NCBI GenBank assembly: GCA_020832185.1
Contig: JAFIFE010000011.1
Location: 62,001 to 126,000, forward strand
Direction of reading: 5' to 3'
Source of the DNA: Alkalibacterium sp.
GTDB lineage: Bacteria > Bacillota > Bacilli > Lactobacillales > Carnobacteriaceae_A
DNA length: 64,000 bases
Below the pieces are notes generated by a model. The model did no database searches and had not been told where the DNA came from. It saw only the letters and a program-made list of their open reading frames with translations. Position numbers and translations under genes: made by a program. Positions 1 to 64,000 of the stretch are shown piece after piece (within the stretch, counting starts at the first letter, position 1; the number at the start of each line of letters is the position of its first letter).

Positions 1-410
1 TACTATCGGTTGGAGAAGAATTAAATGAAGATGATTTTGAAGGCGTGGGTGATAATATCTATATCTATTCAAAAGTCCCTCAAGTCGATGTATTAAACCA
101 GTCTGATGTGTTTATCACACATGGTGGTATGAATTCAGCTAATGAAGGATTAAGTTGCGGAGTTCCTATGGTCGTTCATCCTTTTGTTAATGACGAACCT
201 CTGATTGCATCACAGCTCACCACCCTTAAAGTTGCGAAGCAGCTGGATTTGAAAAAAAGTGATGCCTATGAAATTTTCGAACAGACGATTGAGCTGATTA
301 CTAATGAACAAGTAAAAAAGGCATGTACTGAAATGAAGGAAATTATGCAGACTCTTGGTGCAAATGAGTGTGCAGTGACAAAAATACTGGACTATCTGGA
401 AAGTCAGTGA
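1..410 (+). CDS. MGT-family glycosyltransferase, C-terminal part (cut by window edge)
   Basis: The frame is open from base 3 to the stop at 408-410 with no convincing start, so only the C-terminal 135 or so residues are present. The segment carries the donor-nucleotide-binding region of macrolide/UDP-glycosyltransferases: a VxQxxVL stretch, then the THGGMNSANEGL motif (the conserved HGG-x-N-x-x-E of GT1/MGT enzymes), then GVPMVVxPxxxDEPLIA. Such enzymes move a sugar from an NDP-sugar to a lipid or small-molecule acceptor. The acceptor-binding N-terminal half is outside the window, so substrate cannot be judged. A long hairpin follows immediately, facing the convergent kinase-like gene. Confidence 0.8.
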   Translation, partial: LSVGEELNEDDFEGVGDNIYIYSKVPQVDVLNQSDVFITHGGMNSANEGLSCGVPMVVHPFVNDEPLIASQLTTLKVAKQLDLKKSDAYEIFEQTIELITNEQVKKACTEMKEIMQTLGANECAVTKILDYLESQ

Positions 411-444
411 AACTGTTTATAAAAAAAGGACTGACCATTGAGCC

Positions 445-487
445 GACCCCGAAAAGTTAGACCTGAAAAGTCTGACTTTCGGGGGTC
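445..487. terminator. Long hairpin between convergent genes, IS-end-like sequence
   Basis: Two arms of about 18 nt (445-462 and 470-487) pair around a 7-nt loop. The arm reads GACCCCGAAAAGTTAGAC. It sits between the convergent ends at 410 and 524 and has no clean T-run on the plus strand. The arm resembles terminal inverted repeats of IS3-family elements of lactic acid bacteria as I remember them, so it may be a tiny IS-derived palindrome doing duty as a terminator. Confidence 0.55.
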
Positions 488-523
488 ACTATATATGGCA
501 AGTCCTGATTTTGAAGGTATTCT

Positions 524-1429
524 TTAATTTCCGAGTGCCTTTAGAAGAAAGTTATCCATTCTCTGTATCATGCTTTCTGCAGTTGGTTCACTCAACCCAA
601 ACACATTCCATCCTTCATAAATTTGAGGAGAATCTTCTGTAAACACATTACCCAGCGCTTCCAGATCCCAGTATGAATCATAGTTGAAGTTCGGCGAAGC
701 CTTCTGGTAAGCATACAAGAACATCTCAGCTGCTTTCTGCCCATACATCATGGCAAGATTCCATCGGCAGTGAGCAATGTCGATCTGTTTCGGCCCAAGG
801 CAGGCATCGCTCCAGTCCACAACAGCTGACGCCTCTTCATTTTTGAACAAGACATTTGTCGGGTGAAAATCACGGTGGATAAATGATCGTTCAACTATAG
901 GCTGCTTTGTGTTATTTAAAATACGAAACGCCTCTTTCCATTTTTCAGGACAAGATGACCATCCTGCTTTCACTGATGCAGTGGGATCAAAATAACGGAA
1001 ATACTCATGCATGATTTCAGGGTTTGTCAACTGATGAATTTCAACTAACACTTGAGCTAGCTGATCGATCCAGTTGCTGAAATCAGAAGGGGTCAACAGG
1101 ACTTGTCCTTCTACCTTACTCATCAGCAAACTGGGGTAAGGTGTATTTTCCGCTTTGTAATCGAACGCAATCAGCTTAGGCCCTTTGACAGCCAATTTTT
1201 CTGCCTCACTCAAATTCTTAGCTTCCTGCAGAGCGATACCCGGTTCTCTTTCAAGCCACTCTTTATTGGTATATTCCCTTAAAACCATTTCTTCTTTTCC
1301 ATTTCGCGTTTCAATTTCCAGTAGTGTCAAGTCTGAAGACGTCCCCCCTTGAAGCGTTTGAGACGCTATAATCATGCCGTCTACTTGAAATTCTACCCAC
1401 ATCCTGGTTCGCTGACTTAATTCATGCAT
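524..1429 (-). CDS. Aminoglycoside phosphotransferase-like kinase
   Basis: A 301-residue protein with the APH/choline-kinase fold signature: the catalytic loop HRDFHPTNVLF (residues 185-195), where Asp187 would be the base, and the metal-binding DW of VVDWSDA (around residue 205). The N-terminal lobe is less conserved, which is usual. Family members phosphorylate small hydroxylated molecules such as aminoglycosides, choline, homoserine or sugars. Nothing here identifies the substrate and no resistance role should be assumed. The ATG has a strong GGAGG upstream. It is monocistronic, convergent with the glycosyltransferase. Confidence 0.75.
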   Translation of the reverse strand: MHELSQRTRMWVEFQVDGMIIASQTLQGGTSSDLTLLEIETRNGKEEMVLREYTNKEWLEREPGIALQEAKNLSEAEKLAVKGPKLIAFDYKAENTPYPSLLMSKVEGQVLLTPSDFSNWIDQLAQVLVEIHQLTNPEIMHEYFRYFDPTASVKAGWSSCPEKWKEAFRILNNTKQPIVERSFIHRDFHPTNVLFKNEEASAVVDWSDACLGPKQIDIAHCRWNLAMMYGQKAAEMFLYAYQKASPNFNYDSYWDLEALGNVFTEDSPQIYEGWNVFGLSEPTAESMIQRMDNFLLKALGN

Positions 1430-1556
1430 TGACTGCCTCCTGTAGCTGATTTATGTACGAGAAAAGCACGATGACTCCAGAGCGCGTTACAGCCCATTTT
1501 AAAGAGTCAAATCGTGCCTGCTTACTTGTATAATTGTGTATGGTAACGACTTAAGA

Positions 1557-2153
1557 TCAATACTTCGTCTGCCAGTCATACTCCATATGCTTTGCCGTGT
1601 TCTGAGCTGTTTCTTTGCTGTATAAAACGGCAACTAAGTGAAGCGCCATTTCGATTCCGGCAGATATACCAGCAGAAGTGATGAGATGACCCTGATCCAC
1701 AAATTTAACATCCCGCAAGACCGTAACGTTTGGGAAAGCTGATTCCATTCGGTCAAGTGCCGTCCAGTGTGTTGTTGCGCTTTTTCCTGCAAGCAGTCCG
1801 GCTTCTCCTAAAATAAATGACCCCGTACAGACTGATGTCATTTTATGGACAGACTCATTTTGACGCTTGACCCATTCAACTACGACCGGATTTTTACTTT
1901 CCACTTCACGTGCACCGTATCCACCAGGTACAACTAATATATCGAGTGGCGGGTGATTCTCAAAGTGATAATCCGGCTCGACTTTTAATCCATTGCGTGC
2001 TCTGATCAGATTCCCCTTCTCAGAAATCGTCACAGCATTGAACAACTTCTCAGTGTTTTCATCTTCAGTCACAGATAACACTTCATAAGGTCCGGCAAAA
2101 TCAAGTACTTCAACATCATCAAATAACAAAATACCCACAGTATAGTTCTTCAT
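1557..2153 (-). CDS. DJ-1/PfpI family protein (isonitrile-hydratase-like)
   Basis: About 198 residues with the class I glutamine-amidotransferase-like fold of DJ-1/PfpI proteins: an N-terminal acidic turn (LLFDDVEVLDFAGP), the VVPGGYG segment, the nucleophile elbow TSVCTGSF with Cys109, and THW nearby. This arrangement is closest to the isonitrile hydratase and AraC-associated branch. An ATG nine bases upstream (2162) is also in frame, but the AAAGG ribosome site abuts it and is spaced properly for 2153. The gene begins one base after the stop of a 54-residue membrane protein, so the two are translationally coupled in one operon with map. The exact reaction is unknown. Confidence 0.78.
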   Translation of the reverse strand: MKNYTVGILLFDDVEVLDFAGPYEVLSVTEDENTEKLFNAVTISEKGNLIRARNGLKVEPDYHFENHPPLDILVVPGGYGAREVESKNPVVVEWVKRQNESVHKMTSVCTGSFILGEAGLLAGKSATTHWTALDRMESAFPNVTVLRDVKFVDQGHLITSAGISAGIEMALHLVAVLYSKETAQNTAKHMEYDWQTKY

Positions 2154-2154
2154 T

Positions 2155-2319
2155 TTACTCATCCTTTAGTATAAAGGCATTGACGAGCAGACAGACGCCG
2201 GACACAATGCTGATGATACCTGCAATTCCCAGAAACTCCTGTTTCGTCGGCATGCGGTATTCGACGCTGAAATCTACTTCGCGGTCTCCTTTTTTTACAT
2301 GAAATTCTTTTTTAGCCAT
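2155..2319 (-). CDS. Small single-span membrane protein (54 aa)
   Basis: A 54-codon reading frame begins MAKKEFHVKKGDREVDFSVE and ends in a hydrophobic helix (about residues 29-51) followed by LKDE. A textbook GGAGGTGAT ribosome site lies seven bases before its ATG. It starts 27 bases after the end of map and stops one base before the DJ-1 start, so it is the middle gene of a three-gene operon. The charged N-terminal part probably faces the cytoplasm, with one C-terminal membrane anchor. I recognise no family. The perfect ribosome site, operon position and tight coupling argue that it is real. Confidence 0.7.
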   Translation of the reverse strand: MAKKEFHVKKGDREVDFSVEYRMPTKQEFLGIAGIISIVSGVCLLVNAFILKDE

Positions 2320-2346
2320 GATAATCACCTCCTCACATTTGGAAGT

Positions 2347-3102
2347 CTATTCACCTTTTTGTTTCGTTAAGATTTGTGGACCATTTTTTGTGATTGCGAT
2401 AGTATGTTCATACTGACAGCTAAGTCCACCATCCTGCGTACGTGCGGTCCAGCCGTTGTTGTCCATTTTAGAACGCCATGTCCCCGTGTTGACCATCGGC
2501 TCGATCGTGATGACTAAGCCTTCTTTCAGACGTGAGCCTTTACCAGCTTCTCCGTAATGTGGAACACTTGGTGCTTCATGAAGCGTTGGTCCGATTCCGT
2601 GGCCTATAAATTCACGCACAACTGAGAACCCTTTTGATTCCACAAAAGTCTGAATCGCATGACCAATGTCGCCAATACGGTTTCCAAGTGTGGCTGCTTC
2701 GATTCCTTTATATAACGCTTCTTTAGTGACGTCCATCAACTTTTTGATTTCATCAGAAGGTTCACCGACACTATAACTCCAGCATGAATCAGCAAGCGCT
2801 CCATTCAGGTTGATAACCATATCGACTTTGATCAAATCGTCCTGTTTTAATGCTTCTTTACGCGGGAACCCATGACAAATCTCGTCATTCACACTGACGC
2901 AGGTAGAATATTCATAGCCCTGGTACCCTTTTTGTTCAGCCGTCGCACCATGGTCTTTCATTAATTTTTCAACATGCTTTTCAATATCCATTCCAGTTAT
3001 TCCCGGTTTGATAAACTCGCGCAAAGATTCATGAATCGCCGCCAGCACATCTCCGGCTTTATCCATTGCTTCTATTTCTCTAGGTGATTTCAACGTAATC
3101 AC
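2347..3102 (-). CDS. map: Methionine aminopeptidase, type I
   Basis: A 251-residue type Ia enzyme that removes the initiator methionine from nascent proteins. The five metal ligands are recognisable: the two Asp of KVDMVINLNGALADS, His in GHGIGPTLHE, Glu in TIEPMV and Glu in QYEHTIAIT. No N-terminal zinc finger is present, as usual for bacteria. The start is a GTG at 3102 with AGGAG upstream. A TATACT -10-like box lies in the upstream region near 3158. It is the first gene of an operon with a small membrane protein and a DJ-1 protein, an arrangement I do not know from model species. Confidence 0.95.
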   Translation of the reverse strand: MITLKSPREIEAMDKAGDVLAAIHESLREFIKPGITGMDIEKHVEKLMKDHGATAEQKGYQGYEYSTCVSVNDEICHGFPRKEALKQDDLIKVDMVINLNGALADSCWSYSVGEPSDEIKKLMDVTKEALYKGIEAATLGNRIGDIGHAIQTFVESKGFSVVREFIGHGIGPTLHEAPSVPHYGEAGKGSRLKEGLVITIEPMVNTGTWRSKMDNNGWTARTQDGGLSCQYEHTIAITKNGPQILTKQKGE

Positions 3103-3309
3103 AACTACATTCTCCTATTCTTTTCTATTATCTCTCCTAGTATAGCGAAAATTCAAGCTGGACAAAAGGCTTTTTCGACGGGAACTCATTAATGTATCGT
3201 AACTTCCATCATTCACTTTCAGTTACTCGCCAACTCTTCTGGTATGGAATAATAAGTGCCTTTAGAGCAGCCATTTTTTTGATAGTGTTTAGTTAAGATT
3301 CTTGCCACT

Positions 3310-4158
3310 CTAGTGACGCCCAATAGTTTCTCCCATCCAGTCGGAGAGGCGGTTTGAAGTCAGTCGCTGATTCGGAAAAAGAAATATAAACTGTTCGACA
3401 TTGGATAAAACTGTGCTTTCGAGTTCCTCTTTATGCTTACACTCATGGCACGTAACAGATCGTTGTGTGAGTATGAGAGTTAATCCGCCACATTTAGTGC
3501 AGTTTAACCCCTTTTTAAAATGACTGTATACATAGTCTGGCAGCTGCTTCTGATAAGGTGCCTCCTCTCTTTGTAGCTGAATCAACGTGTCAGACAGGTA
3601 ATAATCATCGGTTTTTAATGTCTTGTATTGATTATTAATTGATCTGAAGTGATGCTCGAATTGGGGCGGGAAAATAAACGGGTCCTCTTCAGTCGCGTTA
3701 TATAAATAAAAATTCGGATGTGTAAACACGACGTATCCTTTCACATCAAAATCAAACTCCTTATCCTGCAATAGTTTCCTTAACAGTGTTTCTGTTCTTT
3801 TTAATTGAGTGGACGGATTATTGATTTCTTTCCCTGAACCTGTTAAAAACTGTCCGCTGGCATTCGTATAATTTCCCTGATAGTTTTTCACTTCATACAA
3901 GTATAAAGTAGAAGATGAAACAATCAATGTATCAATCTGAAATGTCGACCCACTATGGACCAATAGTAAGTCATGTAACACAAGGACATCACTAAGTAGA
4001 TACTTTTTGATCAGAGAATCAAAAAGCTCCTCTCCCCTGATCCCTTTTTCCATATTCATCAGCTGCTTTCGGTACTCTTCGTTCAATCGGGTCCTTTTGT
4101 CGAGAAATTTCAGCCCTTTGCATAGTTTTGAATCTTGTCGCTGTTTTGTAATGATCAA
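3310..4158 (-). CDS. NERD-domain nuclease-related protein with C-terminal zinc ribbon
   Basis: A 282-residue cytosolic protein. Residues 38-160 match the nuclease-related domain (NERD): GIRGEE (40-45), Asp76 in FQIDTLIV and Glu89-Val-Lys91 in LYEVKNYQG, the D...ExK pattern of the PD-(D/E)XK nuclease fold, then Gln118. The C-terminus adds a four-cysteine ribbon (Cys220, 223, 237, 240), probably binding zinc. NERD proteins are of unclear function, with a DNA-processing role suspected. The TTG start at 4158 is chosen because AGGAGG sits eight bases upstream. It has no obvious operon partner. Confidence 0.75.
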   Translation of the reverse strand: MIITKQRQDSKLCKGLKFLDKRTRLNEEYRKQLMNMEKGIRGEELFDSLIKKYLLSDVLVLHDLLLVHSGSTFQIDTLIVSSSTLYLYEVKNYQGNYTNASGQFLTGSGKEINNPSTQLKRTETLLRKLLQDKEFDFDVKGYVVFTHPNFYLYNATEEDPFIFPPQFEHHFRSINNQYKTLKTDDYYLSDTLIQLQREEAPYQKQLPDYVYSHFKKGLNCTKCGGLTLILTQRSVTCHECKHKEELESTVLSNVEQFIFLFPNQRLTSNRLSDWMGETIGRH

Positions 4159-4425
4159 TTCGATCGCCTCCTGCTCTTTAATATTATGAAACGAATCGAA
4201 ATATCACTATTTTTTTATATTGTTTTATATTTTTTTGTTTTATCCCGCAACTGATGGGACTGCTAAAACTGAGTTGAATGTGAAAAAGGCTAATACAGCA
4301 TCTCAATTAAGCAGTCCAACTGAGTTGAAGTTATGCCTATCCTCTACACTAATCTCAAAATATTATAACGGAGGAGTTGAAGGTAGTCGGTCTGACTATA
4401 CTTAACTCAATCTATAAGAAAAAAC

Positions 4426-4460
4426 CAGATGAAGGTAGTCGAGTCGACTATCTTCATCTG
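4426..4460. repeat. 35-bp near-perfect hairpin
   Basis: Arms of 17 nt beginning CAGATGAAGGTAGTCGA pair with one G-T wobble around a single central base. No T-run follows closely on either strand, so it could be a protein site, a degenerate terminator or a cruciform-forming element. Confidence 0.5.
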
Positions 4461-4579
4461 ATTTAGTAAATAATAATGAGCTGCATCTATTCGGTTTACT
4501 AACCTGCTACTCGTTATCGCGACTTCTTCGAGTTACGCCTTACCCAAACATACCGCCATCCAAAGCTTCTGAAAATGAT

Positions 4580-4603
4580 CCTACTCGTCAATTGACGAGT
4601 AGG
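4580..4603. repeat. Perfect 24-bp palindrome (TACTCGTC/GACGAGTA core)
   Basis: CCTACTCGTCAA is followed directly by its exact complement. The same TACTCGTC-N4-GACGAGTA core recurs at 36754-36775 next to the 52-bp module array, so it is not a chance event at this one place. Confidence 0.55.
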
Positions 4604-4626
4604 TCCCGCTTGATTTGGATAATGAA

Positions 4627-4652
4627 AACCCAGCTGACCATTCAGCTGGGTT
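4627..4652 (-). terminator. Terminator-like hairpin
   Basis: AACCCAGCTGA (4627-4637) pairs with TCAGCTGGGTT (4642-4652) and, on the minus strand, is followed by TTTTCATT. It is a second, distal stop for the gene ending at 4718. Confidence 0.6.
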
Positions 4653-4677
4653 CCTTATAGTCTAGGGTAAAAAGAAA

Positions 4678-4702
4678 GAGCCTTCTCATATCGAAAAGGC
4701 TC
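4678..4702 (-). terminator. Rho-independent terminator of the 4718-5332 gene
   Basis: GAGCCTT pairs with AAGGCTC, extended by weaker pairs. On the minus strand it is followed by TTTCTTTTT, 16 bases after the stop codon. Confidence 0.7.
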
Positions 4703-4717
4703 ACCGTGCAACACTCT

Positions 4718-5332
4718 TTAGTTATCTATAAATTCCAGTTCGAATCCTTGTTCATTAAAGAACTCGATGACTCTGTCACGTCGGGTCGTGTTACCCGGAA
4801 TGACGACGATCAGATCCTGAGTAGTCGTATAGTCTTCAAATAAAGGAAAATGTTCTGAATCGATTCCGACAGGATCGTCATACATATCGGACGAATAATA
4901 CTCGTCTTCATCCATCCCGGTTATACGAAATTCCTGCATGGTTTCGTATTCTGAGTATTCACCAAACGAAAATTCATCCATTAAAATGACGTCATATTCT
5001 GCAGCTGTAAATTGTGCTGAGAATCGTTCCGCCAACTGCCCATGGGGTGTAAATGAGGCATAAACAGTTTCGTTGTCTTCCTGTGGGTCCAATATTTCAG
5101 TCAAATCTCTTGAAAGTGGTTCTTCTTCCTCAAATAATACTTCGGGAGCTAAAACTGTCAAATGAAAATAAGTGATCGGACGATTAAGCCAGTCCACAAA
5201 TAAATAGCCACTAAATAACAGCGCCAGTATCCCAACGATTACGTGTGTTTTATAGTAACTCCAGAGATAGTCAAACTTTTCTTTATTAGATTCTTCAGAT
5301 CGAAGTATTTCTCTTACTTTTGATTGCGCCAT
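4718..5332 (-). CDS. Membrane-anchored protein of unknown function
   Basis: A 204-residue protein with a short charged N-terminal cytoplasmic part, one transmembrane helix at about residues 30-48, and a very acidic C-terminal domain predicted outside the membrane, rich in Glu, Asp and Tyr (EDEYYSSDMYDD). There is no lipobox and no cleavable signal. I recognise no family. The ATG has an AGAGGAAG site upstream. A terminator follows at once and the gene upstream is the lipid kinase on the same strand, 130 bases away, so it is probably its own unit. Confidence 0.65.
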   Translation of the reverse strand: MAQSKVREILRSEESNKEKFDYLWSYYKTHVIVGILALLFSGYLFVDWLNRPITYFHLTVLAPEVLFEEEEPLSRDLTEILDPQEDNETVYASFTPHGQLAERFSAQFTAAEYDVILMDEFSFGEYSEYETMQEFRITGMDEDEYYSSDMYDDPVGIDSEHFPLFEDYTTTQDLIVVIPGNTTRRDRVIEFFNEQGFELEFIDN

Positions 5333-5463
5333 TAATTAATCTTCCTCTTCCAGTTCTACTTTATGTCTCTCACTATTTTAGCATAGCTCTAAAGCGTATT
5401 CAATCAGCGAAGAAAGATAGACTATTCTGGGACTTTTAAAAAATGGGACTCATACTTAGCCAA

Positions 5464-6375
5464 TCAGCTGTTTTCTTCAGTATCCGGTACAAATACATCG
5501 ATGTGGTGTCTCAATACTTTCAGATGGATCGGCAACATATCTCCTTCATCCCCATCGACATTACTGATAACCTTCTTAGTGTACCCTTCTCTTAATGAGA
5601 TGGTTCCTTCTGTAAATTTTCTGTATAAGACATTCTTATCATCCGTCACTTTACCTGCGAATATTTTAGGAATCAGATTCATCTTATCGGCAATCGTATC
5701 TCCTTTAACCACTGCTAAATGTAAATACCCGTCATCAACACGGGCTTCGGGAATCATTGTGGTGATCCCGGCAACTGAGTTGGTCAGTGCAACCAGTATC
5801 AGTACGGATTCCTCTTCCAGCCGTTCACCGTCCATATCAAATTGGAAGGGATGAACGTCATTTTCAGTTAAGGCTTTGGCTCCTTCGATCAGGTAAGCCA
5901 GTGGACCAAGTTTTGTTTTCTTTTCAATAGGTACATCATGAACTGCTTCGGGAATCGGTCCGATCGCCACAATATCTATGAAATACTGATCATTTATTTT
6001 GCCAATATCGATCGTACGCTTTTTCCTGTTGGTCAAAGCATTAACTGCTTTTTCAGCATCCATCGAAATATCCAGCACACGTCCCAGGTCATTGACTGTT
6101 CCAAGCGGCACAAAGCCAAATGCTGGACGATTTTCTTCTGGAGCAATGCCGTTTACACACTCATTGACAGTCCCGTCCCCACCTAGTGCATATATAGCAT
6201 CGACATGACTGCGGCAAGCTTCCCTGGCAAAACGAGTCGCGTCCCCCTCAGCTTCAGTCCACTTTAATTCTACTTCGTCATATAATTTCTCCAGTTCTTT
6301 TTGAGCAAGAGGACCATATTTTTCCCCTTGTTCCTTACCAGAGGTTGGGTTCACTATTACAACTGCTTTGGTCAC
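5464..6375 (-). CDS. Diacylglycerol/lipid kinase family protein (DagK/YegS-like)
   Basis: A 303-residue soluble lipid kinase. The ATP-binding GGDGTVNE motif is at residues 65-72, preceded by IVNPTSGK at the N-terminus and followed by FVPLGTVNDLGR, all conserved in the DagK/YegS family. Bacterial members phosphorylate diacylglycerol back to phosphatidic acid for recycling, or related lipids. The GTG start has AAGGAG nine bases upstream. The sequence cannot separate true DgkB from paralogues such as YtlR or YerQ, so no symbol is given. Confidence 0.85.
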   Translation of the reverse strand: MTKAVVIVNPTSGKEQGEKYGPLAQKELEKLYDEVELKWTEAEGDATRFAREACRSHVDAIYALGGDGTVNECVNGIAPEENRPAFGFVPLGTVNDLGRVLDISMDAEKAVNALTNRKKRTIDIGKINDQYFIDIVAIGPIPEAVHDVPIEKKTKLGPLAYLIEGAKALTENDVHPFQFDMDGERLEEESVLILVALTNSVAGITTMIPEARVDDGYLHLAVVKGDTIADKMNLIPKIFAGKVTDDKNVLYRKFTEGTISLREGYTKKVISNVDGDEGDMLPIHLKVLRHHIDVFVPDTEENS

Positions 6376-6460
6376 ATTTATCTTCTCCTTAGATTAATAA
6401 GCTAATGCTTATCAATCATGTTTTGTATCCTTATTTTACTTTAATGACTCATAATAGTCG

Positions 6461-6491
6461 AAAAAACGGACTTGAATTTAATCAAGTCCGT
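6461..6491 (-). terminator. Rho-independent terminator after the GH1 gene
   Basis: ACGGACTTGA (6466-6475) pairs with TCAAGTCCGT (6482-6491) and is followed on the minus strand by six T, 27 bases after the glucosidase stop. Confidence 0.85.
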
Positions 6492-6517
6492 TCATTCTTA
6501 CTATAAAGGTAATCACT

Positions 6518-7954
6518 TTAGAGTTCTTCCCCATTGGTTTCGATTACTTTTTTAAACCAGTGATAGCTGTCCTTTTTGTATCGTTTCAATTCTTTTTCGT
6601 CTAATTCTTCTCTGTCTACATAAACAAAGCCGTAACGTTTCTGGTAGCCGTTCATCCAGCTCAACAAATCCGTATAACTCCATGTACAGTATCCAAGCAC
6701 TTCCACGCCATCTGTGATTGTCTCCTGGATCGCTTCAATGTGTCGTTTCAGGAAATCAATACGGTAATCATCATGAATAGACCCGTCTTCTTCCAAGTTG
6801 TCATATGCACCTAATCCGTTTTCAGTAATTAGAATAGGCAGATCGTAACGGCTGTGTATTCGTCTCATGCCGATACGCAGACCTACAGGATCGATATCCC
6901 AGTCCCAGTCAGTCTGATCTACGTAAGGATTGTCAGCTGACTTGAATACACCAGGCATCCCGCTTGCTTCGCTGCTTCCTTTTTCGCCGGTCGTATTGAT
7001 TTTACCAGCTGCCACACCATCAGGTTCATTTGCTTCCACAGTGCTTGTCTGATAGTAGTTCAGTCCCATAAAGTCTGGTTTAGCTGATTTTAAAAGTGCT
7101 TCATCTTCTGGATGAACAGTCGGTGTCAGACCTTTTTTCTCAAGATAATTCCATACGACTTTTGGATATTCTCCAAACACATACATATCCATCCACCAGT
7201 GTGCGCTGAACGCTTCATGATTTTCGGCTGCCAGCTGGTTTAAAGGATGGCTGTCAAGCGCATAGGTTGGTCCATATGCAAAACTTGGTCCGATTTTTCC
7301 TTTGATGCCTAATTCTCTGAACCGTTTAATAACAGAAGCATTTGCAAGGTTTGCAATATGATTAGCTTCGAATAAACGTTTTTCATCTGTGACATTTGGT
7401 GGGTGGGCAGCCATGCGGTACCCTAAAGTAATGAAGATATTCTGTTCATTCAAACTTACCCAGTACTTCACTTTATTGTTGTATCGTTCAAATAACAATT
7501 CAGCATAGCGTGTGAAGTCTTCTACTACCTGACGATTTTCCCATCCGCCGTATTTATCCTGAAGGGCTTGAGGTATATCCCAATGATACAATGTCAGTAC
7601 AGGTTCAATTCCATATTTAAGCAGTTCGTCTATTAGCTTGTCGTAAAATTCCAGCCCTTTTTCATTCACTTCTCCATCTCCGTCTGGAATCACACGACTC
7701 CAGGCAACTGAAAAACGGTAAGCTTTTAGTCCCTGTTCAGCCATTAAAGCGACATCTTCTTTATAACGGTGGTAATGATCTACTGCCACTTCCCCAGTAG
7801 TTCCTTTAAATGTTTTTCCAGGAATTTTGACAAAACGGTCCCATACCGATTCTCCTTTGCCATCTTCTCCTGCAGCGCCCTCTACTTGATAAGCTGCTGA
7901 TGCGGATCCCCATAAAAAGTTTTCTGGAAAGGTGTCTAATTTATCGTGATACAT
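6518..7954 (-). CDS. 6-phospho-beta-glucosidase, GH1 family
   Basis: A 478-residue GH1 glycosidase of full length. The acid/base Glu170 lies in VSLNEQN and the nucleophile Glu378 in ILITENGLG. The C-terminal signature Ser432...Lys439...Tyr441 (LLSWMNGYQKRYGF) is the phosphate-binding trio that separates 6-phospho-glycosidases from plain beta-glucosidases, so the substrate should be a PTS-delivered disaccharide phosphate such as cellobiose-6P. AAGGAG precedes the ATG. No PTS gene is adjacent. Cellobiose-type IIA and IIB genes lie 12 kb away on the same strand and could supply the same pathway, but no IIC is in the window. Confidence 0.9.
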   Translation of the reverse strand: MYHDKLDTFPENFLWGSASAAYQVEGAAGEDGKGESVWDRFVKIPGKTFKGTTGEVAVDHYHRYKEDVALMAEQGLKAYRFSVAWSRVIPDGDGEVNEKGLEFYDKLIDELLKYGIEPVLTLYHWDIPQALQDKYGGWENRQVVEDFTRYAELLFERYNNKVKYWVSLNEQNIFITLGYRMAAHPPNVTDEKRLFEANHIANLANASVIKRFRELGIKGKIGPSFAYGPTYALDSHPLNQLAAENHEAFSAHWWMDMYVFGEYPKVVWNYLEKKGLTPTVHPEDEALLKSAKPDFMGLNYYQTSTVEANEPDGVAAGKINTTGEKGSSEASGMPGVFKSADNPYVDQTDWDWDIDPVGLRIGMRRIHSRYDLPILITENGLGAYDNLEEDGSIHDDYRIDFLKRHIEAIQETITDGVEVLGYCTWSYTDLLSWMNGYQKRYGFVYVDREELDEKELKRYKKDSYHWFKKVIETNGEEL

Positions 7955-8154
7955 TCACTCACTCCTTAAATTATTTACTAAGTACAGTATATCTTTTTCA
8001 ATTAAAACTGCAATTAATTTCTACACTACTAAAATCGCAGGTTTTTAACTTGAAATAAATCAAGATTTGCAATTTAGTCGGATTATATTACCTCATTGGT
8101 CATCATCTTCCCTCATATTCTATTAATCAAACCTATTTGTGAAGCTTTGAACCA

Positions 8155-8183
8155 TTGAATTTCAGTTGGGTTAGTGGTATGAT
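8155..8183 (+). promoter_or_regulatory. Promoter of the flavodoxin gene
   Basis: TTGAAT (8155-8160), a 17-base spacer and TATGAT (8178-8183) form a good sigma-A type promoter about 45 bases before the start codon. Confidence 0.65.
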
Positions 8184-8229
8184 TTTTTAGAATAGGTGAT
8201 TAAATAACCTAATAGGAAGGATGACGGTC

Positions 8230-8685
8230 ATGCCAAAAGTGATGATAGTCTATGCAAGCCTTACTGGAAATACTGAGGTATGCGCAGAGATTTTAGAAGC
8301 AGCCTTTGAAGAACTGGGTGCTGAAGTTGAAGTCGTCGAAAGTGTGTTTGCAGATCCAGAAGACTTTGCAGATGCCGATATAGCAGTAGTTGGTACATAC
8401 ACGTATGGAACGGACGCAGACCTGCCTGATGAGATCGTGGATTTTTATGAAGAACTTGAAGATGTTGATTTAACAGGAAAGATATTCGGTTCATTTGGTT
8501 CTGGGGATACATTTTACGAAAAGTACTGCAAGTCAGTCGATGACTTTGATGAGCAGTTCGAAAAAACTGGTGCAGTCAAAGGTGCTGAAAACGTAAAGGT
8601 AAACTTAAATCCTGAAGAAGACGATATCGAGAACTTAAAAGCATTTGCAGAAAAACTAATAAAAGTTTACAATACTCAACAGTAA
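8230..8685 (+). CDS. Flavodoxin
   Basis: A 151-residue short-chain, very acidic FMN protein that carries single electrons in the cytosol. The phosphate-binding loop SLTGNTE lies at residues 11-17, with the flavin-flanking TYTYGTDADLPD and the GSFGSGDTFYEKYC loop typical of flavodoxins. Two in-frame ATGs exist. The AGGAAGG site touches the first (8221) and is nine bases from the second (8230), so the second is chosen. It is monocistronic, with its own promoter and strong terminator. It could substitute for ferredoxin in electron delivery, but no partner reductase is nearby. Confidence 0.92.
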   Translation: MPKVMIVYASLTGNTEVCAEILEAAFEELGAEVEVVESVFADPEDFADADIAVVGTYTYGTDADLPDEIVDFYEELEDVDLTGKIFGSFGSGDTFYEKYCKSVDDFDEQFEKTGAVKGAENVKVNLNPEEDDIENLKAFAEKLIKVYNTQQ

Positions 8686-8693
8686 ATCTTATA

Positions 8694-8758
8694 GTCTCTT
8701 TTTAGCATTTAACTACTCTCTTTCAAGAGTGAATGAATGCTAAATAGAGATTTTTTTT
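8694..8758 (+). terminator. Terminator after flavodoxin
   Basis: A long stem (8695-8709 with 8736-8750) encloses an inner ACTCTC/GAGTG stem and is followed by eight T. Confidence 0.85.
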
Positions 8759-8827
8759 GCCATTTTTTATCACCTTTCATTCATTTAGCCTGATTAGTTC
8801 GATAATATAAAGCTAAAAGCGTTTTCG

Positions 8828-8857
8828 TTGGCACTCAATCTTAACTTTCGTTATACT
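8828..8857 (+). promoter_or_regulatory. Promoter of the aldo/keto reductase gene
   Basis: TTGGCA (8828-8833) and TATACT (8852-8857) are separated by 18 bases, 40 bases before the start codon. Confidence 0.5.
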
Positions 8858-8896
8858 TTTTTATAGAAGTCAATTAACTAGAAAGTAGGAATGTGC

Positions 8897-9742
8897 ATGT
8901 CTTTAACAGATACGTATAAACTGAATAATGGTCTGGAGGTTCCCAAAGTTGGTTTCGGGACCTGGCAGGCGAACGAAGATGAGGCGAAACAATCTGTCTT
9001 GTGGGCTCTTGAAGCGGGCTATCGACACATTGATACAGCTTCCGGCTACAAAAACGAAGAAGAAGTTGGTGAGGCCATCAAAGAAAGCGGTGTACCTAGA
9101 GAAGAGATTTTTCTTACAACAAAACTTCACAACAAAGAACACGGATATGATAAAACAAAAGCAGCTATAGAGAGTTCTTTACAAAAACTCGATACTGACT
9201 ATATCGATCTGTTTCTGATCCATTGGCCTAATCCTATTTATTCTCGTGATAACTGGGAAGAAGCTAATGCGGGCACATGGAAAGCCATGGAAGAAGCCGT
9301 TGAAGCCGGCAAACTGAAATCCCTTGGTGTTTCTAATTTCCTGCCTCATCACCTGGACTCTCTACTGAGAACCGCTAAAATAAAACCGGTGATCAATCAG
9401 ATTTTATTGAATCCGAGTGAGATGCAACCCGAAGTTGTTAAATACAACAAAGAACACGATATACTGTCAGAAGCCTACAGCCCTCTTGGAACTGGTAAGA
9501 TTTTTGATGTCGATGAATTAAAAGAGCTGGCTGCTAAATATAATAAATCAATTGCACAGCTCGTTTTGAAATGGAGCCTTCAGCATGGTTTTCTTCCCTT
9601 ACCCAAGACGGTTACGAAAGAGCGTGTATGGGAGAATGCAGATATCTTTGATTTTGACATCGAAGAAGATGATATGAAACTGATCGATGGCCTTGAAGGG
9701 CGAGCAGGTAAAGCAAAAGATCCTGACACCATCGAGTTTTAA
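8897..9742 (+). CDS. Aldo/keto reductase
   Basis: A 281-residue NADPH-dependent TIM-barrel reductase of the AKR superfamily, closest to the bacterial 2,5-diketo-gluconate/methylglyoxal type. The catalytic tetrad is complete: Asp46 (HIDTA), Tyr51 (SGYKNE), Lys76 (LTTKL) and His109 (LIHWP). SDR-like motifs are absent, and the VSNF and PLPKT segments are in place. The ATG at 8897 is preferred to 8891 because GTAGGA abuts the latter. A bidirectional terminator separates it from a convergent TetR gene. Substrate is not predictable beyond aldehydes and ketones. Confidence 0.88.
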   Translation: MSLTDTYKLNNGLEVPKVGFGTWQANEDEAKQSVLWALEAGYRHIDTASGYKNEEEVGEAIKESGVPREEIFLTTKLHNKEHGYDKTKAAIESSLQKLDTDYIDLFLIHWPNPIYSRDNWEEANAGTWKAMEEAVEAGKLKSLGVSNFLPHHLDSLLRTAKIKPVINQILLNPSEMQPEVVKYNKEHDILSEAYSPLGTGKIFDVDELKELAAKYNKSIAQLVLKWSLQHGFLPLPKTVTKERVWENADIFDFDIEEDDMKLIDGLEGRAGKAKDPDTIEF

Positions 9743-9760
9743 GTCTTTTAGCAAAAAATA

Positions 9761-9808
9761 AAAGCCAAAGGGTGTGTGACTTAACGGTCACTTTCCCTTT
9801 GGCTTTTT
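9761..9808. terminator. Bidirectional terminator between convergent genes
   Basis: AAAGCCAAAGGG (9761-9772) pairs with CCCTTTGGCTTT (9795-9806) around an inner GTGAC/GTCAC stem. T-runs follow in both directions. Confidence 0.85.
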
Positions 9809-9818
9809 AATTGCTGTC

Positions 9819-10388
9819 TTAAGCAGCTAATCCACTGTGCCAGACTTTGATGGAATTATCAATAATATGATTGATCTTATTGATTAATTCTTCTTCAGAC
9901 ATGTTGTATTTCCCTTGAGCAGTCAGGATGGCATAGCCGTGAACTGCTGGCCAAATGATATCAAGGAGCTCATTTCTCTCAGCCTTAGTATGCTGTCCGG
10001 CTAATTCATGATACGAAAGGACCTCATGTAGAGAGTCATATATCGATTCGTGTAAAGTTGTAGCACACAACTCTCTTCCCATAAATAATGCAGCGAAGAG
10101 TCTGCCTTCTTGCTTAGCGAAAAGTATGTAGTTAGTGCAAACTTCCCTAATCTGCAACTCACTTTCTTCAAATTTAAAAATTCTGGCATTCAAAAAATCT
10201 ATAACATAGTCTGTTAAATGAATTTTCAAATCATCCATATTCTTAAATTCTTTATAAATAGGCTGAGTAGAGGCGTTCAAACATTCAGCGATTTTTCTCG
10301 CAGTAAATCGGTCAAAGCCTTCTTGTCTCATTAAATCTAATGACGCATCTAAAATATGGTGTTTTAATATTCTCCTTTTTCTAGGCAC
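9819..10388 (-). CDS. TetR-family transcriptional regulator
   Basis: About 189 residues. The N-terminal helix-turn-helix (residues 8-52) has the TetR pattern ILDASLDLMRQEGFDRFTARKIAECL followed by YKEF. The C-terminal half is a divergent ligand-binding and dimerisation domain with four or five helices. An in-frame GTG at 10406 exists, but AGAGGAG lies inside that extension and is spaced eight bases from the GTG at 10388, which I use. No target operator is obvious. The divergent neighbour at 10657 (pepS-like) is a possible target only by position. Confidence 0.85.
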   Translation of the reverse strand: MPRKRRILKHHILDASLDLMRQEGFDRFTARKIAECLNASTQPIYKEFKNMDDLKIHLTDYVIDFLNARIFKFEESELQIREVCTNYILFAKQEGRLFAALFMGRELCATTLHESIYDSLHEVLSYHELAGQHTKAERNELLDIIWPAVHGYAILTAQGKYNMSEEELINKINHIIDNSIKVWHSGLAA

Positions 10389-10594
10389 GGTACTTTCTCC
10401 TCTCACTCACAATGATTAAAATAATTGGTCATTAAGCATTATCTTTAATAGTATAACATATTGAACTTATACAAAAAAGATTAATTCTTCAGCTCCTTAA
10501 CTATCATAACTTCTTAAATGTAAATAAGATTAATTTCGTTTTACTTTCCTCCCATATGACAGATGAATTAAAATTAGATGGCGCTTCTTTTAGA

Positions 10595-10623
10595 TTGTGA
10601 CGCGCTGTCATCTATGCTAAGAT
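10595..10623 (+). promoter_or_regulatory. Promoter of the aminopeptidase gene
   Basis: TTGTGA (10595-10600), a 17-base spacer and TAAGAT (10618-10623) lie 34 bases before the start codon. Confidence 0.6.
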
Positions 10624-10656
10624 TATAAAGGTGAATAAACTATAGGAGGAATTTAA

Positions 10657-11895
10657 ATGGTATTACCGAATTTCGAAGAAAATTTAAAAAAATACGCTGA
10701 TTTACTAGTCTCAACTGGTGTCACTGTATCAGAAGGACATACTGTTGTCCTTAGTGTCGATGTCGATCAGGCACCGCTGGCTCGCTTGATTACTGAAGCT
10801 GCTTACGAAAGAGGCGCAAAAGAAGTCATTGTTAAGTGGACGGATGACGTGGTTACCCGCTCAACATTCAAACATGCTTCTAAAGAAGTTGTGTCGACTG
10901 TTCCTCAATATAAAATTGATGAATCACTAGACCATATCGAAAAAGGCGCTAGCCGAATCAGTGTCCGCTCATCTGATCCAGACGCTCTAAAAGGATTAGA
11001 TAGTGACAAAATCGCATCTGCTCAAGCTGCAAATGGCCGTGCCTTTTCAGCTATGCGTAAAGCGACTCAATCAAACAAAGTCAGCTGGGTTGTGGCAGCT
11101 GCATCAGGCGAAAAATGGGCTGAAAAAGTCTTCCCTGAACTTGACACTGCTGAAGAGCGCGTTGACGCATTATGGGACGCTATATTTAAAGCTATTCACT
11201 TATACGATGAAGATCCAGTAGTAACATGGACCGAAAAAGACAAAACACTCGAATCTAAAGCTGAAGAATTAAATAAAGAGCAATTCGTTGCATTACACTA
11301 CACGGCTCCTGGAACTGACCTGACAGTCGGTCTGCCAAAAGGTCACCGCTGGGAAGGTGCAGGAAGTCTGAATGTACGCGGCGAGCGCTTCATGGCTAAC
11401 ATGCCGACTGAAGAAGTATTTGCTGCTCCAGATGCTAACCGCGTAGATGGCGTGGTTGTTTCAACTAAACCTTTAAGCTATGCAGGAACGATCATTGAAG
11501 GCATGACCTTCCATTTCAAAGATGGAAAAGTCGAAAGCGTAACTGCAGATCAAGGCGAAGAGGTCATCAAGAAACTGATTGAAACAGACGAAGGCGCTGC
11601 TCGTTTAGGTGAAGTAGCATTGGTACCCGATGCATCCCCTATTTCTCAATCAGGTCTTACATTCTTTAACACCCTGTTTGATGAAAATGCATCTAATCAC
11701 CTGGCTTTAGGATCAGCTTACGCATTCAACCTCGAAGGCGGAACTGAAATGTCTGAGGAAGAACTGAAGGCAGCTGGACTGAACCGTTCTGACGTTCACG
11801 TTGATTTCATGATCGGATCAAATGAAATGGACATCGACGGTATCCGTGAAGACGGAAGCCGCGTTCCTGTTTTCCGTAAAGGTGCCTGGGCATAA
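10657..11895 (+). CDS. Aminopeptidase, M29 family (PepS/AmpS type)
   Basis: A 412-residue cytosolic metallo-aminopeptidase of family M29, the same length as staphylococcal AmpS and streptococcal PepS. Recognisable blocks include the N-terminal YADLLVSTGV, the central LPKGHRWEGAGS with ERFMANMPTEEVF (metal-binding Glu residues) and the C-terminal LALGSAYAFN and HVDFMIGS. These enzymes take N-terminal residues from peptides, supporting amino-acid supply from imported peptides as PepV does elsewhere in the window. It has a strong AGGAGG site, its own promoter and its own terminator. The substrate preference cannot be read from the sequence. Confidence 0.92.
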   Translation: MVLPNFEENLKKYADLLVSTGVTVSEGHTVVLSVDVDQAPLARLITEAAYERGAKEVIVKWTDDVVTRSTFKHASKEVVSTVPQYKIDESLDHIEKGASRISVRSSDPDALKGLDSDKIASAQAANGRAFSAMRKATQSNKVSWVVAAASGEKWAEKVFPELDTAEERVDALWDAIFKAIHLYDEDPVVTWTEKDKTLESKAEELNKEQFVALHYTAPGTDLTVGLPKGHRWEGAGSLNVRGERFMANMPTEEVFAAPDANRVDGVVVSTKPLSYAGTIIEGMTFHFKDGKVESVTADQGEEVIKKLIETDEGAARLGEVALVPDASPISQSGLTFFNTLFDENASNHLALGSAYAFNLEGGTEMSEEELKAAGLNRSDVHVDFMIGSNEMDIDGIREDGSRVPVFRKGAWA

Positions 11896-11922
11896 ACACC
11901 CATCGATAAAGTGACATCAACT

Positions 11923-11956
11923 AAAAGTGTATCATCTTAGGATGATACACTTTTTT
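11923..11956 (+). terminator. Terminator after the M29 peptidase
   Basis: AAAAGTGTATCATC pairs perfectly with GATGATACACTTTT around TTAG, followed by T-run. It serves both converging genes. Confidence 0.88.
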
Positions 11957-11966
11957 TTGTATAGAT

Positions 11967-12416
11967 TTATATGTTCAGTCTCATCAGCTGTTCGCCATTA
12001 GCCGGATCGACTTTATCAAGCCACTCAAACCCATAAGCCGTATAGAACCCAATCGCGTCTTCGTTATCCGGTGTGACGCTTAAGATGATTTCTTTTGCAT
12101 CCCACTGATTTGTAATCAGTCGCACCACTTCATCCAACAATTCAGTGCCTAACCCTTTTCCCTGAAACTTTTTCGCCAGCATGACCCGATCCAGCCATAT
12201 CCATTTTTCTTCAGGGTCATAAGCTCCAATCATTACGAACCCGATACACTCTTCCTGGCTATATGCAGCAAATGGGTGCCATCTGAGAGAGCCATCGTAT
12301 GCTGCTTCAAGCAGTGACTGACTGTTGGATTCTATAAACGATTTCTGCGTGTTATCTACCTCAAGCTGGATAACCTCCCGCCAGTTTGTTTCATCTACTC
12401 TTTTTAATGTGATCAT
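11967..12416 (-). CDS. GNAT acetyltransferase (diamine/spermidine acetyltransferase-like)
   Basis: A 149-residue single GNAT domain. The acetyl-CoA pyrophosphate loop FQGKGLGTELL is at about residues 84-94, and NEDAIGFYTAYGF is the usual motif B/C. The N-terminal block QKSFIESNSQSLLEA resembles BltD/PaiA-type polyamine acetyltransferases, which take acetyl-CoA to acetylate spermidine or related amines. That assignment is tentative. It is monocistronic, convergent with the peptidase gene. Confidence 0.75.
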   Translation of the reverse strand: MITLKRVDETNWREVIQLEVDNTQKSFIESNSQSLLEAAYDGSLRWHPFAAYSQEECIGFVMIGAYDPEEKWIWLDRVMLAKKFQGKGLGTELLDEVVRLITNQWDAKEIILSVTPDNEDAIGFYTAYGFEWLDKVDPANGEQLMRLNI

Positions 12417-12554
12417 TTATCTCATTCCTTTGATAGTTAGGATAGTCTTTTCCATTCCCTTCATTTATCTTATCATAACTGATTGATTTTCTTATCTTCC
12501 TTTTTTCCTGTGCCAATAGCGTCTCAACGAATTTTACAATAGTCCTAAAGAAAA

Positions 12555-12588
12555 AAACCATTCCTATCTAATCAGCCAGGAATGGTTT
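12555..12588 (-). terminator. Terminator of the esterase gene
   Basis: AAACCATTCCT pairs with AGGAATGGTTT. On the minus strand seven T follow. Confidence 0.85.
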
Positions 12589-12594
12589 AGTCTA

Positions 12595-13377
12595 TTATGC
12601 GTTTAATGCCCACGCTAATGCTTGAGTAAGCGACTGGGTCCAGAAGCTCCAGTTGTGTTCGCCTGGCTCCTCCATGTACTCATGCTTAATGCCTTGTGTT
12701 ACAAGCTGCTCATGAAGTGCGCGGTTCTCTTCGAAAAGAAAATCCTCCGTCCCGCAAGCCAGGAACAGGTCGGGCTTATTTCTGCACTGATCGATCAGTG
12801 AATAGATATCGATGTTATCTGGCACGTCTTTATAGCTTTTGCTTCCTATCATATGCCAGATCCGTTTATTGATTGGATTTTCTTCTGTTAAGTCATGATA
12901 AGGATCATTTTTCTGAAACACACGGCTGGACAATGCGATTATTTTACTGAATGTGTCATTGAAATGGTACCCGTTTCTTAGTGCGCCGTATCCGCCCATC
13001 GACAGCCCGCCGATAAAGGTGTCTTCTCGCTTGTCAGACAGCGGAAACAGTTTGCGTGTCTCTTCAACTAGCTCTCTTCCAATAAATTTGCCATAATTAT
13101 CGCCGCTAGGGTGGTCAACATAAAAACTGTTCTCACCAGAGGGCATGATGACAGCTATATTATATTCTGTTGCCCATTTAACTATACGCGTGTTTTGTAT
13201 CCAGTCTTCATGGTTACCATCCCACCCATGAAGCAGGTATAGCGTTTTGAGTGGTCCCTTTGTTTCAGCTAGTGGTTCTGGATCATATAAAGATTTTGTT
13301 GAAGTTGGAATAATAGCAGTGAATGACACTTTTCTCATCAGTTCTTTTGATTGAAATGTTGCGGTCAATGTCGCCAT
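12595..13377 (-). CDS. Alpha/beta-hydrolase esterase (EstA/tributyrin esterase, esterase D fold)
   Basis: A 260-residue intracellular serine esterase. The triad is visible: Ser126 in GLSMGG, Asp212 in CGTEDFLF and His241 in PGEHNWSFW. The oxyanion region YLLHGWDGNHEDW and the length match lactococcal EstA and the S-formylglutathione-hydrolase/esterase D family. EstA of dairy lactococci hydrolyses short-chain esters and makes flavour esters. The local substrate is unproven. GGGAGAG precedes the ATG. An OsmC gene lies 48 bases upstream on the same strand, so the two may be co-transcribed, linking both to stress or detoxification. Confidence 0.85.
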   Translation of the reverse strand: MATLTATFQSKELMRKVSFTAIIPTSTKSLYDPEPLAETKGPLKTLYLLHGWDGNHEDWIQNTRIVKWATEYNIAVIMPSGENSFYVDHPSGDNYGKFIGRELVEETRKLFPLSDKREDTFIGGLSMGGYGALRNGYHFNDTFSKIIALSSRVFQKNDPYHDLTEENPINKRIWHMIGSKSYKDVPDNIDIYSLIDQCRNKPDLFLACGTEDFLFEENRALHEQLVTQGIKHEYMEEPGEHNWSFWTQSLTQALAWALNA

Positions 13378-13425
13378 GCCTGTCTCTCCCTTAAATACAT
13401 TCTTTAATTTCTGTCATATGCTTGT

Positions 13426-13854
13426 TTATTTCTCGTCCTGAGACACTTGTTCTCCGTTGAGAATAACTCTATAGGTTAAGTCCGCATTTAATGAGTTGGC
13501 AACAGAACAGTATTTTTCATCGCTTAATTTCACTGCTCGCCAGACACGACTTGCCGGAACATCACCGTCAACATGGACGGTTACTTCGATGGCAGTAAAG
13601 AATTTCGGTGCGGTGTCGTTTCTGTCTCCATCTGTTTCAATTTCCATGCGCGTGATTTTATCCTGGAAAGGTTTCAGGATCATGTACATATCGATGCCCA
13701 TGCAACCCGCCAGTCCGCCTAACACAGCTTCCATTGGAGAAACGCCTGTTCCATCTCCGCCTGCCTCATTTCGTGCATCCATTTTCAGCTGATTCCCGTC
13801 AGGATTCGTCATTGTAAAGGCTAAATTGCCTTCCCATTTAGTTGATACTTTCAT
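13426..13854 (-). CDS. OsmC/Ohr-family peroxide-reducing protein
   Basis: About 142 residues with the OsmC fold and both redox cysteines, Cys51 (GLAGCMGIDM) and Cys116 (DEKYCSVANSL). Family members reduce organic hydroperoxides using dithiols such as lipoylated proteins or low-molecular thiols. The ATG at 13854 is chosen over the GTG at 13863, because GGAG overlaps the latter. It is probably the first gene of a unit with the downstream esterase. Confidence 0.85.
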   Translation of the reverse strand: MKVSTKWEGNLAFTMTNPDGNQLKMDARNEAGGDGTGVSPMEAVLGGLAGCMGIDMYMILKPFQDKITRMEIETDGDRNDTAPKFFTAIEVTVHVDGDVPASRVWRAVKLSDEKYCSVANSLNADLTYRVILNGEQVSQDEK

Positions 13855-14034
13855 TCTGTTCACTCCATTTCGTTTTGTCTACTAACTAAATGATAGCATA
13901 TTACTGATCTGTTGTGCACTTTCTTTGAGTTGTCTACTACCTAAAGAAAGCTGGATGAGTGAAATAGACTCGTTCGATTATTTTCAAATCTTTCAATATA
14001 ATAGTATAGTATATTATTTTTATAAATCTATTGG

Positions 14035-14040
14035 TATAAT
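14035..14040 (+). promoter_or_regulatory. Extended -10 promoter of tRNA-Arg
   Basis: TATAAT preceded by TGG (extended -10), 26 bases before the mature tRNA. The region upstream is very AT-rich, with no clear -35. Confidence 0.5.
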
Positions 14041-14065
14041 GAAATAAGGTGCATACCTATTTTTT

Positions 14066-14139
14066 GACCCTATAGCTCAGTAGGATAGAGCAAGTGCCTC
14101 CTAAGCACTAGGTCGGGAGTTCGAATCTCTCTAGGGTCG
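14066..14139 (+). tRNA. tRNA-Arg, anticodon CCT
   Basis: A 74-base cloverleaf. The acceptor arm is GACCCTA with TAGGGTC and discriminator G. The D arm is GCTC/GAGC, the anticodon stem AGTGC/GCACT with loop CTCCTAA (anticodon at 14100-14102), and the T arm GGGAG/CTCTC with TTCGAAT. No CCA is encoded. It reads AGG codons. tRNA-Arg(CCT) is a frequent integration target, but no integrase or repeated 3' end is seen here. Confidence 0.95.
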
Positions 14140-14326
14140 TCTTTTACTATCTCATCGCTCATAAAGCTGTAGCCTATATTGGAGTATTCTCCTAATGAAT
14201 CCAGATAGATTAAAAACTATGTATAATTCATACGCATATTAATGAGAGTTCTCTTCGTTCAATTGACTTTAACAAGTGTAAGACTTATGATGTAGAATGC
14301 ACATTAAATTGAAAAAGAGGGTTTTT

Positions 14327-14959
14327 ATGAAAAAATTAAAGTTAGTCTATTCACTTATTGGCACATTTTTTATCAGTTTTGCGGTCTCGTTTTTCCGTTT
14401 GGCAAATCTTGGAACGGATCCTTATACGACATTTAACTTAGGGGCCAGCGGGTTTCTAAATATGGGATTCGGATTGTTCATCATGATCACCAGCCTGCTG
14501 GCACTGATTTTTATTTATTTTGATAATCGCGCACTTGTTGGTATTGGCACAATATTCAACATCTTTATTGTAGGGAACTTCTCAGATATCACTTTAAACT
14601 TATATAATTCTTACTTCCCCAGTCCCGATGGTCTGCTGATTCGAATCATCTTTTCAATGCTTGGCCTCTTCTTCATTTCCAGTGGTGTGGCTTTATACAC
14701 CGAAGCCAAAGAAGGCGTGGCTCCTTATGATGCGTTTCCGATCATATTAACGGAAAAAGCGAACGGAAGATGGACTTACCGTACATCACGAGTAATCATT
14801 GATGTCTCTTTCTCTATTATCGGATTCCTTTTCGGAGCAACTTTGGGATTTAACACAGTGATTACAGCCTTCTTCCTTGGGCCATTCATACAGTTCTTCC
14901 GTGAGATATTTGAAAAAGACCTTAATACTCGTATGCTGCGATATTCCTCAAAAAAATAA
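14327..14959 (+). CDS. YczE/YitT-type integral membrane protein
   Basis: About 210 residues with five or six hydrophobic helices. It begins MKKLKLVYSLIGTFFISFAV, followed by the conserved LANLGTDPYTTFNLG block and EGVAPYDAFP, which mark the YczE/YyaS/YitT membrane family. The function of the family is not established, though some members affect production of antibiotics in Bacillus. The ATG at 14327 has AAGAGGG six bases upstream, better than the upstream ATG at 14297. A terminator follows. Confidence 0.8.
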   Translation: MKKLKLVYSLIGTFFISFAVSFFRLANLGTDPYTTFNLGASGFLNMGFGLFIMITSLLALIFIYFDNRALVGIGTIFNIFIVGNFSDITLNLYNSYFPSPDGLLIRIIFSMLGLFFISSGVALYTEAKEGVAPYDAFPIILTEKANGRWTYRTSRVIIDVSFSIIGFLFGATLGFNTVITAFFLGPFIQFFREIFEKDLNTRMLRYSSKK

Positions 14960-14980
14960 TTTAAACACAGAAGATAGAAA

Positions 14981-15013
14981 ATGCCAGCCTCTGATAGAGG
15001 GTGGCGTTTTTTT
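14981..15013 (+). terminator. Terminator after the YczE-like gene
   Basis: ATGCCAGCCTCT pairs with AGAGGGTGGCGT (with G-T pairs) around GAT, then T-run. Confidence 0.8.
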
Positions 15014-15144
15014 GACTAAAAGCGTTCAGATAACTGATGATCAGCTAAACTCTCCTTTACTTATCTCTCAAAAAAATCTACTATTACATTATGACCTGAG
15101 ATTCTAGGCTTTTTAAATCTCAATCACATCTTCTGGAGGTCCCT

Positions 15145-15879
15145 ATGCGTTCATTTAAAGTATACAACTTAACTATGATGGGGTTGTCGATTGCCTCTAT
15201 CTTCCTGATTATTTTAGATTTAATCGATGTAATCTCTATTCTTGAACAGCCTTACTTTGCCATCGATCTCATTTTTGTCCTGATCTTCACTTTCGACTAT
15301 GTGTATCGACTTGTGCTGGCTCCTGACAAGAAAGAATTTGCCACTCATCATGTATTTGATTTACTGTCCATCATACCGGTCTATTCGATTTTCCGTTTAT
15401 TCCGCTTATCCCGTATAGTCAGAATACTGCGTTTTACTCACCTCATTCGTTTTTCACGTTTTACCCGTTTGATTGGTTTAAAAGGGCGGTCACAGAGAGA
15501 AATCAAATCAGTTCTGCACACAAATGGATTGATATATGTCCTCTACACGGCTATTTTACTTATCCTTTTCTGTTCAACTTTGTTCTCTGTTGCAGAGGGT
15601 GTATCGTTTACTGAGTCGGTATGGTGGGCCATTGTCACAGCTGCGACTGTTGGACACGGGCAAATCTACCCTGTCACACTGATCGGTCGACTGGCCGCAA
15701 CTCTCTTGATGTTTTTAGGATTAGGATTGATTGGCGCATTGACCAGTTCATTGACCACTCATTTTTCAGTGTCTAAATCTAAAGAAGTAAAAAAAATAAA
15801 TGACCTGGAAATGAAAATTGACACTTTGATCTCCAAAATTGACAATCTTGAACAACAACTGCCAAAGGAACACAAATAG
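15145..15879 (+). CDS. Six-helix voltage-gated-like cation channel with altered filter
   Basis: A 244-residue protein with the S1-S6 plan of voltage-gated potassium channels. S1 is residues 11-31, S3 near 65-80 and an arginine-rich S4 (FRLFRLSRIVRILRFTHLIRF, about 83-103). The pore loop is 154-178, S6 180-204, and a short coiled coil 215-240 probably assists tetramerisation. The filter reads TVGHGQ (168-173) where potassium channels normally have TVGYGD. Tyr to His and Asp to Gln are both unusual, and codons CAC and CAA are unambiguous in the sequence. It has TGGAGG before the ATG. It is probably a single-gene unit upstream of a DUF2512-like protein. Confidence 0.85.
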   Translation: MRSFKVYNLTMMGLSIASIFLIILDLIDVISILEQPYFAIDLIFVLIFTFDYVYRLVLAPDKKEFATHHVFDLLSIIPVYSIFRLFRLSRIVRILRFTHLIRFSRFTRLIGLKGRSQREIKSVLHTNGLIYVLYTAILLILFCSTLFSVAEGVSFTESVWWAIVTAATVGHGQIYPVTLIGRLAATLLMFLGLGLIGALTSSLTTHFSVSKSKEVKKINDLEMKIDTLISKIDNLEQQLPKEHK

Positions 15880-16000
15880 GATTAGTAGAGGATATCAGCA
15901 GTCGTTTTCTGTTTCCCTTTACTATAACAAGTATTATATCTTGTGCTTCATTTCTATCCGGTGTATTCTCATATTAACTGTCTAAAGGAGGTGATTTTTA

Positions 16001-16351
16001 GTGAAGCACGTAAAAGCACTGGCGTTAAAATTGATCGCACTTATTGTGTTAAGTTTTATCGTTTTGTATATTATTTTTGAACTGCCCTTCAATGCCGTTT
16101 TTATAACAGCCGTCATTACATCCGTTGTGATTTATGTTTTGGGTGATCTGGTTGTTTTAAAATCAGGAGGAAACTTTGTTGCCGTGTTAGTAGACGCTGG
16201 GACAACCTTTGCTCTTTCCTGGATTTATCTAGCTTCCGTCACTGATGAAGAAGTGATTGTTGCAAGTTTTGTCTTTGCTGTGGCTGTCGGGTTATTTGAG
16301 TCTCTGTTCCATTATTGGCTGCTCAGTTCCGGTTTTACAGAGGAAAGGTAG
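16001..16351 (+). CDS. YndM-like (DUF2512) four-helix membrane protein
   Basis: A 116-residue protein made almost entirely of four hydrophobic helices, with the short polar turn DLVVLKSGGNFVAVLVDAG between helices 2 and 3, characteristic of DUF2512/YndM. The function is unknown. GTG start with an excellent AAGGAGGTGA eight bases upstream. The terminator after it is shared with the convergent exporter operon. Confidence 0.78.
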   Translation: MKHVKALALKLIALIVLSFIVLYIIFELPFNAVFITAVITSVVIYVLGDLVVLKSGGNFVAVLVDAGTTFALSWIYLASVTDEEVIVASFVFAVAVGLFESLFHYWLLSSGFTEER

Positions 16352-16390
16352 TAAACATACCTAAGATTCTCACATACTTATCTATTTGCA

Positions 16391-16436
16391 AAAAAAGAAG
16401 TCATCCCCAGATATCTGGGAGGTGACTTCTTTTTTC
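16391..16436. terminator. Bidirectional terminator
   Basis: AAAAAAGAAGTCATCCCCAG pairs with CTGGGAGGTGACTTCTTTTT around an AT-rich turn, between convergent genes 16351 and 16440. Confidence 0.88.
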
Positions 16437-16439
16437 CTT

Positions 16440-18197
16440 TTATGAAGCAATTGCCTGACCTTTTTTCTGCATTTCATACATTTCTGCGTACGCTCCATCT
16501 AAATTGAGTAACCCGTCGTGCGTGCCGCGTTCAGTAATCACGCCCTGATCTAGTACAAGGATCTGATCGGCGTGCTGAATCGTTGACAGGCGGTGGGCAA
16601 TAATGAAGGTGGTACGTCCTTTTTTCAACACGTTCATGGCGTGCTGAATGATTTCTTCCGTTTCTGTATCGATCGATGAAGTCGCTTCATCTAATATTAG
16701 GATTTTTGGATTAAATGCCAGTGCACGGGCAAAGGAAATAAGTTGGCGCTGCCCTGAACTGAGCGTGCTTCCTTTTTCAACCACAGGTTCATCTATGCCT
16801 TTCTCAAATTTATTGAGTAAGTCTTCCCCTCCGACATCAAGCAGAGCTTTGATCGCCACTTCTTTAGATATAGAAGGATTATCCATTGTAATATTAGAAT
16901 AAATGGTTCCTGTAAACAGAAATGGATCCTGAAGGACAATGCCCATCTCTTCTCTGACTGATTGTCTGGAGAATTCTTTCGTGTTTTGACCATCTACAGT
17001 GACTTCTCCTGACTGAGGGTCATAAAAGCGGAACAATAAATTCATGATCGAACTTTTTCCTGACCCTGTATGTCCCACTAAAGCGACTGTTTCTCCTGGT
17101 TCAGCTGTAAAGTGAATATCTTTCAGTACGTCTGTCTCTTCAGTGTAGCCAAAGGTGACGTGGTTAAACGAGACGCGTCCATTTGATACTTCCATTTTCG
17201 CTTCCGGATTATCTTCAGCTTTCATATCCATCAGTTCAAATACACGCTCTCCGGCCGCAACTGCTTGTTGAACAAACGCCATTTGCTGAATGATCCCTTT
17301 AATTGGCTCATACAACCGACTGACGTAGTCTCCGAACAAGTAAAGCATTCCCACTGAGATCCCCAGTACCCCGTTGATGTATTGTGTACTAAAGTAAGCC
17401 ATCAGCAGCAGTAAAGATAAACGTCTTAAAAAGTCTGCAAACGTCCATTGGAATGCTGAATCCAGTATCACATACTTGCGCATCACTTCGTACCATTTCT
17501 CATTGATTTCTTCAAATTCACCCTGGATACGTTCTTCCTGCTCAAATGCCTGAATAATCTGCATGCCTTGAATCGATTCGTTTAACTTTCCATTGATATC
17601 TGAGTTCAAGTCACGTTCTTTTCGGTGAAAGACTCTCGCATATTTGGTATAGAACTTATTCCAGAAGTACATGACTGGGATAAGCACCAGTAGCGTTAAG
17701 GCCAGTCCCTGGTGGAATGTCGCAATGGCAATAAATGCCCCAATGACGTAAAACACATTGATCAGGATCTGTCCAACAGTTGCTACATAAAACTGTTGTC
17801 TCAAACTTTCGGTATCGTTTGTGATACGTGCAACGATTTTACCTGCTGGCTGATTATCAAAGTAATTGATCGGCAGCTCCTGAACATGCGTATAAAGCTG
17901 ATCTCTCAACACTTTAATAATGCCGTTAGCTGCTCTCATGCGGTAAATCGCAGAGATATAACGTGTGATGACTGTGGATACCATCAGTCCGAAGTAGATT
18001 GCAATCAGTCTGATCAGCACATCCGTCACGGTTTCACCCTGAGCTGCTGAGGGGGTAATCACGTTATCAATGATGCGCTGGGCAACTATAGGTGCCCCTA
18101 AATCAGTGACCATGGATAACATAACCAGCCCGATCCCAATCGTAAAATAAAGTTTGTAGTATTTCATATAGGATAATAAACGTTTAACTGTCTTCAT
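16440..18197 (-). CDS. Heterodimeric ABC multidrug exporter, subunit 2 (BmrD/LmrD/YheH-like)
   Basis: A 585-residue half-transporter with six membrane helices (residues 15-300) fused to an ATPase. Walker A is GHTGSGKS, the signature LSSGQRQL deviates from LSGGQ, and Walker B ends ILILDEATSS with the catalytic Glu intact. With its partner it forms a multidrug efflux pump. The consensus Glu here and the degenerate Asp in the partner are the classic asymmetry of BmrCD/LmrCD exporters. The start codon directly follows the stop of the upstream subunit and its AGGAGGG lies inside that gene, so translation is coupled. Named by family, since substrates are unknown. Confidence 0.9.
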   Translation of the reverse strand: MKTVKRLLSYMKYYKLYFTIGIGLVMLSMVTDLGAPIVAQRIIDNVITPSAAQGETVTDVLIRLIAIYFGLMVSTVITRYISAIYRMRAANGIIKVLRDQLYTHVQELPINYFDNQPAGKIVARITNDTESLRQQFYVATVGQILINVFYVIGAFIAIATFHQGLALTLLVLIPVMYFWNKFYTKYARVFHRKERDLNSDINGKLNESIQGMQIIQAFEQEERIQGEFEEINEKWYEVMRKYVILDSAFQWTFADFLRRLSLLLLMAYFSTQYINGVLGISVGMLYLFGDYVSRLYEPIKGIIQQMAFVQQAVAAGERVFELMDMKAEDNPEAKMEVSNGRVSFNHVTFGYTEETDVLKDIHFTAEPGETVALVGHTGSGKSSIMNLLFRFYDPQSGEVTVDGQNTKEFSRQSVREEMGIVLQDPFLFTGTIYSNITMDNPSISKEVAIKALLDVGGEDLLNKFEKGIDEPVVEKGSTLSSGQRQLISFARALAFNPKILILDEATSSIDTETEEIIQHAMNVLKKGRTTFIIAHRLSTIQHADQILVLDQGVITERGTHDGLLNLDGAYAEMYEMQKKGQAIAS

Positions 18198-19982
18198 CTA
18201 GTCATCCCTCCTTTGATATGGATCTGGTGATGACACGTTTCCCGTTTCTGTCTGTTCTTTAACTTCCTGTTTCATAAACTGTTCGTAATACCAGCCTTTT
18301 CTATTGATCAGCCCATCATGTGTACCCCGTTCGATAATATGACCACTGTCCAGAACGATGATTTCATCTGCTTCCTTTACAGCTGACAAACGGTGAGTGG
18401 AGATGATCGTGGTCTTGCCTTGTCTGACATTTTGAATGTTGTGAATAATGTTCTGTTCCGTTTTTGCATCGACCGCTGATAAAGAATCGTCTAAAATAAG
18501 GATTTCAGGGTCTTTGATCAGTGCACGCGCGATAGAAATCCGCTGCTTCTGTCCTCCAGAAATGGAGACCCCTTTTTCACCGATCATTGTATCCAGTCCT
18601 TTATCCATGTTGTTCAGATCATCCTCAAATGAAGCCATTTTAATGCTGTGTAGGATATCCTCATCGGTTGCATCCAACTTGCCAAAAGCAATATTGTCTC
18701 TCACACTGCGGCTGAACAGCACATGATCTTGAGGAACATACCCAATCAGTCGTCTTAATGACGGGTCATTATAGTCAGCGTATGCTGCACCCCCCATTTT
18801 AAACGTACCGGTACCAACAGGAAACTGATTTAAAAGTTGTCTGATGAGAGTCGTTTTACCAGAACCTGTCTTCCCTACGATTCCAAGGGTTTTTCCTTTT
18901 TTCAAGTCTAAATCAATGTTATCTAAGTTGATGGTTTCACTTGTATCATATTTGAACGTAAACTGATCAAAGAGGAAATCATCGACTTGTCTAGCCTCAA
19001 TATTCCCTTTAAAATTCAGTCCGTCTGTCGCATGAGTGATTTGTTCCACCCTTCTCATGGACGCACTACCCTGACGGAGAATGAGGACCAGCTCAGATAC
19101 AGAAATGATTGGCCAGATCATCATCCCGAGATACATTTGAAACGCAACAATGTCTCCAACAGTCAGTACACCCTGCGCAACAAGGATAGCTCCGTAACTT
19201 AATGCAATCATAATACTCAATCCTTCAAATGCTTTGACCGTTGGAGAGAATATAGCTGCAATTTCTGATACGCGGTTGTTCTTGGTCAGCAGGCCGCTCG
19301 TCTGATCTTTAAATTTATCAATAAAGTCTGCTTCTTTGACGTATGCTCTGATGACTCGCATCCCATCGATCATTTCCAGAACATCATCGTTCACTGAGGA
19401 GAATGATTTCTGAGCGATCTCATAGGCTTCGTCTACTTGAGCCCCTTTGACCTTCACCACATAAGCCATCGGTAAGAGCGGCACAACCGCAGCAAGAGTC
19501 AGTCCCCAGTTCACTGATATCCCCATCATAATGACTAGAGTTGCAGTAAACCCCGTCGCACTCATCAAGACCAGCATTCCATAGCCGGCTGTGTCTGCCA
19601 GTGCCCGGATATCCTGGGTGCCTCGAGCCATTAAATCGCCGGTACGGAATTTTTCAAAATACGGGGCCCGCATTCTCAGGAAATGACGCATCAGTTTACT
19701 GCGCATTTCTTTCTGCAGTTTATAGGCTCCTGAAAACAGACCGTATCCCCAAAGAAAGTCCAGGCCATACGTAATAAAGATCAGTGCAGCAAACTGGAGA
19801 CTGTACCTTCTCAAAATTTCTGTATTCATTTCTCCTGTAATAATAGCATCTATGAATCGTCCCACTATATATGGAATAAAGACGGAAAAGACATTGGCAA
19901 TAGCCAACGCAATAAATGATCCAAGGTATTGCCATTTGTTCTCTTTAAAAAAGAACTTCAATTTTATTAATACTTCAAACAT
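18198..19982 (-). CDS. Heterodimeric ABC multidrug exporter, subunit 1 (BmrC/LmrC/YheI-like)
   Basis: A 594-residue half-transporter: six helices, then an ATPase with Walker A GKTGSGKT, a consensus signature ISGGQKQR and a Walker B ending ILILDDSLSAVD. The catalytic Glu is replaced by Asp, so the composite site it contributes to is degenerate, as in BmrC and LmrC. It is first in the operon. A 34-codon leader peptide and an intrinsic terminator lie between its promoter and its start codon, which strongly suggests control by antibiotic-induced ribosome stalling. Confidence 0.92.
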   Translation of the reverse strand: MFEVLIKLKFFFKENKWQYLGSFIALAIANVFSVFIPYIVGRFIDAIITGEMNTEILRRYSLQFAALIFITYGLDFLWGYGLFSGAYKLQKEMRSKLMRHFLRMRAPYFEKFRTGDLMARGTQDIRALADTAGYGMLVLMSATGFTATLVIMMGISVNWGLTLAAVVPLLPMAYVVKVKGAQVDEAYEIAQKSFSSVNDDVLEMIDGMRVIRAYVKEADFIDKFKDQTSGLLTKNNRVSEIAAIFSPTVKAFEGLSIMIALSYGAILVAQGVLTVGDIVAFQMYLGMMIWPIISVSELVLILRQGSASMRRVEQITHATDGLNFKGNIEARQVDDFLFDQFTFKYDTSETINLDNIDLDLKKGKTLGIVGKTGSGKTTLIRQLLNQFPVGTGTFKMGGAAYADYNDPSLRRLIGYVPQDHVLFSRSVRDNIAFGKLDATDEDILHSIKMASFEDDLNNMDKGLDTMIGEKGVSISGGQKQRISIARALIKDPEILILDDSLSAVDAKTEQNIIHNIQNVRQGKTTIISTHRLSAVKEADEIIVLDSGHIIERGTHDGLINRKGWYYEQFMKQEVKEQTETGNVSSPDPYQRRDD

Positions 19983-20002
19983 GTAATCGTTCCTTTCTTC
20001 TC

Positions 20003-20042
20003 AAAAAAAAGACAGTCTATCCCCATTACAGAATAGACTGCC
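20003..20042 (-). terminator. Attenuator terminator before the ABC exporter operon
   Basis: On the minus strand a GGCAGTCTAT arm pairs with ATAGACTGTC and is followed at once by eight T (20003-20010), only 20 bases before the exporter start codon. A complete terminator inside the leader of the operon means transcription must be released to express the pump. A competing pair is possible: 20087-20095 with 20027-20037, which would open the terminator. Confidence 0.85.
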
Positions 20043-20082
20043 TAGTTTATTTCGATCGTTCATACGCAAAAAAACAAGGGAT

Positions 20083-20187
20083 TCATTCTATTGTAGATAA
20101 GGAGGACATAAGCCGCCCCTTAAATAGAGACGACTTCGTGCATTCAGTTTGGGTTACATCACTATATATTTCCAGTACGTTTTTCAT
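20083..20187 (-). CDS. Leader peptide of the ABC exporter operon (34 aa)
   Basis: A short frame with a strong GAGGAGG site nine bases before the ATG encodes MKNVLEIYSDVTQTECTKSS and 14 further residues, ending at TGA 40 bases before the attenuator hairpin. Its last codons overlap the bases that could pair with the terminator's 5' arm, so a stalled ribosome would change the folding. This is the layout of bmrB ahead of bmrCD in Bacillus subtilis. I see no sequence identity that proves homology. An in-frame ATG nine bases upstream is too close to the ribosome site. Confidence 0.72.
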   Translation of the reverse strand: MKNVLEIYSDVTQTECTKSSLFKGRLMSSLSTIE

Positions 20188-20243
20188 CGTGCACATCCTC
20201 CTCACTTGTTTTTTTGACAGATTAGAAAACTCTCATCGCTACA

Positions 20244-20272
20244 ACTATACACTGAAACGTTTTCAAATACAA
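20244..20272 (-). promoter_or_regulatory. Promoter of leader peptide and ABC exporter
   Basis: On the minus strand TTGTAT (20267-20272) and TATAGT (20244-20249) are 17 bases apart, 57 bases before the leader ATG. The spacer holds the inverted repeat TGAAACGTTTTCA (20253-20265), a possible operator. Confidence 0.65.
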
Positions 20273-20313
20273 TATAAAACGGACGATTTTAACACTTTTT
20301 TTTTCATACTAAA

Positions 20314-20368
20314 AAGCGTGATCTATTAAACCAGTTTGTGTAAAATACGGGTTCAATAGGTCACGCTT
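20314..20368. terminator. Long terminator after the PTS IIA gene
   Basis: AAGCGTGATCTATTAAACC pairs with GGTTCAATAGGTCACGCTT (19 bp with one mismatch). T-rich tracts follow on both strands. It separates the PTS genes from the exporter promoter. Confidence 0.82.
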
Positions 20369-20449
20369 CTTTTAGAGAGTCAGTTAAGTGGAATGGTTAT
20401 ATTCAGTAGGTATGCTAAATCTATTAGTACGTTATAGATCCAGCGTAAA

Positions 20450-20776
20450 TTATCTTGCACCTACACGCAGATACAATTCTACCATTTCTTCCACTAAATC
20501 ACGGTAGGTCATCGCGCTCATTAAATGATCCTGCGCATGAACCATGAGTAGATTTAGTTCTACAGACTCTCCTGATGCTTCTTGAGTTAACAAGTTTGTC
20601 TGAACTTTATGGGCCTCAGAAATAGCCTGGTCTGAATTTCGTAATTTTTCATTTGCTAAATCAAAATCATTGTTTTTTGCCGCATGAATAGCTTCCATCG
20701 CGCTGCTTCTGGCATCTCCGCCATGCATGATCAAAGCCATGATCACTTCCATTATTTCTTCTTTTTTCTCACCCAT
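20450..20776 (-). CDS. PTS lactose/cellobiose-family IIA component
   Basis: A 108-residue, all-helical IIA of the Lac family. The phospho-accepting His is His80 in LLMVHAQDHLM, with Asp83 as the metal ligand of the trimer. It passes phosphate from HPr to the IIB next door. AGGAGG precedes the ATG. The stop is followed by a strong terminator. No IIC permease is adjacent, so the sugar is uncertain. Cellobiose or another beta-glucoside fits the IIB type and the 6-phospho-beta-glucosidase in the same window. Confidence 0.93.
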   Translation of the reverse strand: MGEKKEEIMEVIMALIMHGGDARSSAMEAIHAAKNNDFDLANEKLRNSDQAISEAHKVQTNLLTQEASGESVELNLLMVHAQDHLMSAMTYRDLVEEMVELYLRVGAR

Positions 20777-20805
20777 TCGTATCCCTCCTGTTTGTAGCAG
20801 GATGA

Positions 20806-21123
20806 TTAATTGATAAGAGCCATTGCGCTGTCCAGCACATTTTCTCCGTTCATCATGCCATAATCCTGCATGTTGATGACATCGATAGCAATATCGTATT
20901 CAGCAGCTTTCGCTTCAAACTTCCCTTTCATATAACGGACTTGTGGTCCGAGAAGTAACACATCTACTGGTCTTGTTTCAAGTTTTGCTACCGCCTCATC
21001 AGCAGAAACGGCGAAAATATCTGCGTCGATCCCTCTTTCTTCTGCAGATTTCTGCATTTTTGATACTAACATGCTAGTACTCATTCCAGCTGCGCAAACA
21101 AGCATAATCCCTTTTGATGCCAT
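20806..21123 (-). CDS. PTS cellobiose-family IIB component
   Basis: A 105-residue IIB of the Lac family, cellobiose branch. The phosphocysteine Cys10 lies in MLVCAAGMSTSMLV, the P-loop-like N-terminus that defines these proteins. It is first in a two-gene operon with IIA, 29 bases apart. A promoter lies 66 bases upstream and no IIC follows or precedes, so it must work with an unlinked permease. Confidence 0.93.
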   Translation of the reverse strand: MASKGIMLVCAAGMSTSMLVSKMQKSAEERGIDADIFAVSADEAVAKLETRPVDVLLLGPQVRYMKGKFEAKAAEYDIAIDVINMQDYGMMNGENVLDSAMALIN

Positions 21124-21188
21124 TATAAAATTCCCCCTATATATTTGTCGAGATCCTTATCTATCTAAGCTCTTTTAACTATACTTTT

Positions 21189-21217
21189 ATCATACACCTC
21201 AAAAAAATTGTTGTCCA
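21189..21217 (-). promoter_or_regulatory. Promoter of the PTS IIB-IIA operon
   Basis: Minus-strand TGGACA (21212-21217), a 17-base spacer and TATGAT (21189-21194). Confidence 0.55.
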
Positions 21218-21341
21218 CTTTGGCTCTTCCATTCAGCCAATATTCTTTCGGTGATCTATACTAACGCCTCATCAATGCGCACATACACTTCGCTCCTGCA
21301 CCTTTCTTGAGTGGTTCTTTTTTCAGCTAGTGTCTTAAATC

Positions 21342-21376
21342 AAAAAAAAGCCTCATCTGATGTGTTCAAATGAGGC
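21342..21376 (-). terminator. Terminator after the Gfo/Idh/MocA gene
   Basis: GCCTCAT pairs with ATGAGGC, followed on the minus strand by eight T. The remaining bases up to the PTS promoter hold nothing further that I can support. Confidence 0.8.
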
Positions 21377-21430
21377 GTTCTCTGTTTATCGTTGCTATAA
21401 TCTAATGTGTCAAGTAGGCTTGCGTTTATC

Positions 21431-22426
21431 CTATAAGAGGGAATCTGACTGGCTTCTGATTTCATCAAGTACTTCGTGGACTTGTTTTGATAATGTCCAC
21501 CATGTATTCAATTTGTTTCTACTTTCAGGCGTATCAAATTGAGTCATCACTTCTGAGAACGCGATGGCCTCCCACATTAATGGATTATCCGAAGGAGCCT
21601 CAAGTGAAACCGATTCAGTCTCTTTTGTTCGAACATCCATAAGGGTCGCTTCTGACAGCCCTGTGATTGCATCTAAAATAAGGGTATGATCAGGTCCATA
21701 CACTTCTGACTGATGGATTGAGGTATTGATTTTTCCGAAGTTCAGTGTGACATCGAACTCATCATATCTCAGGATCGCTGTCCCTTTTCCATCAACCCCT
21801 GTTTTGATTTTCTGTGTAAAGGCGTGAACAGCTTTGGGTTTCCCGAACCATTGCAGTGCAGCATACACCACGTAAATTCCCAAATCATTCGCTGCTCCTC
21901 CTGAAAAGCGAGGAGAGAATATAGCCGGCTCTTCTCCTTTCAGCACATTGTCATAACGTGATGAGTACTTGCTGTAGGTTAAAGAAGCCCCATATAACGC
22001 GGGGAAACTCTGTATCATTTCCGTTACTTTAATAAAATTAGGTTCGAAAATATGTCTTGCTGCTTCGACCACCATCTTGCCTTGAGTTTTAGACAAATCG
22101 ATCAGTTCGTCCCACTCTGATAAAGAAGTGACCATTGGTTTTTCTACGATGGCATGTTTTTTATTTTTCAGCACGTCTTTGGCCTGACTAAAGTGCAAAC
22201 TGTTCGGAGACGCAATGTAGATGACATCAATTTCTGGATCAGTTAAAAAGGCTTCCCAGTCAGCATAGGCTTTGGCAGCGCCGAATGTGTTCTTGAATTC
22301 CGCCGCTTTTTCCTGAGTACGAGAGTAGACTGCTTCGAGACTATACTTCTCGCTTTTTACAGCTGCTTGAATAAACTGTTCTGTTATGCCACTTGTTCCA
22401 ATCGTTCCTAATCGTAATTTTTCCAT
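21431..22426 (-). CDS. Gfo/Idh/MocA-family oxidoreductase
   Basis: A 331-residue NAD(P)-dependent oxidoreductase. The Rossmann GTIGTSGITEQF is at residues 8-19, the IASPNSLH turn near 72, and the catalytic Lys of the EKP motif (VEKPMV) near 96, all family hallmarks. The C-terminal half is the alpha/beta substrate domain. Members oxidise sugars, inositols or related polyols. A carbohydrate substrate is likely but not defined. It starts with AAGGGG before the ATG and ends in its own terminator. Confidence 0.85.
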   Translation of the reverse strand: MEKLRLGTIGTSGITEQFIQAAVKSEKYSLEAVYSRTQEKAAEFKNTFGAAKAYADWEAFLTDPEIDVIYIASPNSLHFSQAKDVLKNKKHAIVEKPMVTSLSEWDELIDLSKTQGKMVVEAARHIFEPNFIKVTEMIQSFPALYGASLTYSKYSSRYDNVLKGEEPAIFSPRFSGGAANDLGIYVVYAALQWFGKPKAVHAFTQKIKTGVDGKGTAILRYDEFDVTLNFGKINTSIHQSEVYGPDHTLILDAITGLSEATLMDVRTKETESVSLEAPSDNPLMWEAIAFSEVMTQFDTPESRNKLNTWWTLSKQVHEVLDEIRSQSDSLL

Positions 22427-22472
22427 AAATATGCCCCTTTTATTGAATAATTAACTACTCATTTTTTTCCTG

Positions 22473-23315
22473 TTATTCCAATGTGACAACGACTATCTGC
22501 GGACGATTGTTGATGCGCAGCGGAAACGATGAATTCCCTAATCCTCTAGATATGATCATTCGTTTTGACCGGTCTTCTTCTGAACTGAAGACCCCATAGT
22601 CAAATTCTGGTAAAAAGCCTTGGCCCGGAGCAAATACTCCGCCTAAAAATGGCACACGGGCCTGCCCTGCATGAGTATGTCCGCTAAAAATCAGTGCCGG
22701 TGATTTTGTTTTATCAAAAGTATAATGCTCAAAATACTCTGGTCGGTGTGCCAGTAATAGTTTGGGCAGTTTCTCCATTTTTGACGTCAGTTCAATGGGT
22801 TTTAAAATCGGTTGTGGGAGGTTTGTCTGATTCTGACGTTCAGCCAGTCCCATAATGACTAACAGCTCTTCTTCGTCAACTGAAATCGATACGGCTTCAT
22901 CTAACAGTAATTTTACGTTAGAGGCAGCGAGGATCGACTGAAACTCATTCAATGATCCACTGGCGATGTCATGATTTCCGGTTACAGCATAGGTCGGTGC
23001 AATCTGTTTACATAGTTCTGCAAAGCGTCTAAGCGGTGTGTCTGCCAGTGTCTTAAGGCCTGCCTGAACCAGGTCCCCTGTCAGCACAATATAATCTGGT
23101 TCGATTTCTTTCGTTTTGTCAATGATGGTTTCAACATAACTTTTATTCGTTCGTGGCCTAAAGTGAAGATCCGTCAACTGAACGATTTTTTTCCCTTTTA
23201 ACCTAGGATCTAACTTTGGAATAGTGACTTTATAATGAGTCACTTCTATTAGATAATTTTGAATATATAAGTACGCAATTAGTGCGACTACAAGTGCTAA
23301 TAAGATCCACACCAT
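22473..23315 (-). CDS. Membrane-anchored metallophosphoesterase (YkuE/YaeI-like)
   Basis: About 280 residues: an N-terminal signal anchor (residues 3-20), then a calcineurin-like phosphoesterase with its metal motifs in order, TDLH, GDLV, GNHD and GHTHAG. Members of this anchored group act outside the membrane, some on UDP-sugars or lipid A precursors. The substrate is unknown here. The ATG at 23315 is used because AGGGGG lies six bases upstream and the helix then begins at residue 3. An upstream in-frame start would put 20 non-hydrophobic residues ahead of it. Confidence 0.85.
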   Translation of the reverse strand: MVWILLALVVALIAYLYIQNYLIEVTHYKVTIPKLDPRLKGKKIVQLTDLHFRPRTNKSYVETIIDKTKEIEPDYIVLTGDLVQAGLKTLADTPLRRFAELCKQIAPTYAVTGNHDIASGSLNEFQSILAASNVKLLLDEAVSISVDEEELLVIMGLAERQNQTNLPQPILKPIELTSKMEKLPKLLLAHRPEYFEHYTFDKTKSPALIFSGHTHAGQARVPFLGGVFAPGQGFLPEFDYGVFSSEEDRSKRMIISRGLGNSSFPLRINNRPQIVVVTLE

Positions 23316-23458
23316 ATTAATCCCCCTGAACCCATTCAATTTTCTTAAAAAAGATAGTCCTATTGTATCACACAATACAAGTTGAAAGCGTTATTTATTT
23401 TTCTGTGATAAACTATTAATAGAGTAGGATGACTAAAGCTCAAACAGGAGGGGAGTCA

Positions 23459-23695
23459 ATGGAGAACGATCCGACTCTTCATCAGGATCAGCAGAATCAG
23501 TCCGATTATTTTTTAAAAGCTCAGGGAGCTAAAGAATCTGACAGATTATTAAAAAATGAACCTGGAGAAGACGGTGCCGACTTATCAGAAGATGAAAAAG
23601 AAAAGCAGACAAAAGCTGAGGATTTTGAACAGTTTGATCTGGATAAACTAAACAATACAGACGACGATCATACTAACAGACAAGGGAGAGAGTGA
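23459..23695 (+). CDS. Small acidic protein 1
   Basis: A 78-residue, highly acidic, low-complexity cytosolic protein (MENDPTLHQDQQNQ...). The ATG at 23459 has AGGAGGGG upstream. The C-terminal part KAEDFEQFDLDKLNN matches a stretch in the protein encoded three bases downstream. There is no recognised domain, and it is likely disordered. The divergent neighbour is the phosphoesterase. It forms a two-gene operon. Confidence 0.65.
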   Translation: MENDPTLHQDQQNQSDYFLKAQGAKESDRLLKNEPGEDGADLSEDEKEKQTKAEDFEQFDLDKLNNTDDDHTNRQGRE

Positions 23696-23697
23696 CC

Positions 23698-23913
23698 GTG
23701 CCGAATAAAGATAAAGTATTTCCATTCAATTTTGACCCTGAAGATAAAAATGAATTTATCAATGCAGAGGAAACATCCGACTTGGAGCCCGACCACCCAT
23801 CTGATGCTGATAAAGCAGATGATCTGTCCGAGGATGATTTCGACTCATTTGATGTAGATAAAGTAGACGATCTTGAAAAATCCAAAGACGACAATGCCCG
23901 AAAAGACGATTAG
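23698..23913 (+). CDS. Small acidic protein 2
   Basis: A 71-residue acidic protein from a GTG at 23698 (GGGAG nine bases before it; a GTG at 23692 overlaps the upstream stop). The C-terminal half, SEDDFDSFDVDKVDDLEKS, repeats the pattern DF-x-x-FD-x-DK-hydrophobic seen in the gene before it, so the pair look like diverged tandem copies. Charge is strongly negative throughout. No function is assigned. Confidence 0.62.
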   Translation: MPNKDKVFPFNFDPEDKNEFINAEETSDLEPDHPSDADKADDLSEDDFDSFDVDKVDDLEKSKDDNARKDD

Positions 23914-23951
23914 AATGCGAATTGCACACTATTAAGCTTTTGAATACTCAT

Positions 23952-23999
23952 ACATGCCCTAGCTGAAAGCAGACTATGTCGCTTTCAACTAGGGCATGT
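23952..23999. terminator. Terminator-like hairpin, convergent
   Basis: ACATGCCCTAG...TGAAAGC pairs with GCTTTCA...CTAGGGCATGT, 19 bases per arm with one mismatch. There is only a weak T-tract, and it separates the acidic-protein operon from the convergent binding-protein gene. Confidence 0.7.
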
Positions 24000-24017
24000 G
24001 GGTTTGTTATCTTTCTT

Positions 24018-25115
24018 TCAGTATGACTCGTAGACTTCCTCTTCTGAGTGATACTGATCATCGATCACTGTTTCATGTATATTGTCCTCAGTCACCGCTA
24101 CCGGTCTCAGCAGCACCGCCGGCACATCTTTTTTCCCATTATTAATGGTTGTCGAAGTATAGATGTCTTCTCCCGCCGCCATTTTTAATGCAATTTCAGC
24201 GGTCTGTCTCGTGAGTGATCTGATTGATTTATACACGGTCATCGATTGAGTGCCCGCGACTATCCGGCGAACTCCGTCCAGTTCAGCATCCTGCCCGACA
24301 ACCGGAATCACTCCCGCCAACCCTTCTTCTTCAAGCGCTTCGATCACTGCACCTGCCGTCGCATCATTCGCGGCAATTACCGCATCGATTTGATTATTGT
24401 TAGCTGCTAATGCGGCTTTCATATTCGTTTTGGCATTTTCAGGTACCCATGCTTCTGTCCATTGATCATAAACCACTTCTGTTTTCCCATTCGTAATAAA
24501 AGGTCGGAGAATCTGATAGACTCCTTTTTTCATTAAATGGGCGTTATTATCTGTTTCGGCACCGGCAATGTAGACGTACTTCCCTTCTGGCACCAGCTGT
24601 GTGATGGCCACGGCCTGTAATGCACCTACTTTTTCACTATCAAATGAAATATACAGATCGACATTCGCATTCATAACTAAACGGTCGTAGGAAATAACCG
24701 GAATGCCCGCCATCTGTGCTTTCCCTACTATAGAAGCAGCTGCTTCAGCATTGTGTGGAACCAGAACGAGCAGATCGATATCCTGTGATATGAGCGTCTC
24801 TGCTTGAGCTATTTGAAGCGTATCATTCCCATTAGCTGCCTTTATGACCACTTCTGCACCCAGCTCTTCGATGGCTTCTTTAAACATATCTTTGTCTTTT
24901 ACCCATCGTTCTTCAATAAGCGTATCCATAGAAAATCCAATGGTCAGCTTGTCCTTCTCTGTACCTGTCTCCTCTACATCATAGGAGGGAACACCTTCAA
25001 CTCTTGATTCTTCATTGCTGTCTGATGAACTCGTCTTTTGAACACATCCCATTAAAAAGGCGGAGACTAATAACAGAAGACAACATCCTGAAAATCGTAT
25101 CACTTGTTTATACAT
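24018..25115 (-). CDS. Sugar-binding lipoprotein of ABC transporter, second copy (XylF/ChvE-like)
   Basis: About 365 residues. A lipoprotein signal with LMGC (lipid Cys24) is followed by an acidic linker, then a periplasmic-binding-protein type I domain: IGFSMDTLIEERW, LVLVPHNAEAAASIVGKAQ, IPVISYDRL, FDSEKVG and VGQDAELDGV, which align it with D-xylose and multiple-sugar binding proteins. It would bind a monosaccharide outside the membrane for the 29-32 kb transporter or feed a sensor. It starts at 25115 (GGGAGG upstream). It follows the response-regulator gene by 17 bases, so it is made with the sensory genes, not with the transporter. Confidence 0.85.
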   Translation of the reverse strand: MYKQVIRFSGCCLLLLVSAFLMGCVQKTSSSDSNEESRVEGVPSYDVEETGTEKDKLTIGFSMDTLIEERWVKDKDMFKEAIEELGAEVVIKAANGNDTLQIAQAETLISQDIDLLVLVPHNAEAAASIVGKAQMAGIPVISYDRLVMNANVDLYISFDSEKVGALQAVAITQLVPEGKYVYIAGAETDNNAHLMKKGVYQILRPFITNGKTEVVYDQWTEAWVPENAKTNMKAALAANNNQIDAVIAANDATAGAVIEALEEEGLAGVIPVVGQDAELDGVRRIVAGTQSMTVYKSIRSLTRQTAEIALKMAAGEDIYTSTTINNGKKDVPAVLLRPVAVTEDNIHETVIDDQYHSEEEVYESY

Positions 25116-25132
25116 GGACTGGCCTCCCACTT

Positions 25133-26686
25133 TCATAAGGGTGATGAACTTAGTGTTAACAGAACATGTTCCCGGTACTTTTTGGGAGAATACCCAATCT
25201 GCTTTTTAAAGACTTTGCTGAAGTAATTCGGATCATGATACCCCACCTCCAGAGAAATTTCCTTAATACTCTTTTCCGGGTCAAGCATTTTCTCCTTCGC
25301 TTTCTCGATCCTGCATAGGGTCAGATAATCAATATAGTTCACATTCAGTTTTTCTTTAAACAATTTACTGATGTATATCGGGCTAAGTCCGACCTTCTCC
25401 CCCAGCATATCTAAAGAAATATTTTCACTGGAATATTTTTTTATGTAATGCTTGATCTGCTGAATGCTGTCTTGTTCATTATCACTGTACATTTCCTTGT
25501 ATTTCTGATCGATCGTGTCAATATATAATCCAATTTCTTTTAAAAATTGCTGATAGGATTGGTCCTTCATAAAATAGTGATCTGTTTTTATATCTATCCC
25601 CATTTCTTCCAGAATATGATATATCATCCATATCATTTCCATCATGCGCTGTCTGGTATGATCGAGCGGGCTCTGATCGTTTTCATAACATTTAGTCAGA
25701 ATGATCAATTTGTTTTTAATGCTGGACCAGTCCCCCAGTCTGACGTGATCGAAAAATTCTTCTTTCTTGTATTTTTCCAGCAGGATGTCTCCATGATTCG
25801 ATCCTGTATCGATATCCTCATAAAACCTGAATGTTCCTGGTCTTGAGCTATCCATCATGGCAATGAGTGCTTCATGATAGGAGTTTTTCATCTGATCTAA
25901 AGAAGCGTAGACTGTTCCTACACCGACAAATGATTTCCGCTCCCTTCTCTGACCGTTTTCTCTTAACCCGTTTGTTATAACCTCAGAGACTTGAGACCGA
26001 ATACTTTTCCCCTCCTGTCGAAAAAGAATCAGGGGCAATTGTCTGCCGGAAAGAGCACCGATCCATACATTCCCTATGGCTTTAATTTGCTTAACCCAGG
26101 TGGAATACACGCTTTCCATTCCTTCAGGGATGAGGACTACCATTGCAAACATGTCATTCATATCCTTCAACTCCAGCATATCCATCAAGCTGTCCACATG
26201 AACATCATGGACGTGGTCAGACAGCAGCTGCGTTACCATATCTCTTTCGAGTACACGTTTGGACTGTTCAAACTGAACGAGCTGCTTTTTTTCCTGAGAT
26301 TTCACTCCCCATTCGTGTTCAACTTCTCTCATCACACTTCCAACAGTGGCCACGATTTCACTAATCCTGCTGGGTTTCAGAAGATAATCTTTCACACCCA
26401 TTTTGAGGGCTTCTCTCGCAAACTCAAATGTTTCATGAGCGGTCACCATAATGCATTTAACATCTGGGGAAAAACTCATGATTTCTCTGACTGCATCCAG
26501 TCCATTAAGACCGGGCATTTTAATGTCCATCAGGATAATATCAGGACAGAACGTCCGGGCCATTTCAACCGCCATCTGTCCATTTCTAGCTTCTTTCAAC
26601 ACCAGTTCTTTAAAAGAGTCGTTCAGTATTTTATGCATGCTGATACGCTCGATTTCCTCATCGTCTACAATTAACACTTTAAACAT
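25133..26686 (-). CDS. YesN-type response regulator, AraC-family output
   Basis: A 517-residue protein. The receiver domain (1-125) has the phosphorylation site Asp54 in IILMDIKMPGLNG, plus the Thr and Lys switch residues in VTAHE and LLKPS. A long central domain links to a C-terminal AraC double helix-turn-helix (about 415-515), ending FSKVFKKQIGYSPKKYR. It is the cognate regulator of the upstream kinase gene, overlapping by eight bases. The likely target is the sugar-uptake operon next door, as for YesN/LytS pairs controlling xylose transport in Clostridium. No direct operator has been identified. Confidence 0.88.
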   Translation of the reverse strand: MFKVLIVDDEEIERISMHKILNDSFKELVLKEARNGQMAVEMARTFCPDIILMDIKMPGLNGLDAVREIMSFSPDVKCIMVTAHETFEFAREALKMGVKDYLLKPSRISEIVATVGSVMREVEHEWGVKSQEKKQLVQFEQSKRVLERDMVTQLLSDHVHDVHVDSLMDMLELKDMNDMFAMVVLIPEGMESVYSTWVKQIKAIGNVWIGALSGRQLPLILFRQEGKSIRSQVSEVITNGLRENGQRRERKSFVGVGTVYASLDQMKNSYHEALIAMMDSSRPGTFRFYEDIDTGSNHGDILLEKYKKEEFFDHVRLGDWSSIKNKLIILTKCYENDQSPLDHTRQRMMEMIWMIYHILEEMGIDIKTDHYFMKDQSYQQFLKEIGLYIDTIDQKYKEMYSDNEQDSIQQIKHYIKKYSSENISLDMLGEKVGLSPIYISKLFKEKLNVNYIDYLTLCRIEKAKEKMLDPEKSIKEISLEVGYHDPNYFSKVFKKQIGYSPKKYREHVLLTLSSSPL

Positions 26687-28127
26687 GCTCACTTACTCCC
26701 CTCTGCTTTGGAATAAATAGTCTGATCACTGTCCCCAGCCCCAGTTTGCTTTCTATCTGTATCAAATCGTCGCTATCATAAAACAACTGCATCCGTTTGA
26801 CTACATTGATAAAACCGATACCTGTTGAATGGCCTTCTTTTGAGACGTATGATCCATCAAGTAAACGGTCTGACGTTTCTTGTGCTATCCCTGGCCCGTC
26901 GTCTTCTATTTCTATTCGTATAAAGTCACGGTCATTCTTGATCCGGAAGGTCACTTTCCCGCCTTCTTCTCTGGTCTCCACTGAATGAATGATCGCATTT
27001 TCGATGATAGGCTGAAGGGTGAGCGCCGGTATTCGACTATCTAAAAGCGTGTCATCTATATCTTTTAAGAAAATCAGTCGTTCAGTGTATCTTGCTTTTT
27101 GAATAGCCATATAGCGGTCCAAAATTGCGACTTCTTCCATCAAGGTCACCGATCGGTCCAGGCTTTTTAGATTGTAGCGCAGCAGATCAGCTACATTGAC
27201 CAGCATGTCACTGGTTTCCTGAGAGCCTTCAAGGTATGCCTTTTTAGATATTGTATTTAATGTATTAAAGAGAAAGTGAGGATTGATTTGACTCTGTAAG
27301 CTTCTAAATTGACTTTCGTGTAATAAAATTTTATTATCCTGCAGTTCTTTTTCAAGTTCTGCCTGCTTTTGAATTTCCAGTATCAGATTATTGATATTCA
27401 ATCTCATCCGGTTGAAGGTCTTAGCTAAAAATGAGAATTCATCATTGGAATGGACCGTTACCACTTTTTCAAAATCGCCTAGTGATAAGGTGTTTGCCGC
27501 TTCCGTCAACTGGTTAATCGGCCGGGTGATGCTTCTTGAGAGCATGTAGGAGAACATCATCAAAGTGAAGGTCAGGAGCAAAATGAGCCAAATCCCAAAT
27601 CTGTTGACTTCAGTAGATCTGGCAATGATGCCTCTATATACGACATCATACGTTTCTATTTCAGTTTCCACCAAAGACGTTTTAGTATCAGAAATGTAAT
27701 TCGCGATCCGAGTGGCTTCACTGAATTCTCTAAACGCTGCTTCCGAGTCCTCCTGATCTGCAAGGCTGATCGACCGTTGAACGGTTGCCATTAAGCTATC
27801 CATTAAGTGAATATAGTTGACCAGCTCAAATTCATTCTCAACGTGACCCAGTTCCCAGATTTGGCTTTCCATGCTCAAAATAGCTGATTCACTATCTTCA
27901 ATTTTTCTCATATTAGCAGGCGTTGGATCGTACAGGTAATTATTTAATTCAGTAATAAGAGTCTGGCTGTCCTCATTCGCTTCATTTAAAACCAAGTACC
28001 GCTGCAATATTTCATTATACTGGTCATGCGTCTGACGGATATATAAGCTCAGTGCAATCCATATCCCCATCATAATCACCACAATGACAGAGGTCAGCGT
28101 AAATATTTTTTTCTGTATCGTATTCAT
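26679..28127 (-). CDS. YesM/LytS-type sensor histidine kinase
   Basis: A 482-residue membrane kinase with helices at about 9-30 and 178-197 flanking a 145-residue extracellular sensing loop, then HAMP, then the His_kinase domain with the phosphorylated His284 in QINPHFLFNTLN, N-box IIENAIIHSV and G-boxes DDGPGI and STGIGF. It is of the family that pairs with an AraC-output regulator. Its start overlaps the stop of the upstream sugar-binding protein by four bases, so sensor and binding protein are translationally coupled, suggesting that the binding protein presents the ligand to the kinase's extracellular domain. Confidence 0.88.
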   Translation of the reverse strand: MNTIQKKIFTLTSVIVVIMMGIWIALSLYIRQTHDQYNEILQRYLVLNEANEDSQTLITELNNYLYDPTPANMRKIEDSESAILSMESQIWELGHVENEFELVNYIHLMDSLMATVQRSISLADQEDSEAAFREFSEATRIANYISDTKTSLVETEIETYDVVYRGIIARSTEVNRFGIWLILLLTFTLMMFSYMLSRSITRPINQLTEAANTLSLGDFEKVVTVHSNDEFSFLAKTFNRMRLNINNLILEIQKQAELEKELQDNKILLHESQFRSLQSQINPHFLFNTLNTISKKAYLEGSQETSDMLVNVADLLRYNLKSLDRSVTLMEEVAILDRYMAIQKARYTERLIFLKDIDDTLLDSRIPALTLQPIIENAIIHSVETREEGGKVTFRIKNDRDFIRIEIEDDGPGIAQETSDRLLDGSYVSKEGHSTGIGFINVVKRMQLFYDSDDLIQIESKLGLGTVIRLFIPKQRGVSEHV

Positions 28128-29101
28128 AGGCCGTCCTGCGATTCTCTGATTCTGACTGGAGTAAAGTACCCATCAAAATCCAGAGGGACGGTCTCCCCTT
28201 CCAGCCATTCAATCAGCAAGCCTACACCCCAATTACCCATCTTTTCCGGATCTTGAGCAACGATCGCATCGAGCTTGCCCTGCTGCATCAGTGAATCGAT
28301 ATCAGCATGATCGTCAAAAGAATAATTGTATAACGGCGCTATCTGCTTGCGTCTGCTAATTTCCTGGATCATTCCTGAAGCAGCATCCGCGTTTACTGCA
28401 ATAAAGCCTTCAATATCGGGATACTGATTTAGCAAATTTTGTGTGGTGGCCATTACTTTATCTTTAGACGGATCAGTGGGTACTTTGATGAGTGTGATGT
28501 CTGGATACAGTTTTAATATGGATTCGATTCCTTCCATCCTTAGGGTCTGATAATAGTGAGTGTTTTCATCCAATAGAATCGCTACTTCACCCGTTTCTCC
28601 CATATCTGCTATAAGCTGCTGGGCAATCAGTTTTCCGGCAAGAAAGTGATCGGAGCCGACATAGGTCCGTCGCAGACTCTCTTCCATAGGCACATCTTCC
28701 CCAATCGTTATAATTGGAATACTGTAGAATGCAGCTTTCACTTTTGTTAATTCTTTGAATGCTTCCTCATCCAGTCCCTGCACAATGATGCCATCCACTC
28801 TAGAGTGGATGCCTAGTTCAAGGTTGCTTAAAAAGACTTCATCGTTTTTCCCGTAATTATTCAGCACTTCCAGCATCACGCCTTCCTGCTCAGCTCTCTC
28901 GACAGCCCCTTTTGCTACACTGTTCCAGAAGGGCGTGTCACTGTCCTGGCTGATCAGTACCAATCGGTAATGCTGATTCTCCCGTGATAGGGGTAAAGGC
29001 TCATGCCACTCTGTATTAATAATGCTTTCCGCTGATACATACGTTAAATACCCAAGCACACTTAAAGTGAGCAGAGCAAATAGGCTAAGTAATTTGTTCA
29101 T
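28124..29101 (-). CDS. Sugar-sensing substrate-binding protein (XylFII-like accessory)
   Basis: A 325-residue type I periplasmic-binding-like protein with an N-terminal membrane helix and no lipobox Cys, so likely an uncleaved anchor. Motifs such as LISQDSDTPFWNSVAKGA, VDGIIVQGLDE, VGSDHFLAGKLIAQQL and FIAVNADAASGMI are of the ribose/xylose-binding family, but the protein is smaller than, and distinct from, the transporter's binding proteins. In Clostridium beijerinckii XylFII binds xylose and activates LytS. This gene occupies the same place directly before a kinase and regulator. I infer an equivalent sensing role for it. Confidence 0.8.
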   Translation of the reverse strand: MNKLLSLFALLTLSVLGYLTYVSAESIINTEWHEPLPLSRENQHYRLVLISQDSDTPFWNSVAKGAVERAEQEGVMLEVLNNYGKNDEVFLSNLELGIHSRVDGIIVQGLDEEAFKELTKVKAAFYSIPIITIGEDVPMEESLRRTYVGSDHFLAGKLIAQQLIADMGETGEVAILLDENTHYYQTLRMEGIESILKLYPDITLIKVPTDPSKDKVMATTQNLLNQYPDIEGFIAVNADAASGMIQEISRRKQIAPLYNYSFDDHADIDSLMQQGKLDAIVAQDPEKMGNWGVGLLIEWLEGETVPLDFDGYFTPVRIRESQDGL

Positions 29102-29117
29102 TCAAGCACCTCTTTTA

Positions 29118-29132
29118 TGTAAACGTTTTACA
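29118..29132. promoter_or_regulatory. Inverted repeat, cre-like but one base longer
   Basis: TGTAAACGTTTTACA lies 17 bases before the sensing-protein start codon. It resembles a catabolite-responsive element with a one-base insertion, so CcpA or another LacI-family regulator is possible. Confidence 0.4.
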
Positions 29133-29181
29133 CTCCCTATCTTACAGCCTTGCTCACCTTCTAGCAATATAATAATAAAAT

Positions 29182-29235
29182 ACTCCACACTCATTTTATG
29201 GTCGGTGATACCCTGTTGACCAAATAGTGTGGAGT
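29182..29235 (-). terminator. Hairpin between permease gene and sensory operon
   Basis: ACTCCACACT (29182-29191) pairs with AGTGTGGAGT (29226-29235), with TGGTC/GACCA inside. On the minus strand ATTTTATTATTAT follows, so it probably ends the transporter transcript, leaving the sensory genes with their own promoter. Confidence 0.65.
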
Positions 29236-29286
29236 TCATTTTGACGTATCAGTTCATAGCAGGTGGTGACATTTCACTGGATCCTT

Positions 29287-30462
29287 TTATTTTCCTCGTT
29301 TCCGTGTGATGACGTCGAATATAACAGCCCCTGCAAGAACGCCTCCTCGAATCATATACTGATAAGAAATGCCTACACCCATCAAGTTCATCCCATTGGT
29401 TAAAGACGCCATTACTATAGCACCAATGATGGCACCCGTAACTTTTCCCACGCCCCCTGCAGAAGACACACCGCCGACATAAGCAGCTGCAATAGCATCC
29501 AGTTCAAACAGCATACCGGCAGTGGTTGTGGCAGACTGTAGACGAGCCGTATACATGATGCCTGATAAGGCTGCCAGCATGGACATAGATCCCATGACCA
29601 TATAGGTCACTTTCTTGACGTTAATGCCGCTCAAGTGTGCAGCCTCAGGATTACTGCCGACTGCGTATATCTGACGGCCTAAAACTGTTTTGCTTGTAAT
29701 AAAGTGATAAATCATCGTCACGACCAGCACAATGATCACAGTCCATGAGAACCCATTGTACCCGGCTAAAATATACGTAATGTATCCGATGATAAACGAA
29801 ATAAATACCAGCTTCAGAACAAAAATCGGCACAGAAACCACTTCAAAGGTGTACTTTATCCGGTCGATTCTTGTTTTGATTTCTCCGTAAACAAAAAACA
29901 GGATCGTAATCAATCCAATCAGCAGGGTTGTCAGATGTAAACTGTTAATTTCCATGACTGATGGAATAAACCCATTTCCGATAGCATTAAAAAAAGTGTT
30001 CTGCACAATAATCGTACCCGTTCCGGCTGTTACCTGGAGTAAGGCCCCCCTGAAGATAAGCATGCCAGCCAAGGTAGCCACGAATGCAGGTATGCCCAGT
30101 TGAGCAATGAGTAAGCCGTTGAAGAGTCCAATGACCATCCCCAATAATAAGATCACAGGTATGACCAGAAAGACGGACCACCCTTGCTGCATCAAAAGGA
30201 TTGCAGCAACTGCACCTAAAAATCCGGCAATATATCCTACTGATAAATCAATGTGTCGAATAACGATAACCAGGGTCATCCCAACAGCCAATACTGCGAT
30301 ATACCCTGCGGAATCAAGTAAGTTACTAATGTTACGGGACGACATGAACATGCCGTTTGTCAGCACATTAAACGTGATCATGATGACAAATAGTGCGATG
30401 AACATGCCATAATCTCTAATGTTTTCTTTAATTAAAGCTTTCGCTTCATTCACAATTCTCAT
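29287..30462 (-). CDS. Monosaccharide ABC transporter permease (XylH/MmsB/GguB-like)
   Basis: A 391-residue integral membrane protein with about ten helices, of the BPD_transp_2 family used by ribose, xylose and multiple-monosaccharide importers. The conserved EAA-like stretch AYVGGVSSAGGVGKVTGAIIGA is near the C-terminus, and GRQIYAVGSNPEAAHLSGI precedes it. The length, near 390 residues rather than 320 as in RbsC, is that of the XylH/GguB branch. It is third gene of the uptake operon, starting 12 bases after the ATPase stop. Confidence 0.9.
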   Translation of the reverse strand: MRIVNEAKALIKENIRDYGMFIALFVIMITFNVLTNGMFMSSRNISNLLDSAGYIAVLAVGMTLVIVIRHIDLSVGYIAGFLGAVAAILLMQQGWSVFLVIPVILLLGMVIGLFNGLLIAQLGIPAFVATLAGMLIFRGALLQVTAGTGTIIVQNTFFNAIGNGFIPSVMEINSLHLTTLLIGLITILFFVYGEIKTRIDRIKYTFEVVSVPIFVLKLVFISFIIGYITYILAGYNGFSWTVIIVLVVTMIYHFITSKTVLGRQIYAVGSNPEAAHLSGINVKKVTYMVMGSMSMLAALSGIMYTARLQSATTTAGMLFELDAIAAAYVGGVSSAGGVGKVTGAIIGAIVMASLTNGMNLMGVGISYQYMIRGGVLAGAVIFDVITRKRGK

Positions 30463-30474
30463 TTGTTTCTCCTC

Positions 30475-31995
30475 CTATTGTGTAGCCAGTTCCATTATTT
30501 TCTCCTGATCTGCTTCATCAGATGTGATTTCGCCTTTGATTTCCCCTTCAGCCATAACATAGATCCTGTCGCTCATGCCCAACACCTCTCCTAATTCAGA
30601 AGAAATCATGATGATGCTCATTCCGCGACTGATCAGTTCATTCATGACGGTGTAGATTTCAAATTTAGCTCCAACATCTATTCCTCGTGTCGGTTCATCC
30701 AAAATAAGGATATCCGGTGAGACAAACAGCCACTTACTTATAGAGACTTTCTGCTGATTCCCTCCACTTAATTTCCCTACCAGCTGATTGATCGAGGAGG
30801 ACTTGATATTGATTGAATCCTTATACCTTTCTGCAACAGTTACTTCTTCATTCATATTTAAGATTCCATTGGAGGAAATCCCATTTAAATTGGCAGCGGT
30901 AATATTCGTCGTGATGTTTTGTGTGAGAAACAATCCTTTTCCTTTGCGGTCTTCAGTGACATAAGCAAGCCCTTCTTTGATGGCATCGCTCGTATGTTTA
31001 AAATGAGTCGCTTTATTGTTAAGTAAAAGGGTCCCTTTTATTTTGTAGTTTTTAGGATTACCGAACATGCTCAATGCCAGTTCAGTTCTTCCTGACCCCA
31101 TCAGTCCAGCCAATCCAATGATTTCACCTTTTCTGAGTGAAATATCTGCTTTTTTAACGACGTGACGCCCGAGCTGCTGATCGTAAGCGGACCAGTCCTG
31201 AAGCTCGAGTACCGTCTCACCGATTTTCTTTTCAGGTCGCTTAGGGTAAATATCGTTTAGTTCGCGGCCCACCATATTTTTAATGATCGTCCGCTCATTG
31301 ACTTCACCTTTTTTGGCATCCAGTGTACAAATGGTCTGTCCATCACGAATAACGGTTGCTTTGTCTGCAATCGTGACCACTTCTTTCAGTTTATGAGTGA
31401 TCATGATGCACGTTATTCCCTGTGTTTTTAATGCTTTGATCAGATTCAGCAGATTTTCGCTGTCGTCCTCATTCAGAGCAGCCGTTGGTTCATCCAGAAT
31501 AAGTAGTTGAACATTTTTACTTAAGGCTTTGGCAATTTCCACTAATTGCTGTTTGCCGACCCCTAAATCTTTGATCAGTGTTTCTGGTTTTACTTTTAAA
31601 TTCACTTTTTTCAGCATGTCTATGGATTTGATAATCGTCTGATTCCAGTTGATGATGCCCTTGTTTTTTACTTCGTTGCCTATATAAATATTCTCATACA
31701 CGGGGAGATCCGGAAAAAGAGCCAGTTCCTGATAAATAATTGCAATCCCTGCATTTTCACTGTCGTTGATTGTATTAAACTGCTGCACCTTCCCATTCAA
31801 TACAATGTCTCCGTCATATTCTCCGTAAGGATAAACCCCACTGAGCACTTTCATTAGAGTCGACTTGCCTGCCCCATTTTCACCTACCAGACAGTGGATT
31901 TCTCCTTTTTCAACTTGAAATGTCACGTTATCCAGAGCCTTTACTCCAGGAAATTCCTTCGTGATCGTGTGCATCTCTAGAATGTTTTCCGCCAT
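30475..31995 (-). CDS. Monosaccharide ABC transporter ATPase (XylG/MmsA/GguA-like)
   Basis: A 506-residue protein with two tandem ABC domains. The first has Walker A GENGAGKST, signature VGKQQLVEI and Walker B LLILDEPTAAL. The second has the usual degenerate Walker A GLMGSGRTE, a canonical LSGGNQQKV signature, and LILDEPTRGIDVG. It powers import of a monosaccharide with the permease and binding protein. The ATG at 31995 is chosen, since AGGTGGG lies there. The gap to the binding-protein gene holds a perfect hairpin, commonly used to make more binding protein than ATPase. Confidence 0.92.
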   Translation of the reverse strand: MAENILEMHTITKEFPGVKALDNVTFQVEKGEIHCLVGENGAGKSTLMKVLSGVYPYGEYDGDIVLNGKVQQFNTINDSENAGIAIIYQELALFPDLPVYENIYIGNEVKNKGIINWNQTIIKSIDMLKKVNLKVKPETLIKDLGVGKQQLVEIAKALSKNVQLLILDEPTAALNEDDSENLLNLIKALKTQGITCIMITHKLKEVVTIADKATVIRDGQTICTLDAKKGEVNERTIIKNMVGRELNDIYPKRPEKKIGETVLELQDWSAYDQQLGRHVVKKADISLRKGEIIGLAGLMGSGRTELALSMFGNPKNYKIKGTLLLNNKATHFKHTSDAIKEGLAYVTEDRKGKGLFLTQNITTNITAANLNGISSNGILNMNEEVTVAERYKDSINIKSSSINQLVGKLSGGNQQKVSISKWLFVSPDILILDEPTRGIDVGAKFEIYTVMNELISRGMSIIMISSELGEVLGMSDRIYVMAEGEIKGEITSDEADQEKIMELATQ

Positions 31996-32031
31996 AATAC
32001 TTCCCACCTTCATCTCATACATTTAGAATAA

Positions 32032-32061
32032 GAAATAGTGATAGCAAGCTATCACTATTTC
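32032..32061 (-). terminator. Intercistronic hairpin after the binding-protein gene
   Basis: GAAATAGTGATAG pairs perfectly with CTATCACTATTTC around CAAG. There is no real T-run, so it probably stabilises the binding-protein message or lets only part of the transcripts through. Confidence 0.65.
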
Positions 32062-32085
32062 CCGGTCCTATCCTTCTTATACAGA

Positions 32086-33270
32086 TTAGTCTAATCCAGT
32101 AAACTCGCTGGCTTCATAGTAGCCTGAATCGATCAGTTCAGATTGAACATTGCCTTCATCCACAACGATTACTTCAGATTGCATCGCTTCTACATCTTTA
32201 GCTCCATTGTTATAAGAGCCTGTAGTTTCAGGTGTGTCCCCATCTAATATAGTGATCGCCATTCCCATCGCATCTTCAACCAGGCGACGGACATCTTTGA
32301 ATACGGTCATTGACTGTTTGCCATCAATAATATATTGAATCGATGCCATTTCAGCATCTTGGCCTGTGATTGTGTAGCTTGTAATATCACTGTCTGCTGA
32401 AAACGTATCTGCTATTGAACGAGCTGTTCCATCATTTGGTGCAAGGATGGCTACGTCTCCTTTGAAGTCGTCTCCAGCTGCTGTCAAGTGTGTTTGTGCT
32501 CTGTTGATTGCTTCATTCGGATCCCAGTTTGTAGTAATTTGACCCATAATGCTGCCCATCTGGTCACGTGTCAGTTCAGCTGTGTCAGATAAAGCGTCTG
32601 CTTCACTTGAATTAGCTATAACAAATGTGCCGTCAGCAATTTTCGGCTGAAGGACTGACCATGCCCCTTCGAAGAATAAGAAAGCATTATTATCTGATGA
32701 TGCACCCGCATATAGATATAGAGGAATATCTGATCCTTCCGCATTGTCAATTAGGTATTGTCCCTGAGCTTCTCCCACAGCCACACTATCGAATGTGACA
32801 TAATAGTCAACCGCTTCAGTGCTCGTGATCAGGCGGTCATATGAAATGACTGTGATGCCTTCATCCGCTGCTGCTTGTGCTGCGGCACCTGCTGCGTCTC
32901 CGTCATGAGGACTCATGATCAATACATCGATTCCTTTGCTTACTAATGTTTCCACGTTCTGCAGTTCATTAGCTGATGATCCCTGACTGAATAAAATTTC
33001 CGTCGTATAGTCTGAGTCAGCTAAAGCATCCATGAATCGCTGCTCATCCTGTACCCAACGCGGTTCGTCACGAGTCGGTAAAATGATTCCTACATCTAAT
33101 CCCCCATCTGAGTCTTCATTTGTATCTGAATCTTCCTCGACTTCTTCAGTATTATCTTCTTCAGCATCTTCGACGACATTCGCTTCAGTATCTCCATTAC
33201 ATCCTGCCAGTACCACACTTAATAACCCAGTCATCATTAACAATCTTGAACGCTTCACTACTTCTAACAT
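32086..33270 (-). CDS. Monosaccharide-binding lipoprotein of ABC transporter (ChvE/XylF-like)
   Basis: A 394-residue lipoprotein: signal with VLAGC (lipid Cys24), a very acidic spacer (Glu/Asp-rich, residues 30-55), then a type I binding domain with ILPTRDEPRWVQDEQRF, IDVLIMSPHDGDAAG, ITVISYDRL, YYVTFDSVAVGEAQG and ITGQDAEM, which is the pattern of multiple-monosaccharide (ChvE) and xylose binding proteins. It delivers sugar to the permease downstream. The ATG at 33270 (GAAAGGGG upstream) replaces a longer frame whose first 52 residues are not protein-like. It is the first gene of the uptake operon. Confidence 0.9.
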   Translation of the reverse strand: MLEVVKRSRLLMMTGLLSVVLAGCNGDTEANVVEDAEEDNTEEVEEDSDTNEDSDGGLDVGIILPTRDEPRWVQDEQRFMDALADSDYTTEILFSQGSSANELQNVETLVSKGIDVLIMSPHDGDAAGAAAQAAADEGITVISYDRLITSTEAVDYYVTFDSVAVGEAQGQYLIDNAEGSDIPLYLYAGASSDNNAFLFFEGAWSVLQPKIADGTFVIANSSEADALSDTAELTRDQMGSIMGQITTNWDPNEAINRAQTHLTAAGDDFKGDVAILAPNDGTARSIADTFSADSDITSYTITGQDAEMASIQYIIDGKQSMTVFKDVRRLVEDAMGMAITILDGDTPETTGSYNNGAKDVEAMQSEVIVVDEGNVQSELIDSGYYEASEFTGLD

Positions 33271-33328
33271 TTTATTACCCCTTTCAAATTTTATTTCTAA
33301 CGTAAGTTTACCCTCTAAACTCACTCGC

Positions 33329-33342
33329 TGTAAGCGCATACT
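33329..33342. promoter_or_regulatory. cre-like site overlapping the sugar-operon promoter
   Basis: TGTAAGCGCATACT matches the catabolite-responsive-element pattern TGNAARCGNWWWCA at 13 of 14 positions. It overlaps a minus-strand TATAGT -10 box (33340-33345), a position where CcpA binding would block initiation. The -35 is weak. Confidence 0.55.
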
Positions 33343-33426
33343 ATAGTAAATAATTAATATCGTCTGGAATTTTTTAATACGGTCAATTTTTTTAGCAGCA
33401 CTGGGTTGATCTCTTCTCTTTTGCAC

Positions 33427-33468
33427 AAAAAAAGCTGAACCTCTCCATTAAAGGAGACATCCAGCTTT
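33427..33468 (-). terminator. Terminator of the 88-residue protein gene
   Basis: AAAGCTG...CTCTCC pairs with GGAGA...CAGCTTT, followed on the minus strand by seven T. Confidence 0.8.
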
Positions 33469-33482
33469 GAATAAGTATGGGG

Positions 33483-33749
33483 TTAGTTTTTGTAATATCG
33501 TAAATTTTCGAATGAGATAGATCGGATCATTTTTCTGTCCGGTGCATCTTCCTCCATGAGAGAAACCTTTGCTGCCTTCATATCAAACAAGTCGTCCCAT
33601 TGCATGTGATACCTGCTCAAAATCGTATCCAGTGGGCAATCCAGTTCGCCATCTGCATTTTCAATCATTTCATTTTCTCGAATAAATAATTCTTTGGATT
33701 CCGTCGGTGTTTCAATGACATAAACGAATCGCTTATTTAGTGTGTTCAT
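33483..33749 (-). CDS. Hypothetical cytosolic protein (88 aa)
   Basis: An 88-residue, mildly acidic soluble protein with no membrane helix and no cysteine-rich motif apart from one Cys near residue 38 (ELDCPLDT). It has AGGGATGAG before the ATG and its own terminator. The composition (mixed charged and hydrophobic, mixed alpha/beta pattern) looks like a real folded protein. I do not recognise a family. Both neighbours are unrelated, so context gives no clue. Confidence 0.55.
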   Translation of the reverse strand: MNTLNKRFVYVIETPTESKELFIRENEMIENADGELDCPLDTILSRYHMQWDDLFDMKAAKVSLMEEDAPDRKMIRSISFENLRYYKN

Positions 33750-34717
33750 CTCATCCCTACTCTCTTTAAAAACTTCAATAAACGTTAGGGCAAATCAGGT
33801 GCATTCCTACTTTGCATATGTTGATTATACAAGACTTCTGAATAAATGTCTGTGTCTAAATTAAGGCATTACAATGCAGTATCTTAGCCATATTTATGCC
33901 TTAATTGTGACATTTAGACCGAAAGGTGATGGAATAACCCTGTTAATAAAAATCCAGTTAATCCTCTTCTAATGTATAAAATTTTTGCATTCAATCAATT
34001 GTGACAAATCCGTGGATTGTCTCGAGAAAGTCTCATTGTCCTCTGTCGCACTAACTGCCTAATTGTCTTTCAAATCGTGTAGTCTTTCTATGTCGACTGT
34101 CCCTGAGTGATCTGAGTCTTTAATTTCAGTTTTCTTTTAAGCTTAGGATTCGTTTAACAGGATCGTGTAGTGAGCCATCCTAAATGGCCCGAAAAGGCGG
34201 GATAGTATTTGTATAGATTCGCTCAAAGATATGCATACTAGCCGTATGTGAATAAACTATTCACGGCCCTGGTCACCTGTTCATCCGCTGTACCCATCCT
34301 ATTCCCACTTTTATCTCCCTAATCATATAGAGTACGTGTTCCGGCCTTTTTGAAGGGAAAGAATAAATACCCATCGGATCAGCCTTAACACAGCTTACTC
34401 TACCAGGCTGTAATGCTTCCAGTTTGTCATTATTTGTTCTTAAATTTAACTCCTTTGTTCACAAAAACCAGAGCTATTCCATTATTTCGGAATCATTCAT
34501 TTGATAAATCCGTGTTGATCAGCTTCGATTTTATAATCAGTTATTTTTTAAAGCCTTTAGTTAAAAGGGTTTGTTAGAATTTAAAACGTTTACTTCAAAA
34601 ATAATAAAAATAACTGTTGTGTTTTCCTCTATACTAGACTAAAATGAGAAACAACACTTTTTCTCTCATTAAATTTTAATTTAAATAGGAGAAAAAAACT
34701 AAAGGAGAGAAACTAAT
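33750..34717. other. 968-base gene-free region with inverted repeat
   Basis: No convincing gene on either strand. The main structure is a bulged inverted repeat at 33854-33919. TAAAACGTTTA occurs at 34582-34592 and a small hairpin AATGAGA/TCTCATT at 34643-34670, just before the symporter. The region may hold a long 5' leader or an uncharacterised RNA. A promoter TATACT at 34630-34635 is plausible. Confidence 0.5.
33854..33919. repeat. Bulged 66-bp inverted repeat
   Basis: GTCTAAAT (33854-33861) pairs with ATTTAGAC (33912-33919), and TTAAGGCAT (33861-33869) with ATGCCTTAA (33896-33904), separated by a 26-base loop and a 7-base bulge. It could be an RNA element or a repressor site. Confidence 0.5.
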
Positions 34718-36046
34718 ATGGTTCAAAAAAGAGAACAGTGGGGATCCCGATGGGGGTTCATTATGGCAGCAATGGGTTCAGCAGTAGGATTAGGTAATAT
34801 CTGGAGATTTTCATATGCTATGGGTGAAGGTGGCGGTTCAGCCTTTCTTATTATTTATCTGCTAAGTGTTCTAGTTATCGGCTTCCCTGTCATGCTAATT
34901 GAATTTTCAATTGGGCGTCGTGCACAAACCGATGCAGTCGATGCCTTTAAAAAAATCGCACCCAAAACCGGATGGGTCGCTGCCGGCGGCTTAGGCGTAT
35001 TAGCAGCTTTCCTTATTTTGTCATTTTACGGTGTTATTGGCGGCTGGTCACTGCGCTACTCTTTTGAATACTTGACTGGCGGAATTACCGGCGATTCAGC
35101 AGACTTCTTTGTTGGGTTCATCGGAGACGCTGTTTCTCCTATTGTCTGGCAGTTTATCTTTATGGCTCTAACAGTAGGGATCGTATATCTTGGTGTTCAA
35201 AAAGGAATTGAACTGTCCAGCAAATGGATGATGCCTATTTTAAGCCTGCTGCTGATTGTTTTGGCTGCTTTCAGCTTAACTCTTGGCGGGGCAAGTGAAG
35301 CTTTTGCATTTATGTTCCAGCCGGATTGGGAAGCTTTTACAGACCCAAGCGTATACATCTCCGCAATGGGACAAGCCTTCTTCACATTAAGTTTAGGTAT
35401 GGGAGCTATGCTGACTTACAGCAGTTACCTGGATCCTAAAGAACGATTAACATCATCAGCCGCTATCATTATTGTACTCGACACATTATTTGCATTGATT
35501 TCAGGGTTAGTTATCTTCCCTGCATTATTCGCCTTTGGATTAGACCCTGCAGAGGGGGCTGGCCTAGTATTCATGGTTCTTCCAAACATTTTTGAAGCAC
35601 TTGGAGGCATCGGAACGATAGCAGGATTCTCATTCTTCATCTTACTGTCGATGGCCGCACTGTCATCAGCTATCTCACTGCTTGAAGTAGCAGTTGCCTA
35701 CTTCATCCGTAAACTGAATATGTCACGCAAGAAAGTAACCATCATTGTCGGAACAGTTATCTTCCTACTCGGTGTTCCTTCATCCCTGAGTCAGGGCGCT
35801 GTAAGCATTACTATTTTCGGCAGCTCATTCCTTGACTTCATGGATGCCTTCACTGGAAACTTATTACTGCCATTGGGCGGATTGATCATGGTCTTGTTCG
35901 TGGGCTGGACCTGGACGAAAAAAGAGGTTCTGCATCATGGAGATATTGCTCATAATGCATTCGGCCCGCTTTACTTCTTAACAGCAAAATTTGTTGCACC
36001 CGCTGCGATTCTACTGGTACTGATCATGGGAATGCTCAACTGGTAA
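34718..36046 (+). CDS. Sodium-dependent transporter, NSS/SNF family (LeuT-like)
   Basis: A 442-residue membrane transporter with about eleven helices. The first helix carries the sodium- and substrate-site signature GSAVGLGNIWRFSY (residues 16-29) of neurotransmitter:sodium symporters, and AQAFFTLSLGMGAMLTY matches helix 6. The length is typical of bacterial members such as MhsT and slightly shorter than LeuT. It should import an amino acid with sodium, fitting a sodium-dependent halophilic or alkaliphilic lifestyle. It has an AAAGGAGAG site, its own terminator, and the first 52-bp module array just downstream. Confidence 0.9.
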   Translation: MVQKREQWGSRWGFIMAAMGSAVGLGNIWRFSYAMGEGGGSAFLIIYLLSVLVIGFPVMLIEFSIGRRAQTDAVDAFKKIAPKTGWVAAGGLGVLAAFLILSFYGVIGGWSLRYSFEYLTGGITGDSADFFVGFIGDAVSPIVWQFIFMALTVGIVYLGVQKGIELSSKWMMPILSLLLIVLAAFSLTLGGASEAFAFMFQPDWEAFTDPSVYISAMGQAFFTLSLGMGAMLTYSSYLDPKERLTSSAAIIIVLDTLFALISGLVIFPALFAFGLDPAEGAGLVFMVLPNIFEALGGIGTIAGFSFFILLSMAALSSAISLLEVAVAYFIRKLNMSRKKVTIIVGTVIFLLGVPSSLSQGAVSITIFGSSFLDFMDAFTGNLLLPLGGLIMVLFVGWTWTKKEVLHHGDIAHNAFGPLYFLTAKFVAPAAILLVLIMGMLNW

Positions 36047-36075
36047 TAGAGAGCGAACGGTTTTGCATTACTACT

Positions 36076-36121
36076 AAAGCAGTACTTAAAAGGACTATCC
36101 CCCTTTTAAGTACTGCTTTTC
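36076..36121 (+). terminator. Terminator of the symporter gene
   Basis: AAAGCAGTACTTAAAAGG pairs with CCTTTTAAGTACTGCTTT, followed by T. Confidence 0.85.
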
Positions 36122-36220
36122 TATTGACTGATTTTAGATATGACGAATGGGCGCAACTGTGTTATCTGTCTTCTGTCTCTTTACGAGAGGATTTTTGGCT
36201 CAGATCTAGTCAATCCAGCG

Positions 36221-36735
36221 CTTATGTAGGACTCGTCAACTTTTGCTCGCTCCAGTCCTACACAATTGGGCTTTACTGTAGGACTCGTCACTTTTTTGGA
36301 GCGAGCACTACTTATCTGGGCATCTTATGTTGGACTCGACAAACCTTGCTCGCTTCAGTCCTACACATTAAGGCTTTACTGTAGGACTCGTCACTTTTTA
36401 TTGAGCGAGCCCTACCTATCTGATCGTCTTATGTTGGACTCGACAAATTTTACTCGCTCCAGTCCTACACTTTAAGGCTTTACTGTAGGACTCGTCACTT
36501 TTTTGGGAGCGAGCACTACCTATCTGGTCGTCTTATGTAGGACTCGACAAATTTTACTCGCTCCAGTCCTACACTTTAAGGCTTTACTGTAGGACTCGTC
36601 ACTTTTTTGGGAGCAAGCACTACTTATCTGGGCATCTTATGTAGGACTCGTCAACTTTTGCTTACTCCAGTCATACACAATTGGGCTTTACTGTAGGACT
36701 CCTGAATATTTGCAAAGCCAGTCATACATATTCTT
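36221..36735. repeat. Tandem array A: about ten 52-bp hairpin modules
   Basis: TGTAGGACTCG or its variants start at 36225, 36277, 36328, 36380, 36432, 36484, 36536, 36588, 36640 and 36692, i.e. every 52 bases, and alternate between two versions so the true unit is 104 bp. Between them lie complementary AGTCCTACA and GAGC-x-CTAC arms, so each module can fold into a hairpin. All frames are broken, so it is non-coding. It lies between convergent genes. Confidence 0.9.
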
Positions 36736-36753
36736 TCTCTTTTGACTATAGAT

Positions 36754-36775
36754 ATACTCGTCGATAGACGAGTAT
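36754..36775. repeat. Palindrome with the TACTCGTC/GACGAGTA core
   Basis: ATACTCGTC, four bases, GACGAGTAT. It shares its core with the palindrome at 4580-4603 and sits at the end of array A. Confidence 0.55.
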
Positions 36776-36843
36776 GTACCCTATTATAAAAGTCAGAAAG
36801 GCAGACACTCAGGTGCTAAATGATTACTGATTGTACACGAGAA

Positions 36844-36875
36844 AAGAGGAGAAGCTGCTATCAGCTTCTCCTCTT
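36844..36875 (-). terminator. Terminator of the CmpX-like gene
   Basis: AAGAGGAGAAGCTG pairs perfectly with CAGCTTCTCCTCTT around CTAT, with TTTT next on the minus strand. Confidence 0.82.
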
Positions 36876-36894
36876 CCTAATTTATACGCTTGCT

Positions 36895-38166
36895 TTATAG
36901 TTCTGGTGAATCATTTGTTGACCCGCTTGGTTTTGCACTTTCTTTTTCAATTTTCTGATCCGCACGTTCCAGTTGTTTTCTAGCAAAATCGCGTCCGCCT
37001 AGTCCAAATGATAGAGCGAAAGCTACTGCTAGTCCACCAATGATGAACAAGAATGCGAAGTTTACAATTGTGGTAGCAAAGTTTAATTGATCCAGTGCCA
37101 TAAATACTGCAAAAGTGATCAGGATATATTTAACGGTCATTCCAGCAAATGAACTGCCCGTTGCACTCTTGATTCCTGATGCAAGTACTTGGCCACCAAT
37201 AAAGGCTAGGCCGATGATGATTGCAGCAAACAATACGTTTGGCAGGTATAAAATAATAGATGCCACGATAGTGTTCAGCATAGCTAAGTTCAATACGTTC
37301 AACGCTTCAACCAGGAAGAATATCCCGATAAGGAATGAAACGATTTGACCAGTAATTTTAGCCAAGTCAATGTTTACATTTCCTGATTGTTTCAAGTAAG
37401 ATGAATACTTGTTAAATCCAGTTCCTCTTAGTAAGTCAGTGATGATATCTCCGGCAAATTTAGCTAGCACCATACCAATAGCCAGTAAGACTACAGCTAC
37501 CAGGATATTTGGAATCGCCTGAAGAATCGTGTTAAGCACGTCACTTACAGGTTGTGCAATCGTATCGATATTCAGTACATCCAATGCAACCAGAATAATT
37601 GGCACTAAAATCAGGAAGTAAACAATATTTGCCAGAACAGAGGCAAGTGTTCCTTTACTTTGTTCAACTTCTTGGGCATTAGTTTCTGTTCCTGCTCCTG
37701 AAAACTTATCCAGGAAGCGATCCAGATTTGCTGCAACAGCTAAGTTGTACACTAAATTCTTGACAAATTTAGCTGCGAAGAATCCTAACACAAGAACAAC
37801 GATAGCTGAAATGATATTAGGCAGGAATGATAAAGCTGTATCCAGCATGTTTTGAATCGGCTGACCAATAGCTTCCAGACCAAACGTATAGAAAATGCCA
37901 GGTAAAAATAATACCCATACAAGGAAATACCCCACTTTTCCTAACGCGTCGATCATCGTGTGACCCTGTGATTCTGTGTTTGCTGCACCCCATGACTGTA
38001 AACGACTTGCTAACCCAGCTGCTTTTAATCCTTTAGTGATAGCTTTCATCACCAGCGTAGCAACAATCCACGCCACTATTATGAGTACAATACCCATCAA
38101 CAAACGAGGCAAGAAATCGATAAATGTATTCAGACCTCGCTGAAATGAATCTCCAACATTGTTCAT
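36895..38166 (-). CDS. CmpX-like mechanosensitive-channel family protein
   Basis: A 423-residue membrane protein with several repeats of the TM-helix unit (for example FLPRLLMGIVLIIVAWIVATLVMK, FLPNIISAIVVLVLGFF, AIPNILVAVVLLAIGMVLAK and YLPNVLFAAIIIGLAFIGG), ending ALSFGLGGRDFARKQLER, the hallmark of CmpX-type conserved membrane proteins related to small mechanosensitive channels. It probably gates under membrane tension, useful in osmotic shock. The C-terminal tail is acidic and flexible. It has an AAAAGGAG site and its own terminator. Confidence 0.82.
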   Translation of the reverse strand: MNNVGDSFQRGLNTFIDFLPRLLMGIVLIIVAWIVATLVMKAITKGLKAAGLASRLQSWGAANTESQGHTMIDALGKVGYFLVWVLFLPGIFYTFGLEAIGQPIQNMLDTALSFLPNIISAIVVLVLGFFAAKFVKNLVYNLAVAANLDRFLDKFSGAGTETNAQEVEQSKGTLASVLANIVYFLILVPIILVALDVLNIDTIAQPVSDVLNTILQAIPNILVAVVLLAIGMVLAKFAGDIITDLLRGTGFNKYSSYLKQSGNVNIDLAKITGQIVSFLIGIFFLVEALNVLNLAMLNTIVASIILYLPNVLFAAIIIGLAFIGGQVLASGIKSATGSSFAGMTVKYILITFAVFMALDQLNFATTIVNFAFLFIIGGLAVAFALSFGLGGRDFARKQLERADQKIEKESAKPSGSTNDSPEL

Positions 38167-38301
38167 ATTATCTGTCTCCTTTTCTAATATATTTTTGTAT
38201 CATGAACACTTTCAGTATAGGCAATTTGTTCATAAAGGACAAATAATACGCTTTTAAAAATTTTTGAATAAAGTCAGCTGAACGATCCATAAAATAAAAA
38301 T

Positions 38302-38325
38302 GCCCTTTCTTTTTAGAGAAAGGAC
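38302..38325 (-). terminator. Terminator of the degV operon
   Basis: GCCCTTTCT pairs with AGAAAGGAC (G-T pairs allowed). Minus-strand ATTTTTATTTT follows. Confidence 0.7.
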
Positions 38326-38354
38326 AATCTTAACTAAACCGTGAAACAGTTCTT

Positions 38355-39233
38355 TTATTCTTCTATATACATATACTGTTGAGGTTTTTTATCGAAGTAA
38401 AAGACACCTGCCCCACCGATGCCCAGGTGAGCAGCCAGTACTGCCCCGATATCAAAAATCTGAGTCGTGACTTCCGGTAACGCTTCTTTAACCATTTTTT
38501 CCAGTCGTTCAGCACTTTCGATATCTCCTACGTGACTGATCGTCACTAGCTGATCGTGAAAGCCATCGACTCCTTTCTGAACATCTTTTATCATCCGTTT
38601 GTAGATCCTGTCCTGTCCACGTACCAGTTTTTTCAGGTAGATTCCTGTTTCATTAACAGATAAATACGGCTTGATATTCAGAGCATCACCAGCGACACCC
38701 GCTGCTTTAGGAAGTCTTCCCCCTTTGACCAGCCACTTCAGATTGTTCAAAGTGAAATGATACTTTATATGTTCAGTGTTTTCTTTGATCTGAGACACAA
38801 TGGTACCGAAATCTTCGTTGCGTTTCGCCATTTCCATAGCTTGAAGGGCAAGCAGCGCACCTCCGCCAGACCCGCCTTTTGAATCGATGACTGCTATGTT
38901 CATATCTGGATGTTCCTGCTGATAGACCTCGACTGTTGACTGGGCCACTTGATACGTACCCGAAAACTGGCTGTATATAGTAATGTAGATCACGTCTTCT
39001 CCACGCTCGCGGCAAGCATCCAGTGTGTCAATGATCGTCTTGGGAGACACTTGAGATGTCTTAGGCATGATGTCGTCTTTCATGTAATTGTGGACTTCTT
39101 CCAGTGAAATCTCCACCTGGTCGAGGTAATCTTTTTCATTGATAATGACACTCAATGGCAGAAAGTCGTAGTCATATGTTTTTTTCATGTAGTCGTTCTG
39201 ATCGATCCCGGAATCGATGAGTATTCTGATCAT
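38355..39233 (-). CDS. DegV-family fatty-acid-binding protein
   Basis: A 292-residue DegV protein. The N-terminal lobe has RILIDSGIDQND, PLSVIINEKDYLD and KTSQVSP, and the fatty-acid-pocket block ITIYSQFSGTYQVAQ. The C-terminal lobe has LAAHLGIGGAGVFY. Family members (FakB) carry fatty acids for the FakA kinase, so this protein probably presents exogenous fatty acids to lipid synthesis. It is the last of a three-gene unit with a YlxP-like and an unknown protein. The ATG at 39233 has AAGAGG eight bases before it. Confidence 0.88.
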   Translation of the reverse strand: MIRILIDSGIDQNDYMKKTYDYDFLPLSVIINEKDYLDQVEISLEEVHNYMKDDIMPKTSQVSPKTIIDTLDACRERGEDVIYITIYSQFSGTYQVAQSTVEVYQQEHPDMNIAVIDSKGGSGGGALLALQAMEMAKRNEDFGTIVSQIKENTEHIKYHFTLNNLKWLVKGGRLPKAAGVAGDALNIKPYLSVNETGIYLKKLVRGQDRIYKRMIKDVQKGVDGFHDQLVTISHVGDIESAERLEKMVKEALPEVTTQIFDIGAVLAAHLGIGGAGVFYFDKKPQQYMYIEE

Positions 39234-39257
39234 GTTAAAATCCTCTTTTCCATTCAA

Positions 39258-39872
39258 TTATTCTGATAATAATTTTTCTATTTCTTCTATAGTTAGCTCT
39301 TCTTTATAGTACCTGTTCCAGATCGAGTGCAAATGCTCACTCGTGTATGATCCATAAATACTGATCAGCTGGTTCTTCCATTTATTCAGGGAATTCAAGG
39401 CCTGATGGGTGTTCACATTTTCAAGTGGCTCCCTATCTGATTCAGATGTCTTTAGCAATTCAGGTACTAACGGGGCTTCTACTCCCCTGGCAGAATCTAC
39501 TGCCCTTACCACTTCGGATGGTATAATAAATAAGTATCCTTCATCTGTCTCAGCAGCAAAGAAAAACCCTTTTCTGATTAGAGGGGCCAGACCTTTTATG
39601 CTGTCCAAACGGTCTAACTGATAGACGGTCTGTTCTTTATCCGGAAGTGTATCGATTACTTGTTCGAGCACTTCGTTGTAGATTGTCTGTGCCTGTTCCA
39701 CTATCTTGTCGGCCAGTGCTTCAGTCAGTTTTCCCTTTTTCCAGCTCTTTGGAAGTCTGACTGCCAGACTCTCTCCTATGTCAAGAAGGTGAGATTTCTT
39801 ATAGCTGTTAAGCAGTTCTTCTAAGCTCAGTCCTTCCGGGTTCTTTATCATTTCAAACGCGTGGTCTGTCAT
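39258..39872 (-). CDS. Hypothetical cytosolic protein (204 aa)
   Basis: A mostly helical, acidic protein without membrane segments, between the ylxP-like and degV genes (gaps of 37 and 24 bases), so in the same operon. The N-terminal half (LSLEELLNSYKKSHLLDIGESLAVRLP and KGKLTEALADKIV) looks like a short SAP/Rho-N-like helical fold, but I cannot assign a family. It uses the ATG at 39872, eight bases after AAAGGA. Operon position suggests a lipid or ribosome role at most. Confidence 0.6.
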   Translation of the reverse strand: MTDHAFEMIKNPEGLSLEELLNSYKKSHLLDIGESLAVRLPKSWKKGKLTEALADKIVEQAQTIYNEVLEQVIDTLPDKEQTVYQLDRLDSIKGLAPLIRKGFFFAAETDEGYLFIIPSEVVRAVDSARGVEAPLVPELLKTSESDREPLENVNTHQALNSLNKWKNQLISIYGSYTSEHLHSIWNRYYKEELTIEEIEKLLSE

Positions 39873-39909
39873 GGTTCCCATCCTTTATTCGTTGATTTAG
39901 TGTATCTGT

Positions 39910-40194
39910 TTAAGCCTCTGCCCAGTCGACATCCAGGATGTCCACTTCGTAATTTTCTTCGACATCTTTCAGCGCCGCTTCCAGCTGTTTTCTGCACAAC
40001 TGGCGATTGCTTCCAACGACTCCGAACCCCAGGACTGCTTTATTATGGAGATCCCATTCGTCAACTTCTGCAGTCGTCAAGTGATGTCTGTTACTTATAC
40101 GGTGCACGATACTTTTCACTGTGCTTCGTTTGTCTTTCAAGGAATACGAGTCGAATATCAAAATGGTCAGTTCTACCCCCATTAAAATCATGGT
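39910..40194 (-). CDS. YlxP-like (DUF503) protein
   Basis: A 94-residue protein matching DUF503/YlxP: the SYSLKDKRSTVKSIVHRI block near residues 15-30 and an acidic alternating C-terminal part. In many Firmicutes YlxP sits beside rbfA in the translation operon. Here it stands alone with a degV unit. The ATG at 40194 has GAGGAG upstream, and the frame's 16-residue N-terminal extension is disfavoured. No biochemical role is established. Confidence 0.78.
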   Translation of the reverse strand, partial: TMILMGVELTILIFDSYSLKDKRSTVKSIVHRISNRHHLTTAEVDEWDLHNKAVLGFGVVGSNRQLCRKQLEAALKDVEENYEVDILDVDWAEA

Positions 40195-40421
40195 CAGCTC
40201 CTCCTCTATTATCCTCTGTAAATCGTAGCATTCTTTGGACACTCGCGCAATAAAAGGGTATACTTTTTTATATTTGGATAAAGGCTGTGGATACTATTAA
40301 AATCAGCTAAACCCTTTATCCCTTATAAGCCAATCTCCTTCTTTGTATTGCTTTTCACCTTCATATTCGTTATCTTAGTACTTATGTAATTAACACTATT
40401 CTGTGTCAATAGGAGTCCTAA

Positions 40422-41945
40422 ATGAAAAAATTAAATGTATTCGAATGGTCAAAAATATCCTATGTCGCCAAAGGGTTACTCGTTGGTGTCATAGTTGGAA
40501 TAGTTGTCAGCTTGTTCAGGGTCTCAATTGAACTGATGCTGACTTATGTAAGAGAGGTCTATTCATTTTTAAGAGAGGAACCGATCTGGATCATCGGTTG
40601 GGTCTTTGTCATTTTTATTATAGCATTTATTATTGCGATTATGGTCAGAGATGAACCGGATATCAAAGGGTCAGGTATTCAGGATATCGAAGGTCAACTG
40701 CACGGTGTCTTAAAACTGAACTGGTTCTCGATCCTCTGGAGAAAATTTATTGCAGGGGTTCTTGGTATTGGTTCAGGTCTGGCTCTAGGACGTGAGGGGC
40801 CCTCTATTCAGCTTGGGGGTGCTGTCGGTCAAGGTGTGAACCATTTCTTGAAAGGCAATCAGTCACAGCAGAATATCCTCATTTCTGCTGGTGCAAGTGC
40901 GGGTCTCTCAGCTGCATTTAATGCGCCTGTTTCAGGTATTATGTTTATTCTGGAAGAAGTCCATCATAAGTTTTCCGGTGTGCTTCTGTTAACCGCCTTT
41001 TCAGCATCGATTACAGCGAATTTTATAGCCTATCAAATATTTGGCGTTCAACCTGCTCTTGATATCGGTTCTTTACTGCAGTTTCCGTTGGAGCATTATG
41101 TTCACCTTGTATTAATGGGTATCTTTCTAGCTGTTGCAGGCTGGGGCTATCAGGAAGTATTGATGTACATGCCTGTTCTTTACAGGAAATTGCCGATTCC
41201 GCCGTATCTGCACGGCTTTGTGCCTTTCCTGATCCTCATTCCCATTGGTCTATATCTGCCGGAAATGATGGGCGGCGGAACTGGGGTCATTAGTTTAATA
41301 AGTTCCAGCAGACTCTCAACCACCTTACTTATTGGTATTTTCCTTTTCCGCTTTGCGTATTCGCACATATCATATGGATCCGGTCTACCTGGAGGGATTT
41401 TCATCCCTGTCTTAAGCTTAGGTGCGATCTTAGGAGCCATTTATGGAAATGGTGCGCTATGGGTCACCGGTATTGAGGATATATTCATTAGAAGTTTTAT
41501 TATATACGCTATGGGTGGCCTTCTGACCGCAGTGACAAAAGCACCGTTGACAGCGGTCATGCTGATCACTGAAATGACGGGAACGGTCACTCAGTTGATG
41601 CCCCTGGCTGTAGTTTGTCTGACATCCTATGTTGTTGCTGACTTTCTCGGATCTGATCCAGTATACGAAGAATTGCTGCAGCGTAAGATTCACCAGATAC
41701 CAAAAGTGTTTGAAGGAGAAGTCACACAGTTCGAAGTCTCCGTTGAACCCGACAGTGATTTGGATGGGATGATGGCTCGTTACCTGAGACTGCCTTATGG
41801 GTCTAAACTGATCAAAGTCAAACGCCATCAGAACGAGTTCATACCGCATCAGGATACTGTGTTCTGGGCCGGCGATGAATTATTCTTTACGTCAGATAGC
41901 GGCTTTGTATCGGAAGTGAAAAAGTATTTAGATAAAATCAATTAA
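40422..41945 (+). CDS. ClC-type chloride/proton exchanger with RCK/TrkA-C domain, copy 1
   Basis: A 507-residue membrane protein of the ClC family, residues 1-410, with the anion-binding GSGIQ (83-87), GREGPS with gating Glu125, and GSGLPGGIFIPVLSLG near 325. The Glu at the gate is that of exchanger types. The C-terminus (about 425-507) is a small TrkA-C-like domain, LIKVKRHQNEFIPHQDTVFWAGDELFF, likely a regulatory ligand-binding module. It may export chloride or manage acid stress. The next gene is a close paralogue of identical length. Confidence 0.9.
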   Translation: MKKLNVFEWSKISYVAKGLLVGVIVGIVVSLFRVSIELMLTYVREVYSFLREEPIWIIGWVFVIFIIAFIIAIMVRDEPDIKGSGIQDIEGQLHGVLKLNWFSILWRKFIAGVLGIGSGLALGREGPSIQLGGAVGQGVNHFLKGNQSQQNILISAGASAGLSAAFNAPVSGIMFILEEVHHKFSGVLLLTAFSASITANFIAYQIFGVQPALDIGSLLQFPLEHYVHLVLMGIFLAVAGWGYQEVLMYMPVLYRKLPIPPYLHGFVPFLILIPIGLYLPEMMGGGTGVISLISSSRLSTTLLIGIFLFRFAYSHISYGSGLPGGIFIPVLSLGAILGAIYGNGALWVTGIEDIFIRSFIIYAMGGLLTAVTKAPLTAVMLITEMTGTVTQLMPLAVVCLTSYVVADFLGSDPVYEELLQRKIHQIPKVFEGEVTQFEVSVEPDSDLDGMMARYLRLPYGSKLIKVKRHQNEFIPHQDTVFWAGDELFFTSDSGFVSEVKKYLDKIN

Positions 41946-41980
41946 CCGCCCGTGATTGGGCATGCTAAGAGGAGCACTGT

Positions 41981-43504
41981 ATGAGACGTTTGAAGTTTAT
42001 TGACTGGTCCAAGATCAGTTATGTTTTAAAAGGAATATTAGTTGGAGCTGTTGCTGGCGCAGTCGTCAGTGCTTTCCGTATGGCCATCTATACTACACTA
42101 AACGTTATGCCTGATGTCTATGGGTTTTTAAGAGTCAACCCGTACTGGACGTTCGCCTGGGCGTTTGTCATATTGGTCATTGCATTTCTGGTGATCCTTA
42201 TGGGGAGAGACGATCCGGATATTCAAGGGAACGGGGTAGCCGAACTGAAAGGCCAGCTTCAGGGAACATTAAAGCTAAACTGGTGGTCGATTCTCTGGAG
42301 AAAATTTTCAGCGAGTACCCTTGTTTTAGGAATGGGTCTCCCTGTTGGAAGAGAGGGTCCTTCCATCCAAATCGGCGGAGTCGTCGGGCAAGGGATCAAT
42401 CGCCTTTTAAAAGGCAATAAATCTCAGGAAAACATCCTGATTTCAAGCGGAGCGGCAGCAGGCTTATCTGCTGCCTTTAATGCGCCCATGTCTGGACTCG
42501 TCATTATCTTAGAAGAAGTGCATCACCGATTTTCGGGTGTGCTGATTTTGACAGTATTTACTGCTTCCGTCACTGCAAATTTTCTGGCCTTCCATCTTTT
42601 CGGATCACAACCAGCATTAGCATTAGGCCGAATGGCTGAATTCCCTCTCGAGTATTACCTGTACCTTGTCGTACTAGGTATTTTTCTGGCTCTAGCTGGG
42701 TGGGTGTTTCAAAAGGTGCTGTTTGCTGTCCCTAAATGGTATGCAAAGCTCCCTATCCCTCCCTATCTCTTCGGGTTCATTCCCTTCCTTCTCGTTATTC
42801 CAACGGGGTTATTCTGGGAAGAAATGCTGGGAGGCGGAACGGGGATCATCACCGATATTGCTTCAGTTCGGACCGCTACTGTGATGCTGTTAGGCATGCT
42901 GGCCTTCAGATTTATTGCCTTTCATATTGCTTACGGATCTGGTATTCCGGCAGGTATGCTTATTCCTATGCTGACTATTGGCGCCATTTTAGGGGGGATT
43001 TTCGGCAATCTGGTTCTTAGAGGAACAGGTCTTGAAGATGAATTCATTCGTAACTTTGTTATTTTTGCAATGGGCGGATTCTTTACTGCTATTTCGAAAG
43101 CACCCCTTACTGCTATTGTCTTGCTCACCGAAATCACAGGATCGATCACTCAGATGATGCCGATCGCAGTCGTCTGTCTGACAGCCTATATTGTTGCCGA
43201 TATACTGGCATTAGAACCGATCGATGAAATCACCTTATATAATAAAACCAATCGATTCCCTACCGTGTTTGAAGGAAAACTGATTCACATGGACGTGTTT
43301 GTGGAGCCGAATACGTATCTTGATGGCATGCAGATGAGTCAGCTGACTCTGCCTTACAATGCTAAGTGTGTGCGCATCAAACGTCACAGCAATGAATTTA
43401 TGCCACACCGGGATACTGTTTTATTGTCCGGGGATGAACTTCAGATAGCTTGTGACCAGGGATTTGTCGTGCAAGTTAAAAACTATATCAGCAAGTTGAA
43501 CTGA
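41981..43504 (+). CDS. ClC-type exchanger with RCK/TrkA-C domain, copy 2
   Basis: A 507-residue paralogue of the protein encoded 35 bases upstream, with collinear sequence, the same gating Glu125 in GREGPS and the same C-terminal TrkA-C module. The anion-site Ser84 of the copy-1 GSGI motif is Asn here (GNGV), and GSGIP-AGMLIP replaces GSGLP-GGIFIP. Substitutions at that Ser alter anion preference in other ClCs (a Pro gives nitrate selectivity in plants), so this copy may move a different anion. Tandem duplication is evident, and the divergence shows it is old. Confidence 0.9.
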   Translation: MRRLKFIDWSKISYVLKGILVGAVAGAVVSAFRMAIYTTLNVMPDVYGFLRVNPYWTFAWAFVILVIAFLVILMGRDDPDIQGNGVAELKGQLQGTLKLNWWSILWRKFSASTLVLGMGLPVGREGPSIQIGGVVGQGINRLLKGNKSQENILISSGAAAGLSAAFNAPMSGLVIILEEVHHRFSGVLILTVFTASVTANFLAFHLFGSQPALALGRMAEFPLEYYLYLVVLGIFLALAGWVFQKVLFAVPKWYAKLPIPPYLFGFIPFLLVIPTGLFWEEMLGGGTGIITDIASVRTATVMLLGMLAFRFIAFHIAYGSGIPAGMLIPMLTIGAILGGIFGNLVLRGTGLEDEFIRNFVIFAMGGFFTAISKAPLTAIVLLTEITGSITQMMPIAVVCLTAYIVADILALEPIDEITLYNKTNRFPTVFEGKLIHMDVFVEPNTYLDGMQMSQLTLPYNAKCVRIKRHSNEFMPHRDTVLLSGDELQIACDQGFVVQVKNYISKLN

Positions 43505-43641
43505 TTTTGTCTCTTTCCCCCGCCGCTCATTTAATTAATGACTGGCGGGGATTTTTTGCACTATTATTATTATTTAAATATGGTAAAATATACCTCGTAC
43601 GGATTACTCACACAAATTGACCTATTGAGAAGGAGATTTTT

Positions 43642-44580
43642 ATGCAATACATATGGATGGCAATAAAAGGGATATTTATCGGTATCTCAAATATCATACC
43701 TGGAGTGTCAGGTGGAACGATGGCTGTGTCTTTCGGAATATACGACGACGTGATTCACGCCTTTACTCATTTAAGAAAAGAAGTAAAACCTAGTCTAAAA
43801 ATATTGATTCCTTTAGTTATCGGTGCTCTAATCGGGGTCGCCGGATTTTCGATCATTATTGAATGGCTGCTTGCCTCACATACATTACTTACGGCTTTTG
43901 CATTTGTCGGTCTAATTCTCGGTGGACTGCCTATTTTGATGAAGTCCTTTAAAAAGAGTCTCGAAACTGAGGATAAAACTGTGGGACCTCTTCATATCAT
44001 ACTGTTCATTATCTTCTTTATGATTGTCGCATGGATGGGTGTGGCAGAAGTTGCCGGTGGAGGTGTGCAAAGTGTGAGCCTTGGAATCGGTCCACTTCTT
44101 GCGTTATTTTTTGTCGGACTCATATCAGCAGCCGCTATGGTCATACCTGGAGTGAGTGGTTCTTTACTGATGCTGATCATTGGATACTATTATGCCGTTA
44201 TCTATACGATCAATGGATTCACTGAATCATTAAGTAATTTGGATATAGATGCGCTGATTCCATTCACTATTTTACTGATTTCATATGCTCTGGGTATGGT
44301 CGTCGGTATTATTTTAATCAGCAAAGTCATTGATTATTTATTTAAAACGCAGCCTGGCTACACTTACGCCTCCATTTTAGGATTGGTCATGGCTTCTCCT
44401 ATTGCTGTCGTTTCAAATACCGAAGCGTTGAATGATCTGCAGGGAAGTGGTGCAGTGTTAAGATTAGTCGGCGCATTGGCATTAGCGGGTGCCTGCTACG
44501 CATTAACTTATGGCCTGGGCCGCACGAAAGATTCAACTGAAGCCATTCCTGAAGAATCAAAACCTGTTTCAGACCAGTAA
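43642..44580 (+). CDS. DUF368 undecaprenyl-phosphate transporter (PopT family)
   Basis: A 312-residue membrane protein with about nine helices. The N-terminal signature GISNIIPGVSGGTMAVSFGIYD and the second copy AAMVIPGVSGSLLMLIIGYY are the re-entrant repeats of DUF368. Members return the lipid carrier undecaprenyl phosphate across the membrane for reuse in wall synthesis. GAGAAGGAG precedes the ATG. It is monocistronic, with a strong terminator. Confidence 0.88.
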   Translation: MQYIWMAIKGIFIGISNIIPGVSGGTMAVSFGIYDDVIHAFTHLRKEVKPSLKILIPLVIGALIGVAGFSIIIEWLLASHTLLTAFAFVGLILGGLPILMKSFKKSLETEDKTVGPLHIILFIIFFMIVAWMGVAEVAGGGVQSVSLGIGPLLALFFVGLISAAAMVIPGVSGSLLMLIIGYYYAVIYTINGFTESLSNLDIDALIPFTILLISYALGMVVGIILISKVIDYLFKTQPGYTYASILGLVMASPIAVVSNTEALNDLQGSGAVLRLVGALALAGACYALTYGLGRTKDSTEAIPEESKPVSDQ

Positions 44581-44588
44581 ACTAAACT

Positions 44589-44645
44589 AACGTCTATTCT
44601 AAAGTCTAGGGCAATTCCCTTTTCTTTTAGAATAGACGTTTTTTA
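44589..44645 (+). terminator. Terminator of the DUF368 gene
   Basis: AACGTCTATTCTAAA pairs with TTTAGAATAGACGTT, followed by seven T. It faces a convergent DUF305 gene. Confidence 0.88.
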
Positions 44646-44656
44646 ATAGTATAGAT

Positions 44657-45118
44657 TTAGTCTTCAGCCTCTTCATTTTCAAGTTCTTCAATCAATGCTT
44701 TCATTTCAGTGATTTCCTCTTCCTGTGCCGCAATAATTTCTTCTGCCAGCTGCTGAACCCGTTCGTCTTCAAGATCCGCTCTTTCACTCGTTAATATCGC
44801 TATCGAATGGTGTGGGATCATTGCCCTCATCCATGACACATCTTCTACGGTCGATTGACTTCTTACTAAGAAAAGCATAAGTCCAAACACTATTGCGGAT
44901 GACACGAGAATAACGACATTTAATTTTTTGTTCTTGTACATATTCCACATAAACAGCAGCATGATAACCGCCATCACAGCCCCCATCATGATAGCCATAA
45001 AGATTCTTGTCTGACTAAATTCAAAATGGCCCACTTCGTATATGTTCAGATACATTAAAAAGTACATAATGACTGTTGATGTCAGAATCATTAATCCAAA
45101 TCTGATATATTTTTTCAT
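44657..45118 (-). CDS. DUF305 membrane protein
   Basis: A 153-residue protein: three hydrophobic helices (residues 5-25, 40-60, 68-86), then a helical DUF305 domain with the MIPHHSIAI motif and a long acidic helix. DUF305 proteins are often found near copper-handling genes and the His pair could bind metal. This is not shown here. The ATG at 45118 has AGGGGA upstream and follows a macrodomain gene by 19 bases, so they share a transcript. The longer upstream frame overlaps that gene and is not used. Confidence 0.8.
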   Translation of the reverse strand: MKKYIRFGLMILTSTVIMYFLMYLNIYEVGHFEFSQTRIFMAIMMGAVMAVIMLLFMWNMYKNKKLNVVILVSSAIVFGLMLFLVRSQSTVEDVSWMRAMIPHHSIAILTSERADLEDERVQQLAEEIIAAQEEEITEMKALIEELENEEAED

Positions 45119-45137
45119 CGTCCATTCCCCTTTACAA

Positions 45138-45641
45138 TTAATAAGCCAGCTGGTTTTCCAGCACTCCTTTTGTCCGGTCATCAAATGCGACGAACATCAC
45201 TTTTTCGACAGAGGTCGCCGTGTTCCTTGCTTCCATTACCGTGTCCACAGCGATTTTACTCGCTTCTTCCAGTGGATAGCCGTAAATCCCTGTACTGATA
45301 GCTGGAAAGGCAACTGTTTTGAGGTCATGCTCATTTGCCACTTTAAAACTATTAGCATAACACGCTTTTAACTTATCGGCTTCCCCATGGTTTCCATCTC
45401 TGTAGACTGGTCCAACAGTATGAATCACGTATGATGCAGGCAGGTTGAACCCCTTTGTCAGTTTCGCTTCTCCTGTTTCAGCGCCATTGAGCTTTCTGCA
45501 GGCTTCTTTTAATTCAGGTCCCGCTGCCCTATGAATCGCTCCGTCTACCCCTCCCCCGCCTAAAAGTGACTTGTTTGCCGCATTGACGATCGCATCCACT
45601 TTTAATTCCGTAATATCACCTTGAATGATTTCTATCTCCAT
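45138..45641 (-). CDS. Macrodomain protein (O-acetyl-ADP-ribose deacetylase type)
   Basis: A 167-residue single macrodomain: [33 protein letters not shown] contains the ADP-ribose-binding loop with catalytic Asn/Asp, and [12 protein letters not shown] is the second loop. Stand-alone bacterial macrodomains (YmdB-type) remove acetyl or ADP-ribose groups. The ATG at 45641 is supported by GAGAGG. The longer frame has no ribosome site and 61 non-matching residues. It is co-transcribed with the DUF305 gene. Confidence 0.9.
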
Positions 45642-45814
45642 CGTTCCCATCCTCTCTCGATAATAGAGTAATGCCTTCACTATTATGGTATGATTCTTTC
45701 CGCTTTTTATCAATGAATAGGAGCTGGAACCAGTCATCACCACGTCCTCCTTAAGCAAAAGAGTGATATAATTGACCTTAAACATACTATTATAACTTGG
45801 GAGTGACTGGAAAA

Positions 45815-46261
45815 ATGAAAACATCAGAACTGAAGTTGGACCATATGAATGAACTTAAACGCCTCTTCCTGGAGGTGTTCTCAGCTGAGCCCTGGCTGGA
45901 TGAATGGGAAGATAAACAGTTGACCCTTTATTTGAAAGACTTGACGGAAAATAGCAATTCACTTTCCCTGATTTTGACTGATGATCAGGACCGCATGATT
46001 GGAGGTGCTTTAGGGTACGTCTTCCACTGGTGGGAAGGCAAAGAGTATTATATTAAGGAGTTCTTTATTTCCAGAGAAGAGCAAAGCAAAGGAGTCGGTA
46101 GTGTTTTTCTTGATCAGATAGAGGCCGTCTTAAGCAAACAGGGCATTAAACATCTCACATTAAATACAGAAAAAACAGTCCCTGCCTACTCTTTTTATCA
46201 AAAAAACGGCTTTAGCGAATTAAGTGAGTCCGTCTTCATGGCGAAAAAAATACTGGAATAG
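45815..46261 (+). CDS. GNAT-family acetyltransferase
   Basis: A 148-residue acetyltransferase. The CoA-binding block [17 protein letters not shown] is at about 90-106 and the C-terminal motif is YSFYQKNGF. Start at 45815 preceded by a moderate GGGAG. Substrate unknown, and divergent from the macrodomain gene. It is just upstream of the 51-bp repeat array. Confidence 0.8.
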
Positions 46262-46354
46262 GAATTGCCTAGTCTCACACGTGTTTTTTGGAAATCTTGT
46301 ACTGATAGTCCGGGATATGATTCATTGTGACCAGTTTATTTTATAATCCGTTCG

Positions 46355-46762
46355 CAACTGGTCACTAAACCGCGATTCTGACTAGTTGCTGCTCCTTTCG
46401 TTCAGGAACTGGTCTCTAAAACGCGATTGTGACTAGTTGATGCCCCTTTCGTTCAGGAACTGGTTACTAAAACCGGATTGTGACTAGTTGCTGTCGCTGT
46501 CGTTCAGGAACTGGTTACTAAACCGCGATTGCGACTAGTTGCTGTCCCTTTCGCTCGGGAACTGGTTACTAAACCTCGATTGTAACTAGTTGCTGCTCCT
46601 TTCGCTCAGGAACTGGTTACTAAACTACGATTGCGACTAGTTGCTGCTTCTTTCGCTCGGGAACTGGTCACTAAACTGCGATTGTGACTAGTTGCTGCTT
46701 CATTCGCTCGGGAACTGGTTACTAAACTGCGATTGTGACTTATTTCTTTAAGCATACTTATT
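46355..46762. repeat. Tandem array B: eight 51-bp hairpin modules
   Basis: AACTGG starts at 46356, 46407, 46458, 46509, 46560, 46611, 46662 and 46713, exactly 51 bases apart. Each unit pairs AACTGGTTAC with GTGACTAGTT (10 bp with G-T pairs) and continues with TGCTG-C-CTTTCG-TC. The upstream GTGACCAGTT (46327-46336) pairs perfectly with the first AACTGGTCAC, so the arms can pair in two registers. All reading frames contain stops. It lies between convergent genes. Confidence 0.9.
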
Positions 46763-46923
46763 TAACGTGCTGCAGAATCTATATCCTATTTCACGGTCCA
46801 ATAGTTAAGGACCCCGTTTCGAAGAAGGCGATTGGCTGCGGTTGTTCCCACTATCAATCAAGCAGTGAAACAAGAACATAGCGGTAATGATTTTTCCAAA
46901 AATCACCTTTTGCTAGACGACGT

Positions 46924-46986
46924 AAAAAAGCTTCCTCCCGCTTTGACCGATTAGTTATCAGTCTCAGTGGAAGGAAGCTTTTTTTG
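46924..46986. terminator. Terminator of the NhaC-type gene
   Basis: AAAAAAGCTTCCT pairs with AGGAAGCTTTTTT. T-runs follow both ways, after the NhaC-type stop on the minus strand. Confidence 0.8.
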
Positions 46987-47016
46987 AGGCATTGATACTA
47001 GCCTCTTTTTGAAAGA

Positions 47017-48753
47017 TTAGTCATTGATTTCTTCTGCTATTTCATCATGCAGTGAGGTATCGACTTTTTTACCGAACAAGAAAACGATCATAATGACAAC
47101 CAGAGTTGCCAGACCTAATACGATATAGACATTCAGTCCGAATGCTGTCGGCAGATACCCGAAGAACACGGATACGAGCGCAATTGTTATAGCGTACGGC
47201 AGTTGCGTTTTCACGTGATCAAGCAAGTTGGACCCTGCTCCCATAGAAGACAGAATAGTTGTATCTGAAATAGGTGAAGAATGATCTCCAAAAATAGCCC
47301 CTGTTAATACCGCACCCGCAGACATAACAATAAAATCAGCATTTTCAGGCTGCATCGCTGTGGCTAATGGAATAGCTAAAGGCATTAAAATACCCATTGT
47401 TCCATAAGACGTTCCTGTCGCAAATGAGATAACTGCTCCAAGGAGGAAGATAACCGTCGGCAATAAGAATGGCGGTAGGGTATTTCCTAATAGAGACACT
47501 AGATAATCTGCTGTTCCGAGTTCACCCATCACACCTGATAGGGACCAGGCTAATACGAGAATAACCCCTGTGATCATTAGTGTTTTCATTCCAGATACCC
47601 AGATATCGATTCCTTTACCAAAGGTGAAATGACCTTTAATGACGCCCATTAACAATGCAATAATGCTGGCAATCAAAGCGGCCTGGAACAACACTACAGA
47701 AGCGTCTGAAGCTCCAAACGCTTCTCTTAAAGTGACAAATGAAAAGGGTGCATTTTGAATCGTCTGAATTAGTGCAGTATTATCCGATGCCAGAATAGCC
47801 TGACGACCATCCGTGTAAAAACCAATGAAACTGAACACAATCAAGGCGCCAATTGGAATCAGTGCACTCCAGATTGATGGCTCACCTTTGGCTATGACTT
47901 CCAAATCTTCTTCCTGGTTTTCAGCTGAAGATCCGTGTGCAATCAGCTGATGCGTGTCACGGGCACGTTCCTGAGCTTTTCTCATTGGACCAAATTCTCG
48001 TAACGTAGCCGATGTCAGTACGACGAATAATAGCATTAAAATATTATAGAATCGGTAAGGGATCGTCTGCAAAAAGACCCCATAGGCATTTACTTCATGT
48101 CCGATTGAAAGATAGGCATCGTTGATCAGGCCGACTTCATACCCGATCCATGTGGATATCAAGGCAATCCCGGCAATTGGTGCTGCCGTCGCATCAATAA
48201 CAAACGCCAGACGTTCACGTGAAATTTTCATTTTATCTGAAACTGGACGCATGATCGGTCCAACAATCAGTGCATTCGCGTAGTCATCAAAAAAGATTAG
48301 TAATCCAAGTGCCCAGGTAATCAGTTGTGTACTGATCGGTCCTTTCGCTTTTTTAGCCAGTGCTTCTGCAATTGCTCGCGCCCCACCTGAACTGGTGATC
48401 AAGGCAATCAGGCCTCCAATAACCAGAACCTGCAAGATGATCCCCGCGTTCCATGGATCTGCAAGAGACGTTAAAATGTACTGAACAATATCAGTAAATC
48501 CTAAAATAATACCGCTAAGGATATTCGCTCCTCCCGTGTACTGAGCAATGATTGTTCCTGAAAAGATCCCAAGGAATAATGACAGCACGACGTTCTTAGT
48601 AATAAATGCTAACACAATGGCGACTAGAGGGGGGATCAGCGTAACTGCTCCAAGCGTTGAAGCGAGACTCCCTTCTGCTTCAGCCGCGAAAACGGGGCTG
48701 GGGATAAAATAAAGAAGAGCGATAAGGATGGACCATTGTAATTTTCTTTTCAT
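47017..48753 (-). CDS. NhaC-family transporter, predicted lysine importer/antiporter (LysW-like)
   Basis: A 578-residue membrane protein of the NhaC family with about twelve helices. It begins with a cleavable-looking signal (PSPVFAAEAEG), and has GLLIFFDDYANALIVGPIMRPVSD, FGDHSSPISDTTILSS and FATGTSYGTMGILMPLA, the ion-binding segments. NhaC members move sodium against protons, but a branch regulated by lysine riboswitches (LysW) is predicted to take up lysine. Here a full lysine riboswitch precedes it, so lysine uptake is the better reading. It has its own terminator and an acidic C-terminal tail. Confidence 0.88.
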   Translation of the reverse strand: MKRKLQWSILIALLYFIPSPVFAAEAEGSLASTLGAVTLIPPLVAIVLAFITKNVVLSLFLGIFSGTIIAQYTGGANILSGIILGFTDIVQYILTSLADPWNAGIILQVLVIGGLIALITSSGGARAIAEALAKKAKGPISTQLITWALGLLIFFDDYANALIVGPIMRPVSDKMKISRERLAFVIDATAAPIAGIALISTWIGYEVGLINDAYLSIGHEVNAYGVFLQTIPYRFYNILMLLFVVLTSATLREFGPMRKAQERARDTHQLIAHGSSAENQEEDLEVIAKGEPSIWSALIPIGALIVFSFIGFYTDGRQAILASDNTALIQTIQNAPFSFVTLREAFGASDASVVLFQAALIASIIALLMGVIKGHFTFGKGIDIWVSGMKTLMITGVILVLAWSLSGVMGELGTADYLVSLLGNTLPPFLLPTVIFLLGAVISFATGTSYGTMGILMPLAIPLATAMQPENADFIVMSAGAVLTGAIFGDHSSPISDTTILSSMGAGSNLLDHVKTQLPYAITIALVSVFFGYLPTAFGLNVYIVLGLATLVVIMIVFLFGKKVDTSLHDEIAEEIND

Positions 48754-48785
48754 AGTTCTGATTCTCCGTTTCTAATTATTTGTAT

Positions 48786-48820
48786 AGAAAAAAGCACCCA
48801 GGAACACGCTCCTAGATGCT
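48786..48820 (-). terminator. Riboswitch expression-platform terminator
   Basis: On the minus strand AGCATCTAGGAGC pairs with GTTCCTGGGTGCT (with G-T pairs) and is followed by six or more T, ending 33 bases before the transporter start codon. It stops transcription when lysine is bound. Confidence 0.85.
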
Positions 48821-48840
48821 TAAAAAATAAACATTGAGTA

Positions 48841-48997
48841 GGATAGTGCTCCACGAAATCGTGACAGTCATACGTTTGTTTAACGTATGCCCAGAACAGT
48901 GAGCTGCCGCCCGCCTATCCTTCGGCAAAGAACCCTTTCATGATCAGTCTCAGGATGCCTCCTCATGACCACTACTCTTTTTCTTCGCGCCTCTATC
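48841..48997 (-). ncRNA. Lysine riboswitch (L box)
   Basis: On the minus strand it opens GATAGAGGCGCGA, continues with AGTAG, GAGGAGGCATCCT, TGAAAGGG, TTGCCGAAGGATAGG, GGGCGGCAGCTCACTGTTCTGGG and ACTGTCACGATTTCGTGGAG, and closes GCACTATC, pairing with the 5' GATAG. These blocks in this order are the conserved L-box core. About 157 nt, a little shorter than usual. It controls the NhaC-type gene through the terminator downstream. Confidence 0.93.
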
Positions 48998-49119
48998 TTT
49001 TTAATTTTCACAACGTTTATTAGTCTACACTGTTTTCGATTTTAATTCAAGGAAAGATTTCTAGAACAGAGAATACTTCCCTCTTTCCTCACGAAAATAT
49101 TAATAGACCTGTCTATAAT

Positions 49120-49602
49120 TTATAGCAGTGCTTTAATCTCTTCTATCAGTTCATCACTGTTTCTGACCACGTTTCCGCGTTTTTTGACAAGGCCGACCGT
49201 GTAGAGATTGATATACGAAAACGGCGATTCTGCTATAACATCAAGTGCTTCTATTTTAGCCTTATTGGCTCCAGCCCCTTGCCGAATATCTGAATAAACG
49301 CCTATTATCGGTTTGTTCATCGAATAAAAATAGCCTATTTCGGAAGCTACTCCTGCATCAATGGTCACTCCATCTAATATGGCGATCAGTATATCTGCTT
49401 TTTCCAGATACGCATTGTCTCCATCGGCAATTTGAATACTGTCAGCATAGTTGCTTTTGTCATTTATCGCTGCATTTTCCTGCGGCAGATAAATCTCGAT
49501 ACGTTCTGCGAAAGCTTGTCTTATTTTACTGACAACATGGGTGTTATAGCTCTGTTCCATTTCAGTAAACAGGGGCGAAGCAAAGTAAATCCTTTTAGTC
49601 AT
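49120..49602 (-). CDS. Nucleoside 2-deoxyribosyltransferase
   Basis: A 160-residue enzyme that swaps bases between 2'-deoxynucleosides, used in nucleoside salvage by lactobacilli. The N-terminal RIYFASPLF (nucleotide loop), ADILIAILDGVTIDAGVASEIGYFY with the active-site Glu, and the C-terminal region match the family. AAGGAATG lies before the ATG. It is downstream of the SDR gene on the same strand, 91 bases away, so may share its transcript. There is no clear terminator after it. Confidence 0.88.
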   Translation of the reverse strand: MTKRIYFASPLFTEMEQSYNTHVVSKIRQAFAERIEIYLPQENAAINDKSNYADSIQIADGDNAYLEKADILIAILDGVTIDAGVASEIGYFYSMNKPIIGVYSDIRQGAGANKAKIEALDVIAESPFSYINLYTVGLVKKRGNVVRNSDELIEEIKALL

Positions 49603-49693
49603 TTGTCCATTCCTTCCAGCTCATAGTTAATGAATCCATTGCTATACTCATAAACAGGCCGCTTTACGGTATGAGAAAGCGGACAGTTTTAGC

Positions 49694-50479
49694 TTAATAC
49701 GCTTTGTTCAGAGCCCCATCGACCAGGATCGTTTGACCAGTGACGTAAGTATTGACTCCAGACACTAGGAAAGTAGCCATTTTGGCAAATTCCTTGGGCT
49801 CTCCGTAGCGGCCGACTGGGATCTGACTTTTGATTGTTTCCTGGATTTCTTCTACCGATTTTCCTTCTTTATGCGCACGGGTACTATCCAGTTCTTTAAG
49901 ACGGTCTGTTTCGATTCGTCCAGCCCCTATTGTGTTGACCATGATGCCATAAGGTGCTAATTCTTGTGACAAGCTTTTTGACAAGCCCTGCACTCCTAAT
50001 CTAAAGACATTAGACAGTAAGAGCCCGTCGATCGGCTGCTTAACTGACGATGATGTATTATTGAGAATGTGCCCTCTGGTTTCTTTTAAATCTGGGAGCA
50101 CTTCTCTAATGGCGCGGATATAGCTAAGTAATGTAAGATCAAAAGCTTTCTGCCATTCCTGGTCCGTTAAGTCGTCAAAAGTTCCTGATGGTGGTCCTCC
50201 TGTATTGTTGACCAGAATAGAGATTTTACCGAAAGTCTTTCGCGTCACGTCTACTAAGGCTTTGATACTCTGAGCATCAGTCACGTCAGAAACCATGTAA
50301 TCCACTTTGCCTTTCGCGACCAGCTCAATTTCCCTTTTGGCCTGAATCAGCTTATCTTTGTTGCGACTGGTGATCATCACGTTGGCCCCCTCAAGAGCCA
50401 GTTCCTTGGCTACCGCTTTGCCAAGTCCTGTACTCGATGCGAGTACTAATGCTGTTTTCCCATTTAAATGAAGATCCAT
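49694..50479 (-). CDS. SDR-family protein lacking the catalytic Tyr-Lys
   Basis: A 261-residue short-chain dehydrogenase fold with the dinucleotide-binding ASSTGLGKAVA (residues 14-24), LVNNTGG (about 94-100) and NNTSSS. Where classical members have Tyr-x-x-x-Lys, this reads SNVFR, that is Ser and Arg, so the standard catalytic pair is missing. It belongs to the FabG-like subgroup known to lack the tetrad, and its reaction is unknown. A terminator lies between it and the gcv operon, ending only eight bases before its ribosome site, so its own expression must start inside or depend on read-through. Confidence 0.85.
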   Translation of the reverse strand: MDLHLNGKTALVLASSTGLGKAVAKELALEGANVMITSRNKDKLIQAKREIELVAKGKVDYMVSDVTDAQSIKALVDVTRKTFGKISILVNNTGGPPSGTFDDLTDQEWQKAFDLTLLSYIRAIREVLPDLKETRGHILNNTSSSVKQPIDGLLLSNVFRLGVQGLSKSLSQELAPYGIMVNTIGAGRIETDRLKELDSTRAHKEGKSVEEIQETIKSQIPVGRYGEPKEFAKMATFLVSGVNTYVTGQTILVDGALNKAY

Positions 50480-50493
50480 AGTTATCCTCCCTA

Positions 50494-50532
50494 CAAAAAA
50501 GAGGGTCTTTAATCGTATGAGCTAAAGACCCT
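50494..50532 (-). terminator. Terminator of the gcv operon, directly ahead of the SDR ribosome site
   Basis: AGGGTCTTTA (50502-50511) pairs with TAAAGACCCT (50523-50532), and minus-strand CTCTTTTTTG runs into TAGGGAGGAT, the ribosome site of the next gene. It could act as an attenuator for the SDR gene as well as a terminator. Confidence 0.8.
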
Positions 50533-50601
50533 GTTTTTCTTATTAAAGTTGATTGATTAGTTAATCCTAATCGATTTTCATTCGTTAGTCAACGATACAG
50601 C

Positions 50602-52065
50602 TTAGTCTTTCTGATACACGACGATCGGTTTACGAGCCGCTGTTACTTCATCCAGACGCTTGACTGCTTTCGTATACGGTGCACCTGTCACCATATCCGG
50701 ATTGTCTTCAGCATCCTTTGCAATGGCAATCAGCGCATCAGCAAAGGCATCCAGCTGCTCTTTTGCTTCTGTTTCGGTAGGTTCGATCATCAGACACTCT
50801 TCAACGATCAGCGGGAAATACACTGTTGGGGCATAGAACCCGTAATCCAGCAGACGTTTGGCTATATCTAGTGTGCGGACGCCCAGTTTTTTCTGACGCA
50901 TACCACTTAATACAAATTCATGCTTGCAGTGGTCTTTATAAGGCGTGTCATAATAAGGTTCCAGTCTTGCTTTCAAGTAATTCGCGTGAAGAACAGCATC
51001 TTCTGATACTTGCTGCAGTCCTTCAGCCCCCATAGAGCGAATGTAGGAATAGGCTCTGACGTTTACGCCAAAATTCCCATAATAGCCTTTAACACGGCCG
51101 ATCGATTGTGGATGAGTATAGGATAGACTGTAGTCATCGTCCTCTTTTTCAATACGTGGAGCCGGCATAAAGTCCTTCAAATACTCTTTTACTCCGATTG
51201 GTCCAGAACCAGGTCCGCCTCCGCCGTGTGGAGTACTGAATGTTTTATGCAGATTCAAGTGAACCACATCGAAGCCCATTTCTCCAGGAGTCGACTTGCC
51301 TAAAATTGCATTGGCATTCGCTCCATCATAGTAAAGGAGTCCGCCCGCTTCATGGACGATTTGAGCTATTTCCACGATATCTACTTCGAACAAACCCAGT
51401 GTGTTCGGGTTCGTCAGCATCAGTCCGGCAGTATCCGGTCCAACCGCTTCTTTCAGTGCTTCAACCCCGACACGTCCTTCGCGGTTTGATTTGATTTCAA
51501 CGACATCATAGCCCGCAACGATTGCACTTGCCGGGTTAGTTCCGTGAGCTGAGTCAGGCACGAGGATTTTACGTCGGGTGTCCCCTTCGCCGTTCGCATG
51601 ATGATAGGCTTTGAAAATCAGGAGACCTGCCCATTCGCCTTGCGCTCCAGCAGCAGGCTGAAGTGAGATAGCATCCATACCTGTCACTTCTTTTAGATTT
51701 TCTTCAAGACGGTACATCATTTCTAGAGCCCCTTGAGCCGTTTTCTCAGGCTGCAGAGGGTGAATCTGTGCAAAACCAGGGTACCGTGCAATATCTTCAT
51801 TGATCTTAGGATTGTACTTCATCGTACACGAGCCAAGCGGATAAAACCCAGTTTCGATCCCGAAGTTCTTATTGGACAGACCGGTATAGTGACGCATGAC
51901 TTGAAGTTCGGATAATTCCGGCAAGGCAGCAGGTTCTTCTCTGATCAAGTGATCGGGTACCAGTTCAGTCAAGTCAGTCTGATCAATAGAGGATTCAGGT
52001 AAGCTATAACCGATGCGGCCTGGTTTAGATATTTCAAATAATAAATCATCATAGGTCGTTGTCAT
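50602..52065 (-). CDS. gcvPB: Glycine dehydrogenase (decarboxylating) subunit 2
   Basis: A 487-residue C-terminal half of the P protein. The pyridoxal-phosphate Lys274 lies in [20 protein letters not shown]. With gcvPA it forms the decarboxylase of the glycine cleavage system, releasing CO2 from glycine and handing aminomethyl to lipoylated GcvH. The ATG abuts the gcvPA stop, TAA-ATG. The N-terminus [14 protein letters not shown] is typical of the split-P form of Bacilli. It is the last gene of the operon, followed by the terminator. Confidence 0.95.
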
Positions 52066-53421
52066 TTACTTGCCCTCCACTGTTAAGATCGATACGAGTT
52101 TGTCCATTTCTTCTCTGGTTCGTTTTTCAGTGACACATAGAAGCATTGCATTTTCTTCATTCAGTTCGTTAGACACATCGTATCCGCCAATAATTTGGTT
52201 ATCCAGCAGTATATTGGTGACTTCATTAAGTGGTCTTTTTAATTTAACAACAAATTCATTGAAGAAATTACTCTCTGAGATAACAGTCATCCCCTTGTTC
52301 TCCAGTTCTTTTTTCACATAATGGGCATGATTGATATTCTGCTGAGCCATTTTCTGCAGGCCGACTTTTCCAACAGCTGCCAGGAAGACAGAACTGCCGA
52401 GTGCTGTCAGAGCCTGATTCGAGCTCATATTTGATGTCGCCTTTTCACGTCTGATGTGCTGTTCTCTTGTTTGAAGTGTCATAACGAATCCACGCTTGCC
52501 GTCTTTATCGACTGTCTGACCGACAATGCGACTAGGCACTTTACGCATGTATTTTTTCTTGACTGCAAAATACCCGCAGTGAGGGCCGCCATAACTCATT
52601 GGCAGTCCAAATGGCTGTGTATCTCCCACAACGATGTCTGCACCCAGTTTTCCAGGAGATTCGAGTAGCGCCAATGCTAATGGATTCGCCATGACGATCA
52701 ATACGCCTTTAGAGTCTTCAAGCAGTCCTTTGATTTCTTTCAAGTCTTCAATTGTTCCGAAAAAGTTAGGGTATTGAATAATGACAGCAGCTGTTTCATC
52801 AGTAATACTGCTTTTCAACGCATCAAGATCTGTCGCTGTGCCGTTCAATCCGACTTCTTTGACCGAGTATTCCATTCCATATGCGTAGGTCTGAATCACT
52901 TCTTTCGCTTGTGGATGCAATGCTTTGGAGTAAAGGACGTCTTGTTTTTTTGTAGCTGAAGTTGCCAAATTACAGGCTTCTCCCAAAGAAGTAAAACCGT
53001 CATACAAACTTGAGTTGGCTACATCCATGCCAGTCAGTTCGCACATCATTGTCTGAAACTCAAACAGGGCCTGCAGTTCACCCTGGCTCGCTTCCGGCTG
53101 GTAAGGCGTATAAGCAGTCATGAACTCTGAACGCAAGAGCACATGATTGACAATACTTGGACTGTAATGATCATAAGTACCTGCGCCTAAGAAATAAGCA
53201 TGAGTCTCTGTCGTCGTATTTTTTGATGCGAGTTCTTTCATATGTTTTGTCAATGACTGTTCGCTCAGCGCTTCTTCAAGTTCTATGGCTTTCTCTTTAG
53301 TCGCACGAGTGGACTCAGGGATGTCAGAAAACAGTTCTTTTATTGATGATACCCCAATCGTGTCGAGCATGTCTTTACGGTCTTGCTCAGTGGTTGGCAG
53401 ATAACGGTGTTGTTTTGTCAA
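52066..53421 (-). CDS. gcvPA: Glycine dehydrogenase (decarboxylating) subunit 1
   Basis: A 451-residue N-terminal half of the split P protein. It starts HRYLPTTEQDRKDML and contains YDGFTSLGEACNLATSATKKQ and AVKKKYMRKVPSRIVGQT. A TTG at 53421 is chosen as start because AGGAG lies eight bases before it and family proteins begin at this point. The ATG at 53448 would add nine unsupported residues. It partners gcvPB directly downstream. A hairpin with a T-run separates it from gcvH. Confidence 0.95.
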   Translation of the reverse strand: MTKQHRYLPTTEQDRKDMLDTIGVSSIKELFSDIPESTRATKEKAIELEEALSEQSLTKHMKELASKNTTTETHAYFLGAGTYDHYSPSIVNHVLLRSEFMTAYTPYQPEASQGELQALFEFQTMMCELTGMDVANSSLYDGFTSLGEACNLATSATKKQDVLYSKALHPQAKEVIQTYAYGMEYSVKEVGLNGTATDLDALKSSITDETAAVIIQYPNFFGTIEDLKEIKGLLEDSKGVLIVMANPLALALLESPGKLGADIVVGDTQPFGLPMSYGGPHCGYFAVKKKYMRKVPSRIVGQTVDKDGKRGFVMTLQTREQHIRREKATSNMSSNQALTALGSSVFLAAVGKVGLQKMAQQNINHAHYVKKELENKGMTVISESNFFNEFVVKLKRPLNEVTNILLDNQIIGGYDVSNELNEENAMLLCVTEKRTREEMDKLVSILTVEGK

Positions 53422-53451
53422 AAGGGTCACTCCTTCAAGTCGATTCATTTC

Positions 53452-53497
53452 AAAAAAAGAGCAGAAAGAAGAAACGAGTCTAATCGCTCTTCTTTCT
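53452..53497 (-). terminator. Intercistronic hairpin between gcvH and gcvPA
   Basis: AGAAAGAAGA (53463-53472) pairs with TCTTCTTTCT (53488-53497) and minus-strand GCTCTTTTTTT follows. A full terminator in mid-operon would lower gcvPA/PB relative to gcvT/H. Confidence 0.65.
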
Positions 53498-53505
53498 ACA
53501 GGTTA

Positions 53506-53892
53506 TTATAAGCTTGCTACGTACTCTTCATACGCAGATGAATTCATTAAATCAGACACGTCTACTGCTTCAGATGCTTGAATTTCGACTAACCATCCTT
53601 CTCCGAAGGGTTCTTCATTCAATTTCTCCGGCTCGTCTTCTAATGCACTATTGATTTTAGCGACCGTTCCGGCAACTGGCGCATAAATTTCAGACGTTGA
53701 CTTCACTGATTCAACAGTGGCGAATTCATCTTCTGCTCTCAATTCTGCTTTCAATTCCGGCAGCTCAACGAAAACGATATCTCCTAATTGTTCTACTGCA
53801 TAGTCAGAAATACCGATGCGTACGTAGTCATCATTCATCAATTCTACCCATTCATGTTCCTTGGTAAAAAATAACTTTGCTTTATCTGTCAT
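53506..53892 (-). CDS. gcvH: Glycine cleavage system H protein
   Basis: A 128-residue lipoyl carrier. The lipoylated Lys64 is in ATVESVKSTSEIYAPV, with GDIVFVELPE before it and the acidic C-terminal helix SAYEEYVASL after. It shuttles the aminomethyl group between the P and T proteins. In Firmicutes GcvH can also relay octanoate for lipoate synthesis, and no lipoate ligase is in the window. The ATG at 53892 has GAAGGA upstream. Confidence 0.95.
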   Translation of the reverse strand: MTDKAKLFFTKEHEWVELMNDDYVRIGISDYAVEQLGDIVFVELPELKAELRAEDEFATVESVKSTSEIYAPVAGTVAKINSALEDEPEKLNEEPFGEGWLVEIQASEAVDVSDLMNSSAYEEYVASL

Positions 53893-53954
53893 GTCTATTC
53901 CTTCTTTCCTCATAAAGTGAGTGTTAGTTTAAATGAGTTCTCTATTTAAAAGTC

Positions 53955-55067
53955 TTACTGTTTCAAAAACGTCTTTTTAATCAATTGAGCTGGGACTTTA
54001 TTTTTTCTGACTTGTATATAGACAGTGTCGCCTAATTTTCCAGCTGCTTTTTTCATTCTCAAGAATCCGATACTCTTGCCTAAAGTGGGTGACTGTGTTC
54101 CAGAGGTTACAACGCCGATTTCTTCATCTGATTCATTAAAGACTGGGTACCCTTCTCTGGCAATCCCTCTTTCCAGGAGTTCAAACCCTCTTGATAAGTA
54201 GTCGACACCTGTTTCTTTCTGTTTTTCAAGCGCATCTTGACCAATAAATTTATCCGCTTTGTCCCATTTGACAGCAAATCTAAGGCCAGCTTCAAGTGGC
54301 GTGATGTCTTCTGATAAATCATGACCATACAGGGGCATGCCTGCTTCCAGACGTAATGTATCGCGCGAGCCCAATCCGCATTCAGCAATTGAGTACTCAT
54401 TTCCCGCTTGTTTAAATGCATTCCATAAGTCCTCTGTCTGATCCCACTTGACGTAACACTCAAACCCGTCTTCTCCAGTGTACCCTGTGCGTGAGACCAG
54501 TACATCAGTGAAGTCTACTGAGTCTGTTTCAACAGCGAAATGATAATTTTTTAAGTCTCTTACTTTTTCGCCAAATACAGACGCCACTACATCAACTGCA
54601 TCAGGACCCTGAATAGCGATCAGTCCAGTTTCCAGCGACTGATCTTCTATTGTCACTGACCCATCCTGATGGGATAGGAGCCAGTTTCTGATTTTTTCAG
54701 TATTTGAGGCATTCGGTGTCAGCAGATAATCTGTGTCACTCTTTTTAAAGATGATAATGTCATCTAATATTCCGCCAGTTTCCTTTGTTACTAGGGTGTA
54801 AAGTGCCTGACCGGAGTCAATCGCAGATAAATCATTGGTAATCAGTTTATTTAACCACGTGGTCGCCTGGTCCCCTTTTACTTCGATTTCTCCCATATGA
54901 GAGACATCGAAAAGTCCGACACGTTCTCTGACTGCGTGATGTTCGTCTATTAATTTAGTAAACTGAATCGGTAACGCCCATGATCCAAAATCGACCAGTT
55001 TAATGTCATTCTTAGTATAATAATCATATAAGGGTGTTCGTTTTAACTGAGTTTCTTCAATCGACAA
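53955..55067 (-). CDS. gcvT: Aminomethyltransferase (glycine cleavage system T protein)
   Basis: A 370-residue T protein that transfers the methylene from lipoyl-bound aminomethyl to tetrahydrofolate, giving 5,10-methylene-THF and ammonia. Family landmarks: RTPLYDYYTKND at the start, GLFDVSHMGEIEVKG, LLTPNASNTEKI, RTGYTGEDGFECYV and GLGSRDTLRLEAGMPLYG. TTG at 55067 is spaced six bases from GGAGGG, while the ATG at 55073 abuts it. It is first in the gcvT-H-PA-PB operon, with a promoter upstream and a PurBox-like pair further upstream. Confidence 0.94.
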   Translation of the reverse strand: MSIEETQLKRTPLYDYYTKNDIKLVDFGSWALPIQFTKLIDEHHAVRERVGLFDVSHMGEIEVKGDQATTWLNKLITNDLSAIDSGQALYTLVTKETGGILDDIIIFKKSDTDYLLTPNASNTEKIRNWLLSHQDGSVTIEDQSLETGLIAIQGPDAVDVVASVFGEKVRDLKNYHFAVETDSVDFTDVLVSRTGYTGEDGFECYVKWDQTEDLWNAFKQAGNEYSIAECGLGSRDTLRLEAGMPLYGHDLSEDITPLEAGLRFAVKWDKADKFIGQDALEKQKETGVDYLSRGFELLERGIAREGYPVFNESDEEIGVVTSGTQSPTLGKSIGFLRMKKAAGKLGDTVYIQVRKNKVPAQLIKKTFLKQ

Positions 55068-55120
55068 TGCCATCCCTCCACAACTGTTAAACAGCTTTTT
55101 TAAAGCCATGTTTCTTCTAC

Positions 55121-55148
55121 ATTCTAACATGATTTCATTCGTTCTCAA
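55121..55148 (-). promoter_or_regulatory. Promoter of the gcv operon
   Basis: Minus-strand TTGAGA (55143-55148), 16 bases, TAGAAT (55121-55126). Confidence 0.6.
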
Positions 55149-55194
55149 ACAGTAAAAATCACAACTTTCCTAAAAGAATACGTTTACATTTTTA

Positions 55195-55239
55195 TATAAC
55201 GAATATTATCGCTTTCATAGTTAAATATTGTTCGTTATT
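55195..55239. promoter_or_regulatory. PurBox-like inverted pair
   Basis: Two 14-bp boxes, 55195-55208 (TATAACGAATATTA) and, reversed, 55226-55239 (AATAACGAACAATA), separated by 17 bases, face each other. The second matches the PurR box AWWWCCGAACWWT at all but one position. The 17-base gap equals the known spacing of paired boxes. They lie about 80-125 bases upstream of the predicted gcv start, between gcvT and a divergent dehydrogenase gene. Confidence 0.55.
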
Positions 55240-55335
55240 ATTTTTGAAGTAAAACCCACCTTTAGCTCTGCATCTTTTTTTTGTCAGAGCTAAGCTTATG
55301 CTATACTTGATATAAATCAAAGGAGGACGAATGAA

Positions 55336-56529
55336 ATGAATTTAGAAATATCAGACTTTACTTTTTATAACCCGGTGAAAGTCGTATTCGGTAAGAATAA
55401 AATCGAACAATTAAACAAACACATCCCTTCAGATAAGAAAGTTCTCATATTGTACGGTGGCGGCAGTGTACAGCGTTTTGGCACACTGGAACGCGTTAAA
55501 CATGCATTATCTGATTTTACTATAGGTGAATTTGGAGGAATCGAAGCTAACCCGACATACGACACATGCATGAAAGCTGTAGAGAAAATAAAAGAGGAAC
55601 ACTATGATTATCTGCTGGCAGTTGGTGGAGGTTCAGTGATTGATGGAGTGAAATTTATAGCCGCAGCGGCTGAAATGGATGGCGACCCCATCGATATTTT
55701 CGGCAAAGGTGTTGGAGCGGGTAAGCGAGTAGACGCAGCCTTACCTTTCGGAACCATCCTGACCTTGCCTGCAACCGGATCTGAAATGAATGAAACGTCA
55801 GTCATCTCATTCCCGGAAAAAAAAGCGAAAGTGAGTTTCAGCAGTAAACACGTCTTTCCACAGTTTTCTATTCTAGAACCAGAATTAACTTATACTCTGC
55901 CTAAGAGACAACTGGCTAACGGCATTACTGATTCCTTCATTCACATTCTAGAACAATACTTGACCTATCCAGTCGGAGGAATGGTCCAGGATGAGTTTGC
56001 AGAAGGCCTCCTTCGTATTTTGATCAAAATCGGCCCTGATGTTGTAGATGAGACGAATCATGACTACAATCTCCGCGCAAACTTTATGTGGACAGCCACT
56101 CTAGCGTTGAATCGTCTCATTTCCAGAGGAGTTCCTGGAGACTGGTCTACTCATGCTCTTGGTCATGAAATCACCGTCTTGAACCACACGGACCACGCGA
56201 AAAGCCTATCAGCTATCATGCCGGCCGTCATGATGGTACGTAAACTGAAGAAATGGGATAAACTTGTTCAGTATGCAGAAAATGTCTGGGGCATCACTGA
56301 GGGATCAGAAGAAGATAAAATCGATGCAGCTATTTTAAAAACCATCATTTTCTTCAAATCAATTGATATGCCTGTAAACCTGACTCAAGTCGATGTCAAA
56401 GAAGAAGATATTGAAACTTTGGTCACTCAACTTGAAAAACACGGAAATGATGCCATTTCAGAACGAGGCGATCAGACACTGGACGTTTCACGAGAGATTT
56501 ATACACAAGCATTAGTGAAGAATTTTTAA
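55336..56529 (+). CDS. Iron-containing alcohol dehydrogenase (YqhD/BdhA-like)
   Basis: A 397-residue group III alcohol dehydrogenase. The NADP loop GGGSVIDGVKF is at about 97-107, and the metal ligands are complete: Asp199 and His203 (DSFIHILEQ), His273 (STHALGHE) and His287 (HTDHAKS), with the spacing of E. coli YqhD. It reduces aldehydes to alcohols, with NADPH. The ATG has a strong AAAGGAGG. The next gene, a lipoprotein, begins 29 bases after its stop but is not functionally linked. Confidence 0.93.
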   Translation: MNLEISDFTFYNPVKVVFGKNKIEQLNKHIPSDKKVLILYGGGSVQRFGTLERVKHALSDFTIGEFGGIEANPTYDTCMKAVEKIKEEHYDYLLAVGGGSVIDGVKFIAAAAEMDGDPIDIFGKGVGAGKRVDAALPFGTILTLPATGSEMNETSVISFPEKKAKVSFSSKHVFPQFSILEPELTYTLPKRQLANGITDSFIHILEQYLTYPVGGMVQDEFAEGLLRILIKIGPDVVDETNHDYNLRANFMWTATLALNRLISRGVPGDWSTHALGHEITVLNHTDHAKSLSAIMPAVMMVRKLKKWDKLVQYAENVWGITEGSEEDKIDAAILKTIIFFKSIDMPVNLTQVDVKEEDIETLVTQLEKHGNDAISERGDQTLDVSREIYTQALVKNF

Positions 56530-56558
56530 ATAGATTAAATATCAAAGGAGTGAGATTC

Positions 56559-57731
56559 ATGTTTGCCACTAAACGACTGCGCTATGCTACACTGCTTTTA
56601 TCTACAGGTCTGCTTTTTGCCGGCTGTGCAGGTGAGTCAGATGAGACTCTCGATCCTGAGACACCTGATGATGAAGTGATTGCTCCGGAACTTGACGATG
56701 ACACGGATGAAGAATCTGATACTGATTCAGAGAACGGAGATGCCCAAGAAGAGGACGAAGACGCATTCGCGGTCTCTCAGGACTTGGAGCTATGGCTTCC
56801 TAAAACAGAAAATACATTGTTCGACTATGAAGGAGACGGGATCGAGTATGCCTCATTCACCCGCTACCCTCAATTTGCGCATGAAGACACCTATCAGTTT
56901 GTAGAAGCTACTTCCGGAACGGATGTCGTCTTTGTTTATGAGTATTCTGATGATGAAGTCAGAGAACGTTTTGTCCGACCAGAAACCTATTTTCGTGATG
57001 ATGTAATGGATACTGGTCTCAGTAGTTCTCAGGAAGACCATGAAATCATTTTACAGCTGCCGATTGAAATGGGCCATTCCTGGGAAAGTCCAACCGGCTC
57101 CACTTCAGAAATAACAGATGTCGAATTTGAAATCGACACTGAATTTGGAACGTTTGAAGCAATCGAAGTGACCCGCACCATCGATGACAATGACATAATT
57201 TACTATTATGCTGAAGGCATAGGTTTAGTTGAACGAGTATCTAATCCAGGTGATGACGAGATGGAAATTACCTCTACTTTAGTATCTCGTTCAGAAGATG
57301 TGCCTGAAGAATTGTCACTCACACTCTTCACATTGGATGATCAGGGTGAAAGCTTAAATGCTTCGAATGTGACTATTGAGCTGTTTACTAACGAGCCTAT
57401 TCGACTCGCCTTAGCCGATGCTCTTCGGGGGGAAGCACCAGATACTGAGACAGCCGCTATGATTACAGAGGGTGTTGATATTAATTATATGTTTCTTGGT
57501 GAGAATGATATTGCCTACGCTGACTTTTCCGTTGAATTAATTGAAGAAATGAATGCTGGAGCGGGAATTGAATCGCTGATTATTCAGGGACTCTTAAATA
57601 CCATTGGTGGCTATTATAATGTTGAAGACGTGCTGCTGACTGTCGATGGAGAACCATACTCTTCTGGACACTTAGAATTGAGTGAAGGCGAAACATGGAC
57701 AGTTGATCATTCGAACGTCACTTGGGAATAA
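56559..57731 (+). CDS. Lipoprotein with acidic linker and GerMN-like domain
   Basis: A 390-residue lipoprotein: signal with LFAGC (lipid Cys23), an extremely acidic linker (about 27-75), a beta-rich middle domain (TENTLFDYEGDGIEYASFTRY to about 240), and a C-terminal domain with FSVELIEEMNAG and the VEDVLLTVDGEPY ending of GerMN folds (about 270-385). GerM-type domains act in spore-related or envelope protein complexes, and here in a non-spore-forming lineage the role is open. The ATG at 56559 has AAAGGAG eight bases before it. It is the last gene before the third repeat array. Confidence 0.72.
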   Translation: MFATKRLRYATLLLSTGLLFAGCAGESDETLDPETPDDEVIAPELDDDTDEESDTDSENGDAQEEDEDAFAVSQDLELWLPKTENTLFDYEGDGIEYASFTRYPQFAHEDTYQFVEATSGTDVVFVYEYSDDEVRERFVRPETYFRDDVMDTGLSSSQEDHEIILQLPIEMGHSWESPTGSTSEITDVEFEIDTEFGTFEAIEVTRTIDDNDIIYYYAEGIGLVERVSNPGDDEMEITSTLVSRSEDVPEELSLTLFTLDDQGESLNASNVTIELFTNEPIRLALADALRGEAPDTETAAMITEGVDINYMFLGENDIAYADFSVELIEEMNAGAGIESLIIQGLLNTIGGYYNVEDVLLTVDGEPYSSGHLELSEGETWTVDHSNVTWE

Positions 57732-57745
57732 CATCAAAAAATATG

Positions 57746-57784
57746 AAAGCCCTCATTTTCTACTTTGAAAATGAGGGCTTTTTT
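57746..57784 (+). terminator. Terminator after the lipoprotein gene
   Basis: AAAGCCCTCATTTTC pairs perfectly with GAAAATGAGGGCTTT around TACTTT, followed by T-run. Confidence 0.9.
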
Positions 57785-57841
57785 GGTGTCCGTGATAGAG
57801 GGACTCTGTTAGGCAATCAGTTTCGTATGTTCCCATTCATG

Positions 57842-58260
57842 CCCCATTATGTAGGACTCATGGGTCCTCTGCGCACCGAGAGCTACACATAACTGCTTTT
57901 ATGTAGCACTCGATGGGGCGCGATGGGGCGAGTCCTACAATTTATACCCCATTGTGTAGGACTCATGGGTCCTCTGCGCAGCGAGTGCTACACATAACTG
58001 ACTTTATGTAGTACTCGGTGGAATATGATGGTGCGAGTCCTACAATTCATACCCCATTGTGTAGCACTCATCAGTCCTCTGCACAGCGAGTGCTACACAT
58101 AACTGCCTTTATGTAGCACTCGGTGGGGCGCGATGATTCGAGTAATACAATTCATGCCCCATTGTGTAGGACTCATGGGTCCTCTGCACAGCGAGTGATA
58201 CTCATAACTGTCTTTATGTAGCACTCGTTGGAATATGATGATGCGAGTCAGCCCATTCTC
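57842..58260. repeat. Tandem array C: 105-bp units, each two hairpin modules of 52-53 bp
   Basis: CCCCATT-x-TGTAG recurs at 57842, 57947, 58052 and 58157 (105 bp apart). Arms GAGTCCTACA and TGTAGGACTC alternate with GAGTGCTACA and TGTAGCACTC every 52 or 53 bases. Each can pair with its neighbour on either side. It shares these arm sequences with array A, 21 kb away, so both belong to one repeat family. It lies between convergent genes, and the minus-strand reading frame in it is a shadow. Confidence 0.9.
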
Positions 58261-58370
58261 GCTCCTTTCTGCAGGAGACCCCATGATAAGTCCATGAAGC
58301 ACGTCCTGTATAGGTCTATATGTCCTCGAATCTGTATTCCAGCCCCCCTGAGGACACCATAAGTAAGATT

Positions 58371-58392
58371 ATTCTGGTCTAAAGACCAGAAT
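58371..58392. repeat. 22-bp palindrome
   Basis: ATTCTGGTCT, two bases, AGACCAGAAT. No T-run follows; probably another repeat-related or regulatory palindrome. Confidence 0.4.
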
Positions 58393-58414
58393 GCTCTGCT
58401 CTGCAAAAAGAAAA

Positions 58415-58441
58415 AAGGAAGAACCCTGGGGGTTCTTCCTT
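58415..58441 (-). terminator. Terminator of pepV
   Basis: AAGGAAGAACCC pairs with GGGTTCTTCCTT around TGG, with a minus-strand T-run. Confidence 0.85.
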
Positions 58442-58450
58442 CCTCTTTAA

Positions 58451-59860
58451 TTATTTGACGAGTTCATAGATTGCTTCAGCATAAATGGCCATAGCGTTCA
58501 TCAAGTCGTCCACTGCCATGAATTCATTAGCCTGATGCATAGTATCGATGCTGTCAGGGAACATTGCGCCGTACGCAACGCCACGTTTCATCAAGCGTCC
58601 ATATGTGCCTCCACCAATAACCATTTCGTGTGCTTCCAGTCCTGTCTGACGGTGGTAAACATCAAGTAGAGTCGTTACTAATGGGTCATTAGCTGGTACA
58701 TAGTGAGGCTCTTTTCCATCAGTCTTCGATAACTCAACGTCATATTGAGATAATTTAGCTTTGAAGCTGTCAAAAATGCCCTCTTCTGTCAACCCTTGAG
58801 GATAACGCATATTAACAGTGATTTTTCCACTTTCATTAGCTTTATAAGAAAAGACGCCAGAGTTGGATGTCAGTTCGCCCATCACTTCATCTGTGTGATC
58901 GATTCCCAATTTCTTACCTTCAGGATCGTCATGCAAGTATAACGTAATCACTTCAAGGAATGTCTTCGCATCTTTCGCAAAGTCAAATTCTGACAAGAAA
59001 CGAGCCAGGTACGTTGCTGCATTTACGCCGCTTGCAGGTTTACTGCCGTGAGCCGCTTTTCCTGTTATTTCTACGGTGACTTTGTCGCCATCGACAGCAG
59101 CCACACCTTTAACAGGCAATCCGCTTAAGAAATCATTTAGGCTAGATTCGATTTCATTAGGGTTACTGCTTTTCACGACCGCTACTGCATCTTGAGGAAC
59201 CATATTTGGACGCAGGCCTGATTCAAACTCGATCAGTTCATGAGTCGATCCTGTTCCATCTGCTTTTGTTTCGATAAATACTGTTGCATTTCCTTTTTCA
59301 CCGTTGATGATCGGGAAAGCTGCATCGGGTGAGAAGCCAAAATCAGGTTCAGGTTCTGTTTCCAGATAATGCTTGATCCCTTTCCATTCACTTTCTTCAT
59401 CCGTTCCGATAATAAAGCGTACCTTTTTAGAAACTGGCAAGTCCAGATCTTTGATCATTTTCATTGCATAATAAGCTGCAACTCCAGGCCCTTTGTCATC
59501 ACTTGATCCACGTGCATAGATACGGCCATCTTTAATGACAGGGTCGAAAGGATCTGTTTCCCATCCTGTTCCAGTTGGTACGACGTCAACATGCGCAAGA
59601 ACACCCATCAGTTCATCGCCTTCACCGAATTCAATATGCCCAGCCCAGTTGTCAACGTTTTTAGTAACAAATCCATCACGTTCACCTAAAGCTAAAAAGG
59701 CCTCTAATGCTTCTTTGGGTCCTGGTCCAACAGGCGCATCTTCCGTTGCCTTGCTGTCATCACGGACGCTGTCTATACGTAAAAGGTCAAATAAGTCTTC
59801 CAGGAATGCATCTTTGCGTTTCGCTGCTTCTGCTTTCCAGTCAATTGTCTGTTCTGTCAT
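58451..59860 (-). CDS. pepV: Dipeptidase PepV
   Basis: A 469-residue M20 metallopeptidase. Zinc-binding motifs follow the PepV order: LAHVDVVPTG (His), RGSSDDKGPG (Asp), TDEESEWKG (Glu), and the C-terminal PDSIDTMHQANE (His). It hydrolyses a broad range of dipeptides in the cytosol of lactic acid bacteria. Length is exactly that of the lactococcal/lactobacillar enzyme. AGGAGG before the ATG; monocistronic. Confidence 0.95.
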   Translation of the reverse strand: MTEQTIDWKAEAAKRKDAFLEDLFDLLRIDSVRDDSKATEDAPVGPGPKEALEAFLALGERDGFVTKNVDNWAGHIEFGEGDELMGVLAHVDVVPTGTGWETDPFDPVIKDGRIYARGSSDDKGPGVAAYYAMKMIKDLDLPVSKKVRFIIGTDEESEWKGIKHYLETEPEPDFGFSPDAAFPIINGEKGNATVFIETKADGTGSTHELIEFESGLRPNMVPQDAVAVVKSSNPNEIESSLNDFLSGLPVKGVAAVDGDKVTVEITGKAAHGSKPASGVNAATYLARFLSEFDFAKDAKTFLEVITLYLHDDPEGKKLGIDHTDEVMGELTSNSGVFSYKANESGKITVNMRYPQGLTEEGIFDSFKAKLSQYDVELSKTDGKEPHYVPANDPLVTTLLDVYHRQTGLEAHEMVIGGGTYGRLMKRGVAYGAMFPDSIDTMHQANEFMAVDDLMNAMAIYAEAIYELVK

Positions 59861-60055
59861 TCTTAATTTCCTCCTATACTTTTGATGTCTCTTTTACTAT
59901 TTTATCATTAATTTCATGAAACTCCAATCATTGCGGCAGAGAAACCGGTTAATTTGGCACACACCTCTCTGGCTGTCTTCAGAAGGTTCAGTAAACTGTT
60001 TTTGCGTGACTGTTTATTTAAGAAGGAGTAAACTAAGGAAAAGGAGGGTATTTCG

Positions 60056-60904
60056 ATGGAAAAAATAACGAAAGAAAAAGTCGAAACCTTTATACCGAGA
60101 CGAAAAAAGGACAGTTACAAAGGTACTTATGGCCGCGTCTTGTTTGTCGGCGGGAATCAGAACATGGGAGGAGCGATCATTCTCTCGGCGTCGGCTGGTT
60201 TACACAGCGGGGCTGGACTTGTGACTGTCGCTACTCATTCAACCAACCAAGCGGCTTTACATGCCAGACTTCCTGAGGCAATGTTTTTCCCGATGGATGA
60301 TTTGGAACAGCTCAAAGAAAAAATCGATACTATGGATGTCATTGTCGTAGGTCCTGGGTTAGGCCGTGACACACTCGCATTAAATGTCCTTCAGACGATT
60401 TACGGATCAGTAAAAAGTGAGCAGACACTGCTGATAGACGGCGACGCTATTTACCTGCATATTAATGAAGAATTGCCGGTGCCTGAGGCCACACTCGTTT
60501 TTACCCCACATTTGGGTGAATGGCGTACGATGACCGGCCTTCCAATAGATGAGCAGGATAGAGAAAACAATCAGGATAAAGTAAAGGAATTAAATGCTGT
60601 AGTCGTTTTGAAAGGAAACCGCACTCAGGTTTATTATGGTGATGAGGTATGGGAAAATACCGCGGGTAACCCGGCAATGGCCACTGGCGGCATGGGCGAT
60701 ACATTAGCAGGGATGATCGGGGGCTTTATTCCTCAGTACCCTGATAAGAAAAAGGCAGTATTAAGTGCAGTCTTCCTGCACAGCTATATCGGGGATGAAC
60801 TGGCCAAAACACAATATGTCACTCTGCCGACCCATATAATTGAAAAAATTCCTTATACGATGAAGGAATTCACGAAAAGTCTCGGCAGACTGAGTTTCAT
60901 TTGA
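60056..60904 (+). CDS. nnrD: ADP-dependent NAD(P)H-hydrate dehydratase
   Basis: A 282-residue ribokinase-fold enzyme that repairs hydrated NAD(P)H using ADP. Motifs: KGTYGRVLFVGG at the N-terminus, VVGPGLGRD, TPHLGEW, and NPAMATGGMGDTLAGMIGG, the nucleotide-binding catalytic segment. The usual N-terminal epimerase domain of fused NnrDE enzymes is absent, so the epimerase must be elsewhere. AAAAGGAGGG lies before the ATG. It is followed by a small membrane protein gene. Confidence 0.93.
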   Translation: MEKITKEKVETFIPRRKKDSYKGTYGRVLFVGGNQNMGGAIILSASAGLHSGAGLVTVATHSTNQAALHARLPEAMFFPMDDLEQLKEKIDTMDVIVVGPGLGRDTLALNVLQTIYGSVKSEQTLLIDGDAIYLHINEELPVPEATLVFTPHLGEWRTMTGLPIDEQDRENNQDKVKELNAVVVLKGNRTQVYYGDEVWENTAGNPAMATGGMGDTLAGMIGGFIPQYPDKKKAVLSAVFLHSYIGDELAKTQYVTLPTHIIEKIPYTMKEFTKSLGRLSFI

Positions 60905-61039
60905 GGTTTCAACAGTCTATAATCCAGTCAGTCCTTTAATCTTTTATCCCACACCCCTTCTTAAGCCGTATTGTCATCTCTGTCAAAAAAAGGTACAATC
61001 ATACAGACAGATTTTAAGGATGATTAAAGGATGACTAAC

Positions 61040-61303
61040 ATGAAAAGCAATATATGGTTTATGAGTTTATGGGTATTTTTACTAGGTTTTATCTTAATGA
61101 TGATGCGTCTGGATCTGCTTTATTTTATTGGGATAGCTATATTTTTCATCTTCACTCTATGGTCTACCCCCCAGGCAACTACCCATATCACGAAAGAAGA
61201 ACACGAGCAGGAGAAAAAGAAAACGAAGTGGACGATGGCATTGGCTTTCGCTTATATTTCAGCAGGCTTCCTGGCTCTTATACTTCAGACATTCGTTTTA
61301 TAA
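61040..61303 (+). CDS. Small membrane protein (87 aa)
   Basis: Three hydrophobic helices (residues 3-20, 24-40, 64-84) with a basic, charged stretch THITKEEHEQEKKKTKW between helices 2 and 3. No domain recognised. The ATG at 61040 is spaced from AAAGGA better than the one at 61031. Terminator shared with the convergent pseudouridine synthase. Function unknown. Confidence 0.65.
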   Translation: MKSNIWFMSLWVFLLGFILMMMRLDLLYFIGIAIFFIFTLWSTPQATTHITKEEHEQEKKKTKWTMALAFAYISAGFLALILQTFVL

Positions 61304-61313
61304 CATATGCATG

Positions 61314-61380
61314 CAAAAAAGACATAACAGCTGATGACTCCCCTCTAATTTTAAGGAGTTACAGCTCTTATGTCTTTTTT
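61314..61380. terminator. Bidirectional terminator
   Basis: AAAAAAGACATAACAGCTG pairs with CAGCTCTTATGTCTTTTTT (one mismatch), and runs of T follow on each strand. Confidence 0.9.
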
Positions 61381-61385
61381 TTGTT

Positions 61386-62108
61386 TCAGGCGTTTCTTAA
61401 CATCTCAAGTTCTTCTGAAGTCAGCTCGCGGTACGCCCCTAATTCCAGCTGCTCATCCAGTTTTAAAGGACCCATTTGCAGACGTTTCAAATAAGTGACT
61501 TCTTTTCCGACAGCCTGCATCATGCGTTTGACCTGATGGAATTTGCCTTCTTGAATGACCAGCTTGATTACAGATGTTTGGTCTGCTTCATTTACTGACA
61601 CAATTTCCAGTTTGGCAGGCAATGTATGGTACTCATCATCATCCAGCGTCACCCCTTGTTCAAAGGCTCGCTGATCTTCTTCAGTCACGATCCCGTCAAT
61701 TTCTGCGAAATACAGTTTATCAACGTGATGCTTAGGCGACAGCAGGCGATGAGTCAGCTTGCCGTCATTGGTGAGGATCAGCAGCCCTTCCGTATCTATA
61801 TCTAAGCGTCCGACTGGATGAGGCTCCTGGAGGCTGTCCTGCATCTCAAGCAAATCGATCACTGTTTCATGCATGTTATCCTCGGTAGCACTGATTACCC
61901 CTTGTGGCTTGTTCATCATAAGATAAATGAATTCCTGATAATCAAGTGTCTCTCCACTGACCGTTACTTGGTCCACCTCAGGATCCACGTGGACTTTTGG
62001 ATCAGTAACCACTAGTTCATTGACTTCAACAATTTTTTTCTTCAATAATTTCTTAACTTCTTTGCGTGTGCCTAACCCGCTATGGGCCAGCAATTTATCT
62101 AGTCTCAT
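61386..62108 (-). CDS. Pseudouridine synthase, RsuA/RluB family (YtzG-like)
   Basis: A 240-residue enzyme: N-terminal S4 RNA-binding domain (1-50), then the catalytic domain with Asp103 in GRLDIDTEGLLILT, and GKFHQVKRMMQ near the C-terminus. RsuA forms pseudouridine at 16S rRNA position 516. In Bacilli this gene lies beside ytgP as here. RluB versus RsuA specificity is not proven by sequence alone. AAAGGAG precedes the ATG. Confidence 0.9.
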   Translation of the reverse strand: MRLDKLLAHSGLGTRKEVKKLLKKKIVEVNELVVTDPKVHVDPEVDQVTVSGETLDYQEFIYLMMNKPQGVISATEDNMHETVIDLLEMQDSLQEPHPVGRLDIDTEGLLILTNDGKLTHRLLSPKHHVDKLYFAEIDGIVTEEDQRAFEQGVTLDDDEYHTLPAKLEIVSVNEADQTSVIKLVIQEGKFHQVKRMMQAVGKEVTYLKRLQMGPLKLDEQLELGAYRELTSEELEMLRNA

Positions 62109-62167
62109 AAAAACTCCTTTAAGATAGTGAATGCTTGCATGCGGTTTTAGTCGTTTACATCAAAAAT

Positions 62168-63829
62168 TCAACTCATTCTCAGTTTGTTTCTGACTCGTGC
62201 AGCTTGTCCGCCGATCAGTCGGTCAGCTAGTCTCGTTTTTAACACAAGGTAGCCGTAGATGATCATGCCGATAAGAGCTAATATCATTAAGGCGATAAGA
62301 GAGTGCACTTTAATTTCATAATTCAGTACGAAACCTAATCCCCATTTTGCTATGAATGTCCCGATTCCCATGATGATAGAGAATACAAGGATAAGCAGTG
62401 AACGTCTGAATAAACGTTTAGCTGAATAATGCGTACTCTGATGCATGATGCGCATCATCAGACCACAACTGACTGCAAACCCTGCAATGGCAGACAAGAG
62501 CATCCCGTATGGCCCGAATGTAGCCACGAAAATTACCTGAGTCACGATCTTCACAACCAGCCCCAGAAAGAGAGCTTTGATTGCAGGTCGTGTAAGGTTA
62601 GCAGCCTGCAGCATATTTCCTAAAACGGCATACAGTGCTACAAAAATACTCATGATGGCTGACACTTGCGTGATTCCCGTTCCTAGTGTGTTATTACCGT
62701 AAAATATAGTGTATAGCGGTTCTGCTACGACCATCATTCCAATAGCTGCCGGGAACATGGCGAACAATAGTAATTGAATCCCTTTTGAGAATTGTCTGCG
62801 GACTTCGTTCATATTCTTTTTAGCAATCAGGTCACTGATAAGTGGAACAGATGCAATCGACATGGCCGTCCCAAATGAAGTCAAGACCATGATTAGTTTG
62901 TGCGCATTAGCCTGTGTTATACCGTAAGTCTGTTGAATATTGCTCTCACTCATATTTGAGAATGCAGACATAATCGGACCATATGTGATCTGGTCGACAA
63001 TTTGAAACACAATGATTCCTGTCGCGATGACGATAAATGGAATCGATGTTTTGATGATATTGATGATCAGCTGATTGGGAGAAACAGAAACTTCTCCTTT
63101 GCTCTCTCCCGGTTCATAGTTGAAAGCTGTCTTCATACGTTTCAACACATATCCTAGGTACAGAAGCGAAAACAGTGCCCCGACGAATGCTGCGAAAGTA
63201 GAAAACGCTACTGCTGTCACCACTTCACCTGAGTTGACTTGTCTGATGACAAATACGGTTGCCAGGACGAATAATATCCGTGACAGTTGTTCAAGTATCT
63301 GAGAAATTGCTGATGGAGCCATTGTATTATGCCCCTGGATAAATCCTCTGGTGACACTTTGAGCCGGTATGATCAGTAGAGCGGGTGTGAGAGATCTCAT
63401 GACTAGTATGGCTTCATCCGTATTGGCAGAAGGACTTGCCCCTGCTAATAGAGGTGCAATCAGATACATGATCACTGCTGATAATACACCCGTAAAGGCC
63501 ATGATTTTCAGACCCTGCTTGTAAATCGATTTTGAGACCTCATATTCACCTAGTGCATTATAGTAACTAACCTGTTTCGATATGGCACTCGGCACGCCCG
63601 CTGTTGCCAGAGCCAGGAAGAATCCGTATGGCGTGTAGCCCATTTGATAAAGCGCATTGGCTGCATCTCCTGGTCCTTGTCCGCCCATCCATGCATACCA
63701 GGGAATGATGTATAGAGCTCCCAATATACGTGAGATCATGCTCCCTGCTGTCATCCATGCCGTTCCACTCACCATTTTCTGGTCGTGCGACATCTCTTTA
63801 GCTATTACTTTAGTTGTATCAGAATCCAT
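62168..63829 (-). CDS. Polysaccharide/lipid II flippase-like transporter (MurJ/YtgP family)
   Basis: A 553-residue MATE/MOP superfamily protein with about fourteen helices. The N-terminal SGTAWMTAGSMISRILGALYIIPW and the mid TRGFIQGHNTMAPSAISQILEQ match YtgP, a MurJ-type lipid II flippase of Bacillus. It probably flips the peptidoglycan precursor outward, and the neighbour, an rsuA-like gene, is the same as in Bacillus. AAGAGG before the ATG. The tail is basic. Confidence 0.88.
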   Translation of the reverse strand: MDSDTTKVIAKEMSHDQKMVSGTAWMTAGSMISRILGALYIIPWYAWMGGQGPGDAANALYQMGYTPYGFFLALATAGVPSAISKQVSYYNALGEYEVSKSIYKQGLKIMAFTGVLSAVIMYLIAPLLAGASPSANTDEAILVMRSLTPALLIIPAQSVTRGFIQGHNTMAPSAISQILEQLSRILFVLATVFVIRQVNSGEVVTAVAFSTFAAFVGALFSLLYLGYVLKRMKTAFNYEPGESKGEVSVSPNQLIINIIKTSIPFIVIATGIIVFQIVDQITYGPIMSAFSNMSESNIQQTYGITQANAHKLIMVLTSFGTAMSIASVPLISDLIAKKNMNEVRRQFSKGIQLLLFAMFPAAIGMMVVAEPLYTIFYGNNTLGTGITQVSAIMSIFVALYAVLGNMLQAANLTRPAIKALFLGLVVKIVTQVIFVATFGPYGMLLSAIAGFAVSCGLMMRIMHQSTHYSAKRLFRRSLLILVFSIIMGIGTFIAKWGLGFVLNYEIKVHSLIALMILALIGMIIYGYLVLKTRLADRLIGGQAARVRNKLRMS

Positions 63830-63914
63830 TTACTGAAACCTCTTTTCAATCGTTTCCACTTCATGTCTTTCAATGAAACGTGGGTCAATTAGTCTTTCAT
63901 TCTATTTTTGGTCG

Positions 63915-63941
63915 AAGAAAAAAGGAGCAAGGAGCTCCTTT
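63915..63941 (-). terminator. Terminator of a gene beyond the right edge
   Basis: AAAGGAGC (63921-63928) pairs with GCTCCTTT (63934-63941), followed on the minus strand by six T and CTT. It implies that a minus-strand gene outside the window ends in the last 60 bases. A possible stop lies at about 63970-63975, unproven. Confidence 0.6.
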
Positions 63942-64000
63942 GTAACAGATTCTATTTTACTTCTTTCTTTCAGCAGGTGCAATCTTTTAGACAAAAGATT

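Follow-up and report, generated by a model that had tools for sequence, protein, structure and literature searches.

Extragenic tandem arrays with a 51–53-bp module in Alkalibacterium sp. and relatives: a candidate length-locked lattice of half-sites

Three tandem arrays (A, B, and C), each lying between two converging genes in a draft genome of Alkalibacterium sp., raise the question of what trait unites modules that differ in sequence and nearly agree in length, and whether such arrays act as RNA or as DNA. The stretch analyzed, hereafter the window, comprises 64,000 nucleotides (C27:62001-126000) of a 2.64-Mb draft assembly (G000; 28 contigs, 95% complete), and at 4 of 4 loci the named relatives of the transporter that flanks array A are Alkalibacterium. 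The first-pass annotation had described array A as ten 52-bp modules in two alternating versions that form a 104-bp unit, and this anatomy is borne out by TRF, which reports positions 36221-36701 of the window at period 104 (4.6 copies, 88% matches, score 717) and a second row at period 52 (9.2 copies), and by a half-site scan, in which the 20 half-sites alternate strictly in orientation and all 19 steps between them measure 25-27 bp. The gapped-dyad pattern of array A, allowing up to three mismatches, has two matches in the window, which represent both strands of one site (0.03 expected). The near-equal modules ascribed to arrays B and C (51 bp and 52-53 bp) are likewise real by TRF, which lists further periods of 53 and 210 for array C, and gene calls confirm that A, B, and C each lie between convergent genes (Table 1). 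The half-sites of array C, TGTAGSACTCR, are of the type found in A (type 1) with a different filling, and the dyad of array B (type 2) is AACTRGTYWC-N12-GWRACTAGTT. Pairing of the arms, also claimed at the outset, holds for the half-sites of array A and is imperfect in many modules, and the location of the arms on one face of the DNA is arithmetic only, 51-53 bp being approximately five turns.

Table 1. Positions of arrays A, B, and C and of their neighboring features in the window.
Feature	Position	Strand	Description
Array A	36225..36728	.	Ten 52-bp modules = 20 half-sites of the TGTAGGACTCG type; 104-bp super-unit
Left convergent gene of A	34718..36046	+	Sodium-dependent transporter family (NF037979)
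Right convergent gene of A	36895..38166	-	Mechanosensitive ion channel family (NF033912)
Terminator-like hairpin, left gene, ahead of array A	36076..36119	+	Coordinates by reading
Terminator-like hairpin, right gene, beyond array A	36844..36875	-	Symmetrical; also listed on +
Array B	46356..46740	.	Type 2; 51-bp modules, TRF 7.5 copies
Left convergent gene of B	45797..46261	+	Acetyltransferase-like; all matches under curated cut-offs
Right convergent gene of B	47017..48753	-	Na+/H+ antiporter-like transporter; all matches under curated cut-offs
Array C	57835..58249	.	105-bp super-unit = two 52-53-bp modules; TRF 4.0 copies
Left convergent gene of C	56550..57731	+	393 aa, without NCBIfam match
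Right convergent gene of C	58451..59860	-	Dipeptidase PepV (NF005591, TIGR01886)
Terminator-like hairpin, left gene, ahead of array C	57746..57781	+	Symmetrical; also listed on -
Terminator-like hairpin of pepV, beyond array C	58411..58445	-	

Over the whole of contig C27 (305 kb), TRF identified five arrays (A-E) with periods of 51-53 or 104-105 bp, and these occupy the five longest of the 33 convergent gaps (848, 755, 752, 719, and 554 bp); the next long convergent gaps (432, 364, and 317 bp) hold no lattice by eye. Among gaps of at least 300 bp, arrays are present in 5 of 8 convergent gaps versus 0 of 29 others, a split with a chance of approximately 1 in 8000 by our own arithmetic, A-C having prompted the search and D and E being independent. 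Arrays on other contigs were found by BLAST and by models R1 (type 2) and R2 (type 1), and the search beyond C27 covered types 1 and 2 only, other types being uncounted. A genome-wide check of placement, as the first-pass annotation had proposed, came out in favor of convergent gaps in this genome: 17 of the 19 arrays with readable flanks are convergent, one is tandem, and one is divergent, and none of the 19 lies within a called gene, the end of D overlapping the right-hand gene call by a few bases. In this count, L025 is taken as convergent by a long-ORF reading, the hexamer caller having given no left gene; the left gene of L090 is a fragment of 84 aa where its contig begins; just three half-sites each pass the threshold used in L086, L092, and L093; and L091 was dropped for want of a half-site cluster. 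The hexamer caller was trained on C27, and errors are possible in relatives. By eye, the type-2 arrays L021 and L023 (C5 with C22) and L022 and L024 (C16 with C13) are similar in module order, which would suit the copying of entire arrays from one site to another.

Among 395 genomes of the order, type 2 was detected in 13 at E 1e-4, and the same 13 emerged among 60 at E 0.01; they comprise 11 of 12 genomes of the same genus (G000-G009 and G011) and, from another genus in the same family, 2 of the 5 listed. A search of 28 genomes, in which the type-2-bearing other genus was not represented, detected type 1 in five, each from the same genus as G000. The sequence models miss much of the phenomenon, since G010 (158 kb), which gave no model hit, holds six non-coding arrays of period 51-52 (3 convergent, 2 tandem, and 1 divergent). 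Seven arrays of 51-52 bp, two being type 2, occur in 400 kb of G021:C2 (1 convergent, 5 tandem, and 1 divergent). Convergent placement thus fails as the defining feature that the first-pass annotation had made of it, because relatives hold many tandem or divergent arrays. G027, from another family of the order, carries two 52-bp arrays on one 20-kb stretch, chosen because it was known to contain an array, and none in the other sequence scanned, a further 20 kb plus twelve small contigs that total 20.6 kb; on G027:C62 (L169 / L248), a 52-bp array with a ACTTGNTCA dyad lies in a divergent gap adjoining a run of N. As for the other stretches, C27 contains the window and G021:C2 was marked by model hits, whereas the G010 contigs had come up in searches unrelated to arrays. 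Arrays of 52 bp were absent from the stretches scanned of G016 (300 kb), G035 (100 kb), G028 and G032 (80 kb each), G029 (60 kb), and G019 (40 kb). Contigs G000:C24 (L090), G002:C57 (L031), and G002:C49 (L253) start, and G003:C9 (L096) ends, in or near arrays, and draft assemblies therefore probably undercount them. Coding repeats were rejected as an explanation, 52 not being a multiple of 3 (51 is) and the gene calls placing the arrays in non-coding gaps; L031 and L047 were kept as arrays although a small low-scoring ORF overlaps each. Array A had no match among phages and array B none among plasmids, these being the two combinations run.

The common trait of the arrays is length, not palindromy, since only 13 of 35 arrays have a consensus unit whose best symmetry axis is superior to that of 95% of shuffles; a dyad as the general trait fails in 22 of 35 consensus units. 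The averaged 52-bp consensus of array A itself fails against shuffles (278/400), as do those of several other arrays, and averaging a 104-bp unit down to 52 bp hides some dyads. By length, all 32 non-coding TRF rows of period at least 30 (20 arrays on the stretches of G000, G021, G010, and G027) fall at 51-53 bp or multiples thereof, and modules of four or six turns are absent from all 20; rows below 30 are mostly sub-periods within arrays, with one 21-bp row elsewhere in G010. The same length emerges from a motif-free 7-mer lag spectrum computed over gaps of at least 200 bp, in which pairs at lags 51-53 are compared with the expectation from neighboring lags: observed versus expected pairs were 236/6.9 in G000, 679/14.2 in G021, 508/4.2 in G010, and 66/1.6 in G027, and with TRF arrays masked they were 24/6.9, 25/13.4, 17/3.8, and 7/1.6, respectively. 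Controls gave 2/12.1 (G016), 5/4.8 (G035), and 14/8.2 (G028, G032, and G029 together), and the small G019 sample gave 6 pairs versus 0.7 expected without a TRF array. In the first 300 kb of G016:C1 (L197-L211), the 7-mer lag peak stands at 61/122 bp without a non-coding TRF row and is perhaps a CRISPR array.

Spacing is kept while the sequence between the dyads drifts. Across 40 fetched loci, with repeated sequence removed, 125 of 137 type-2 dyad-to-dyad steps measure exactly 51 bp (4 measure 50 and 8 measure 52), three further steps measuring 103-104 bp. In 61 adjacent type-2 pairs, chosen for a spacer identity below 0.45, mean spacer identity is 0.31 (0.32 between loci) and that of the arms is 0.76. 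For type-1 half-sites with a neighbor at most 110 bp away, the starts are separated by 26-27 bp in 162 of 263 inward pairs and by 25-26 bp in 156 of 271 outward pairs. The orthologous lattice of G002 and G005 at the channel-gene site is 302 bp long in each species and differs by 41 substitutions and by two alignment gaps that compensate each other, versus 61 substitutions and 8 indel events over the 263 columns that make up the remainder of the gap; its half-site cores are 95% identical and other lattice columns 83%, in a comparison of one gene pair in two species whose indel contrast alone is modest. Furthermore, G000 and G003 share a type-2 array of seven dyads each in a 51-bp register, with weak outer dyads and largely different spacers. 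The recurrence of ACTCA in 27 of 73 arrays (1.6 expected) and of ACTCG in 12 of 73 (0.7 expected), arrays that were picked by period and include related ones, suggests that they may have a loose core in common.

The same gene pair can carry different arrays in different species. At the channel-gene site, 52/104/105-bp arrays with other half-sites occur in G001, G008, and G011 (1.9 copies in G011); by eye and without a TRF row, a degenerate lattice is seen in G002, G004, and G005 and a degenerate type-1-like lattice in G003; and no array is present in G006 (113-bp gap), G010 (246 bp), G007, or G009. The pepV site carries an array in G000, G001, G002 (2.0 copies, where a contig ends), G004, G005, and G008, and the half-sites of these arrays drift among TGTAGSACTCR, TGTCGCACTC, TGTCGAACTC, TGTCGTGCTC, and another in G004. 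The pepV gap is array-free in G009 (90 bp) and in G010 (128 bp), where two terminator-like hairpins stand back to back, and no array is found in the 208 bp at a contig end in G007; the 528-bp gap of G006 was unscored, and in G003 and G011 the contig ends within the site. One convergent pair holds a type-1 array in G000 versus a short type-2 array in G005.

The dyad in types 1 and 2 is real, and arm pairing falls to at most 43% when the partner is slid by 1-3 columns, as for any dyad. Compensation between the arms amounts to a slight excess that is not convincing: same-module arms pair at 84.2% versus 82.8% with arms shuffled (32 of 500 shuffles as high), the covariation score is 0.145 versus 0.125 (33/500), and arm pairs changed on both sides number 7 versus 6.5 (260/500). 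In a further comparison, pairing is 0.742 versus 0.731 (64/1000). For type 1, pairing is 0.728 versus 0.716 with arms shuffled within arrays (12/1000) and 0.701 across arrays (0/1000), and the corresponding values for type 2 are 0.749 versus 0.740 (47/1000) and 0.735 (36/1000). The covariation test set by the first-pass annotation thus speaks against a structured RNA element, the excess being slight and not zero. Of 31 array pieces, 17 fold with z <= -3 on both strands; five of the seven G021 arrays and the channel-site array of G008 do not. RNAalifold found no pair in the type-1 alignment, which contains indels, and no Rfam family was found at the arrays of the window or at seven array loci. 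Strong inward terminator-like hairpins occupy 22 of the 34 flanks of the 17 convergent arrays in G000 (4.7% in shuffles), and 15 of 34 have them on the opposite strand, since the stems are symmetrical; the other 12 of 34 have no strong terminator-like hairpin. The protection of mRNA 3′ ends, one of the roles suggested at first, is unlikely where such a hairpin separates gene from array (22/34 flanks). The unconvincing arm covariation and the hairpins ahead of many arrays fit a lattice in DNA better than RNA hairpins, and a role as DNA is accordingly the one that the sequences would favor, sites for gyrase or for another protein being possible.

REP/BIME elements, which bind gyrase, IHF, or Pol I, were named by the first-pass annotation by way of analogy, and the resemblance is supported in layout, array types 1 and 2 being short extragenic palindromes in many copies. 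The available part of one account describes REPs as extragenic palindromic units of 20-40 bp with an unpaired GTAG or CGTC tag, in several families per genome, with neighbors often in opposite orientation, located mostly between unidirectional or convergent genes, and, for GTAG REPs, often near RAYT genes (PMC3733652). By contrast, the common trait here is the fixed 51-53-bp module, and by eye neither of the two types checked (1 and 2) has an unpaired GTAG/CGTC tag, the GTAG of one arm facing the CTAC of the other in type 1 and the type-2 consensus having neither tag. The RAYT domain (Y1_Tnp, PF01797) had 0 matches in G000, with a positive E. coli control, although not every genome with REPs has this domain. 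It was found in 11 of the 28 genomes searched, including array-bearing G002, G003, G005, G009, and G010, and not in type-2-bearing G001, G004, G006, G007, G008, or G011 (G021 and G026 lay outside that search), and its presence does not track the arrays either way.

The sopC site of the F plasmid (parS-F) is described, in the part of the source available, as a row of twelve 43-bp repeats in which a dimer binds the inverted repeat of each unit (PMC9178275), and arrays of types 1 and 2 are alike in being tandem fixed-length modules, each with a dyad. Across arrays, however, only 13 of 35 consensus units have a dyad better than that of 95% of shuffles; sopC is one plasmid site within the sopABC cluster, whereas the arrays occupy many chromosomal loci with differing half-sites; and no parA/parB match was found among the six array-flanking and three other window proteins scanned. 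In array layout, the regular period, the palindromic repeats, and the dissimilar spacers of degenerate type-2 arrays recall CRISPR, from which the arrays differ in that repeats vary between modules, the spacer is only ~19 bp, and loci are many. We class the arrays as a variant of extragenic repeat arrays belonging to neither REP/BIME nor sopC. A literature search, which left aside most subscription journals and preprints, returned nothing on them, and as far as our searches show they are undescribed; PMC3119063 is unrelated in the part available.

The best reading, to which we give slightly less than even confidence, is a length-locked lattice of half-sites for a putative dimeric DNA-binding protein. 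The arrays would act as double-stranded DNA and form a class of extragenic tandem arrays locked at 51-53 bp, whose modules would offer the dimer its half-sites, which in types 1 and 2 are inverted. With a module of approximately five helical turns, successive dimers would be set on one DNA face and could join into a multimer, a complex that would lie outside transcription units and have an architectural, anchoring, or insulating role. This reading draws on the anatomy of A-C, on the spacing conserved despite randomized spacers, on the sequence turnover at the same gene pair, on the extragenic placement, and on the frequent terminator-like hairpins between gene and array; the protein, the multimer, and the role we infer from these. 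Counting against it, half-sites as unlike as those of a single genome would call for more than one protein or for a loose specificity, the folding of 17 of 31 pieces is also expected under an RNA or cruciform model, and the arms of a module match each other slightly better than arms shuffled inside arrays do. The 12 of 34 flanks that lack a strong terminator-like hairpin also count against it, as does the dyad count of 13 in 35, which slightly lowers its odds and raises those of a satellite.

The main rival, unlikely on balance, is a neutral or selfish satellite, in which slippage and unequal exchange amplify the unit, quasi-palindrome correction keeps the arms alike, arrays survive where harmless, and 52 bp is inherited from one ancestral unit. 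It would account for sequence turnover and homogenization inside arrays, for presence or absence at one gene pair (the pepV site being array-free in G010 and G009, for example), for the 22 of 35 consensus units whose dyad is no better than in shuffles, and for the location in long gaps often bounded by terminator-like hairpins. A neutral unit length should, however, drift at the divergence observed, whereas spacing stays at 51 where spacers are random, and the lattice shared by G002 and G005 shows no net length change beside flanks with 8 indel events. That the arrays are REP/BIME-like mobile palindromes, moved by a transposase unrecognized here and located by insertion tolerance, appears improbable: the fixed module, the lattices retained at orthologous sites, and the lack of PF01797 matches in G000 and six other type-2-bearing species oppose the alternating extragenic units, often downstream of genes and in several families per genome, that REPs also show in the available part of their description (PMC3733652), the G000 type-2 arrays of similar module order at different loci (C13/C16 and C5/C22; by eye), and the PF01797 matches in G002, G003, G005, G009, and G010. 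An RNA element, whose transcribed hairpins end, protect, or insulate converging transcripts, is very improbable; the pieces with z <= -3 on both strands (17/31) and the slight within-module pairing excess suit it, but arm changes are not convincingly compensatory, folding is lacking in several arrays, many arrays come after a strong terminator-like hairpin, no Rfam family was found at the arrays searched, and relatives place arrays in tandem or divergent gaps.

A broader form of the length-locked lattice, rather doubtful though worth stating, is that the arrays may be an element of chromosomal architecture set by a length ruler and not by sequence, whose half-sites and spacers are replaced inside a species as well as from one species to the next. 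A projection from the stretches scanned, with 5 arrays in 305 kb (C27), 7 in 400 kb (G021:C2), and 6 in 158 kb (G010), would give, with the same doubt, tens of extragenic lattices per genome. If such a ruler were real, it would imply either that the ruler is blind to sequence or that the lattices are formed by DNA-binding proteins of a family that evolves fast; for the intergenic DNA of bacteria, a spacing under constraint where the sequence is free would be unusual, and it would point to an unknown complex. Sister species in which one gene pair is array-free or carries arrays of different sequence constitute natural experiments, by which the old question of what REP-like arrays do becomes directly testable.

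Two features in the vicinity of the arrays deserve mention. The only Rfam matches in the window are one tRNA and a lysine riboswitch (RF00168, 102.5 bits, 48836-49003, minus strand), which lies directly upstream of the antiporter-like gene bordering array B, and the transporter may have lysine as its cargo. Between arrays A and B, two successive 507-aa ORFs (40422-43504, plus strand) are possibly a tandem gene duplication.
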